Below the pieces are notes generated by a model that made no database searches, had not been told where the DNA came from, and worked only from the letters and a program-made list of their open reading frames with translations. Shown here one piece after another: positions 1 through 43,095 of a stretch of 43,095 nucleotides of DNA (positions are counted from its first letter, which is position 1; every line of letters begins with the position of its first letter). The position numbers and the translations under genes were made by a program. Source of the stretch: a virus; the IMG/VR virus record IMGVR_UViG_3300021962_000210, positions 1-43,095 of that record. One strand, written 5' to 3'.

Positions 1-175
1 CTTCACTCATGTTAAAATAAAACAAGCTCTTTAACTGACTATTCCCGTAATCTGTTACAAAATTATATTCTTGTCCTGGCGCTCTTACGCTGAACTTGTG
101 GCTTTCTTTCTCTGCAAGTTCTATGATCTCGTCAACATTAGTAATATAATTTTTAACAAGATTAACCTGATACAT
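1..175 (-). CDS. Unidentified protein, N-terminal 58 codons (runs off the left edge)
   Basis: Open reading frame starting with ATG at 175-173 and open to the edge of the window. It begins MYQVNLVKNYITNVDEI and continues with a charged, soluble-looking sequence. The ATG lies inside the last codons of the upstream fibre gene (14-nt overlap, out of frame), typical of translational coupling in this operon, and a weak purine-rich GGGAAT precedes it. It is the last visible cistron of the late baseplate/fibre operon, so a virion or fibre-associated role is possible, but I recognise no family. It does not carry the shared N-terminal module of the three preceding fibre proteins. Confidence 0.6.
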   Translation of the reverse strand, partial: MYQVNLVKNYITNVDEIIELAEKESHKFSVRAPGQEYNFVTDYGNSQLKSLFYFNMSE

Positions 176-1973
176 ATTCCCAACTCGTTCTATTTGAATT
201 AACTCTATAAGTTAAATTATTATTTCTTGTAGGATCGTTTACTGTCAATGCCCCGTCTGTTACAGAAGAGACATATGTAATTCCAATAAATCGTCCTGTG
301 GTAAATCCTGCACCACTCATACTAATATTTTGTATAGTGCTTGCGATTCTGCAAGTAGTATTTGCAGCAAAACTAGCCGGAGGTGCAATAGCATTTAACA
401 ACTCTACTATCGATCCGGCGCCAGCGGATGTCTTATCCAGTCCCCTAGTATCTAAACTAAAAAATAATGGTTTAGAAGCAATAGCATCGTCTACATATTT
501 TTTTGTTGCAGCATGCATTGGCGATGTTGGATCTGCTGATAAGGTTAGTAAACCAGTCATTGTTCCGCCTGCCACTGGAACCTTAGTGCTGTCATAAATC
601 GTAATATCAGATGTACCGTCAAAACTAATAGTGTTTATTGATCTTGCAGTTTGAAATTTTGTAGCTGTAGCTGCATTTCCGTTTAAAGAAGCAGTGATAG
701 TGTTAGCAGAAAAATTACCACTGTTGTCTCTCGCTACAATAAATCCACCACTGTTTCCTGATGTTGCTTTAATATTCCATGTCTCTGGATAAGTTCCTAG
801 ATACTCAGCAGGAGCTCCTGGTTGGACATCTCTTTGAATATATGCTCCAGCTGTTAATCCAGCGCCTGCCCCTGTCGGAGCAACTATGGTAATATCACCA
901 GTACCATCAAATGATACTCCATTAATATTTCTTGCTGTTAGTAATTTGCTAGCTGAACTAGCGTTGCCTGTAACATTACCAGTAACATTTCCTGTAAAGG
1001 TTGCATTATTGCCATCTGTCCCGCTGTCTAACACTGTAGTACCGTTAAGAGCTTTGACATCTCCTTTTACGTTTCCTACAACATTTCCAACTAAATCAGC
1101 AGTGATTACTCCTGCTGAAAAATCACCGTTGCCATCTCTAGATACTAACTTACCACTTTGATTTGCAGAGGAAGATGTAACATTCCAAAATACCTCAGCA
1201 GATCCATTAAAGTTAGACCCTGATATGTGAGTACCGGCCCTTAAAGAATACGGTACACTTTGATTAGCAATAGTAATATTTTGTGTTCCGTCAAAATATT
1301 GATCATTTATGTATCTTCCATTTAACAGTCTTGTAGCAGTTGATGCATTGCCAACAAGACTTCCGGAAATATTAGCACCGGATGAAAGATTTAATCCGAC
1401 AGTAATATTATTAAAACCAGTTATAGCTTCGCTAGGATCGATAGTAAAAATATTTTTAGATAAAATTGCTAGAACTGTTCCATCTACAACTAATTTTGAT
1501 ATCGGATAATATGTGTTGTTACCGCCTTTAATTTTTGTAGATATTAATCTTGTGTCACCGTATCCTTGTATTGCTTCTGGACCAATTAAACTCCAGCCTG
1601 CGGCAGAATATGGACTTGTTCCATCATAAACAAATAATTGCTCAGTTGTAGATTTAAACCACAGATCTCCTTTTCCCGGAGATGTAGGAGCAGATTCTGC
1701 TACCTGTGCGTTTGCTACAGCTTTCCATCCAGTTATATCATAAACATTAACTGTCTTAGTTAACGTATTATAATAAATTTGTCCTTGTACCGGCTTTGAT
1801 GGCGGTTCTGGAGCAGCAAAGTTTTCTAATAAAAATAAAAAGTTTTCGTTTTGATATTCACCATACCCGGCATAATTCCTGCCGACTAAAGTTAAGTCGG
1901 TAGTAGTGTTAATCGTGCCATCTTCTAGCACAGTTAACGCAGTTCCGCTCCATTTGTTAATCTGATATGCCAT
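162..1973 (-). CDS. Tail fibre-like virion protein, paralogue 3
   Basis: A 603-aa protein of fibre type. Residues about 1-100 are a module shared with the two upstream genes: LVGRNYAGYGE, then ENFLFLLENFA, then GQIYYNT and a Trp-containing segment, repeated in a weaker form at about 95-135. The middle consists of short beta-rich repeats (NINGVSFDGTGDITI type, occurring three times, and GNVTGNVTGNA runs) typical of trimeric phage fibres. Near residue 470-500 is a GGTMTGLLTL...KKYVDDAI segment, a common fibre coiled motif, followed by a C-terminal domain related to that of the 626-aa neighbour. It lies 14 nt downstream of that gene and has a TAGGAA-type ribosome site. Fibre role is inferred from repeats and context; the receptor is unknown. 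Confidence 0.75.
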   Translation of the reverse strand: MAYQINKWSGTALTVLEDGTINTTTDLTLVGRNYAGYGEYQNENFLFLLENFAAPEPPSKPVQGQIYYNTLTKTVNVYDITGWKAVANAQVAESAPTSPGKGDLWFKSTTEQLFVYDGTSPYSAAGWSLIGPEAIQGYGDTRLISTKIKGGNNTYYPISKLVVDGTVLAILSKNIFTIDPSEAITGFNNITVGLNLSSGANISGSLVGNASTATRLLNGRYINDQYFDGTQNITIANQSVPYSLRAGTHISGSNFNGSAEVFWNVTSSSANQSGKLVSRDGNGDFSAGVITADLVGNVVGNVKGDVKALNGTTVLDSGTDGNNATFTGNVTGNVTGNASSASKLLTARNINGVSFDGTGDITIVAPTGAGAGLTAGAYIQRDVQPGAPAEYLGTYPETWNIKATSGNSGGFIVARDNSGNFSANTITASLNGNAATATKFQTARSINTISFDGTSDITIYDSTKVPVAGGTMTGLLTLSADPTSPMHAATKKYVDDAIASKPLFFSLDTRGLDKTSAGAGSIVELLNAIAPPASFAANTTCRIASTIQNISMSGAGFTTGRFIGITYVSSVTDGALTVNDPTRNNNLTYRVNSNRTSWEYVSG

Positions 1974-1987
1974 GTTTCAATTCCTAA

Positions 1988-3868
1988 TTATGGTAAATCT
2001 TGTTGCCAGGTCCACACTCCTGAGCTAATTGCGTATTCTTTTACAAGTCTTGTAATAACTATATCAGGTGTAGGCAAAGACAACGGAGAAATGTTTAAGT
2101 CTGATAAAACAGTTCCTGTAGTCGTTGGACTAACTCCCGTTACTACTAACGAGAACGATTTACTAATCTCACTAGTAAATGTAAATGTCTCTGAAGTATT
2201 GCTGTAATAATATGTTAATACTCTACATTTAGTGTTTGGCTGATGCTCTGCAACTGGAAATAATTTTTCTATATACGTTGCAATAGCACCATTGGACAAC
2301 GGAGCTCCTGGATTTAACGGATCAGATATGTCCATGCTAAAGCCTAAGTTAGCTCTTCCTACTGCATAATCAACATATGCTTTAGGGGCTGCATCATTAG
2401 CTGCACTAGGGCTTGTTACAGTGTTAGTAAATGAATCATATGTATACTTGATTTCTTTAATTTCAGATCCTGATACTCGAATAGCACCTACTCCGGCCGG
2501 ATTTAAGATTAAATCAGTATTTGTAAATCTTGTAGTGATTTCATTATCATTGATAAAAATATCATCTACTGTAAAACTTGTAAATGTACCAAAGGATGTT
2601 AATCCAGGTGCATTAGTAATTGCAGCAGATAAAGTATTTCCGTTTAATACTTCAACTCCGCCAATCTTAAGACTTTTTCCAGCATCAAGGTTTATATGTT
2701 CTGAGAAGTTCCAAGCACGACTGGCCAATGCCATTCTGCCGCCGGATGCCGCAGCACCATCTTTAGACCACATTATGATGTGGTCAGTGGTTCCTTTCAG
2801 TGTGATACCGCCCTGATCACCGCTATCGTCTGTAGGTGATGCAACCTTAGCAATTTCTATCAACTTGTCTTCAACTGTTAATGTCGATGTGTTAACTGTT
2901 GTTGTATCACCTAATACTGTTAAATTACCGTTTACCTGAAGATTTCCGCCTATTAAGGCTGTACTTTCTGCGTTGTTAGGAAATACACTAACTATCTGAT
3001 CAAGTGGATTCACTTCAATTGCTGTCTGTAACTGAGTTCCGCTCGATCTGGCTAATAATTTTATTCGTTTACTAATAGAATCATTTTGAACTATTAGATC
3101 TCCGGATCCATCTAGATATAGTTTTGCCTGTAACGAATCGCCAAATGTATATCCGTTATTGTTGGTCGACGATATCGATCCTTGTATATTGACTGATGGA
3201 ACATCAGTTTGAAAGTATGAAGTAGACGACTTATTGTTTAACTTTTCACTGTTTAAAGCTGTTCCGTTCCATTTTACTCCTATTAGAGTGCCCGGGGTGA
3301 ATCCTATTTCAATATCAGTATTATCAGGAAAGCCAACTATTCCGACCGATGGCCTAAATTTATCCTTACTGAATATTCCTAATAAATTTCCACCGCAGTA
3401 CATTAATGCAATGGTGTGATCCAATCCTAAAGTATCAGTTGATGTCTGTACTCTAAAGCCTGTCTCTTTTTGTAATTCAGTATAAATCGGAGCTACTAAT
3501 ATCAAAGTAGTTCCATCGTAAAAAAATAATTGATTGGTTCTATCGTTAAACCAGAGATCTCCCGCTCCCAAACTTAACGGTTGATTAACTGAGATTGTAG
3601 CAGTCCCTACTGAAACAAAGTCTAATCCGTTGTAAACTTTTAATTTCTGTTCTGTAGTATCATACCAAAGCTGACCACTAATCGGACTAGTTGGTTGTGT
3701 TGTACTAGAAAAATTCTCAAGCAATTTAACAAAGTTTTCGTTGATGTATTCACCAAACCCGCTATAATTCTTTCCCACAAGTGTTAGAGACGAACTTAGC
3801 TGATCTATCTGACCATCTGCTACCGTTGCTAGAGTATTTCCATCTGATTTATTAATAATATAAGACAT
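1988..3868 (-). CDS. Tail fibre-like virion protein, paralogue 2
   Basis: A 626-aa protein with the same N-terminal module as its neighbours (LVGKNYSGFGEYINENFVKLLENF, then GQLWYDT and LKVYNG, then GDLWFNDRTNQLFFYDGT). The middle has beta-rich segments including VNGNLTVLGDTTTVNTSTLTV, a pattern common in phage fibre shafts. Near residues 490-510 is PKAYVDYAVGRANLGFSMD, which aligns with KKYVDDAIASKPLFFSLD in the 603-aa paralogue, and both then have a T(K/T)CR motif. Shared ends with different middles suggest an assembly module at each end around a variable shaft. It is the second of three fibre genes in tandem, 11 nt after the collar-domain gene. A GGAAAAA ribosome site precedes ATG. Confidence 0.75.
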   Translation of the reverse strand: MSYIINKSDGNTLATVADGQIDQLSSSLTLVGKNYSGFGEYINENFVKLLENFSSTTQPTSPISGQLWYDTTEQKLKVYNGLDFVSVGTATISVNQPLSLGAGDLWFNDRTNQLFFYDGTTLILVAPIYTELQKETGFRVQTSTDTLGLDHTIALMYCGGNLLGIFSKDKFRPSVGIVGFPDNTDIEIGFTPGTLIGVKWNGTALNSEKLNNKSSTSYFQTDVPSVNIQGSISSTNNNGYTFGDSLQAKLYLDGSGDLIVQNDSISKRIKLLARSSGTQLQTAIEVNPLDQIVSVFPNNAESTALIGGNLQVNGNLTVLGDTTTVNTSTLTVEDKLIEIAKVASPTDDSGDQGGITLKGTTDHIIMWSKDGAAASGGRMALASRAWNFSEHINLDAGKSLKIGGVEVLNGNTLSAAITNAPGLTSFGTFTSFTVDDIFINDNEITTRFTNTDLILNPAGVGAIRVSGSEIKEIKYTYDSFTNTVTSPSAANDAAPKAYVDYAVGRANLGFSMDISDPLNPGAPLSNGAIATYIEKLFPVAEHQPNTKCRVLTYYYSNTSETFTFTSEISKSFSLVVTGVSPTTTGTVLSDLNISPLSLPTPDIVITRLVKEYAISSGVWTWQQDLP

Positions 3869-3879
3869 TTATTTTTCCA

Positions 3880-6000
3880 TTATGTCAAAGTAGTGAACTT
3901 ATCGACACCATATCTAATGATATAGTTGACTGTTAAGAACGGATTCATTAAAGAGAACGATTGTCCTAGACTAGCCAGTGTTCTATCTTTAATACCACCC
4001 GATGTTGGCAGTCCTTGTAACTGATTCGAAACATATGACGATGGTCCAGAAATTAGTTGACCGCCGTCTTGAGGAGTAGCAGTGTCTGCTCTATAGGCAT
4101 AATACTGTTCACCCTTAGTACCATTTAAGTTTGTTCCTTTTAGATCGTGCTCGTGTTGAGGAAGATTTGATATTGACAGCGACGATGTAGCTGCTCCGGA
4201 GAATCCACCCAGTGTCGTTGCTTGATCACCTGGGACACGTCTAGGATTAGGAGTACCACCGCCTGCATCAACTACTCCGACTAGATTACCGTTATCCATA
4301 TCTTCTTTACCTAATGCAAATCTACCTCTTAAATCAGGTAACTTGAAGTACAATGTGGGATCGCCGATCCAGGTATAATTTAAAGGGACATACTTGTCTA
4401 AAATTATATCGTATAGATCTCTATATCTATTTTTTAACACTTCACTACCGTCGCATAAGAAAAATCCAGGAGGTGCAATATTTCCTGCATAAGGTAAAAT
4501 AGCACCAACAGGAATTCCTAAGCTGCCTACAAAATTATCTCGGGTCATCCTTCTAATTTTATCTGTAGTGGTTGCGTTAGGAACGTAAACTAAAAGTTGA
4601 GTAGTATCATCCGAAGTAGTAATTGTTGACTTGTTTGTAAACAAGTTTACAGATAATGTAGTCGGGAATGTTTTATTATACCCGCCTGTTGCACCGTCGA
4701 ACGATACTGGATCAGACACCACATCTCCAGTTAACTGGAATGTTGTGCTTTGTTTTAAAGAATCAGCTGTACCAGCTGTTCCTGTAATATTTCCGCTAAA
4801 AGATCCTTCAAAGGTATCTGCCACTACTCGCTTTGCATATACGTTATTAAATCTGTTTCCGCCAGCAGTAGAATCTGCACCTATATCATAAAGATTTGAT
4901 GTCTTAGGTAATATAGTATTCATCGTAGAAGTATTTTGTACTTCTAGATTTCCTCCGATAACAGCACTCTTAGTAACTGCAATGCCACCTGCTGTCTGTA
5001 TACTACCGCTAGAAAGATTTACGGCCGAAGCTGTATTTGTAATGTATAAAGTGCCAGACAGTTTCTGATTACCAATTATATCTAAAGATTCTTGAGGATC
5101 TAATTGATTAATACCAACAGATTCGTTCTTAATTCTAATTACTGTGTTTGGCTGTGATAATTTACTAGTCTGTATATCAATTGGATTACCAGCTAATGAG
5201 TTATAAATCTTGGCACCGGTTGCTGTATTTTGTAACTTAAATTCGCTGTTAATTACTAGACCGTTAGAGTTATTAATATTAAATTGATTATCAACTGTAT
5301 TAATTTGATCAGTTCTTAAAAATTTAGTAGCCGATACATCAGTAGTACCAATTCTTAATGCTTCTGCTGATGTTGATATTCCAATTAATTTAGTGACATA
5401 TCCAGCATCCAATGTGGTGGTTGTTATATTCAAACCAGGTTTGATACCTTGTTCAAATCCTGAAATAGTTGTCTTGGGACTGAATGCAACTGAGCTAACA
5501 ATTGCTACCGGCTTGTCGTCTACATAAAAACTTAATACTGTTTTCGATGTCGTGTCTTGTGCTACAATGGTTTCAACTAACGGCCCGGTTCTTGTTCCGC
5601 CGCTATAGAACGGTCCGACTAAAATCCACCTAGAACCAGAATAAATTGATAACTGTTGATTACTGGTATTAACCCATAGATCGCCCTGCCTGCTTGAAGC
5701 AGCATCCGGTTCTTCTACTCCGGTTTGTATATTGCTTGCAGCCTTCCAATTGGTACTATCCCAAACTTTTAATTGTTCGTTTTGCGTATCATACCACAAT
5801 TGACCTTCAACTGCATTAATTGGTTTTGAACCTGAAGCAAAATTTTCTAGTAAATGTAAAAAATTCTCAGCAATAATTTGACCATAGCCTGTAACATTTC
5901 TTCCAGGAAATATTAAGCTGGTATCAGTATTAGAAGTATTGTCATATACTGTAATAGGTACTTTAGTATTTTTATCTGTAAAATTGACTGTATATGGCAT
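3880..6000 (-). CDS. Short tail fibre / collar-domain virion protein (gp12-like)
   Basis: A 706-aa protein. Residues 1-140 carry the fibre N-terminal module of this operon (FPGRNVTGYGQIIAENFLHL, GQLWYDTQNEQLKVWD). The C-terminal third is a phage tail collar domain: at about 497-520 VGAILPYAGNIAPPGFFLCDG, then a FKLPDLRGRFALG segment, a LPQHEHDL segment at about 615-620 whose HxH resembles the metal-binding motif of T4 gp12, and NPFLTVNYIIRYG near the C-terminus. In T4 this domain binds the host surface as the short tail fibre. The start overlaps the upstream stop region and has GAGG five to ten bases before ATG. Family assignment is firm for the collar domain; equating it with gp12 is inference. 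Confidence 0.85.
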   Translation of the reverse strand: MPYTVNFTDKNTKVPITVYDNTSNTDTSLIFPGRNVTGYGQIIAENFLHLLENFASGSKPINAVEGQLWYDTQNEQLKVWDSTNWKAASNIQTGVEEPDAASSRQGDLWVNTSNQQLSIYSGSRWILVGPFYSGGTRTGPLVETIVAQDTTSKTVLSFYVDDKPVAIVSSVAFSPKTTISGFEQGIKPGLNITTTTLDAGYVTKLIGISTSAEALRIGTTDVSATKFLRTDQINTVDNQFNINNSNGLVINSEFKLQNTATGAKIYNSLAGNPIDIQTSKLSQPNTVIRIKNESVGINQLDPQESLDIIGNQKLSGTLYITNTASAVNLSSGSIQTAGGIAVTKSAVIGGNLEVQNTSTMNTILPKTSNLYDIGADSTAGGNRFNNVYAKRVVADTFEGSFSGNITGTAGTADSLKQSTTFQLTGDVVSDPVSFDGATGGYNKTFPTTLSVNLFTNKSTITTSDDTTQLLVYVPNATTTDKIRRMTRDNFVGSLGIPVGAILPYAGNIAPPGFFLCDGSEVLKNRYRDLYDIILDKYVPLNYTWIGDPTLYFKLPDLRGRFALGKEDMDNGNLVGVVDAGGGTPNPRRVPGDQATTLGGFSGAATSSLSISNLPQHEHDLKGTNLNGTKGEQYYAYRADTATPQDGGQLISGPSSYVSNQLQGLPTSGGIKDRTLASLGQSFSLMNPFLTVNYIIRYGVDKFTTLT

Positions 6001-6002
6001 CT

Positions 6003-6650
6003 TTATACCTCAGTGAAACCGGTTAAGCTCTGAACACGGATTGTGTAATCAATCTGCAACAATCTGTTCAAAGATTTCTGTACAGGATGGAATATAACGT
6101 GTGTCAACAGTTTGTAATTTCCTGCAGGATCGTATCCTTTTAAACCTAACTCGTCAAAAACAAAATTACCGTCCATTGATTGACTATTATCAAACGCCTC
6201 TTGCCCTAACGGCTCTCCATAATCTAAAAAACAACTAACCACAATATCTGTATATGTTGCTCCACTTATATGACGAATTTCCATTTTATTTCTAACGGGA
6301 TCCAAATTATCTTTTTGGTATTCGTCTACTACTTTGGCATAAGTTTGATTATACAAACTGGAATTTGTTCCTGTTGTATTCGGAGTCAAATAAGTTATCA
6401 ATCCTGTAGGATCAACCGTTGTTCCGCCTGTTCCAAAAACCATCTGATAAATGGTTCCTTTGCCCTGAGCTGCAAGACTATTAGCTAGGGCAGTACTCAT
6501 GTTTTCGTAATGAATTGCATTGCGTTTATTAACAGCAATTTCTCCAGTATCAGGGTACCATATTTTAATATGACCTTCGACATGAAACCCAGCAAATTCG
6601 TTAGGTTTTTTAGTGTTTTCTAAGTTTGACATAGTTAGATTTTCTTCCAT
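6003..6650 (-). CDS. Virion-associated protein of unknown fold
   Basis: A 215-aa protein between the giant structural protein and the fibre genes. No signal peptide or membrane segment. It has a central region rich in small polar residues (GTGGTTVDPTG, NTTGTNSSLYNQ) and a C-terminal beta-like stretch ending VQSLTGFTEV. I do not recognise a named domain; in T4 the equivalent position is taken by wedge and fibre-attachment proteins (gp8-gp11), so an adaptor between baseplate and fibres is a guess. The first ATG is at 6650, but a late-promoter-like AATAAATAC lies only three bases before it. The ATG at 6632 (seventh codon, MSNLENTKK) has GGAAGA upstream and could be the true start, giving 209 aa. 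Confidence 0.6.
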   Translation of the reverse strand: MEENLTMSNLENTKKPNEFAGFHVEGHIKIWYPDTGEIAVNKRNAIHYENMSTALANSLAAQGKGTIYQMVFGTGGTTVDPTGLITYLTPNTTGTNSSLYNQTYAKVVDEYQKDNLDPVRNKMEIRHISGATYTDIVVSCFLDYGEPLGQEAFDNSQSMDGNFVFDELGLKGYDPAGNYKLLTHVIFHPVQKSLNRLLQIDYTIRVQSLTGFTEV

Positions 6651-6653
6651 CTT

Positions 6654-6662
6654 GTATTTATT
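6654..6662 (-). promoter_or_regulatory. Late-promoter-like AATAAATAC before the 215-aa gene
   Basis: On the minus strand AATAAATAC matches the core of T4-type late promoters (TATAAATA in T4). It overlaps the stop codon of the giant gene and sits three bases before the first ATG of the 215-aa gene. If used, transcription would start at about that ATG, which favours initiation at the ATG at 6632. Confidence 0.4.
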
Positions 6663-9600
6663 CGGGTAATTTTGTAGTCTTATTTCTCAAGAAATTAGCT
6701 ACAGGAGTGGTATTATCAAGCAATGTAGTGCCCGACGATGCTGTAGTTAATCCCTGATCGTAAAAAATCTGCCCAGTACGCTTAATTACTGTAATTCTCA
6801 CACCGGCAGGTACAGCTTTAGTTAATCTAATGTAAGGAGTTTTTCCGTTGACACTAAAGTCTGCTTCAACATCAATGTCTGCTGCTGGACTTTCTAATCC
6901 GTTGTTTTCAGAATACTGCTTATATGAGTCTTTAACTAATCGTTTGCCTTGGATAAAGACCTCCAGTTGATCGCAAGGGCCATAAGTAGACGGTATTGTA
7001 TTTCTATACCAGCTCGATCTTGTGCCTTGTGCCGGAGTGAAGCTCAGAGGACCTATTAGCAGAGTTGATCCGTCACTAACAAAATCTTCTCTAGCTTGAT
7101 ACTCTCGATATGGTAGAGATTGATAAATGCTGACATCTACTACTTTGGATCCAATTTCGTGTGACTCGGCAATCGCTGAACCGTACACTCCTCTTCTTAA
7201 TTGTCCTAGTATGTTACCAGTTTTAGTGTAGTACTCGATACGCTCGCTATTGACGAATATTGTTCCTGGTACTCGATCTGCAACATTCGGAACCGGTAAC
7301 GAACTAGCATCATTTACTTCTATAACAGTATCATAATACTTTAATTCTTTTGCCAATTCGACAGAGTTTATAGAGTAATTTGTGAAATGATTATGATTCA
7401 ACATATCTTTATAAAGCTCGTACGCAACTGGATCTTTATAGACATTGTTTCCAAATATTAATACTGTAATAATATCTGTATCTATAGTTTCTACTCTTAA
7501 TTCAGCTATGCTGTAAAGTTTGTTATAGCTGTAGTCAACTTCAGGAGTTAGTCGATGGCCGTTCTTGTAAATCCAAATAAATGAATTTGAGATAGACTGT
7601 CTCCTAATAGGTAGAGATGTTTTGCTACCGACAAATCTATCTTTAACTAAAGATAGTGTTGAGTATTCACTGAACCAGGTTACTAATATTTGATCATTAG
7701 GATTTAAACTTAACGAACTATCAAAAACAATATTATTATTAGAAATTGTATATTTGACATCTCTTACAATTTCTACAATAATTTCATCATTAATTGTTAA
7801 TTCAGAACTTAATACTGTTAAGGTATTTGTTTGACCGTCAAACAACCATTGTCTAATAAATTCAGCAAGGACATTATTAATATAAACCTTTATCTGAGAT
7901 AATAGTATTGATCCTGAAGCAACTGCTGGATCAGTTCCTATAACAAAAGAATTATTTGAACCATTATATTTTACTGATAACATGTCTCCCGAATCAATAT
8001 ATAATCCGTTAACTTCTACTATCATGTTTCCAGCAGCAGAAGCTTTTTCTAAACTAACAAAGTTATCAAGAGAATAAGTTCTTGTAGATCCGTCGTATAT
8101 TATTGTTTGTTGATTAATTCTTATAGGAGTTTTATCAATTAAAGAATTGTTCAATCCTCCCATAACAAGAATCTTAATTTGATCACCAACGTTAGGAGCG
8201 CCAGGAAATTCTACTGCTGTATTATTAGTATTATTCAAGACTGTTGCAGAATTAATGAATATTGCCGATGACTCAATTCCATTTACTGTAGCAACTATTT
8301 TACTAGTATCTGCGTACCTTGCATTAGTTACAAAGAATCTCGTATTTCCGTCGCCTACAAATTCTACATAGTCTAGTATTCCATATCCGCCCGGACCGAA
8401 GCTAACAATTTCTATCGGTATTCCAAATGAAGGTGGATTTAAAAATTCAATAGTGCCGACGTCTAAGTTTACCCAAGCATCAGAAGTTGTATCATATTTG
8501 TCAAGTGTTAATACTTGTTTTATTTTGTCAAGATAAACTGCAACTGCATTAAACTCTAAGATGCTTTGGCCAATTTCAAACTTTCTGTTTATTCCATTGC
8601 CAAAGTAAACTCTGCTTAATACATTAGGAGCTCCGATATTAACTGAAGTAAAAACTTTAATAGATACAGAATCTAATACTTGACCAGGAATATTTTCCTC
8701 AGGAGCAGGCACCTGTGACGGGCTGATGAATGTTTCGCCATAAACTAAAATTTCATCTACAGTCTTACCTGTAGCAGTCGTATACAGACTATTGGTGTTC
8801 GCCAATGTACCGCCACTTAGATTTGTATCTAAAACATTTAGATCGCTGATTACTACAGTTCCGTCGCTATCACTAGATCTAAATATTAAAATGTCACCAG
8901 CCTGTGTGTGAAGATTGTAAGGTAAATTAACTGACTTAGTTACTCCGTTTCCTACAAATGTATTCATTACTGCGGTAACTGGAGCAGATGTTTTTCCATT
9001 TGGCTGAACTGTCGAGCCGTCATACACATCATAGTAAGGATCGTCAATTCTTGTAAACTTTCCTGTCTTATCAGGAAGCGTAGAAAAGTCTCCTCGCTTA
9101 ATGTAGACGTTAATCGCTTGACCTATTGCAGGAACGTATGGCAATTCAACTGATGTTGTGCTGCCGTCTGCTATAACATAATAGTCGCTATTTGCAGATA
9201 CGCTGTCCCAACTGTCACTAAACCAAGGCAATGCGTCCCAACCCCCTGTTGCGGTGAATGACGATCCTTGTATAATCACTCCGCCGAAGTCTATACCTGT
9301 CATTAGCTGTTCTGTATTGTTTCCTATCATTCCAGCATCTGGGGAATAAAACTTGTTTATTCTGTCAACGCTGTCTAATATAGAATCATTTTTTTCATAA
9401 GATATTTTGATCGATGCACCGTTAACAGGAACATATGAGAATTTAACTCTGCCTTTTAATACAGAATTTCCATCAATTTCTTTAGTGTATAAAGTAACTG
9501 TGTAAAGATTTGATAAAATTAAATTATTGTCAATATAGATAGTAAATTTAGATCTATCTCTAGTAGGAGGATATTTTAAATCAAACACCGCTGTTCTGCC

Positions 9601-12600
9601 ATTAGCAGTTAAAGTTTCTTCTTGCGTAAACTTAGTGAAAGATCCTTGTTTTGAAATCCTATCGAATTTAATTCCAAGATTCATCGATCGTACAACGCCT
9701 CGACCAATCGTTGCATAGGCCGTTGCCGTTAATGATAAATCAGTATTTCCGCCAACTAATTCTACTGTAGGAGATGTTATATAACCAGATCCTGATGTTA
9801 AAACAACTACACCAGAAACCTTTCCGTTTGCAATATAAGCTTTAGCAGTGGCACCTGATCCTCCGCCACCGGTGATTAAAACTTGTGGGGGATTAATGTA
9901 ACCCGATCCTGCATAATAAACATTAATTTCAGAAATTCCGTAGCTGTTATTATCTGCCCAGAATTTCCAAGGATAAGTCGAAGTTATTTCATTTGTCGAT
10001 TTAACTGGTAATACTTGCCCTTCCGATTTATTAAATGTCGGTGGCAAATCAAAATCTGAAATTATAGATCGTGTTTGATCTAGGCTATCATAACAACTTG
10101 TATACTCTCTTATTTTTGTTCTATATGGTTTTACTTCTTTTAGGTATTCTTCAAAGCTTTCTAAATTATCATTTTGATAATGTGTTTTTTGTACTAAATC
10201 GCCAACGCTGTGTAGAGCCTGTAAGAAGCTGGTCTTGAATGCCCAATCTACATATAGTTGTTCTGAGAAAACATAATGAATACTATTAAAGAAAATTTGA
10301 TTCCATTTATATTGCAAATCATCTATTAATATATCAGTTTTGATAGCTTCTATAATATTTCTCGTTTCAGCCAATGGTTGCTTATCGTACGCAGCGAAAT
10401 CGTAAGTGCCAACATTATCATAACCAACTTGATTAATTGAAGTATCATAAAGAGTACTAGAAATTTGTATTGTTCCGTTCTGTCTACCGATTAATTCATA
10501 TTTCTTGTTTAGTGTTGTAGCAGTAACATCGACTACCTGCAACACTGCCCATCCACCTGATCCGTATTCAGAAACTTTTACCAACGAATTATTTTCTAAT
10601 TCAGTTAACGTATCGTCTAAATATAGACCAAGAATTTCGTGGTCGATTCTTGTAGAAGAACTAAAACCAGTTTTCCACCAATCAACATAGGACCAATATT
10701 TGGTAGTATCATATCCCTGTGTTAGAGATCTATAATACTGGCTTGTTCGATCTTCATATTGATATACAGTCCAATAATTATTATAAGTTTCGTCGTTGGT
10801 GACTAGTACCGAGAACCCTCTAACAGTTAATGTTATAGAATCATACTTTTTACCTTTGTTGATAATAGTATACCCTGTAATTCTTCCAGAATTATCTATG
10901 GTTAACTCAACTTTAGCACCGACTCCAGTACCGGAAATTGTTACTGGTGGCGGAATTCTATAACCAAAACCAGAATCTAATATATCAAGTGATTCTAGTT
11001 TTCCGTCAATGATATTACCTCTCAGAGATGCCGTTCTAACTTTAGGGACTGTTAATTGTGTTAGGTCCAAATAAGTTTCAACAGTAATATCATATAGATT
11101 CAATAACGGATTTGGAATCTCATCAACTGACCCCAATCTTTCAAAGTTTAAATTATCTGCAAAAGGTTTAGTAGTTAAAATTTCATTAACATTATCTAAG
11201 AAAATTTTAAAAGCTGTGGATCTATCTATAAACATACTCTGTCTTGGTCTAAAAGATAGCCCATATTTCTGTTTTGCAGATAATGACGGATCTGGCACTT
11301 TGTTACCCATTGTGTCGTATCCAACTAAACTGTCAATCCATTTTCTTTCTAATGTTTCTGCTGGTATACTATCAGCAACACCTTCTGTTAATAACTGATA
11401 TTCATTATGAATTAAATTAATATTTTTATTTTCTTTATACCATTGTATGTTGAATAATATTTGATCTTTTGTAAGAACTTTATCAAAATTGAATGCAACA
11501 TACTCGTTGATTCCTATTACACCGATATAAGGAATTCCAGCCAATGACGGTGAATTAATAAATGCAGCCACAGATGCTGCACTAATAGATCTGTTCTTAA
11601 TGTCTGGAACAACAACAGTATTTTTTACCCAGTAATAATATAAAGTTTTATTAATTAAACCTGTGTTCGTATCATAAAACTCTTTAGAGTTGTATGTGGA
11701 ATCATCAGGATATAATGGCTGTCCGCTTATTCCAACAGCCAATCCTTCATTAGTGTCTGCAACCAACGACCATTCAGAAGGTAGTAATTCTGTTTCTATC
11801 CATTCATAAATGTCAACACTTGAACCTACAACCTGTTGATTCCAATGTCCTGTCCTGTAGGCAGTAGTTCCTTGCTCATAATTTAGCCATTTAGCAGTAT
11901 CGGAATTCCACCAAAGCATTCCTATCTGATCTCCGTACCAGGCTTGATTAGAATCAACTACTACTTGTTCTTCATTTCCTCTAGAATAGAATGCAGGATC
12001 ATAAGGATTTTTAAATCTAATCTCTTCTTCGACTATTCCTAAAAACTTTCCTTTATAGTGATCAACTATATCAATATCTGCAATCTTAACATTTTTAGAA
12101 GGATCGTAGACTGATAAACTCTTGATTAATGATATGTTGGATTGTAACTGTTGTTTGGCCAAATTCGTCCAGACAACTTTATCTTGTTGTTTTGTGTATA
12201 GCCTTATTTGTCCAGCAGTAGTTAAGACATTTGGCTCATCATTATATGTCGGTGAACCAACAAGAACAAAATTTTCTGTTGCAGAAATACTGTATCCAAA
12301 ACTTTCGTTTGGTACAAAGTCTGCATCAAGATCTTCTGCTAACAGATATTCAGTATCTTGTTTTTCAAAAACATAAACTCTTCCTGACGATCCCCTGGCC
12401 TGACTAAACGTAGTCGTTCCATTGTCAAAGACTGTGTTGTCCGAGAATCTTGTTTTTAATCTCGAAGTTGAATTTGCTGCACCAACAACTAAACGATTTC
12501 CACTTGGAGTAAGAATTAAGTTACTTCCGAACTTTTCAAATGCTTCTAAATCTAATCCGTTAATCTTGTTAGTTAATTTATAGTTCGGTGATGTTGCAGA

Positions 12601-15600
12601 ATTTTTAAGTACATAAACTAATCCGCTGTCTGTTAGATTAAAATCTCCGTATGGAGCAGAAACAACAATAATAGATCCGTTTATATTAGAAGATACTGCA
12701 TAACCAAGTCTGTCACCAGTGTTTAATGTTTCAACACCGATATCACTAATCGTTGAAATATTTGATATATCAACTGATTGATATAATTCTAAAATATCTC
12801 CGCTGTCTATTTTATAGATATAAACTTTACCTGTATTCGTTTTAGATGAATCTTCTGGTTCAAATCCCGGTGATCCGACTACCAAAGTCGAACCGTCTTG
12901 ACTATAAGCTACAGAATAACCGAATTGATCGTAAGGATCTACAGAAAATTCTTTAAACAAATCATCAGTTTTTAATCTCCAGATGTCACTAGTGCCATCA
13001 TTATAAAATTGATAAACATTACCGCTATAATTATTTGCGCCAGGTGCACCGACTGCTAGGTATGTAACATCTCCTAACTTTGTAGACGATAAACTAAATC
13101 CAAAACTTTCATACGCTGCCGGTCTTGGAGAAACATAAGTGTCTTTCTGGGTCCATTGATCATTTTCCCATTTATAAAAAGTGATGACACCTTGTTTAAT
13201 ATATCCCGGATCAATACCTCCGCTATCGGCTAATATGTAATCTGTCAATTGCCATTGGCTAGAATTTAAAGTTATAGAACTTCCGTCGCCGTTAATATTC
13301 TCAGTGGCTTTCCACAGTTTTCCATTATATACAACTACTTGACCGGTTAGGTAAGTAGCTGATGGACTGAACGTGCCTCTATAAGCAGAATTAACTCCGC
13401 CTGCATCATAAGAACTTACAATCAACCATTGTTCATCATTAGTAACATGAAGATTTGATCCGTACTTGTTAGTTAATTCCGATAAGAACTCGTTAGGTGG
13501 GATTAATATCTGCGAACTCTTTAGTCCGTCAGTATCTGGTTTATAAACAACAACAGCTGAATTTCCATATAAGGAAGCAATCGCTTGTTTTCTTTCTGGT
13601 ACATAGAATACACTAGTTCCTGCATAAAGAGGAGAAGTTGTACCAAATTCAAGCACTTTATTATAGGTGTAAACAGAACTTTGTTTTTGTAATACTTCCC
13701 AATTTCCTTCTTCGTCATCATCTATAAAAATAGTATCGCCGACTTTTAATCTTGCTATTGAATTATAATCAGTATCATTCGAAGTTGCAAAACGGCATTC
13801 AACAAATCTACCTATATCGATAGCTGAACTATCTTCTGGCAATATCGGTGTTGATGAAGTACCTGCAATTACAAAAGAGAATCTATCAACTGATTTTACT
13901 TTATAAAATCCAGTTAAGTTTGTAATACTGGTTAATCCTACGTATTCGTCTACAGACAGATCATGAGGAAAATTTAATACAACAGTAACGTCATTGGTTA
14001 TATCATCTTTAGTTACAGAATTTAGATCAAATGAAGTTCTTGTATATCTTAGAATACTCCATTGTATATCTTCTGTGTCAAATGTTACCCAAACATGATC
14101 TCCGTATTTGACTTCACTTATATTCAAGTCAGGTATATTATCTCTAGATGATATTGCCCATTGTACCTGATCTACTGCAACATACCCTGCGGTATGAGAA
14201 GGAAGTTCGTATTTTTTCTGAGGATTAACATCTGTACTAAACGGAACTAGTGATATTGAATAAGAATTATTATCAACTCTTATATACTGATCACTTACAT
14301 CCTGAGAAGGAACATTATTTGTTAACAGTATTGGTTGAGGATTTAATCTAAATTTTCCAGAATTAAGATAAAACTCAACTTCGTTAAATTGATCTACTCC
14401 GCCGAATGTTCCTAGTCTAAATGCCCATTCTTCTTTTAATTGAATACTATCAAGTTTTCCATTGCTTAACTTATCAAAGACCTTGGTAATAGAATTAGGA
14501 GTTCCTTTTTCTTTTATAAAGCCTTGATACAATTTAAACTGACTGATATCATTTTGTGTAAGATTATCAAGATAATCTCTCTTTTGATATCCAATTGCAT
14601 GTCTTGCTAGGTCTCGCTGGCTTGTGCCAACGCCTTCGGCATCAAGATCATAATAATCTTCAAATTGATTAATCTTATAATCAAAGTTTGCTACTAATCC
14701 TTTTTCAGGAGTATAATCTAACTTAGTCCACTTTGTTTCGTCGAAAGATACTGAACCTACTTGCTTTATTTGGCTGGTCCAATAAAACTCTCTATACTTG
14801 ACGATGTCTCCTAACTTATAGTCTGTATACTCTTGCCATTTCTTAATATTAACATTATCAAACAAGAATCCTGGGCTAGTATAATCTCCATCCCAATCAG
14901 TTGTTCTATAACCTATAACTTTCAATCTATCTTGTCTATATCCAGATGTCTTATCGTACAGAACATCGTTAAAGACTGTCCTGTCGTCAAAAATAACGAC
15001 GTGCTCTTTTAGCACTAAATTTAAAGTTATAAAATATATCCCGTCAGATGTGTCAACTACATCGACAGTCAGAGTCTGATAATCTCTAATAACATTTATA
15101 TTAGACACTGGTAGTAATGTACCGTCACTCTTTAAAACAGAATAATCGTAAAAACTATCTAATAAAGATTCGGATACACCTACTCCAAATTTAAATACAA
15201 ACTTTTTAGCATTAGGACTTAAACTTAATAAAGATCCCTCTGGCCAATTATGCTTGGTCCAGAACATAAATTCTTTAACGCTGGTAAACCAATCATTTAC
15301 TGTTGATAACTCGTAGTTGAATTCATCAAACTGTATGCCTATGCTCTTAAGATATTGTTCGTATCCAAATATAAAATCAATTACTTCTTGTACAGTGCCT
15401 AATACTGTCGAATATGGCAACACGCTAAGTTGTGAAAAATCAAATGTATTACGCTTTAATGCTTCTACAGCCCCTTCTTGTGGTAAAGAAGGAATTTGCT
15501 TATAATATTCAGATTCGAAACTTGCACCGGCAGTGTGACTCGATATAACTCTATAATACTGATTATTATATTTGACTATCTCACCCAAAGCATAATATTT

Positions 15601-18600
15601 GTTTTCAGTCCAAGTAACAAATGAGGAGGTGATTCCGCCAACGCTGATTAATGGATCGCTTTGATTTGATATGGCTTGGTAATAATTAAAATAAGGTCGA
15701 ACTTTGTCATATCCGTTTATCTTCCAACCTGCTGCGGTTTTTTCTATTAAAACTGCGCTATAAGATATGGAAGAGAACGGTGATCCTACATTAAAAATTA
15801 TCTTAAAGTTTTCCTTAGGAACAAATACACTCCTACTAGTTGACTTAGGATTTTTACTATCTAAGATGTATTGTTGCTGAGATTCATCTACAAACCCAGA
15901 AATTTTGTTTGATAGTTTTACATCAATGCTGTTAAATTTGTTTTTTATTTCTAGGTAATTCTGAGTTTTCGATTTTGAATAATCTATCAAATAATTTAAT
16001 AAGCCTGCTGTTTGATTAGAATCAATATCAGGATAGACTATATCTTCGATCTTAACAAATTCTTGAGTAGGTTGGTAGATCGGTTGGCCGATTATATTTT
16101 TAGATATTCTAAATGTATCTAACGATTTTGTAATAAAATCAAACGGTCTTAATAAACATAATGTTGATATTACTACAAAAGGATATTCGGAACTTTTTCT
16201 CCAGGCATTTTCTACAGGAGCAATATCGCCAAACTTGTACTCTCCTTTAGCAAGGACTAAACTAAATTCTTGGGCTAGATTGGATTCTAATGGAGATTGT
16301 AGATCTCCGTTTTCATTAACTGGAAGATGTTGTAACAGCGTAGGTCTCTTATATCTATCGTACTCGCCTGCTCTCGGACCTTGTCGTATAATACCGTCTT
16401 TTAAATCTTCCCATAATAATAAATTTCCGCTAGTATATGGGGCTGGTCCGTATTCCTCTTCCCACCATGTTGGTTTTTCACTAAACCCTAACATTTCCCA
16501 AGGACATACGTGAGGTCTATCAGTATCATAGAACCAATCATAGATACCTCTCCAATAACCTTTAAGATTAATTGTTTGGGTAGATTCTGTCATGTTAGAA
16601 TAATTGTATGTGAACGAATTACCGTTCTCAAAATAATCATTCTTAATATAATCAATGTTTGCTGCCGAAACCCATTTTAAGAAATAGGACGCCATTACAG
16701 AATTTGTCTCATCTTTGTTGAATAAAGAATTTCCGTAAAAACCTCCTAGGTTTTCGTCAATGTTAAAAACTGTTTCCTCATACGATGTTTTGATATTGTT
16801 GTAAATTCGTTTTTCTAATTCCAACAATAACTCATCTCTAAAATCATCATAAGCAATTGTTACACTACCATCGTGACCTTGAATTACTTTTGTAGGAGTA
16901 ACATAAGTGTCGTCTACATAAATTCTAGGAGTGAATTTTTTATATAAACCTAACTTAGTCGGTGTAGGCGGAATAAAATTAAATGCAGTAGTTGAATACT
17001 GACGGATTTCTATAATGTCGCCTTCATTTAAATCTATTGTAACATTTATAAATCCAAACGTAGAATCAAAAGTATATTCGCGATCTACTAACAATTGTAC
17101 ACCATTGTGATATACGTAAATGGCGTTTCTAGAAAGGGTCGAAAGATCAAATTTTTCTGTTAAGGCAAATACTTTTATCTGTCTTTCTACTGTATATTTG
17201 AATCCGAAATATGCTCCGCTACCTATCATGTCAGAATCGGCAAACGGAGAGTCAGCTGTTTTAACTTTGTTTAATTCTTTAAAAATTTGATCAACAAAAT
17301 CTACTGGATTTAGATCATAATTCAGTTTAACTGCAAGAGTTAAAAAATTATTTCTAAATTCAGAATATGATCTCCTAGCAAAATCTAAAGATTTAATAAT
17401 ATTTGTATTCTTATCACAGATCAATGTAATAGCGATCGGAGACAAACTAGCATGTTTGAGGAATCGTCGACCGTAATGTTGGTAATCTGATATATCTCTA
17501 AGATTAGAAGTTCCTGGAAAATTCCCACTAAACTCTTCGGTTATCTCTACCATCGATCTTAAATGATCTAACGCTTGCCCAAAGGTAAATGAAGTTAGAT
17601 CCTGATTTAATGGATTATTTTCTAATGTTGGAGGAATTTCATAATACCCTTGGTCAGGTACTGCATCAGTCCAAATTTTAATTGTAATAACTTCGCCGGC
17701 ACTAAATGTATCTTCAAAAGTAAAGTCTCTATTATTAAGACCAGATCTAACATATCGGCCATTGTAAATATTTCCGTTTCTATAAAAAACGATTTTTTCT
17801 CTAGTAACCTGTTCCCAGAAAATAGTGTTAAATCTAATAGTATTTGTGCTAATACTTAATACAATACTATCAATAACTGGTTGTAGATATAGCGTATCAG
17901 TTTCAATCCAGGTATTTGAATATGTTACATTAGTTGAATCAACATTGGTTCTTAAAAATCCGCTGCTGATTTTCTTTTCTACTATTGATGTTGTTTGGTA
18001 CTGGAACATATCACTGTCCCAAGTAGCATCAAATAATATATCACCTATGTTATCAATATTAAGATAACTCAGGCTAAATCCTAATTCAACGTCAGATACA
18101 CTTGATCCGACCTTATATGTTAATACTGTAGTTCCTTTGAACTTGCTTGACGGATAATAGGTTTCATTAGAAAAACTATAACCATCGCTGTCATATACAT
18201 CAAATAAAGGAGCTTGATTTACTGCTGTCTTTAGTTGGCTTAAAGTCCAGGTAGTACCATCAAAATGGTACATTCTTCCGCCGTTGTCTTGTCCAAACTT
18301 TACAAGAACACAATCGCCAGATACACTGACTGCGTCCTCTTCTTCAACTAGATGAATCTGTTTTCCTGTGATTCCGCTGTACTGAGTCTTTATAAAAGTT
18401 ACTCTATAGATTTTATTTTTTACTAAACTATCAGTATCAGCTGTGAATAAAACTCTGGCGCCTTCAAATAAATCAACGCCTTCAATGTTATAACCTGCAG
18501 AACCTTCTATAATACTAAATGCGTCAGATGTAAACACATCGATAAGGTCAATATCTTTCTTAGCGAAGCTACCGTGATTGAATAATTGAAGATCTGGTTT

Positions 18601-20016
18601 AAATTCTATAATTGGTCTTTTAGCCCTAGCCGACTCTGGTAAATCAAAAGTTGTGCCATTAAAAGTATGAGAGTATTCTAGAACACTCTTATGAAACCAT
18701 CTATTGTATCTACTCCAAGGATTACTATCTACACTAGATTTATTAATAGTAATATAATCTTTGTCTAGAGGATATGAAGTAGCATCATCAAAAGGAACAG
18801 TGTCAAATCCTTCGTTATCAAAAACTATTTCGCCAGTTGAAGCTATTAATGCTGGCGTCGATATTGTGTCAAATCTAATTAATCGAATTCCAACGCCGAC
18901 ACCTTCAACTAACCAAGTGCCTTTAGAATACTCTTCAGGAAATACTTGTCCAGAAAACTGGACTACTAATCCATTAGTAAATGTTACATTATTTGAACTC
19001 TTATAAGTTAACTTTTTTAATATTTCTTTTTCTACATCAAGTGTTGTGTTTTCATTAATATTCTTAACTAAGAATCTTCCTGTTCTTCCCGGTTCTTGAT
19101 CGCTAACATAAAAAAGAATATCAGGAGATCCGTAAGGAACTGTGAAAGTAATCTTTCCAACTTCGATTCCGTTGTTAGTTACACCGGCACTATAATAATT
19201 TCTTTTATCTAAAGTAGTTTGTTCCCAATCCTGACTGTTTGAGTCAATTGAGCTACCGTCACCGTTAATGTTAGTTTTTGCTCTCCATAACTTGCCAGCA
19301 AATTCTACAACATCTCCAACACGATAATACATGTTAGGATTAAACTCCCCAGACACATATTCTAAACCATTTGATGTTCTAATAGAAAATTTGTTTCTAG
19401 GAGAATTTACATCAAAGATATATGTCTGTCCTCTGTATAGTACAACATCAGGATTTGCTGTTAATCCGTCCGGATTAAAAACCCAAGCAGGTAAATCTCC
19501 AACTGTTTGTGCTCTAACTTTATATTCGGATGTTATATTCTGGGCTTGACCTTCTACTGTGACCACAGGAGGTCCATTGACTGCCCAATAGTATTCTCTA
19601 AAGTTTGAAAACTTATCCCAGTCAATCGGAGGATTCCAGGAATAGCTTTCTGTTTGTGTGATTAAATTATCTTTCTCGATAGAGTTACCAAAAAAGTTTA
19701 GTTGATTTTTAAAGTCTAGATAATCGTAAAATGTCGAAACATTATCGTCATCGTCAACAGTTACTATGCCTGGCTCTAATTGATATCTACTTCTAAGAGT
19801 ATTATCAGTATCTAGGTAAACATCAGTGCTATTATAGGTCTTACCGTATCTTCTGCCTACAAAACCAGATAATTTTTCTAACACTCCCGGTTGTACAAGA
19901 GGATCAAGTGTTCCTCCTAAAAACTTAGAGTTGTTACCTGTCTGAAAGATCTTTGGTAGGAGATCAACTGTCCTTCTGATCTTAATACCACTTTGTGTAA
20001 AAACTTTTTCGGTCAT
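6658..20016 (-). CDS. Giant 4452-aa baseplate/fibre structural protein, multidomain
   Basis: A single uninterrupted 13.4-kb frame directly after gp6, the place of gp7 in T4, but over four times the length of T4 gp7. Visible parts: a unique N-terminus (about 1-200); four carbohydrate-binding-like modules of the form Y..GD.V.Y..K.W.A near residues 250, 1480, 1745 and 2230; FG-GAP-like beta-propeller blades (FGYSVAYSQDGSTLVVGSPG type) at about 2150-2600; two GSGY/GFGY beta repeats near 3000 and 3350-3440; serial DG(S/N)T...V.VNG beta domains at about 3600-4150; and a C-terminal segment with ERIEYYTKTGNILGQLRRGVYG near 4260. It probably forms the baseplate rim or a fibre that binds host glycans. 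Virion location is inferred from its operon. The start ATG is one base after the gp6 stop. Confidence 0.8.
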   Translation of the reverse strand: MTEKVFTQSGIKIRRTVDLLPKIFQTGNNSKFLGGTLDPLVQPGVLEKLSGFVGRRYGKTYNSTDVYLDTDNTLRSRYQLEPGIVTVDDDDNVSTFYDYLDFKNQLNFFGNSIEKDNLITQTESYSWNPPIDWDKFSNFREYYWAVNGPPVVTVEGQAQNITSEYKVRAQTVGDLPAWVFNPDGLTANPDVVLYRGQTYIFDVNSPRNKFSIRTSNGLEYVSGEFNPNMYYRVGDVVEFAGKLWRAKTNINGDGSSIDSNSQDWEQTTLDKRNYYSAGVTNNGIEVGKITFTVPYGSPDILFYVSDQEPGRTGRFLVKNINENTTLDVEKEILKKLTYKSSNNVTFTNGLVVQFSGQVFPEEYSKGTWLVEGVGVGIRLIRFDTISTPALIASTGEIVFDNEGFDTVPFDDATSYPLDKDYITINKSSVDSNPWSRYNRWFHKSVLEYSHTFNGTTFDLPESARAKRPIIEFKPDLQLFNHGSFAKKDIDLIDVFTSDAFSIIEGSAGYNIEGVDLFEGARVLFTADTDSLVKNKIYRVTFIKTQYSGITGKQIHLVEEEDAVSVSGDCVLVKFGQDNGGRMYHFDGTTWTLSQLKTAVNQAPLFDVYDSDGYSFSNETYYPSSKFKGTTVLTYKVGSSVSDVELGFSLSYLNIDNIGDILFDATWDSDMFQYQTTSIVEKKISSGFLRTNVDSTNVTYSNTWIETDTLYLQPVIDSIVLSISTNTIRFNTIFWEQVTREKIVFYRNGNIYNGRYVRSGLNNRDFTFEDTFSAGEVITIKIWTDAVPDQGYYEIPPTLENNPLNQDLTSFTFGQALDHLRSMVEITEEFSGNFPGTSNLRDISDYQHYGRRFLKHASLSPIAITLICDKNTNIIKSLDFARRSYSEFRNNFLTLAVKLNYDLNPVDFVDQIFKELNKVKTADSPFADSDMIGSGAYFGFKYTVERQIKVFALTEKFDLSTLSRNAIYVYHNGVQLLVDREYTFDSTFGFINVTIDLNEGDIIEIRQYSTTAFNFIPPTPTKLGLYKKFTPRIYVDDTYVTPTKVIQGHDGSVTIAYDDFRDELLLELEKRIYNNIKTSYEETVFNIDENLGGFYGNSLFNKDETNSVMASYFLKWVSAANIDYIKNDYFENGNSFTYNYSNMTESTQTINLKGYWRGIYDWFYDTDRPHVCPWEMLGFSEKPTWWEEEYGPAPYTSGNLLLWEDLKDGIIRQGPRAGEYDRYKRPTLLQHLPVNENGDLQSPLESNLAQEFSLVLAKGEYKFGDIAPVENAWRKSSEYPFVVISTLCLLRPFDFITKSLDTFRISKNIIGQPIYQPTQEFVKIEDIVYPDIDSNQTAGLLNYLIDYSKSKTQNYLEIKNKFNSIDVKLSNKISGFVDESQQQYILDSKNPKSTSRSVFVPKENFKIIFNVGSPFSSISYSAVLIEKTAAGWKINGYDKVRPYFNYYQAISNQSDPLISVGGITSSFVTWTENKYYALGEIVKYNNQYYRVISSHTAGASFESEYYKQIPSLPQEGAVEALKRNTFDFSQLSVLPYSTVLGTVQEVIDFIFGYEQYLKSIGIQFDEFNYELSTVNDWFTSVKEFMFWTKHNWPEGSLLSLSPNAKKFVFKFGVGVSESLLDSFYDYSVLKSDGTLLPVSNINVIRDYQTLTVDVVDTSDGIYFITLNLVLKEHVVIFDDRTVFNDVLYDKTSGYRQDRLKVIGYRTTDWDGDYTSPGFLFDNVNIKKWQEYTDYKLGDIVKYREFYWTSQIKQVGSVSFDETKWTKLDYTPEKGLVANFDYKINQFEDYYDLDAEGVGTSQRDLARHAIGYQKRDYLDNLTQNDISQFKLYQGFIKEKGTPNSITKVFDKLSNGKLDSIQLKEEWAFRLGTFGGVDQFNEVEFYLNSGKFRLNPQPILLTNNVPSQDVSDQYIRVDNNSYSISLVPFSTDVNPQKKYELPSHTAGYVAVDQVQWAISSRDNIPDLNISEVKYGDHVWVTFDTEDIQWSILRYTRTSFDLNSVTKDDITNDVTVVLNFPHDLSVDEYVGLTSITNLTGFYKVKSVDRFSFVIAGTSSTPILPEDSSAIDIGRFVECRFATSNDTDYNSIARLKVGDTIFIDDDEEGNWEVLQKQSSVYTYNKVLEFGTTSPLYAGTSVFYVPERKQAIASLYGNSAVVVYKPDTDGLKSSQILIPPNEFLSELTNKYGSNLHVTNDEQWLIVSSYDAGGVNSAYRGTFSPSATYLTGQVVVYNGKLWKATENINGDGSSITLNSSQWQLTDYILADSGGIDPGYIKQGVITFYKWENDQWTQKDTYVSPRPAAYESFGFSLSSTKLGDVTYLAVGAPGANNYSGNVYQFYNDGTSDIWRLKTDDLFKEFSVDPYDQFGYSVAYSQDGSTLVVGSPGFEPEDSSKTNTGKVYIYKIDSGDILELYQSVDISNISTISDIGVETLNTGDRLGYAVSSNINGSIIVVSAPYGDFNLTDSGLVYVLKNSATSPNYKLTNKINGLDLEAFEKFGSNLILTPSGNRLVVGAANSTSRLKTRFSDNTVFDNGTTTFSQARGSSGRVYVFEKQDTEYLLAEDLDADFVPNESFGYSISATENFVLVGSPTYNDEPNVLTTAGQIRLYTKQQDKVVWTNLAKQQLQSNISLIKSLSVYDPSKNVKIADIDIVDHYKGKFLGIVEEEIRFKNPYDPAFYSRGNEEQVVVDSNQAWYGDQIGMLWWNSDTAKWLNYEQGTTAYRTGHWNQQVVGSSVDIYEWIETELLPSEWSLVADTNEGLAVGISGQPLYPDDSTYNSKEFYDTNTGLINKTLYYYWVKNTVVVPDIKNRSISAASVAAFINSPSLAGIPYIGVIGINEYVAFNFDKVLTKDQILFNIQWYKENKNINLIHNEYQLLTEGVADSIPAETLERKWIDSLVGYDTMGNKVPDPSLSAKQKYGLSFRPRQSMFIDRSTAFKIFLDNVNEILTTKPFADNLNFERLGSVDEIPNPLLNLYDITVETYLDLTQLTVPKVRTASLRGNIIDGKLESLDILDSGFGYRIPPPVTISGTGVGAKVELTIDNSGRITGYTIINKGKKYDSITLTVRGFSVLVTNDETYNNYWTVYQYEDRTSQYYRSLTQGYDTTKYWSYVDWWKTGFSSSTRIDHEILGLYLDDTLTELENNSLVKVSEYGSGGWAVLQVVDVTATTLNKKYELIGRQNGTIQISSTLYDTSINQVGYDNVGTYDFAAYDKQPLAETRNIIEAIKTDILIDDLQYKWNQIFFNSIHYVFSEQLYVDWAFKTSFLQALHSVGDLVQKTHYQNDNLESFEEYLKEVKPYRTKIREYTSCYDSLDQTRSIISDFDLPPTFNKSEGQVLPVKSTNEITSTYPWKFWADNNSYGISEINVYYAGSGYINPPQVLITGGGGSGATAKAYIANGKVSGVVVLTSGSGYITSPTVELVGGNTDLSLTATAYATIGRGVVRSMNLGIKFDRISKQGSFTKFTQEETLTANGRTAVFDLKYPPTRDRSKFTIYIDNNLILSNLYTVTLYTKEIDGNSVLKGRVKFSYVPVNGASIKISYEKNDSILDSVDRINKFYSPDAGMIGNNTEQLMTGIDFGGVIIQGSSFTATGGWDALPWFSDSWDSVSANSDYYVIADGSTTSVELPYVPAIGQAINVYIKRGDFSTLPDKTGKFTRIDDPYYDVYDGSTVQPNGKTSAPVTAVMNTFVGNGVTKSVNLPYNLHTQAGDILIFRSSDSDGTVVISDLNVLDTNLSGGTLANTNSLYTTATGKTVDEILVYGETFISPSQVPAPEENIPGQVLDSVSIKVFTSVNIGAPNVLSRVYFGNGINRKFEIGQSILEFNAVAVYLDKIKQVLTLDKYDTTSDAWVNLDVGTIEFLNPPSFGIPIEIVSFGPGGYGILDYVEFVGDGNTRFFVTNARYADTSKIVATVNGIESSAIFINSATVLNNTNNTAVEFPGAPNVGDQIKILVMGGLNNSLIDKTPIRINQQTIIYDGSTRTYSLDNFVSLEKASAAGNMIVEVNGLYIDSGDMLSVKYNGSNNSFVIGTDPAVASGSILLSQIKVYINNVLAEFIRQWLFDGQTNTLTVLSSELTINDEIIVEIVRDVKYTISNNNIVFDSSLSLNPNDQILVTWFSEYSTLSLVKDRFVGSKTSLPIRRQSISNSFIWIYKNGHRLTPEVDYSYNKLYSIAELRVETIDTDIITVLIFGNNVYKDPVAYELYKDMLNHNHFTNYSINSVELAKELKYYDTVIEVNDASSLPVPNVADRVPGTIFVNSERIEYYTKTGNILGQLRRGVYGSAIAESHEIGSKVVDVSIYQSLPYREYQAREDFVSDGSTLLIGPLSFTPAQGTRSSWYRNTIPSTYGPCDQLEVFIQGKRLVKDSYKQYSENNGLESPAADIDVEADFSVNGKTPYIRLTKAVPAGVRITVIKRTGQIFYDQGLTTASSGTTLLDNTTPVANFLRNKTTKLPE

Positions 20017-20017
20017 C

Positions 20018-23000
20018 TTATTGGCTCGTATTGCTAATTATAGAATTAGAATCTAGATTCATTTCTGCGGCAGTAATAGATTCAACTATTATGATATCAT
20101 CTACTGTTGCTGCACTAATAAAAATTTCGTCTTGTCTTGATTGTATTTCAAATAAACTACCAAATTTCTGAGTGGATTGTTTTGGTACTAAAACAAAATT
20201 GCTTATGTCTGGAGATAGTTGATTTATTACATATGTGGCCATTTCTGTAAAATAGAATTTATCTCCAAAGTCCCAACCGTCTACATTAAAGAACTCGTTG
20301 ATAGCAGCTATTATTCTTACCTTTACATCATTATCACTTATAGTTTTATTAGGATTTTTTACTACCTTGAACTGTGCTTGAAACTGTATATCTGCTTTTG
20401 AACCAAACAAAGGCTTGAACTGCACAGGATGATAAATGATTTCATCACTTACTGATTTGATTGCATTTAACCCAGAACCAAACTGTATTCTTAATTGATC
20501 GCTATTAGACAATAATGGTTTTGTAGAATACCCAGATAGATAATTTCTAAATTCAGTGTCATATGCTCTTGTTAAAATATAAACATCAATTATGTTGCTA
20601 ACGCTAGGATCAATTCTTCTGTCAACTCCTGCATTATGAATGTATTGAAATTTAACATTATCTCTTCCTAGATTTGCTCTATAAGAACTATCTATAACAA
20701 ATGTGTTAGTTGACTTGTCAACCCGTTTAACAACGTCCTCAGTTTGATCGTAAAAATATACTAGGTCGCCGTCATTGTAGGAATTAATATTAACAAGGTT
20801 AGTTCTGCTGGCGATTTTAATAGCACCAGAAGAATTATCAATATACTGATAATAAGTAGCGCCATATTCATCTATAGATTTTTTAAAGAAAATATACTTT
20901 AGATTATCGTCGCTACCTGCGATTATTTCAAATGATTCCGGATTATCAACAACTCCGTCGTCGTCGCTATCAAAGAACGCTAATTTGACACTAGATGTAC
21001 TTTGATAACCATCATCAAATCTAACATTATCAACTATTTCAAACTTAATATCATTTTTAACAGGATATATTTTGTTATAATCTGTATTAATGCCCAAGAT
21101 GTTTACTTGATCTTTTACAACCTGCTTGGTTTTTGTGTCGAATACTTTTTGTCTATTGTCAAAATAAAATCTATTTTGCTTTAGACTTTCAAAAACATAA
21201 TCTAATTCTCTTACGTGTACATTAAATTTAATACCGTCATATACAAATGCTAAGATCCAAGAACTATCTAAATTTAGACCTGTTGTGTCACCTGCTGTAC
21301 CTGCACTAAAAAATTGTGAAGTAGTGTTAAGATTACTGGCTGTTATTATTTTCCAATCTCGATCAGCAACACTGTATCTCAGACCAAAATTTGAATAATT
21401 GTTCATTAGATTTAATACTTCTGTCTCTAAGGCATCTCCGATATTAGTGATAAATTTTGGAATTACTCTAGATATAACAGAATCGGTTGGTACAGTATCG
21501 CTGAATGTAATTGGACCTTTTCCGTTGGCTAGCACACCTCTATTAGCGTTCGTTCCATCCCCTACTACACTTACAACTTTAACCCATAATCTGTCTTTCT
21601 GTTCCCAATCTGATAGATCGAGATCAACTAAAGTACCATTTTTAAAAGCTTTACCTGTAGGTGGAACAAATTTAACTAATGATCCTGCTTCAATGTATTT
21701 TAAATTTGTAGATGTATAATTTCCAACTTTTAATTTTGTAGAATCATTTACATTTCTAAAATATCCTGTACTAGAATCGCCGTCGGATGTTATCTGTAAC
21801 CAATGAATGTTTAAGTCACCAAACAGAATTTTATCAAACTTACCTAAATAAAAATTGTAAACTCCGGCACTGCTAATTGCAGGTTCAACGACTTGTCTTA
21901 TAAAATTAACTATCTCAGATTTAGATTTAAATTTTAAAGAAAACGCTTTTTCTAATTCGTGTTTATATATTAATCCGTCATCTGCAAACACGTTAATCTT
22001 AGAATATTTTCCTGTTGCATCGACTATGTCAAAGTTCCTGCTAATTCCGCTAGATGTTCTATTGATTGCTTTTACTTTCAATACATCTTGGCTGGCAGAC
22101 AAAGGAGCAAGGTTATAATCCTCACCAGTAATCATTCTATTTTGTGTATAGTATAATGCAGGCGCTTTTGATCTAATGCTGCTAACTGTTTCTGATGCTG
22201 CGGCATTGTTGACAGTATATTTTAAACTTAATGTAAAAGTTAAAGTATGCGGTGTTCCAGCTGCATTGACATATGGAACACTTACAGAAATGCCCCTCAT
22301 TTCGTTAGGAGAAATAGAATAGGTTAAACCATTACTAACTCTGTAGTACACTCTAAATGCGCCTTGAGGAAGATTTCCATATATGCCATCAGAAAATTGT
22401 AGTTCAATTTTATCATTTGCTGTTGTAACTACTGTAAAAATATTTCTAATATCTTTACTAATACTGTTATAAATGATATTATTTCCGCTCAGCGAAGGTA
22501 CTTTAGTCCATTCGTCTGTTTGTAACCCATTAGAATCTAATCTGTACAACCAAACATCATCGTCATTAATGTTTGCACTATCAACTGAAACTCTTTCGTT
22601 AGTAGTAGGCTGAGCAATATTAAAATCTGCTAACTCTAAACTACCCTGTTTGAACATTAAAAAGAATCCGGTACCGGCGCTGGCTGCACCCTTACCATCA
22701 GATCTAAAAATAAATCCTAACTGATTGCCAGGAACTGGCGATTCTTCAGATATCTTCTCGCCGTCTGGGAATGCTGTACTTACTATTTCAAAGGCTGTAG
22801 ATCTTGACGAAACAGCTCGGCTATAAGAATAAATTGGAACATCAGTTGTGTTAGTGTTGAACCTATATTGTTGGGTAGTTATACCATCTATAACTGCTTC
22901 TCCCTGACTGTTTCCAAATTGTGTATTTTCTGCCATTGCAGAATTTAAGACTAGTATGAATTGCTCATACCAATTGTTATTTGTAGGATCATTCCAAACT

Positions 23001-23425
23001 ATAATTTGTTGGGATAGATTTTTACCATTACTGTCAACTATTGATTCTGTAGTACTAACAGTGTCAAATTTTAATAACCCAGATGCAGCCTTGCATCTCT
23101 TGGCGTTATAAGACAGCATACGAGCTAGACGTAGTACGCTTTCTTTTCTATCAGCTATATCGATAAAGTTTTCTCTAGATGCTAAGTCGATTCGAAAACT
23201 TAAACTCTGGCCTAGAAATGCGATAGCATCGATCAATGCGAGATATTCGCTCGATTCGATAAAGTCGTTAAAATCTTCGGGGTAATTTTCTTGAAGATAA
23301 GTGATAATAACTCTACGAAGATTTTCAAAATCGTAAGATTTAAAATCAGCATTTTTAAATGTCTGATATATTCGTTTCCAATCTTCTGCTAGAATTAAAT
23401 TATTTTGTCTACTAGTTGTGGTCAT
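20018..23425 (-). CDS. 6: Baseplate wedge protein gp6
   Basis: An 1135-aa homologue of T4 gp6, the wedge subunit that dimerises into the inner baseplate ring. The N-terminal region is the most typical: ENLRRVIITYLQENYPEDF, then a YLALIDAIAFLGQSLSFRID helix and ENFIDIADRKESVLRLARML. A baseplate-J-like middle follows, with RMITGEDYNLAPLSAS at about residue 430. It is longer than T4 gp6 (660 aa), the extra length lying in beta-rich segments such as YFFDSDDDGVVDNPESF-like acidic loops. It follows gp25 by 41 nt with a GATAGGATAAG ribosome site, and precedes the giant gene by one base. Order gp5-gp25-gp6 is conserved in marine T4-like phages. Confidence 0.9.
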   Translation of the reverse strand: MTTTSRQNNLILAEDWKRIYQTFKNADFKSYDFENLRRVIITYLQENYPEDFNDFIESSEYLALIDAIAFLGQSLSFRIDLASRENFIDIADRKESVLRLARMLSYNAKRCKAASGLLKFDTVSTTESIVDSNGKNLSQQIIVWNDPTNNNWYEQFILVLNSAMAENTQFGNSQGEAVIDGITTQQYRFNTNTTDVPIYSYSRAVSSRSTAFEIVSTAFPDGEKISEESPVPGNQLGFIFRSDGKGAASAGTGFFLMFKQGSLELADFNIAQPTTNERVSVDSANINDDDVWLYRLDSNGLQTDEWTKVPSLSGNNIIYNSISKDIRNIFTVVTTANDKIELQFSDGIYGNLPQGAFRVYYRVSNGLTYSISPNEMRGISVSVPYVNAAGTPHTLTFTLSLKYTVNNAAASETVSSIRSKAPALYYTQNRMITGEDYNLAPLSASQDVLKVKAINRTSSGISRNFDIVDATGKYSKINVFADDGLIYKHELEKAFSLKFKSKSEIVNFIRQVVEPAISSAGVYNFYLGKFDKILFGDLNIHWLQITSDGDSSTGYFRNVNDSTKLKVGNYTSTNLKYIEAGSLVKFVPPTGKAFKNGTLVDLDLSDWEQKDRLWVKVVSVVGDGTNANRGVLANGKGPITFSDTVPTDSVISRVIPKFITNIGDALETEVLNLMNNYSNFGLRYSVADRDWKIITASNLNTTSQFFSAGTAGDTTGLNLDSSWILAFVYDGIKFNVHVRELDYVFESLKQNRFYFDNRQKVFDTKTKQVVKDQVNILGINTDYNKIYPVKNDIKFEIVDNVRFDDGYQSTSSVKLAFFDSDDDGVVDNPESFEIIAGSDDNLKYIFFKKSIDEYGATYYQYIDNSSGAIKIASRTNLVNINSYNDGDLVYFYDQTEDVVKRVDKSTNTFVIDSSYRANLGRDNVKFQYIHNAGVDRRIDPSVSNIIDVYILTRAYDTEFRNYLSGYSTKPLLSNSDQLRIQFGSGLNAIKSVSDEIIYHPVQFKPLFGSKADIQFQAQFKVVKNPNKTISDNDVKVRIIAAINEFFNVDGWDFGDKFYFTEMATYVINQLSPDISNFVLVPKQSTQKFGSLFEIQSRQDEIFISAATVDDIIIVESITAAEMNLDSNSIISNTSQ

Positions 23426-23442
23426 TTTTCTTATCCTATCAC

Positions 23443-23451
23443 ATATTTACC
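23443..23451 (-). promoter_or_regulatory. Weak late-promoter-like GGTAAATAT before gp6
   Basis: The only gap of any size inside the minus-strand operon (41 nt between gp25 and gp6) contains GGTAAATAT on the minus strand, a degenerate match to the ATAAATA core, 17 nt before the gp6 ATG. It may add late transcription for gp6 and the giant gene. It could equally be chance in AT-rich DNA. Confidence 0.22.
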
Positions 23452-23466
23452 CAATAAAATTAAGTG

Positions 23467-23907
23467 CTATGTTAATAAATTATTGTCTCTACTAAAAGTA
23501 AAAGCCATTTTTTCACTAACGTTAAATGGCAAATAAACTGCATCAATAATGATCTGTATCCCTACTTGAGTTGCATCAACTGTAACTTGTTGAATAGCAA
23601 TCCTAGGATCCGAATTAACTATTGCCTCAACATCTTTAATGATGATATTTTTATTTGTTTCAGTCATTGGTTCAAATAACATGTCCCATATTATTGTACC
23701 GTACCCTGGTTTTTCTAGCTTTTCACCTTTTCTTATATGAAAATGATTAATCAAATCTTGTTTTACTAGAGCAATATCATACAATTTAAAATTCTTAGTA
23801 GTTTGATTAGAGCTAAACCCTCTGTAGGTATATTTTCCAGAATTATTGTCTCCAACTGCTGCTACTCTGCTAGATACTTTCTTTTGATTATATAATTTGT
23901 TTGCCAT
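23467..23907 (-). CDS. 25: Baseplate wedge protein gp25
   Basis: A 146-aa protein of the GPW/gp25 family, the wedge protein that starts sheath assembly and is shared by contractile tails and type VI secretion. The segment FHIRKGEKLEKPGYGTIIWDMLFEP at about 53-77 is the characteristic core (residues given discontinuously: GEK, PGYGT, WDMLFEP), followed by the helix NKNIIIKDVEAIVNSDPR and the closing strands. Length matches T4 gp25 (132 aa). Its ATG overlaps the gp5 stop by one base (TAATG), indicating coupled translation. Confidence 0.9.
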   Translation of the reverse strand: MANKLYNQKKVSSRVAAVGDNNSGKYTYRGFSSNQTTKNFKLYDIALVKQDLINHFHIRKGEKLEKPGYGTIIWDMLFEPMTETNKNIIIKDVEAIVNSDPRIAIQQVTVDATQVGIQIIIDAVYLPFNVSEKMAFTFSRDNNLLT

Positions 23908-25475
23908 TATTCTGAATCCCTATCTGTATTTTGTTTATTAAAAATCTGAGGGGCAAAATTTTCGTGTCCGGGCCAGGGCTCGTGCATAGGAACACGCCTC
24001 ATAATACTGGCTATTCCTTCCGCCTGATATCTGTTTTCCCAACCCTTAGCAGTATCCGTGGCAAAATTCTTTCTCAATGCTAATGCTTCTACCGGTTCTG
24101 CTGTCTCAGCTTTTTCTGCAATAGGGCCGTTCATGTCTATCCTATTGGCAGTTTCGTAATGGCGGTCACCGCTTCTTATATGTGTATTACCGGCCGCAGT
24201 AAATCTATTATCGCCGTCCGTTCTTACATTAAAATTACCAGCTGTAACAAATTTTGCATCGGTATTAACTACAGTTTCTAGATTTCCTTTTACTGAAATT
24301 TTACCGTTGCTACCTACTGTTAAATTAAAATCTGTTTCGACATCTATCTGCACTCTACCAGTTGCAGATCTCATATTAATATTTCTTCCTGCTTCTAAAT
24401 TAATATCTCTATCTGCACGAATGTTTAAATCATTTTGTGTATGAATACTGATACTATCGTCGGCAAAAATATCAATCTTACCATTGCTGGTCATTTCTAT
24501 CCAGGTAGTGCCTTTAGAATTTCCTATGTAAATTAAATCCTCGCTGTTGTGAAACAACAACTGATGTCCAGTCCTAGTCCTTATTCTAAAATATTCACTA
24601 TAAGGTATATTAGGAGTACCTTTTTCGTTCTTTAATAAATCAACATAATCCTGGCCGCCTTCGCTTGCTGGTGTTTTTCTGGTGTATTGATCATCACCAT
24701 CATCCATTATTATCTGTGTTCCACCTAAACGACTTACTGGTATCGGTTTAGTAGTTTGAGTTGCAGAATTTTTAATGAATGCTTTCTTACCTTCTTGGTC
24801 CAACGGGCCTGGAGTTGATATTCCGAATACCATTCCAGGGATATCTCTTCTTGCAGTAGTAGGTGCAGTACCTCTAACATCATCGTCAAGCAGCCCTTGT
24901 TCTAAAAATCTATCGGCGATAGGATGTACGGGTTTCTTTGCTAAATCTATTCTAGTGCCTAAACCTTTATCAAATAAATCTCTATTGTATTCTGCAACAG
25001 GTAAGGGTTGTTTAGTTGCATATTTTTTTTGATCTGCGGGACTTATATCAACATTTAATGATCCGCCAATTGCAGGAATCATGTGATTCATTCCTCGGTC
25101 CGGAACGCAGCCCATCCAATACCCATCTGCAGGGTTTCCATTAACAAAAAAGCAAAGAACAAAAACTCCTAGATCAGGAGGAACGAACCACATTCCATAA
25201 CTTTTTTGTGTGTCATTAAATCCCGTAGCTGCATCAGTTTTCTCAGCAGTATTATTTCCTACGTGTTCTAAACTTGTTACTCCATAGAAAGGAGAAGCAT
25301 ATCTTACAATTAAAGAATTTCCGTATTCAACTAACTTATTACCTTGATGACGCATCAGTACTACACGCAAACTGCCCATGTATGAAGCATCTACATATCC
25401 CACTACCTTTGCTAGGTATGGACTGTGCGGTAGTTTAGTACCTTGGCCCGCTGGTTCTCTTCGTTCTATTGTCAT
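23907..25475 (-). CDS. 5: Baseplate central spike protein gp5, apparently without lysozyme domain
   Basis: A 522-aa protein. Residues about 15-130 look like the gp5 OB-fold domain (YLAKVVGYVDASYMGSLRV; VPPDLGVFVLCFFVNGNP; GYWMGCVPD). From about 330 to 450 are regular short strands (INLEAGRNINMRS, DFNLTVGSNGKISVKG, GNFNVRTDGDNRF) that match the triple-stranded beta-helix of the needle. Between them, where T4 gp5 carries a lysozyme domain, is a Pro/Asp-rich region with no recognisable lysozyme motif. The product should be the trimeric tail needle on the hub. It lies one base after the 760-aa hub gene and overlaps gp25. Confidence 0.88.
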   Translation of the reverse strand: MTIERREPAGQGTKLPHSPYLAKVVGYVDASYMGSLRVVLMRHQGNKLVEYGNSLIVRYASPFYGVTSLEHVGNNTAEKTDAATGFNDTQKSYGMWFVPPDLGVFVLCFFVNGNPADGYWMGCVPDRGMNHMIPAIGGSLNVDISPADQKKYATKQPLPVAEYNRDLFDKGLGTRIDLAKKPVHPIADRFLEQGLLDDDVRGTAPTTARRDIPGMVFGISTPGPLDQEGKKAFIKNSATQTTKPIPVSRLGGTQIIMDDGDDQYTRKTPASEGGQDYVDLLKNEKGTPNIPYSEYFRIRTRTGHQLLFHNSEDLIYIGNSKGTTWIEMTSNGKIDIFADDSISIHTQNDLNIRADRDINLEAGRNINMRSATGRVQIDVETDFNLTVGSNGKISVKGNLETVVNTDAKFVTAGNFNVRTDGDNRFTAAGNTHIRSGDRHYETANRIDMNGPIAEKAETAEPVEALALRKNFATDTAKGWENRYQAEGIASIMRRVPMHEPWPGHENFAPQIFNKQNTDRDSE

Positions 25476-25476
25476 A

Positions 25477-27759
25477 TTATGCCACTATTATTACTTCAGA
25501 AGCTGGTGCTGAAGGATCTTCTTGACCACCTGGGGATTCTGGTAACACCTTAGTCTTATCTTGAGTTTCTGGTGTTTCTTGCTGGTCAAGATAATCGTCT
25601 GGCTGACCGGGCATCCTAATCAGTGTAAGACTTTGTGTAAATTTTCCGTCAGTAAATTTACTGGAACAATCGTTTACTTTATAAATTCCACTAAACTCAC
25701 TTACGGTGTTTCCTATAGAGGTAAATTCATACAATCCAGTTTCTGGGTTAATATCTCTAGGTGTTAAAAATTCTAAAATCACATAAACTTCACTGCCTTC
25801 GTAAGTCATAGTGCCGTCTTGCGTAATAGCGTCATTCTGTTTTTGAGCGAAGTAATTCCCCATACCACTATCTACCATCCAGTAAGGATCTCCTAATATA
25901 TCTAGGTTGACTTTAATCATGTCTCCTTTAGTTGTTAGATTTTGCTGAAACATTTCTGCTATTTTCTTTTCTGATCGAACATCACCCGCACCACCCGGAT
26001 ACGAATCTTCTAAAGACTCGGGGCTATTTTTCATCTGTGCTATCGGAGAATTTGACGCTGCAACCTCATCCGTCTGTCCGCCGTCTTGTGTGACGAATTT
26101 CGTTTCAGTACCTGGGGCTAAAGATTGCACCGCTTGTGACTTAACTCCACCGGTGTCTGTTGGGCCAGCGCCTGACGCTCCTGTATAAAACAATGTATCA
26201 AATTTTATATCAAATCTTAATACGTGATCATTTTTGCCAGTATAGATATATTGATATCGCTTGGCTATTTTCTTTTGTAATTTACTATATCCTATCACAG
26301 CAGTACTAGGATTCATGTAAACGCTATGATGCACCCTATAAGGAACTATTCTATAGATGATCTTTTTAGCGTAGTCTTTTGTTAGAGGATCAAACTCTAG
26401 TAATTTCATCTGTACATCAATTTTAAACCATTCAATAGTTCCGTCATCGGCGATTTTTTTAAATGTATCTATAGACCATTTACTACTCATTATAATTTGC
26501 ACAAGTATATCTGTAATACTTTGACCTTGAGCAAACTGAAAAGCTCTAGCGTTAGGATCGATGATAACTTTATCTCTGTTGATCTTAGCACTGTCAGGAT
26601 CATATACATCACCTTCTAAAGGCATGACAAAATTTCCGCCCCTAGATGCATCAAATCCCATGCTGCTATCGCCGATAGCATTGTTGCCAAAATCAGTTAC
26701 TCCTTGAGGATCTTTTCCAACTTTTAAAGGAACATATTCGAAATTTGTAGTAGCTCCGCCATCGGAGCCTCCTTCGCCTTGTGTAATTCCTATAGGATCA
26801 TGACCGTCCTTGGGAAAAACAAAAAGATATTCATTTGCTATAGATTGATTTTTCTTTTCGGCTGCATTTCTTTTTTCTTGACCGTTTAAAATAGAACTAA
26901 GAGAAAATTCCCCAAATGATAATAATTCTTTTACTGAGCTTCCTTGTAATTGAATATCTTTAAACGATTTGTTTACAACATTACTGAAACCGGTATGATT
27001 ATAAGGAACTGCTTCTACTTTATAAGTTGATCCAGCATCGTTAACTTCCATTTTTACACCGATAAGTCTCATCGGAAAGTATTTGCTAAATTTACTAGAT
27101 GCTAAGCCGTCGTCGGTATATCCTTGAAAATCAACTTTTAATAGATAAGGACAGTTATCTAGATAACTTTTGTATCCGGCTTTGTCTGCCGCATTCTGTA
27201 AACTCTGAAGGAACAATCCCATGCTATATGGTTCAACAACATCAAACATTAATTTCATAGCATTACTATTACCATTCTTTTCTCTAGGAATTATTACAGA
27301 ATTAATAATAAAGTTGTTTACAAAATATTCCGGTTTGCCGTAGTATGTTGATACTCTTAAATCATCGTATCTACCAGCTGAGCTGAAAACTACTCCTGCC
27401 TGAAACACCTTGTCATTTCTTACAAACTTTTTATTAAGATAAGCTAAATTGTCTTGTCTATATGTCGCTGGATTATTATATTGTTCTTTAGTTAACACTG
27501 CTAAGGTGAATAACTGAGTGTATGAAGTAAACTTATCTAACGGATTAGCTATAGGAGTATAAGTGTAGGGCAATCGATCAGCAACAACTGTTACCTCGGG
27601 CAATCTTCTATTATCATCATCGGTAACATTTGTTTCAACTTTAGATTGGGTTGATGAGCCTGTGCTGTTAGAAATAATGAATCTTTTACGTGCATCGAGG
27701 TCGGCGGTAGATCCGTCGCTTATATCGTTCAATCTAACTGCTGTTCCTGAATCTGCCAT
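25477..27759 (-). CDS. Baseplate hub protein in the gp27 position
   Basis: A 760-aa protein placed between gp53 and gp5. The N-terminal half has the look of the gp27/gpD hub fold: PLDKFTSYTQLFTLAVLT, RYDDLRVSTYYGKPEYFVNNF, and MKLMFDVVEPYSMGLFLQSL. The C-terminal part has a short strand-rich domain ending SGIYKVNDCSSKFTDGKF, typical of the region that contacts the tube in hub proteins. T4 gp27 has 391 aa, so this is nearly twice as long, and no sequence match to gp27 can be claimed by eye. Role as the hub that carries the gp5 spike is inferred from position and architecture. It has a GGGAG ribosome site 8 bases before ATG. Confidence 0.65.
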   Translation of the reverse strand: MADSGTAVRLNDISDGSTADLDARKRFIISNSTGSSTQSKVETNVTDDDNRRLPEVTVVADRLPYTYTPIANPLDKFTSYTQLFTLAVLTKEQYNNPATYRQDNLAYLNKKFVRNDKVFQAGVVFSSAGRYDDLRVSTYYGKPEYFVNNFIINSVIIPREKNGNSNAMKLMFDVVEPYSMGLFLQSLQNAADKAGYKSYLDNCPYLLKVDFQGYTDDGLASSKFSKYFPMRLIGVKMEVNDAGSTYKVEAVPYNHTGFSNVVNKSFKDIQLQGSSVKELLSFGEFSLSSILNGQEKRNAAEKKNQSIANEYLFVFPKDGHDPIGITQGEGGSDGGATTNFEYVPLKVGKDPQGVTDFGNNAIGDSSMGFDASRGGNFVMPLEGDVYDPDSAKINRDKVIIDPNARAFQFAQGQSITDILVQIIMSSKWSIDTFKKIADDGTIEWFKIDVQMKLLEFDPLTKDYAKKIIYRIVPYRVHHSVYMNPSTAVIGYSKLQKKIAKRYQYIYTGKNDHVLRFDIKFDTLFYTGASGAGPTDTGGVKSQAVQSLAPGTETKFVTQDGGQTDEVAASNSPIAQMKNSPESLEDSYPGGAGDVRSEKKIAEMFQQNLTTKGDMIKVNLDILGDPYWMVDSGMGNYFAQKQNDAITQDGTMTYEGSEVYVILEFLTPRDINPETGLYEFTSIGNTVSEFSGIYKVNDCSSKFTDGKFTQSLTLIRMPGQPDDYLDQQETPETQDKTKVLPESPGGQEDPSAPASEVIIVA

Positions 27760-27762
27760 CTA

Positions 27763-28062
27763 TTAAACTCCCAAGAATCTCTGAAGATTACTTTTCTTAG
27801 GTAAAAATATTTTAGTCCCTGTAGTAAAATCATATATTGGATCTTTTATGGTATCCATGTTTCGTTGTGTAAACACCCACCAAAGTTTCGGACTACCGTA
27901 TAAGTCGTACGCAAGCAAATCCGGTCTATAATTATATTGACTCTCAATGACATATTGAATATCATCTGCCTCAGAAGGCACTGGTCGAATGTTTAATAAT
28001 TCTAGATAAAGATCATTCTGAGTTGTTTTAAACCAAGGACTTGTATTAGTATAAGTTGCCAT
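27763..28062 (-). CDS. 53: Baseplate wedge protein gp53 (LysM-like)
   Basis: A 99-aa protein matching the core of gp53, the wedge protein that locks adjacent wedges: YRPDLLAYDLYGSPKLWWVF at about 47-66, then NMDTIKDPIYDFTTGTKIFLP, the pattern of gp53 and of LysM-type tail protein X. T4 gp53 has 196 aa; the shorter length here is the compact LysM part. It follows the gp48-like gene by one base and precedes the hub gene by three. Confidence 0.8.
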   Translation of the reverse strand: MATYTNTSPWFKTTQNDLYLELLNIRPVPSEADDIQYVIESQYNYRPDLLAYDLYGSPKLWWVFTQRNMDTIKDPIYDFTTGTKIFLPKKSNLQRFLGV

Positions 28063-28063
28063 T

Positions 28064-29110
28064 TTAAATTATTCCTACTTCTTGGCCAGAAACAAAGTTT
28101 TGTAAACTAAATTTCCTCAAACGCTCTCTGCTGTAGATCGGACTTACAGTCACAGACACTGTAGAAAATATAGGAACCCAATTGTCTACTCCGTTGTAAG
28201 GAACTTTTATGTAATTAACGTCGTCTTTTAGTTCTAGATTAAAAGATTTAACTACTACTGAAACATTATTGATCACCTGTGGACCATACCCACTTAAGGT
28301 ACAGATCACAGGGGGATTTCCTACAAAATCTCCCGTTCCATAAAACATTTTTGTTGCGGCTCGTAAAAACGTAATAGCTTCAAGATAATAGCCACCGTCA
28401 GCTACATCTTCTACCACAAAGTCTGCTGAAATAGTAATATCATCCACTTGACTATTTTTATAAGACAACATCGGAGCATTTGAATGCACAGGATCCGAAG
28501 TAGAGTAATTAGCTTTACTTGAAATTGTCATGTTTGGAGTAAACGGAAATATCAATCCTTCGGATATTTTCAATCTTGAGAATGTTCCTATTCCGAAAAT
28601 AGTATCAAAATCACAATATAGTTTTACTCTCCAATCACCTTCTCCACGGTCATTTCTTATTGCCACTGTCGATGTTCCGGTAAATAACTCTGCACCAGCA
28701 GGAAGACTTTTTCCCCTAGCTAGGCTAGCAAAATTATTGATTGCACCGGCTGTTCTACCGATAGCTCCCAATGCTCCTACTAATCGATCACCTATTCCAA
28801 TACGTTGCAGTGTGGCAGCAGCATTGCCTGCATTTGCAGAAACTACTCCAGCATTGTCCCCGATTACTCCGGCGGCGGTTCTGACACCAGTAACTAAGCT
28901 CTGTCCTCTGCCAGCTTCAATGTCTTGTCTGTTTGAGGCTCCTCCGTTAAGTCCAGTACCAGGGGCTCCGGAATAGGTTTCAACTGTTCTGTTAAGATCA
29001 GCTACATCTGCAGGAGTTGGTTTTTGGTTGCTGATCGACTGTACCCCTTGTTGAATCATTGAGGACACTGTGTTGTATATCTTTGAGAACGGATTGGCAG
29101 ACAAACTCAT
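28064..29110 (-). CDS. 48: Tail tube cap / baseplate protein gp48 (or gp54)
   Basis: A 348-aa protein, close to T4 gp48 (364 aa) and gp54 (321 aa), which close the baseplate and start tail-tube growth. The N-terminus (about 1-150) is Ala/Gly-rich and low in complexity. The conserved part is C-terminal: SEGLIFPFTPNMTISSKANY at about 183-202, VDDITISADFVVEDVADGGYYL, then KMFYGTG and GNPPVICTLSGYG. The FPFTP motif and this order point to gp48, the paralogue usually retained in marine T4-like phages. It is the first gene of the minus-strand operon, with an AAGG ribosome site and a late promoter about 20 nt upstream. Confidence 0.72.
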   Translation of the reverse strand: MSLSANPFSKIYNTVSSMIQQGVQSISNQKPTPADVADLNRTVETYSGAPGTGLNGGASNRQDIEAGRGQSLVTGVRTAAGVIGDNAGVVSANAGNAAATLQRIGIGDRLVGALGAIGRTAGAINNFASLARGKSLPAGAELFTGTSTVAIRNDRGEGDWRVKLYCDFDTIFGIGTFSRLKISEGLIFPFTPNMTISSKANYSTSDPVHSNAPMLSYKNSQVDDITISADFVVEDVADGGYYLEAITFLRAATKMFYGTGDFVGNPPVICTLSGYGPQVINNVSVVVKSFNLELKDDVNYIKVPYNGVDNWVPIFSTVSVTVSPIYSRERLRKFSLQNFVSGQEVGII

Positions 29111-29129
29111 AATATTTTTACCTTTTAGT

Positions 29130-29138
29130 CTATTTATT
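29130..29138 (-). promoter_or_regulatory. Late promoter AATAAATAG for the baseplate operon
   Basis: AATAAATAG on the minus strand ends 20 nt before the gp48 ATG, the spacing expected for a T4-type late promoter that gives a short leader with AAGG ribosome site. It would drive the whole minus-strand operon through to the fibre genes; no other strong internal candidate was found before 6662. Confidence 0.6.
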
Positions 29139-29186
29139 CTGTTAAAAATGTGCTATTATATTACTATCTGAGGACCCATAACTATA

Positions 29187-30014
29187 ATGAATGTACAACC
29201 AAAAATAAAATACCTAACTAACAAAGATTTACTTCGAGAAATACATCTAAGCAAAAACACCTATTGCTCGTATCTACAGCCAGAATATCATGATTATGAT
29301 CTAATAGTTCCTAGCCTAGAAAAAATTAATATTAGAACTATAGCGGAAGCCAAACGCAATCGTGCGGCCAAGCTCAGCAAACTAGCACACGAAAAAGCAC
29401 TGCTAACTGATCGAAAAGCTGTTGCTAGAGATCATGAAGTAGACTACAAGAAAGTAGCAAAGAACGATGTTGTGTTTAGATTAATGACATTTGAACACAT
29501 ACCGTTAGCGCCAGGTCGTAAAAAGACTGTCAAATCTAGAGCAGACAGTCACGAAAAAGTAAACTTTCCTCCTTTCCAACATTGGAAATTCGATGACAAA
29601 GAAAACCTAATCTGTGTAGGTAAAAGCCACTGGAAAGGGGATCTGCAACTAGGAGAGTTTTCTAAAGAACACGGACAGATGACTAATAATCTTGCCCGAA
29701 TGTTTATTAAACTTTGTGAGCGTTATGCTACCAGAGGTAACGTTAGAGGTTATACCTACAACGACGAAATGCGCGGGCAAGCTATTCTCCAACTAACCCA
29801 GATAGGACTACAATTCGATGAAAGCAAATCAAATAATCCTTTTGCTTACTATACTGCTGCTGTTACTAATTCATTCGTTAGAATTATCAACATTGAGAAA
29901 CGCAATCAAAACATTAGAGACGACATTCTTGAAATGAACGGAATGAATCCTAGCTGGACTAGACAAAACTCAGGGCCCGTTGGTGGCGGTGGAGACTGGG
30001 GCGGTGACGATTGA
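29187..30014 (+). CDS. 55: Late-transcription sigma factor gp55
   Basis: A 275-aa homologue of T4 gp55 (185 aa), the small sigma factor that directs host RNA polymerase to late promoters. Matching parts are KYLTNKDLLREI near the N-terminus, the sigma region-2-like stretch at about 168-240 with YNDEMRGQAILQLTQIGLQF, and the strongly typical NPFAYYTAAVTNSFVRIINIEKR at 218-239. The extra length is a Lys/Arg/Ala-rich block at 50-125. The C-terminus, where T4 gp55 has its sliding-clamp-binding motif, is instead NSGPVGGGGDWGGDD. It stands alone between the divergent late operon and gp47; a GAGGA lies about 13 nt before ATG, a little far. Confidence 0.88.
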   Translation: MNVQPKIKYLTNKDLLREIHLSKNTYCSYLQPEYHDYDLIVPSLEKINIRTIAEAKRNRAAKLSKLAHEKALLTDRKAVARDHEVDYKKVAKNDVVFRLMTFEHIPLAPGRKKTVKSRADSHEKVNFPPFQHWKFDDKENLICVGKSHWKGDLQLGEFSKEHGQMTNNLARMFIKLCERYATRGNVRGYTYNDEMRGQAILQLTQIGLQFDESKSNNPFAYYTAAVTNSFVRIINIEKRNQNIRDDILEMNGMNPSWTRQNSGPVGGGGDWGGDD

Positions 30015-30039
30015 AATTAATCGCTCAACATGTTAAAAT
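30011..30039 (+). promoter_or_regulatory. Sigma70-type promoter for gp47-gp46
   Basis: TTGAAA at 30011-30016 and TAAAAT at 30034-30039 are separated by exactly 17 nt. Both hexamers are one base from the consensus TTGACA and TATAAT. The -35 box overlaps the gp55 stop codon. The predicted start is about 8 nt downstream, followed by GGAGG and the gp47 ATG at 30055. This fits early host-sigma transcription of the recombination genes. Confidence 0.6.
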
Positions 30040-30054
30040 TGCACTGGAGGATTT

Positions 30055-31065
30055 ATGAGTTTATTCAAAAAAGCAGCCTGTTTTACTGATATACATTTTG
30101 GTTTAAAAGGCGGTAGCCGAACACACAACAACGATTGTGAAGAATTTGTTAAATGGTTTTGCGACACTGCAAAAGCTGAAGGCTGCGATACTGTCATATT
30201 CCTAGGTGATTGGCATCATAATAGGTCGGCAACAGATGTAAGCACAATGAATTACACTGTTAGTAATCTCAAACGACTAAATGATAACTTTGATCAAGTG
30301 TTTGTTATCACTGGCAACCACGATCAATTCTACAAAGATAAACGAGAAATCAACAGTTTAGAGTTCGGCAGACTACTTCCAAACATAACACTAGTAGATA
30401 AAACTATCACTTCTGGTGATGTTACCATTATGCCCTGGTTAGTCGGAGACGAATGGAAAGATGTTCCAAAGATTAAAAGTCAATACATCTTTGGACACTT
30501 AGAATTACCTTCATTTTACATGAATGCAATGGTGCAGATGCCCGATCACGGACAATTACAAAGAGATCACTTTGTAAATCAAGAGTACGTGTTCACTGGA
30601 CATTTCCATAAGCGTCAAGAAGCTAACAATATTGTCTACATAGGCAATGCTTTTCCACACAACTACGCTGATAGTGGCGACGACGACCGAGGCATGATGA
30701 TTTTAGAATGGGGTAAGAAGCCCGTTTATAAAAATTGGCCAGGACAGCCTGTATATCGAACATACAAGTTAAGTCAAATTATGGAAAATCCAGATGCATT
30801 GTTACATGAAAAAATGCATTGTAGGGTTAGCATCGACATACAGATTTCTTTTGAAGAAGCTAATCTTATTAAAGAAACGTTTATTCCCCAATACAATTTA
30901 AGAGAACTGATGTTAATACCTGAAAAAGAGCAAATTGCCGACAACTTTGAAATGGGGGATATTACATTTGAAAGTGTTGACAGTATTGTTATAGGTCAAC
31001 TAAATGCTATCGAATCAGAATCATTCGATAAGAAACTGCTGCTGGACATATATCAAAATCTATGA
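30055..31065 (+). CDS. 47: Recombination endonuclease subunit gp47 (Mre11-like)
   Basis: A 336-aa calcineurin-like nuclease, the SbcD/Mre11 counterpart that with gp46 resects DNA ends for recombination-dependent replication and host DNA breakdown. The metal-binding motifs are complete: DIH at 12-14, GDWHH at 51-55, GNHD at 87-90, GHLE with His148, and GHFH at 182-185. Length equals T4 gp47 (339 aa). A GGAGG ribosome site lies 6 bases before ATG. Its stop overlaps the gp46 start by four bases (ATGA), so the two subunits are probably translated together. Confidence 0.95.
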   Translation: MSLFKKAACFTDIHFGLKGGSRTHNNDCEEFVKWFCDTAKAEGCDTVIFLGDWHHNRSATDVSTMNYTVSNLKRLNDNFDQVFVITGNHDQFYKDKREINSLEFGRLLPNITLVDKTITSGDVTIMPWLVGDEWKDVPKIKSQYIFGHLELPSFYMNAMVQMPDHGQLQRDHFVNQEYVFTGHFHKRQEANNIVYIGNAFPHNYADSGDDDRGMMILEWGKKPVYKNWPGQPVYRTYKLSQIMENPDALLHEKMHCRVSIDIQISFEEANLIKETFIPQYNLRELMLIPEKEQIADNFEMGDITFESVDSIVIGQLNAIESESFDKKLLLDIYQNL

Positions 31066-32843
31066 TTAAAATAAAAAATTTAACTGTAAAAAACTTTATG
31101 AGTGTGGGTAATCAAACCCAGGCTGTAGATTTTGACAAAGGATCGTTAACACTAGTATTAGGTGAGAATCTAGATCTAGGCGGAGACGGCACTGGTGCTA
31201 GGAACGGAACCGGTAAGACTACTATAGTAAATGCGTTGAGTTATGCGATTTACGGCAATGCCCTAACAAATATTAAAAAAGATAATCTGATCAACAAAAT
31301 CAACAATAAAAATATGTTGGTCACTGTTAGCTTTGATAAAAACGGTGTAGAGTATCACATTGAACGCGGTCGCAAACCTAACTTATTAAAACTTAGCATT
31401 AACGGTACAGAGTTACAGCCCATAGAACAAGACGAAAGCCAGGGCGATTCTAGAGAAACACAAAAAGAAATAGAATCAGTATTCGGTATGACTCACGATA
31501 TGTTCAAGCATCTCGTGGCTCTTAACACTTATACAGAACCGTTCCTGTCAATGAAAGCAGGTGATCAACGTGCAATCATTGAACAACTGCTGGGCATTAC
31601 TATACTATCTGAAAAAGCAGATGCTTTAAAAGAAGGTATCAAGTTAAACAAAGAATTAATTACTCAAGAAAATACAAAAATTGAAACTATTAAAGCGTCT
31701 AATGCTAGAATACAGCAAAGTATTGATGCATTAGAGCGTAAACAAACATTGTGGTTACAGACCAAAGATGATACTGTAAGCAAATTAGAAAAAGACATCA
31801 AAGCATTGCAGCTTATAGACATTGATCTTGAAATTAACAATCAGAAGTTGTTAACTGATTGGAACAAGAACAAGAAAGAAATCGATAACCTAAACAGCCT
31901 ATTGGCAAAACAGATAACAGCATTAGAAAAAGAACAACGGATCTTAGACAAATTAAACAAGGAATTAGAATCTCTTGCAGAGCACAAGTGCCATAGCTGT
32001 GGGCAAGACCTTCACGACAGCAAACATCAGGAAATGATGGATGCTAAACAGGCGCAGATACAAGAAAGTCTCAATAATGTAACTGCACATCAAGAAGAAA
32101 TTACTGTGTTCAAAGAAGCATTAACTTTGCTAGGAGAACTAGGACCTTGTCCTAATGTAGTATATGACAGTTTAGAACAGGCTCTTAATCATAGAAACAC
32201 ATTAAGCAACTTAGAAAAAAATCTTGAAACTAAGAAAACAGAAAAAGATCCATATCAGGATCAGATCGATGAATTAAAAAACACCGCTGTGCAGAACATT
32301 AACTGGAATAACATCAATGAACTAACAAAGATTAAAGATCATCAAGAGTTTTTATTAAAATTATTAACTAACAAAGATAGTTTTATTAGGAAACGCATCA
32401 TCGATCAGAATCTAAGCTTCTTAAATGCTAGACTATCGTTCTATCTAGATAGAATTGGACTTCCTCACCAGGTTACTTTCCAGAATGACCTATCAGTGTT
32501 GATTACACAGCTAGGACAAGATTTAGACTTTGACAATCTAAGTCGCGGAGAGCGCAATAGATTGATTCTAAGTCTAAGTTGGGCTTTCCGCGATGTGTGG
32601 GAAAATCTATATCAGAACATTAATTTGTTGTTTATTGATGAACTAGTTGATTCCGGAATGGATTCTAGTGGTGTTGAGAGTGCAATAGCTGTATTAAAGA
32701 AGATGACTAGAGAGCGTAATAAGAACGTTTTCCTGATCAGTCACCGGGATGATCTAACTAATCGGGTCAATCAGGTACTACGTGTTATCAAAGAAAACGG
32801 CTTTACATCATATGCAACGGATGTGGATATTGTAGACAAATGA
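31062..32843 (+). CDS. 46: Recombination endonuclease subunit gp46 (Rad50-like ATPase)
   Basis: A 593-aa SMC/Rad50-type ATPase (T4 gp46, 560 aa). Walker A is GARNGTGKTTI around residues 45-55; two long Lys/Glu-rich coiled-coil arms flank a zinc hook CHSC at about 310-313; the ABC signature LSRGERNRLILS is at about 493-504 and Walker B LLFIDELVDSGMD at about 522-534, followed by the switch His in LISHRDD. With gp47 it forms the end-resection complex. It overlaps gp47 and the next small gene by four bases each. Confidence 0.95.
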   Translation: MIKIKNLTVKNFMSVGNQTQAVDFDKGSLTLVLGENLDLGGDGTGARNGTGKTTIVNALSYAIYGNALTNIKKDNLINKINNKNMLVTVSFDKNGVEYHIERGRKPNLLKLSINGTELQPIEQDESQGDSRETQKEIESVFGMTHDMFKHLVALNTYTEPFLSMKAGDQRAIIEQLLGITILSEKADALKEGIKLNKELITQENTKIETIKASNARIQQSIDALERKQTLWLQTKDDTVSKLEKDIKALQLIDIDLEINNQKLLTDWNKNKKEIDNLNSLLAKQITALEKEQRILDKLNKELESLAEHKCHSCGQDLHDSKHQEMMDAKQAQIQESLNNVTAHQEEITVFKEALTLLGELGPCPNVVYDSLEQALNHRNTLSNLEKNLETKKTEKDPYQDQIDELKNTAVQNINWNNINELTKIKDHQEFLLKLLTNKDSFIRKRIIDQNLSFLNARLSFYLDRIGLPHQVTFQNDLSVLITQLGQDLDFDNLSRGERNRLILSLSWAFRDVWENLYQNINLLFIDELVDSGMDSSGVESAIAVLKKMTRERNKNVFLISHRDDLTNRVNQVLRVIKENGFTSYATDVDIVDK

Positions 32844-33079
32844 GCTACGAAGCACATGATCGATTGATCAAGGCCTTTCAGGAATACTTTAAGGCCAAAA
32901 TGAAATTTGACAAAGAAAATTCAGACAAAGGCGGCATAGAGGCAAGATTTTGGCTATCAGAAATACGTAACGAGGCAAGCGACTTAAGAATAGAAATTCA
33001 AAAAGACAGAAAAGAACGCAGAAAGGCTAGATTAGGCAAAAACGGCAGGCCAAGAAAGGACGGCACGATTAGAGATTAG
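32840..33079 (+). CDS. Small basic protein, unknown function
   Basis: A 79-aa protein whose ATG overlaps the gp46 stop (ATGA). The first 55 residues form one amphipathic helix-rich segment (RLIKAFQEYFKAKMKFDKEN; EARFWLSEIRNEASDLR), the last 25 are very basic (DRKERRKARLGKNGRPRKDG). It could bind nucleic acid or the gp46/gp47 complex, but I recognise no family. Tight coupling to gp46 and lack of stop codons make it a likely real gene. Confidence 0.7.
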   Translation: MSYEAHDRLIKAFQEYFKAKMKFDKENSDKGGIEARFWLSEIRNEASDLRIEIQKDRKERRKARLGKNGRPRKDGTIRD

Positions 33080-33093
33080 AACTAAAATAGTAA

Positions 33094-33528
33094 ATGCAGT
33101 GGACATATCAGAATACACTTGTGGAAGAATTGCCGGAAGATTGTATAGGATTCGTCTATCTGATCACCAATCTAATCACTGGACGCAAATACATAGGCAA
33201 AAAACTGGCACAGTTTAAACGCACAAAACCACCACTCAAAGGCAAAAAACTTAAAAGACGCAGCACTGTAGAAAGCGATTGGCGCGAATATTGGGGCTCA
33301 TCTGATAAGTTACAAGCAGATGTACAAACACTAGGTCCAGAAAAATTCACCAGAGAAATACTTTATTACTGCAAAAGCAAGGCTGAAATGAGCTATCTTG
33401 AGGCTAGAGAACAGTTTGAACGTAAGGTTTTGGAAACAGACGAGTACTATAATGGCATTATTAATGTCAGAGTAGGCGGTTCAAACATACTTAGGCAACG
33501 TCTAGAAGAACATAAAAAGGCAAAATAA
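33094..33528 (+). CDS. GIY-YIG endonuclease (SegE-like)
   Basis: A 144-aa protein with the GIY-YIG nuclease signature: FVYLITNLITGRKYIG at 20-35 supplies the FVY and YIG halves, followed by Lys36-Lys37, an SDWREYWGSS block at 61-70 and Glu in SYLEAREQFE at 100-109 as the likely metal ligand. This arrangement matches the stand-alone GIY-YIG nucleases of T4-like phages, including the Seg homing enzymes. It lies 14 nt after the 79-aa gene and ends the gp47-gp46 transcription unit. It may be a homing endonuclease or a phage repair/host-degradation nuclease; the sequence alone does not decide. Confidence 0.8.
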   Translation: MQWTYQNTLVEELPEDCIGFVYLITNLITGRKYIGKKLAQFKRTKPPLKGKKLKRRSTVESDWREYWGSSDKLQADVQTLGPEKFTREILYYCKSKAEMSYLEAREQFERKVLETDEYYNGIINVRVGGSNILRQRLEEHKKAK

Positions 33529-33890
33529 CGCGGTTTAGGGCTTGCGCAGGCCAATGTCGTGCGCCTATGATAAGGGGTTTAACTACGCCCGGACGGAAAT
33601 CTCTCGCCGCAAAGAGTACTCAACCACTATCCTTAACAGGACGTTAATGGCAAAGACCTTGCTGTATGGTTGTTTGGAGAGCGAAATAGGCAAAAAGAGG
33701 GGAGAAAAACCCCACGTCTACATAGATGATAGCAGATTTATGTAGGCCGCCGTTGTAATAAGACGGAGCTCGAGGTACCGGACAACCGCCTCTGTAACGC
33801 TCTACTGCTGTGTGACATTGTGCAACTCGGATAATGTTATCTTTGCCCGGCCTGGGCAAAGTGTGACTGAACAATCTGGATAATATTAAT
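33529..33890 (+). ncRNA. Candidate structured RNA, unknown family
   Basis: A 360-nt segment with no convincing gene and about 49% GC, well above the flanking coding DNA. It folds into nested and serial helices when read on the plus strand: GGCTT/AGGCC around 33540-33554; GCCTAT 33563-33568 with ATAGGC 33686-33691; inside it CTCTC 33601-33605 with GAGAG 33677-33681, and CAACCA 33621-33626 with TGGTTG 33667-33672, enclosing hairpins at 33631-33640 and 33650-33662. Then hairpins GGGG/CCCC 33699-33713, CTACATA/TATGTAG 33718-33745, CCGT/ACGG 33750-33766, a two-part stem 33772-33792 with loop ACAA, and CTTTGCCC/GGGCAAAG 33841-33861. I see no tRNA, tmRNA, RNase P or group I intron core. Strand is inferred from neighbouring transcription; the complementary strand would fold similarly. 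Confidence 0.5.
33810..33890 (+). repeat. Direct imperfect repeats flanking an 8-bp hairpin
   Basis: GTGTGAC...CAACTCGGATAATGTTA at 33810-33838 recurs as GTGTGAC...CAATCTGGATAATATTA at 33861-33888. Between them lies the perfect hairpin CTTTGCCC-GGCCT-GGGCAAAG at 33841-33861. No U-run follows the hairpin on either strand, so it is not an ordinary terminator. Confidence 0.55.
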
Positions 33891-33977
33891 AGTGCTTCGC
33901 ACTAATTATTCTCTACTATTAAAAAGAAGATAAATGTGTTTGAGCGAAGCGAAAAACACAGATGAGCGTAGCTCATC
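33891..33977. repeat. Cluster of three short hairpins with GCGAAGC-like cores
   Basis: AGTGC-TTC-GCACT at 33891-33903, TGTGTTT with AAACACA at 33935-33960 around the loop GAGCGAAGCGAA, and GATGAGC-GTA-GCTCATC at 33961-33977. The last two abut. They lie just upstream of the late promoter at 33991. They resemble small REP-like palindromes; they may stop transcription from the left or bind a protein. Confidence 0.5.
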
Positions 33978-33990
33978 TTCGAAGAATGAA

Positions 33991-33999
33991 AATAAATAA
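33991..33999 (+). promoter_or_regulatory. Late promoter AATAAATAA for the 409-aa gene
   Basis: AATAAATAA ends 24 nt before the ATG at 34024; TAGGAA, the ribosome site, lies between them. The arrangement matches the late promoter of the gp48 operon. Confidence 0.6.
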
Positions 34000-34023
34000 T
34001 ATATCTGTTTTAGGAATAATAAC

Positions 34024-35253
34024 ATGCGAATAACTGATGTCCTCGTCGAAACGAATACAAATGCCAAGTCACGATTAGATGAAAAACCAATGGGGATCCT
34101 AAGTAAATTAGGAAACAAAGCCCTTTCTAAGTTGGGTAGTGGTCGTGCTGCTGGTCGCCTAAGCACTGGTGATCTAGCTAACAAAATACACAAAGAATAT
34201 GATACCTATCTAGGTAAAACAGGACAAGAGCCTAGCAAAGAATCTGTATTGGCTTTCCTACAATTCAAGGGATATCCTACGCAAGGCGCAGAAAAGATCC
34301 TAAACAGTCCCGAAGCACAAGGTCAAGCACCTACTGGACCACTAGGCAAGGGTAGTCCTGGTGCTGCTCGTCCAGGTGCTGGTAAAGCCAGTGCTGCTCC
34401 TGGCGCAGATAAGATTGAACCTAAAATGGGAGATGAGCCGGCAGGTGATGCAACAGCTCCAACTGATGGTAAGACAGAACCAACAATGGGGGCAGAAAAA
34501 CCTAATTTTAGTACAGGTCCTCAACCTACAATGAAAGGTGCAGACGGTAAAGCATTACCAACAGGTATTCCTAGTACAACAGATCCACTAGCAGCTATAC
34601 GTAAAAATGCAGGACTACCTCCTGCTGCTGATAAACCTGCTGCACCGGCAGCAGATGTTCCAGGTGCTCCACCAGGAGATGACAAGAAAGCTGCTGCTAA
34701 ATCACGTATCGATCAGATGAAAAAAGATAAAGCAGCAGGTACTGGATTCGGAGGCTTTGTTAAAGGTGCTAAGGCCAAAGGTCTAGTAACGGCAGGTATG
34801 TATGAAGCAACAGCTATTCCTAGCTCTGTGATAGACAAAGCTCTGTTAAAGGCTGCACAAGATGCAGAACGCATGGGTATTGGTCAAGCATTAGGAGATC
34901 CAGAAGACGATCAACAAGGTGCTCCAGCTGGTCCTATGAGCAAAGGCGGTGCAGGTGGTGGACAACAAGGCGGATTCATGGCCGGGGTCAAACAAGGAAT
35001 GGGTGGCGGCGCAGCAGGTGATGAAGATCCTGCTAAGGTTAAAGGTAGTTTGAATATAAATCAGCTGTCGTCTCTGATGCCAGGTGTTGACCCTAGACAA
35101 CTACAACAGGCTGTAGCACGTATTAAAGCTGGTCAAGAGCCAAGTCGTATGCATATGCAGACATTGGCACAGGCATTTACTGCTATTGTGCAAGCTGATC
35201 CACAGACTACACAACAGATCATGATGCTACTCAAGCGTGTAAGTGCTGCTTAA
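34024..35253 (+). CDS. Ala/Gly/Pro-rich late protein, unknown function
   Basis: A 409-aa protein with two helical islands in low-complexity sequence. Residues about 45-95 (LANKIHKEYDTYLGKTG, ESVLAFLQFKGYP) and 260-300 (SSVIDKALLKAAQDAERMG) look folded, as does the C-terminal helix pair (DPRQLQQAVARIKAGQEPS to the end). Between are GAA, PGA, GGG runs. The N-terminal MRITDVLVE contains LVE, which fits the L-x-E cleavage rule of gp21-type proteases, so an internal head or scaffold protein is possible. It is expressed late by its own promoter and ends in a likely terminator shared with the convergent gp26 extension. Function is not assigned. Confidence 0.7.
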   Translation: MRITDVLVETNTNAKSRLDEKPMGILSKLGNKALSKLGSGRAAGRLSTGDLANKIHKEYDTYLGKTGQEPSKESVLAFLQFKGYPTQGAEKILNSPEAQGQAPTGPLGKGSPGAARPGAGKASAAPGADKIEPKMGDEPAGDATAPTDGKTEPTMGAEKPNFSTGPQPTMKGADGKALPTGIPSTTDPLAAIRKNAGLPPAADKPAAPAADVPGAPPGDDKKAAAKSRIDQMKKDKAAGTGFGGFVKGAKAKGLVTAGMYEATAIPSSVIDKALLKAAQDAERMGIGQALGDPEDDQQGAPAGPMSKGGAGGGQQGGFMAGVKQGMGGGAAGDEDPAKVKGSLNINQLSSLMPGVDPRQLQQAVARIKAGQEPSRMHMQTLAQAFTAIVQADPQTTQQIMMLLKRVSAA

Positions 35254-35480
35254 AAGAAAGGTAATCCTGTCTTTTTAGTAGTTTCGAGATTTTCTTTTAT
35301 GATCTCAGCCACGAGTAAACGTTCTTCCTGGCTGAGCATCATGGCTTCGGAATAGCTCATTCCTCGCATATACCAACACATTTTAAGAACTTCTTTCTTA
35401 ATACCCAGAGCCTCTTTATCCATCTGCTCTACTATCTGTAAGATCTCCGACTCTGGTAGTGTTAAGATCTTACGGCGAAA
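35250..35480 (-). CDS. -1 frame extension of the gp26-like gene (tail-assembly T-like segment)
   Basis: An open frame in the -1 register relative to gp26, with no ATG before 35423. After a slip at the heptamer 35486-35480 it adds 76 residues to the first 287 of gp26, giving 363 aa. The added part is helical: FRRKILTLPESEILQIVEQ, then MDKEALGIKKEVLKMCWYM and SEAMMLSQEERLLVAEIIKEN, ending KTGLPFF. Separate translation from ATG at 35423 would give only 57 aa and has no good ribosome site. In siphophages and in P2, such frameshifted extensions of tail chaperones bind the tape measure; here the tape-measure gene is the divergent neighbour of gp26. The frame is seen; the frameshift is inferred. Confidence 0.62.
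   Translation of the reverse strand, partial: FRRKILTLPESEILQIVEQMDKEALGIKKEVLKMCWYMRGMSYSEAMMLSQEERLLVAEIIKENLETTKKTGLPFF
35252..35275. terminator. Bidirectional intrinsic terminator between convergent genes
   Basis: AAAAGAAAGG, loop TAAT, CCTGTCTTTT: ten paired positions with one A-G mismatch, followed by a further T on the plus strand; the minus strand also ends in a T-rich arm. It begins at the stop codon of the 409-aa gene and lies inside the last codons of the gp26 extension, so it would end transcription from both sides. Confidence 0.5.
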
Positions 35481-35486
35481 AAATTT
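35438..35486 (-). promoter_or_regulatory. Candidate -1 programmed ribosomal frameshift signal
   Basis: Read on the minus strand in the gp26 frame: slippery heptamer A AAT TTT at 35486-35480 (followed by two more T, so T TTT TTC is also available), a 6-nt spacer at 35479-35474, then a perfect 9-bp stem GTAAGATCT (35473-35465) with AGATCTTAC (35446-35438) around an 18-nt loop that contains the gp26 stop codon. A CTAC in the loop can pair with GTAG just downstream, a possible weak pseudoknot. All three elements have the spacing of known -1 signals. Confidence 0.65.
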
Positions 35487-36340
35487 GATTGATCCATCAC
35501 GATAGGAGTGCTAAAGAGATGCTCGCATTCTGGACATTTTACTTTTTGAGGTTTAAGTTCTACTTGTTCTTTAATACCAGTGATGTGTTTGTGTATAGTA
35601 TCAAATACATTACTTGGAGCATTGTCGATAAATTCTTTAATCATTTTCTGATCGCTCACAGGACCGGTAGGTGTTTCTATTCTTGCAATGCATCCCGAGA
35701 TAAGATTAACAGTGTACTCAGTTAATCTAACAAAGCCTTTGCCAAACTTGTCCATTTTTTCTTCGTCGGTAAGTTTGTCATCTGTGGCAATGTCAACTAA
35801 TTTTTGCTGTTCTAAAGTTTGTAATTGTGCTTTAGAAAGTTCTTGATAGCTGTATGGTCTAATGATTACTTTCAATGGATCGACAGCAATGGTATTTTGA
35901 TATTTAAAATTTTCAAAAGTTTCTAACCAACCTCGTAGATTCATTTCGTAGTCACTGGTTGTATCACAGCTTGGACAGGTAACAGTAATATCCATGTTCT
36001 CACCGTAAGTGGCTAACCTAATAGCAATTAACGCACAGTCTACATCGATACTAGGCATCTTCCAAGGATCTAATATAGCTGGCATACAGCTTTTGATAAT
36101 TTCAACAGTGGTCTGACCGGTTAACAATGCATCCGGAGTTTTAAATAACAATTCGTCTTTAGCAGTCATAGCATATACAGGGTACTCGCCGTTAGTACTT
36201 CTGTCAATAGTACCCGGAGGATAATACTCGCCGTTTGATGGCAATTTAATCCAAATTTTTGGTTGTCTAAAATACTGACTTAGTGGGTTACTATTTGATT
36301 TGACTGTTTGTGTAGCTTCATTTGCAACAAAATCTGACAT
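35462..36340 (-). CDS. 26: Baseplate hub assembly protein gp26-like
   Basis: A 292-aa protein of the T4 baseplate gp26-type family (T4 gp26, 208 aa). Typical features are IWIKLPSNGEYYPPGTID near 29-46, YAMTAKDELLFKTPDALLTG at 56-75, IIKSCMP and IDVDCALIAIRLATYG. Two Cys pairs, CPSC at 122-125 and CPEC at 269-272, suggest a zinc ribbon. The ATG has a good GGAG site six bases upstream and a late promoter before it. The gene ends 2 codons after a perfect stem-loop start, with a slippery site at codons 286-287 that could send a fraction of ribosomes into a 76-residue extension. It is divergent from the tape-measure gene. Confidence 0.8.
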   Translation of the reverse strand: MSDFVANEATQTVKSNSNPLSQYFRQPKIWIKLPSNGEYYPPGTIDRSTNGEYPVYAMTAKDELLFKTPDALLTGQTTVEIIKSCMPAILDPWKMPSIDVDCALIAIRLATYGENMDITVTCPSCDTTSDYEMNLRGWLETFENFKYQNTIAVDPLKVIIRPYSYQELSKAQLQTLEQQKLVDIATDDKLTDEEKMDKFGKGFVRLTEYTVNLISGCIARIETPTGPVSDQKMIKEFIDNAPSNVFDTIHKHITGIKEQVELKPQKVKCPECEHLFSTPIVMDQSNFFAVRS

Positions 36341-36350
36341 TATTATCTCC

Positions 36351-36359
36351 GATAAATAC
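36351..36359 (+). promoter_or_regulatory. Late promoter GATAAATAC for the tape-measure gene
   Basis: GATAAATAC on the plus strand, 43 nt before the tape-measure ATG at 36403. It faces the minus-strand motif at 36368-36376. Confidence 0.5.
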
Positions 36360-36367
36360 TATGTAGA

Positions 36368-36376
36368 TTATTTATC
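36368..36376 (-). promoter_or_regulatory. Late promoter GATAAATAA for gp26
   Basis: GATAAATAA on the minus strand, 27 nt before the gp26 ATG, with GGAG between. It lies inside the 6-bp inverted repeat GTAGAT-TATTT-ATCTAC at 36363-36379, and points toward the plus-strand late promoter 8 nt away. Confidence 0.5.
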
Positions 36377-36402
36377 TACGCATTTTTTAGAAGATTTTAA
36401 CT

Positions 36403-39042
36403 ATGACTGTACTAGTCGATATTCCTGGAGTTGGTGTTGTAGAAGCTAGAAACGCTGCTACTGAAGCCACTCTGCGCTCAATTTTAAAAACCATGCAAGG
36501 AATCCAGAAAAATACTGGAGGTAGTGGACGCGGAGGTGGTGGCGGAGGTGGTGGCGGTGCTGCTGAGGGTGCTGCCGGTGCAGGAAAAATGGGCAACGCG
36601 GCATTCGCTGCCGGAGTTGCTATAGGAAAATTTGCCACTGCTGTAAAGAGTACAGCAGCAACGATTGATAGATTAGGCACTAGCATGATCAACACCGTTG
36701 ATAGTTTAGCTAACATGGGAGATAGTGTAACTGGTGCAGCTGGTGCATTAGGCGGACTTGTTAGTAAGATACCGGTGGTGGGCGGAATGATGGCTGCGGC
36801 ATTTACCGCAGTAGCCAGTGCAGTTGAACATACATCAAAATCATTCCAGGCGGCAACGGCCAGCGGCGCAACGTTTGGCGGCAGTGTTCAACGATTTGGA
36901 GCTGCTGCCAGTGCCGCAGGCATGACAATGGATCAGTTTGGCCAACTCATCGGAAAAAATGGTGAGGCAATGATGTTGTTAGGTGGTACTACTGAAGACG
37001 GGGCCAAACGTTTTGCTGACATCAGTAGGAATTTAAGAACATCTAGTAAAGAATTATATAACTTAGGCTACAATACTCAAGATGTAAATGAAGGATTAGC
37101 AGCTTATACAAAACTAACAAAATTAACTGGCGGAGCTAGTCAAATGACCAATGCTCAGTTAGTATCAGGAACCAAACAATACTTAAAAGAATTAGATTTA
37201 TTAGCCAAGGTTACTGGAGAGAGCAGAAAAGAAATAGAAGCTAGACAGGCTAAAATAGCTGCCGATGCCAGAGTACAAGCGGCGGTCGGTGCATTAGATC
37301 CAAAAGTAGCAAAAGCATTTAATGATACTATTAGTGTATTGCCTAAATCTGTCGATGGAGTTACAACCGATCTTATGACAACATTGGTGGGTATGACTCC
37401 CGATGCTCAAGCATTTCAAAGCATGATGAGCAATACCGCAGAAGTTATGAAAGAATTAGGCGCTAAAGCGCAAGCCGGTGGAGAACTTACCGATGCCGAT
37501 AGAGAAAGATTAAGAAACACTCTCATTGCAGAAGCAAAAGCCAAAGAAAACGAAATTAATAATATTGCAAAATATAATCAAGAATTTGGATTTTTGCAAC
37601 AGGTAGTAACTGATGCTAAAAATTTAGAAAAGAATGGTATTGCTCGTGCAAGACAAAATCAAACAGATACACAAAATACAACCGATGGAGTAAATGCTAA
37701 CCTGGTCAGTATGCAACAGCAATTGGCAGAAATGAGTAATTCATTTCAATTATTTTTAGCAGGTCAAGGTAAGTTACTAGGCAGCATGATGGAATTGCTG
37801 GGGCAATTCGCTGGGTTTGTTCAAAAATATTTGTTACCAATAATACAAGATTATCTAGTGCCTGCTCTGAAAGCAGTTGCTAAGTTTATTGTCAACTATG
37901 TTATACCTGCATTTGAATGGATGATCAAAACTGTTATCAGTTTAGCTAAACAGGTATATGAATTCCTTACACCTATTTTTGGATACCTTGCAGACCAGAT
38001 TAAAAAACATGTGATTCCTGCCCTTCTAGAAATTGTGTTGTTTGTTGAAAGAAATTGGAAACCAATTCTTGCTGCTTTTGCTACTTTTATTGCTGTGTCC
38101 GTTGTGCCTCCATTAATAGCATTTGTCGGAGCACTGGCATCATCTCTTTTAGCTTTTTTACCATTTGTAGCAGTAGGTGCCGCAGTTGTAGCAGCATTTA
38201 TTTTAATAGACAAAATAATGGATCGATATGGTATAAAAGTGAATATGTTAACAGATGCATTCAGCTGGTTAAAGCTTAGGATGGAAGACTGGTGGATGTG
38301 GATGAAGGAAGGAGTATATAAATTTTTAAATATAATCCCTGGCATGCGAGGCGATTATGATGAAAAATTAAAAGAAATTAAACAAGAAAGAGAAGGTAAT
38401 AAAGAAGAACGTGAAAAAATCGAAAAAAAGCTTACAGCTGATGCTCTAAAAAATAAAGCAGATGCAGAAGCACGTGACAAAGAAATTGACAAATTAGAAA
38501 ATAAAAGACGAGAAGATCTTAAAAACGGCAATTACGGAAAGGCATTCGGCTTACCTTCGATCGAAGAAATCAAACGTATGGGCGGTCCTAACTTTGGAGT
38601 TCCTGCATACACAGCCCCCGGCGGGGGTGGTGCAGCTGGCGGCGGTGGCGGCCCCGAAGATTCTAGAACAGGTGAAGACTATAAAGGCGTCAGCGGTTCA
38701 ATGAGTCCAGACACATTGGCAAGAATGCAATACGGAAGATTAACTGGAGCCACGCACGAAGAAACACGTAGAGCTATAGAACGACAAGCAGAAGAAAAGA
38801 AAGCTGCCAAAGAAAAAGCAGACAAAGAAGCAGAAGAGAAGAAAAAAGCAGAGGAAAAAGCCAAAGAAGAAGAAAAGAAAAAAGGCAGTCCTCAGAAGTC
38901 TGCTGAAGTATTACTAGCAGAATTAAATACTAAGCTAGATGCAAATAATCAATTGATGAAAGATTTGGTTCGATTAAATGACGGACAATTAGTTGCTGTA
39001 GAAGGTTTAGGTAATGATGCTTTCCGTTATCCTAGATCTTAA
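36403..39042 (+). CDS. Tail tape measure protein (gp29 counterpart)
   Basis: An 879-aa protein that sets tail length and is later released through the tube. Signs: mostly alpha-helical with long heptad-like stretches; a glycine run at about 43-53; a hydrophobic segment near 120-143 and a long one at about 556-606 (PPLIAFVGALASSLLAFLPF), typical tape-measure membrane segments; and a C-terminal Lys/Glu coiled region around 795-830. T4 gp29 has 590 aa. Position beside gp26 and ahead of the portal gene supports the call. No lytic domain is visible. The ribosome site is weak (AGAAG). Confidence 0.72.
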   Translation: MTVLVDIPGVGVVEARNAATEATLRSILKTMQGIQKNTGGSGRGGGGGGGGGAAEGAAGAGKMGNAAFAAGVAIGKFATAVKSTAATIDRLGTSMINTVDSLANMGDSVTGAAGALGGLVSKIPVVGGMMAAAFTAVASAVEHTSKSFQAATASGATFGGSVQRFGAAASAAGMTMDQFGQLIGKNGEAMMLLGGTTEDGAKRFADISRNLRTSSKELYNLGYNTQDVNEGLAAYTKLTKLTGGASQMTNAQLVSGTKQYLKELDLLAKVTGESRKEIEARQAKIAADARVQAAVGALDPKVAKAFNDTISVLPKSVDGVTTDLMTTLVGMTPDAQAFQSMMSNTAEVMKELGAKAQAGGELTDADRERLRNTLIAEAKAKENEINNIAKYNQEFGFLQQVVTDAKNLEKNGIARARQNQTDTQNTTDGVNANLVSMQQQLAEMSNSFQLFLAGQGKLLGSMMELLGQFAGFVQKYLLPIIQDYLVPALKAVAKFIVNYVIPAFEWMIKTVISLAKQVYEFLTPIFGYLADQIKKHVIPALLEIVLFVERNWKPILAAFATFIAVSVVPPLIAFVGALASSLLAFLPFVAVGAAVVAAFILIDKIMDRYGIKVNMLTDAFSWLKLRMEDWWMWMKEGVYKFLNIIPGMRGDYDEKLKEIKQEREGNKEEREKIEKKLTADALKNKADAEARDKEIDKLENKRREDLKNGNYGKAFGLPSIEEIKRMGGPNFGVPAYTAPGGGGAAGGGGGPEDSRTGEDYKGVSGSMSPDTLARMQYGRLTGATHEETRRAIERQAEEKKAAKEKADKEAEEKKKAEEKAKEEEKKKGSPQKSAEVLLAELNTKLDANNQLMKDLVRLNDGQLVAVEGLGNDAFRYPRS

Positions 39043-39057
39043 TAAATTGGAAAATTA

Positions 39058-40752
39058 ATGAGCTGGAAAAAATATTTTACCCCTGTTAAAGTTAACGATG
39101 GATCACTAAGTCCGCTAGGAAATGGTGGTAAGCCCGGTCCGGCCCGTACAAACTATAGCAGCTACTTGCCGGATGTCTATTCCGGTACTCCTAATCGTAT
39201 TGAACGATATATGCAGTACGATACCATGGACATGGACAGCGAAGTTAATGCTGCTCTAGATATTCTTGCAGAATTTTGTAGTCAAAAAAACAAAGAAAAC
39301 AGCACACCATTCCAAATATTTTTTAAAGGTAGTCCAACGGCTACTGAAGTGAAGCTGATCAAAGAAAGTCTACAGAAGTGGAGCAAACAGCAAAAATTTG
39401 AAACTAGGATATTCCGTATCATACGAAATGCTTTCAAATACGGAGACTGTTTTTTTGTTAGAGATCCAGAAGACGGTACTTGGTTTTATGTCGACACTGC
39501 CAAAGTTACAAAGATTATTGTTAACGAATCAGAAGGTAAAAAACCTGAGCAGTATGTGATACAAGATTTTAATCCTAATTTTAAAAACTTAGTAATCACT
39601 AAAATGCATCCGGACACACATAACACTCCTTCGGGGACAGCAGCATATGTCAGTGGTGGTGCATTTGCACGAGGAATGGTAGGTGCAGCACCTCAGCAGA
39701 CTGGTACAAGATTCAGTAAAAATATACAAGAAATTGCCATAGACGCCAAACATGTTATACACATCGGATTAAGTGAAGGCCTAGACAATAACTATCCTTT
39801 TGGTAACAGTCTATTAGAATCAGTATTCAAAGTTTATAAACAAAAAGAACTACTAGAAGATGCGATCATTATCTATCGTATCCAACGTGCTCCGGAACGT
39901 AGAATTTTCTACATTGATGTAGGTAACATGCCAGCACACATGGCTATGGGATTTGTTGAGCGTGTTAAAAATGAAATACATCAGAGACGCATTCCTAGTT
40001 CAACAGGCGGCGGCCAAAATGTAATCGATGCTAGCTATAATCCGCTGTCAATGAACGAAGACTACTTCTTCCCTCAAACAGCAGAAGGTCGCGGATCAAA
40101 AGTTGATACACTGCCCGGCGGTACTAATCTCGGTGAGATCGACGATCTAAAATATTTCACTAACAAGTTATTCCGTGCTTTACGCATACCTAGCAGCTAT
40201 TTGCCAACTGGTCCAGACGACAGTCAAATGGCATTTACTGACGGAAAGGTCGGTACTGCTTACATCCAAGAATTAAGATTTAACGAATACTGTAAAAGAT
40301 TGCAAAGTTTGTTAATCGAAGAGTTTGATTTAGAATTTAAACTTTGGATGGTTAACAAAGGTATTAACATCGACAACAGTGTATTTGAATTGAAGTTCAA
40401 TGCACCGCAGAACTTTGCTGCATATCGTCAAAGTGAACTAGACAATGCTAGAGCACAGAGTTTCGGAGTGTTGCAGGAAGTTCCGTATCTAAGCAAACGT
40501 TTTGCTCTCAAGCGTTTCTTAGGACTTACCCAAGAAGAAATTACAGAAAACGAACGTCTCTGGAAAGAAGAAAATGGCGGCAAACTTGCACCATCTGCTG
40601 ATGCAGCTGGACAGATGCGATCGATGGGTGTAACTCCTGGGGGAATATCAGCAGACATGGCCGATCAAACGGCAGAAGCACCTCCAGGCATGGAAGCTGA
40701 AGCGCCAGCGGAAGGCGAACCCGCAGCAGCCGAAACACCTCCGGCACAGTAA
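39058..40752 (+). CDS. 20: Portal vertex protein gp20
   Basis: A 564-aa homologue of T4 gp20 (524 aa), the dodecameric portal through which DNA enters and leaves the head. Typical segments include RYMQYDTMDMDSEVNAALDI at 51-70, IIYRIQRAPERRIFYIDVGN at about 275-295, and the LRIPSSYLPTGPDD...FTDGKVGTAYIQELRF region at about 375-405. The last 45 residues are Ala/Pro/Glu-rich and probably disordered. It lies 15 nt after the tape-measure gene without a strong ribosome site. Confidence 0.95.
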   Translation: MSWKKYFTPVKVNDGSLSPLGNGGKPGPARTNYSSYLPDVYSGTPNRIERYMQYDTMDMDSEVNAALDILAEFCSQKNKENSTPFQIFFKGSPTATEVKLIKESLQKWSKQQKFETRIFRIIRNAFKYGDCFFVRDPEDGTWFYVDTAKVTKIIVNESEGKKPEQYVIQDFNPNFKNLVITKMHPDTHNTPSGTAAYVSGGAFARGMVGAAPQQTGTRFSKNIQEIAIDAKHVIHIGLSEGLDNNYPFGNSLLESVFKVYKQKELLEDAIIIYRIQRAPERRIFYIDVGNMPAHMAMGFVERVKNEIHQRRIPSSTGGGQNVIDASYNPLSMNEDYFFPQTAEGRGSKVDTLPGGTNLGEIDDLKYFTNKLFRALRIPSSYLPTGPDDSQMAFTDGKVGTAYIQELRFNEYCKRLQSLLIEEFDLEFKLWMVNKGINIDNSVFELKFNAPQNFAAYRQSELDNARAQSFGVLQEVPYLSKRFALKRFLGLTQEEITENERLWKEENGGKLAPSADAAGQMRSMGVTPGGISADMADQTAEAPPGMEAEAPAEGEPAAAETPPAQ

Positions 40753-40763
40753 AACATTTTGGT

Positions 40764-40772
40764 GATAAATAC
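40764..40772 (+). promoter_or_regulatory. Late-promoter-like GATAAATAC before the 81-aa gene
   Basis: GATAAATAC followed by AAG and ATG. The same string with A in first place precedes the 215-aa gene at 6662. A start about six bases after the motif would make the transcript begin at the 81-aa ATG, leaderless for that gene but normal for the following ones. Confidence 0.35.
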
Positions 40773-40775
40773 AAG

Positions 40776-41021
40776 ATGCGCCTATTAGAATTCTTATATT
40801 TCAACGACGACAACAGCGACTATAGCATTGACAGACGCTATGAAAATGGTCGCGACTCTGACGTACTAAAGAAGGGCGATACTAGAAAAGTACGCCTTAC
40901 ATTAAAGCAGATCAATATGTTACGTATGCAAAGCGAAGCACACGAAGCAGAACAAGAGTCTGAATTAGGTTTTATAAGACAAATGTATGGCCAACCACCA
41001 GCAGAAGCACAGCCGCAGTAA
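40776..41021 (+). CDS. Small protein between portal and prohead genes
   Basis: An 81-aa charged protein (MRLLEFLYFNDDN; LTLKQINMLRMQSEAHEAEQ) with a C-terminal PPAEAQPQ tail like that of the portal. It sits where T4 has gp67 (80 aa) but is not the strongly acidic type; that role fits the 316-aa protein better. LLE at 3-5 fits a gp21 cleavage site. No family recognised. It overlaps the next gene by 35 nt and has no clear ribosome site. Confidence 0.65.
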   Translation: MRLLEFLYFNDDNSDYSIDRRYENGRDSDVLKKGDTRKVRLTLKQINMLRMQSEAHEAEQESELGFIRQMYGQPPAEAQPQ

Positions 41022-41610
41022 GCCCGCAGTAGTTCTAGGTAATGGTGTTAGTAGATTAAAAGCCAATCTAAACGAGCTTAAAACACACTTTATTACCTAC
41101 GGTTGCAACGCTTTATACAGAGAATACTCCCCAGATTATCTTGTAGCAGTTGATGTAAAAATGATCAACGAGATCATTAGTTCTGGATATCAAAATCAGA
41201 ATGAAGTTTGGACAAACCCAAACAAAGGTATTACTTCCACAGCCGGTATTAACTTGTTTGATCCGCACAAAGGTTGGAGTAGCGGACCTACAGCATTATG
41301 GTTAGCTTGCCAAAACGGACATAAAGAGATCTATATATTGGGTTTTGATTATGCTGGCGTAGAAGGTAAGTTTAATAATGTGTATGCTGACACATTTAAC
41401 TATAAAAAAAGTACAGAAATACCAACGTTTTTTGGTAACTGGGCTAATCAAACAGCACAAATTATCAGTGGTTTCAAAGAGATAGCGTTCTATCGAGTAG
41501 TAGATAAAGGCTACATGACACCCGATCCGTTACAAGGATCCTTTCATAATTTTTTCAACATCCCTTACAGCGAATTTGAGAATAGATTTCCTGGTTCTAC
41601 ATTTATCTAA
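40987..41610 (+). CDS. Rossmann-like protein of the DUF115/MAF type
   Basis: A 207-aa protein. After a basic start (NHQQKHSRSKP) comes AVVLGNGVSRL at about 14-24, a glycine-rich nucleotide-binding-like turn, then YGCNALYREYSPDYLVAVD, and SGPTALWLACQNGHKEIYILGFD at about 97-120. This order (GNG.S, C/TNAL, PDY..A.D, S...A...A...G...I...G.D) is that of the DUF115/MAF and MptE-like family, which includes flagellin-glycosylation and pterin diphosphokinase relatives. Its presence within the head operon suggests an accessory gene; the substrate is unknown. The start is inside the 81-aa gene (35-nt overlap); no later start keeps the GNG motif. Confidence 0.6.
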   Translation: MANHQQKHSRSKPAVVLGNGVSRLKANLNELKTHFITYGCNALYREYSPDYLVAVDVKMINEIISSGYQNQNEVWTNPNKGITSTAGINLFDPHKGWSSGPTALWLACQNGHKEIYILGFDYAGVEGKFNNVYADTFNYKKSTEIPTFFGNWANQTAQIISGFKEIAFYRVVDKGYMTPDPLQGSFHNFFNIPYSEFENRFPGSTFI

Positions 41611-41621
41611 TCAAATTGATC

Positions 41622-41647
41622 AAAAAAGCGTCATATAACGCCATTTT
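41622..41647 (+). terminator. Possible weak terminator
   Basis: A-run, GCGT (41628-41631), loop CATATA, ACGC (41638-41641), then CATTTTATT. The stem is only four pairs, extendable by AAAA/TTTT across a two-base mismatch. It lies 12 nt after the stop of the 207-aa gene and before the acidic core gene. Confidence 0.3.
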
Positions 41648-41659
41648 ATTATCTTAGTA

Positions 41660-41666
41660 TTAAATA
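41660..41666 (+). promoter_or_regulatory. Weak late-promoter-like TTAAATA
   Basis: TTAAATA followed by AAAC, 40 nt before the ATG of the acidic core gene, whose ribosome site AAAGGAGAT is the strongest in the window. The match to ATAAATA lacks one base. Confidence 0.3.
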
Positions 41667-41705
41667 AAACTGACAGCCAAACTATACAATTAAAGGAGAT
41701 CTCTC

Positions 41706-42656
41706 ATGGCCGATAAAACAATTATTGAGCAGATGCTTGAGCATCTGGTTAACGGCGATAAAGCCAAAGCAGAAGAATTATTCCACGAGTATGTAGTATC
41801 AACATCTCGTGATATCTACGAATCACTAATCGATTCCGAAATCGACGAAGCTTCTCAAGATGAAGACGATCTAGACGAAGCTAGCAAAAAAGATCAAGAA
41901 GATGAAGACGATCTAGAAGAAGCTAGCAAAAAAGATCAAGAAGATGAAGACGATCTAGAAGAAAACTACGACGAATTTGCAACAGAAGGCGACGACGAAG
42001 AAGGCGGTTTTCCAGGTAGCATGGAAAAAACCGGCGATCTAGAAAAAGAAATTGACGACGAAGAAGGTGAAGGTGAAGGCGAAGACGAAGGTGACATGGA
42101 TGCACCAGCAACCAAAGGTGATATCATGTCTGTCAAAGACGATGTCGAAGAACTTCTAGCAGCATTTGACGAATACAAAGCACAAGAAGAAGGTGAAGGC
42201 CACAATTTTGATGGCGAAACAGACATGGATGACATGATGGGCAAAAATGGTCCTAAAATGGATTCTTTTGACACAGAATTAGAAACTGTACGTGAGTATG
42301 TTGAGAAAGTTCCAGCAGGTCACGGTGCTGAAAAGAAAGGTAGTGCTGAACAAGGTGGTACAAATACTAAGTCTATTATCGACAACATGAAAAATGACAT
42401 GGGCGGCACAACTGCTAACATCGTTAGCGGACGCAATGGTGCAGATTCAGGTCATCAAGGAATGACAGGCGACCTAAAAGGTAGCGGTCTATCAAAAGGA
42501 AAGCCACAACTACAAGACGGCGGTAACATTAACGTTCCTGGTGGAAATGCTGGTAAGACAGGTTTCAAACACAAGGAGCCAGGACACGGCGCTGAGAAAA
42601 AAGGCGCGGGTGAGCAAGGCGGCACAAACTCAACTAGTTTGTTCCGTAAAAAGTAA
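41706..42656 (+). CDS. Acidic prohead core protein (gp67/68 position)
   Basis: A 316-aa protein directly before gp21. The N-terminus (EHLVNGDKAKAEELFHEYVV) has the same helical shape as T4 gp67 and is followed, as in gp67, by a very acidic tract; T4 gp67 has only 80 aa. Two exact 14-residue repeats ASKKDQEDEDDLEE occupy 59-86, each ending in LEE, which fits the L-x-E sites cut by gp21. A second pair, GHGAEKKG(S/A)(A/G)EQGGTN, occurs near 205 and near 293. A scaffold that is cut up by the adjacent protease is the likely role. The AAAGGAGAT ribosome site implies high expression. Confidence 0.7.
   Translation: MADKTIIEQMLEHLVNGDKAKAEELFHEYVVSTSRDIYESLIDSEIDEASQDEDDLDEASKKDQEDEDDLEEASKKDQEDEDDLEENYDEFATEGDDEEGGFPGSMEKTGDLEKEIDDEEGEGEGEDEGDMDAPATKGDIMSVKDDVEELLAAFDEYKAQEEGEGHNFDGETDMDDMMGKNGPKMDSFDTELETVREYVEKVPAGHGAEKKGSAEQGGTNTKSIIDNMKNDMGGTTANIVSGRNGADSGHQGMTGDLKGSGLSKGKPQLQDGGNINVPGGNAGKTGFKHKEPGHGAEKKGAGEQGGTNSTSLFRKK
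41850..41963 (+). repeat. Tandem 42-bp repeat in the acidic core gene
   Basis: Two identical 42-bp units at 41880-41921 and 41922-41963, preceded by a degenerate 30-bp partial copy at 41850-41879. The units encode the repeated acidic 14-mer and carry a CTAGC at their starts. Confidence 0.85.
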
Positions 42657-42669
42657 TCGGAGCCTTTAG

Positions 42670-43095
42670 GTGAAAAATTACCTTAGCGAGCATCTGAGTT
42701 TCGATCAGGCGCAGTTGGTTATTGAAAGTGCCAACGAGGAAAACGGCAATAAAAGTTTGCATCTAAGCGGAATCTGCGTTCAAGGAGATATCCGCAATGC
42801 AAACCAGCGTGTTTATCCATCTTCTGAGATTGCAAAGGCTGTCAAGACTATCAACGATCAGCTAGCTGGCGGATACTCTGTGCTTGGGGAAGTTGATCAT
42901 CCTGCGGATCTACGCATTAATTTGGACCGAGTCAGCCACATGATTACAAAAATGTGGATGGATGGTCCAAATGGTTACGGAAAAATGAAAATCCTACCAA
43001 CTCCTATGGGACAGCTAATTTCAACCATGTTGGAGAGTGGGGTTAAATTAGGCGTATCAAGCAGAGGCTCCGGTGAAGTTGATGGCGACGGAAAA
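42670..43095 (+). CDS. 21: Prohead core protease gp21, first 142 codons (runs off the right edge)
   Basis: N-terminal part of the T4-type prohead serine protease that matures the head by cutting after L-x-E. Visible motifs are GDIRNANQRVYP at 39-50, GEVDHP with the likely catalytic His77, GYGKMKILPTPMGQ at 102-115, and LGVSSRGSGEV with Ser130/131, the likely nucleophile. The start is GTG at 42670: a stop codon (TAG) stands directly before it, CGGAG lies seven bases upstream, and no in-frame ATG occurs before the conserved region. It follows the acidic core gene by 13 nt. Confidence 0.92.
   Translation, partial: MKNYLSEHLSFDQAQLVIESANEENGNKSLHLSGICVQGDIRNANQRVYPSSEIAKAVKTINDQLAGGYSVLGEVDHPADLRINLDRVSHMITKMWMDGPNGYGKMKILPTPMGQLISTMLESGVKLGVSSRGSGEVDGDGK

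Follow-up and report, generated by a model that had tools for sequence, protein, structure and literature searches.

The gp26-like gene on the minus strand of the viral sequence studied here very probably carries a programmed -1 frameshift signal near its 3' end, by which two forms of a tail assembly chaperone would be made from one gene. The sequence, to which we refer as the window, is the whole stretch of 43,095 nt of IMG/VR record IMGVR_UViG_3300021962_000210. Judged from sequence comparison, programmed -1 frameshifting is the best explanation of this locus because the slippery heptamer is conserved, the phenylalanine codons at the site are fixed, the stem that follows covaries, and the -1 frame is under selection.

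The gp26-like protein matches the Pfam family PF12322 (T4_baseplate) with an E-value of 2.3e-20 and a score of 73.6 bits (gathering cut-off 24.5), and PHROG 150 (baseplate hub) over positions 3-233 of the 282 positions of the profile. When P0001 was used as the query against the window's own 43-kb record, which is a fragment, one match was returned. The 3' end of the gene reads AAATTTTTTCGCC, then GTAAGATCT, an 18-nt loop containing TAA, and then AGATCTTAC (Table 1). The elements listed by the first-pass annotation, namely A AAT TTT, T TTT TTC, a 9-bp stem and an 18-nt loop holding the stop codon, were all found on the minus strand where it had placed them, and its 6-nt spacer holds when measured from A AAT TTT; measured from T TTT TTC, the spacer to the stem is 3 nt. 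The -1 frame is indeed open; however, its length had been put at 76 codons, and we count 75 beyond the slip, or 77 with the two phenylalanine codons. This frame reads F-F-R-R-K-I-L onward, and its stop codon lies at 35252..35250.

Table 1. Positions of the gp26-like gene, the elements of the putative frameshift signal and the neighbouring large gene in the window.
Feature	Position	Strand	Remarks
gp26-like gene	35462..36340	minus	zero frame, 292 aa, putative short form (TAC-N / G-like); PF12322, PHROG 150
Slippery heptamer T TTT TTC (U UUU UUC)	35477..35483	minus	in the gp26 frame
A AAT TTT, overlapping T TTT TTC	35480..35486	minus	possible second slip site, would give an identical fusion protein
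5' arm of the 9-bp stem	35465..35473	minus	count of paired alignment columns
3' arm of the 9-bp stem	35438..35446	minus	pairing and double changes in relatives
Zero-frame stop TAA	35462..35464	minus	inside the hairpin loop (18 nt)
-1 frame extension (putative TAC-C / T-like)	35250..35483	minus	F-F plus 75 codons plus stop; the fusion would be 363 aa
879-aa gene, possible tape measure protein	36403..39042	plus	adjoins the gp26-like gene, divergent from it

We compared the site in two sets of relatives. Set A (window-type) consists of 80 loci kept out of 385 gp26 relatives, one of which (L001) is 100% identical to the query, and set B (S-PM2-type) consists of 80 loci kept out of 284 with the S-PM2 gp26 as the query, including one (L135) identical to that query. 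The loci were found by six peptide patterns for each set; one of the set A patterns, VMDQSNFF, covers the slip site, and set A was thus partly selected for those residues, though not for those codons, while none of the set B patterns lies over the slip site. All 80 set A loci and all 80 set B loci, i.e., 160 of 160, have the heptamer T TTT TTC in frame, whereas A AAT TTT is found in 78 of 80 set A loci and in only 5 of 80 set B loci. In two set A loci, L039 and L073, A AAT TTT is broken and T TTT TTC is retained. Therefore, U UUU UUC is the better candidate for the slip. The first-pass annotation was right that a slippery site is present, but the invariant heptamer is T TTT TTC rather than A AAT TTT, which it had taken as the main site. 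We rejected A AAT TTT as the essential heptamer in general owing to its rarity in set B; it may be a second site in the window's clade, and slipping at either heptamer leads to the same protein.

The codons at the site are also fixed. The Phe-Phe pair is encoded by TTT TTC in 62 of 62 distinct gp26 proteins of set A and in 57 of 57 of set B; elsewhere in the same genes, phenylalanine is encoded by TTT 690 times and TTC 139 times in set A (83% TTT), and by TTT 467 times and TTC 208 times in set B (69% TTT), counts that are not independent since the sequences are related (clustering at 90% identity leaves 50 clusters in set A and 35 in set B). The other Phe-Phe pairs of these gp26 genes use all four codon combinations.

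The -1 frame behind the heptamer is of similar length within each set. Counted from the start of the zero-frame stop, it runs for 206-215 nt in 77 of the 80 set A loci and for 167-194 nt in all 80 set B loci. As for the three exceptions in set A, L018 and L059 end before that length, and L003 is interrupted at 35 nt; the last of these matches L002 until shortly after the gp26 stop and then diverges, breaking the -1 frame, which reflects either a contig join or a real loss. With the first ten codons left out, pN/pS in the -1 frame is 0.28 among 44 set A sequences (those of the 50 representatives that are of equal length) and 0.30 among 35 set B sequences, whereas the remaining two frames, interrupted by stop codons in every sequence of the comparison, give values of 1.1 to 1.9. 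Sequence pairs with pN above 0.35 were skipped, these being 0 of 946 in set A and 10 of 595 in set B for the -1 frame, and more for the other frames. By these measures of substitution, the -1 frame is under coding selection.

The 77-residue extension is predicted by AlphaFold2 to be all-helical with a mean pLDDT of 90.7, in agreement with the compact helical segment that had been proposed from the letters of the window. The proposal that the extension lacks a convincing start of its own is borne out as well: the -1 frame of L001, the locus identical to the window, contains no ATG, GTG or TTG between its opening and the 40th nt beyond the first base of the zero-frame stop. The first ATG in this frame, at 35423, is located 41 nt past the start of that stop, inside the conserved segment, and would yield 57 aa. 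A search of the extension against Pfam gave nothing above a cut-off, and the best match in BFVD was an uncharacterised phage protein (E-value 6.5e-3), followed at a distance by a tape measure chaperone (2.4) and a tail assembly chaperone (3.4), both too weak to use. VIA-align against the PDB gave 31 chains, the best of which (Z 5.8) is unrelated. At its 3' end, the extension overlaps the 3' end of a 409-aa ORF on the opposite, plus strand (34024-35253) by 4 bases, 35250-35253; this ORF has no PHROG match.

The hairpin was rejected as stand-alone evidence. Perfect 9-bp arms with loops of 3-25 nt occur at 9 start positions in the 43-kb window (three of them belonging to one longer hairpin), compared with a mean of 6.25 in 20 dinucleotide shuffles, and the 70-nt fold at the site has a z-score of -1.19, with 24 of 200 shuffles equally stable. 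We judge the signal to be real because it is conserved in relatives, not from the hairpin itself. The stem was counted in 49 of the 50 set A representatives (below 90% identity to one another, and not including L003, L018 and L059), one being dropped since its extension is the same as another's. The nine pairs are formed in 89.6% of the resulting 441 cells (shuffled mean 82.0); 33 cells have both sides changed (shuffled mean 8.6), and the covariation score is 0.262 versus 0.144 in shuffles, 0 of 500 shuffles being as high in either of the latter two measures, although such shuffle counts are not to be read as probabilities because the stem was taken from one of the aligned sequences and the sequences are related. 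When the partner was slid by 1-3 columns, every stem measure dropped except the number of pair types, which was equal (9) at +1. Two other counts, of doubly changed pairs (4) and of further pair types (9), show no excess, as 222 and 279 of 500 shuffles, respectively, were as high. Of the 9 pairs, RNAalifold on the same alignment keeps only the inner 5, with compensatory changes in 2; alignment A6 holds 39 of the 50 set A representatives and the window. Taken at the level of the alignment, the covarying 9-bp stem is a putative stimulatory structure in the window's clade.

The 50 nt past the heptamer fold with a mean of -12.3 kcal/mol in set A and -10.9 kcal/mol in set B, compared with about -6 kcal/mol for segments inside gp26, and rank among the most stable 5% of such segments of their own gene in 28 of 50 set A and 19 of 35 set B representatives. 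An unusually stable fold of this length is also present in S-PM2, Atu_ph07, PA5oct and Phosso, but was not found in the 50 nt past the heptamer in RaK2, XbC2, PBECO4, Munch, CBB, BF, GAP32, Kaldavass or Hallingskeid. Since these nine RaK2-like phages are without it, the stem appears to be a feature of some lineages rather than a general one, and we rejected the idea of one hairpin common to all lineages. Over positions 35200-35700, a search of Rfam gave one match, with an E-value of 0.31 and far below its gathering score, and one promoter and no terminator were predicted, the same as in shuffles. The comparison of relatives' gp26 loci that had been suggested as a check thus turns out in favour of the signal with respect to the heptamer, the covarying stem and the coding -1 frame.

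The signal extends beyond the two sets. We took 16 named giant phages as representatives of the 63 phage records matched by tblastn, and added SCTP-2 from a second search. All 17 have an in-frame heptamer near the end of gp26 followed by an open -1 frame; the heptamer is T TTT TTC in 15 of them and T TTT TTT in XacN1 and RAS14. S-PM2, phiW-14 and KVP40 have T TTT TTC with a -1 extension, HTVC008M has T TTT TTT with a -1 extension, and the metagenomic sequence LR756511 is a less clear case, in which T TTT TTC precedes the stop by 70 nt and the -1 frame is open. With a profile built from window-type extensions, all 17 giant-phage extensions score above every shuffle, with E-values from 1e-14 to 0.022 (the weakest being that of XaC1) against 0.22 for the best shuffle; these profile searches included 1100 shuffles, 50 of which derive from a two-residue fragment of HTVC008M, and HTVC008M itself was not counted. 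Alignment A1 holds 44 of 49 set A sequences, the window and 13 of the 17 named giant phages. A tblastn search with the extension gave only three records at E-values up to 1 in the named phages (Atu_ph07 twice, and Phosso), and the other giant-phage extensions were located by position. The extensions of RaK2 (L083:4831-5049) and PBECO4 (L086:3816-4034) match PHROG 18291, which is listed as of unknown function; these members could be re-annotated as the C-terminal part of a long chaperone.

T4 presents a different arrangement. Its record has two PF12322 genes, gp26 and gp51, whereas one such gene was found in 10 of the 11 frameshift phages tested; none was found in SCTP-2, whose gene came from tblastn. 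The heptamer was not found in the last 100 nt of T4 gp26, nor in the last 75 nt of any of the nine T4-type gp26 genes readable to the end among 10 loci, the tenth (L198) ending before the gp26 stop. In 9 of these 10 T4-type loci and in T4 itself, gp51 continues in frame into one kind of tail; the exception is L204, where the gp51 frame from the start of the match is short. Profile comparison indicates that the cyanophage extension is homologous to the C-terminus of T4 gp51: the S-PM2-type extension aligns with the gp51-tail profile at a probability of 96.6 and an E-value of 4.8e-10 (hhalign), and the S-PM2-type profile finds the T4 gp51 tail at an E-value of 1.8e-7 (alignment A2, 23 of 35 set B representatives and S-PM2; alignment A3, 7 of 11 gp51 tails). 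Two PHROG families are matched by the S-PM2 extension as well: PHROG 150, over positions 231-281, which the match of the window's gp26 leaves free, and PHROG 634, baseplate hub assembly catalyst. The window-type extension has a weak link to the S-PM2-type extension (probability 26.7, E-value 7e-4) and no convincing one to the gp51 tail (probability 3.4). Moreover, S-PM2, KVP40, phiW-14 and gp51 were not found by the window-type profile, and the giant phages were not found by the S-PM2-type profile. We therefore dropped direct homology between the window-type extension and the T4 gp51 tail; that the window-type extension is equivalent to the S-PM2-type extension and the gp51 tail is suggested mainly by position and the shared F-F-R start. 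Because T4 gp26 and gp51 both match PF12322, gp51 looks like an in-frame GT. The earlier description of T4 as keeping gp26 and gp51 as adjacent separate genes holds in that there are two genes, but not in the sense of a simple separate G and T.

The gene order bears on the role of the two products. A tail assembly chaperone gene usually stands between the tail tube and tape measure genes, and gp26 of S-PM2 and KVP40 has a tail tube gene directly upstream and a large gene downstream. In S-PM2, gp26 follows the tail tube gene (PF23849) and is followed by the extension and by the gene of a 1167-aa protein, S-PM2p209 (L115:5357-8860), whose matches to a tape measure family are confined to its tail-lysozyme part; in KVP40, the tail tube gene (PF06841) likewise precedes gp26 and the extension, and the next gene encodes a 656-aa protein of unknown function. 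S-PM2p209 has an ADP-ribosyltransferase match near its N-terminus (PF01129, E-value 1.3e-5, above the cut-off) and a phage tail lysozyme match near its C-terminus (PF18013, E-value 7e-25). In the window, the gp26-like gene lies beside the putative tape measure gene but is divergent from it rather than placed ahead of it. The 879-aa product of that neighbour has no match in Pfam and matches PHROG 14121 (a virion structural protein in the head and packaging category) at an E-value of 1.9e-10; for the RaK2 member of PHROG 14121, the annotation notes similarity to a tape measure protein. The gp26 model has the HK97 tail assembly chaperone 2ob9 as rank 1 of 996 chains aligned by VIA-align (Z 6.1 over 100 residues, rmsd 4.7), a match that is below Z 8 and tied with unrelated chains, and Foldseek gave no PDB match to this model at an E-value of 0.001 or less. 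By sequence, no solved relative was found at an E-value of 0.001 or less for gp26 (best 0.26) or for the S-PM2-type extension (best 0.0043, a coiled-coil protein), and none up to an E-value of 1 for T4 gp51. The reading of gp26 as the short and of the fusion as the long tail assembly chaperone, in the manner of G and GT, is supported by the S-PM2 and KVP40 gene order, the homology of the cyanophage extension to gp51, and the one- versus two-gene pattern of PF12322.

A weak match to PF12322 was also seen in P1 pmgB (L111 / L206; 44492-45373 of NC_005856), at an E-value of 2.5e-4 and below the cut-off. This gene has the tail tube gene tub on one side and the tail ruler gene sit on the other, and PmgB may be the tail assembly chaperone of P1, as PMC9024508 suggests from its position. 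No slippery heptamer was found in the last 150 nt of pmgB; its +1 frame continues uninterrupted for 70 nt beyond the first base of the stop codon.

We considered three other explanations of these observations. One accepts the frameshift but takes the product to be a structural hub variant or some other regulator rather than a chaperone; PF12322 and PHROG 150 do carry baseplate and hub names, and PMC3004832 mentions genetic support for gp26 in the T4 hub. However, the same text also lists gp26 and gp51 of T4 as hub assembly chaperones, and both the gene order in S-PM2 and KVP40 and the one- versus two-gene pattern fit known chaperones, hence we regard such a role as unlikely. Somewhat less likely still is that the downstream frame is a small gene in its own right, with ribosomes reinitiating at the gp26 stop or close to it. 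A separate ORF is in fact annotated, in some form, in KVP40, S-PM2, 13 of the 16 giant phages and SCTP-2, under names such as 'gp51' (S-PM2), 'baseplate hub assembly catalyst' (KVP40) and 'hypothetical protein' (PBECO4, CBB and others); Phosso and Atu_ph07 have ATGA at the junction; in the stretch from the opening of the -1 frame to 40 nt beyond the first base of the stop, 14 of the 50 representatives of set A and 20 of the 35 of set B have an ATG in that frame; and the window has the ATG at 35423. On the other hand, no ORF is annotated in RaK2 or PA5oct, which have no ATG, GTG or TTG up to 60 nt past the stop, and 17 of the 50 representatives of set A and 9 of the 35 of set B lack all three codons in the stretch just mentioned. 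In addition, the conservation of the extension starts at F-F-R, ahead of such start codons, the annotated ORFs of CBB and GAP32 start 42 nt after the heptamer, within the conserved region, and reinitiation leaves the fixed TTT TTC codons and the stem unexplained. Reinitiation could add a small amount of free product, for instance in Phosso and Atu_ph07.

The least probable of the three, to which we give very little credence, is slippage of RNA polymerase on the T run, which would make mRNAs whose reading frame is changed. Most of these phages have six T in a row at the site, XacN1 and RAS14 have seven and HTVC008M has eight. Six T is short for polymerase slippage, which, moreover, needs neither a C after the run nor a covarying stem 3 nt further on. 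It is a more serious possibility where T TTT TTT lies within seven or eight T, as in XacN1 (L094), RAS14 (L095) and HTVC008M (L107).

Under programmed frameshifting, we propose that most ribosomes would stop at 35462 and release the 292-aa gp26 as the short tail assembly chaperone. A minority, we infer, would slip back one base on U UUU UUC, where tRNA-Phe could re-pair from UUU-UUC to UUU-UUU, aided in the window's clade by the 9-bp hairpin, and would read 75 more codons to give the 363-aa fusion as the long chaperone. The tape measure protein would carry a coat of the short form; the long form, through its helical C-terminal part, would attract tail tube subunits for assembly of the tube to length, as for lambda gpG/gpGT. 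In T4, the same two products would presumably arise through gene duplication, with gp26 as the short form and gp51 as the long form in one frame.

This kind of frameshift is already known; the present case is well supported, and its distribution is wider than annotations show. Xu et al. 2004 reportedly described a conserved -1 frameshift of tail assembly chaperone genes, and Vladimirov et al. 2022 (Virology 566:9) is said to deal with the tail assembly chaperone genes of T4-like phages, the chaperone pair concerned presumably being gp26/gp51. As the latter work is cited in the available text of PMC10274946, the first-pass suggestion that such frameshifting may be new for T4-type gp26 has to be reduced. 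No description of the frameshift in giant phages was found in the open-access literature, the scope of our search, which lay outside subscription journals. For the giant phages examined, our results offer a likely product and role for a small ORF that has been omitted or mostly called hypothetical. They also offer a reason for the truncated look of 'gp51' in cyanophages and marine vibriophages, which is without the first ~200 aa according to the part of PMC3037559 available.

A broader reading is that a single U UUU UUC frameshift is ancestral to the whole gp26 superfamily, comprising giant phages of the RaK2, PBECO4, CBB, Atu_ph07, PA5oct and XacN1 kinds together with cyanophages, pelagiphages and KVP40-type phages, that the hairpins are lineage-specific, and that the T4 line lost the signal when a duplication made gp51 the in-frame long form. 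We consider the case for and against this reading to be evenly balanced; if true, it would be undescribed for giant phages. In the portion seen of a 2016 review (PMC5009743), G-T frameshifting is widely conserved among long-tailed phages, T4 excepted, and the one- versus two-gene pattern agrees with duplication as the reason for that exception. Frameshifting and gene duplication within one family, leading to the same protein pair, make a natural comparison.

Set beside known systems, the locus resembles lambda gpG/gpGT in that a short and a long product would come from one gene by a -1 frameshift near its 3' end, with a tape measure gene nearby, but differs in the heptamer (U UUU UUC here), in the gene, which belongs to PF12322, the T4 gp26 family, and in being divergent from the putative tape measure gene. 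In Vandenendeviridae and Andersonviridae, -1 frameshifting at a poly-T site has been proposed for the chaperone locus in the accessible part of PMC12846349; these are likewise myovirus chaperone genes, but the motif is GTTTTT and the phage group is a different one. The small ORF of KVP40 and S-PM2 follows the T TTT TTC of gp26 in the -1 frame, as here, but is annotated as a separate gene. Finally, T4 gp26 is of the same Pfam family and the tail of gp51 is homologous to the cyanophage extension; however, the long form in T4 is a separate in-frame gene, whereas the window and its relatives carry a signal for -1 frameshifting, with one PF12322 gene in 10 of the 11 phages tested.
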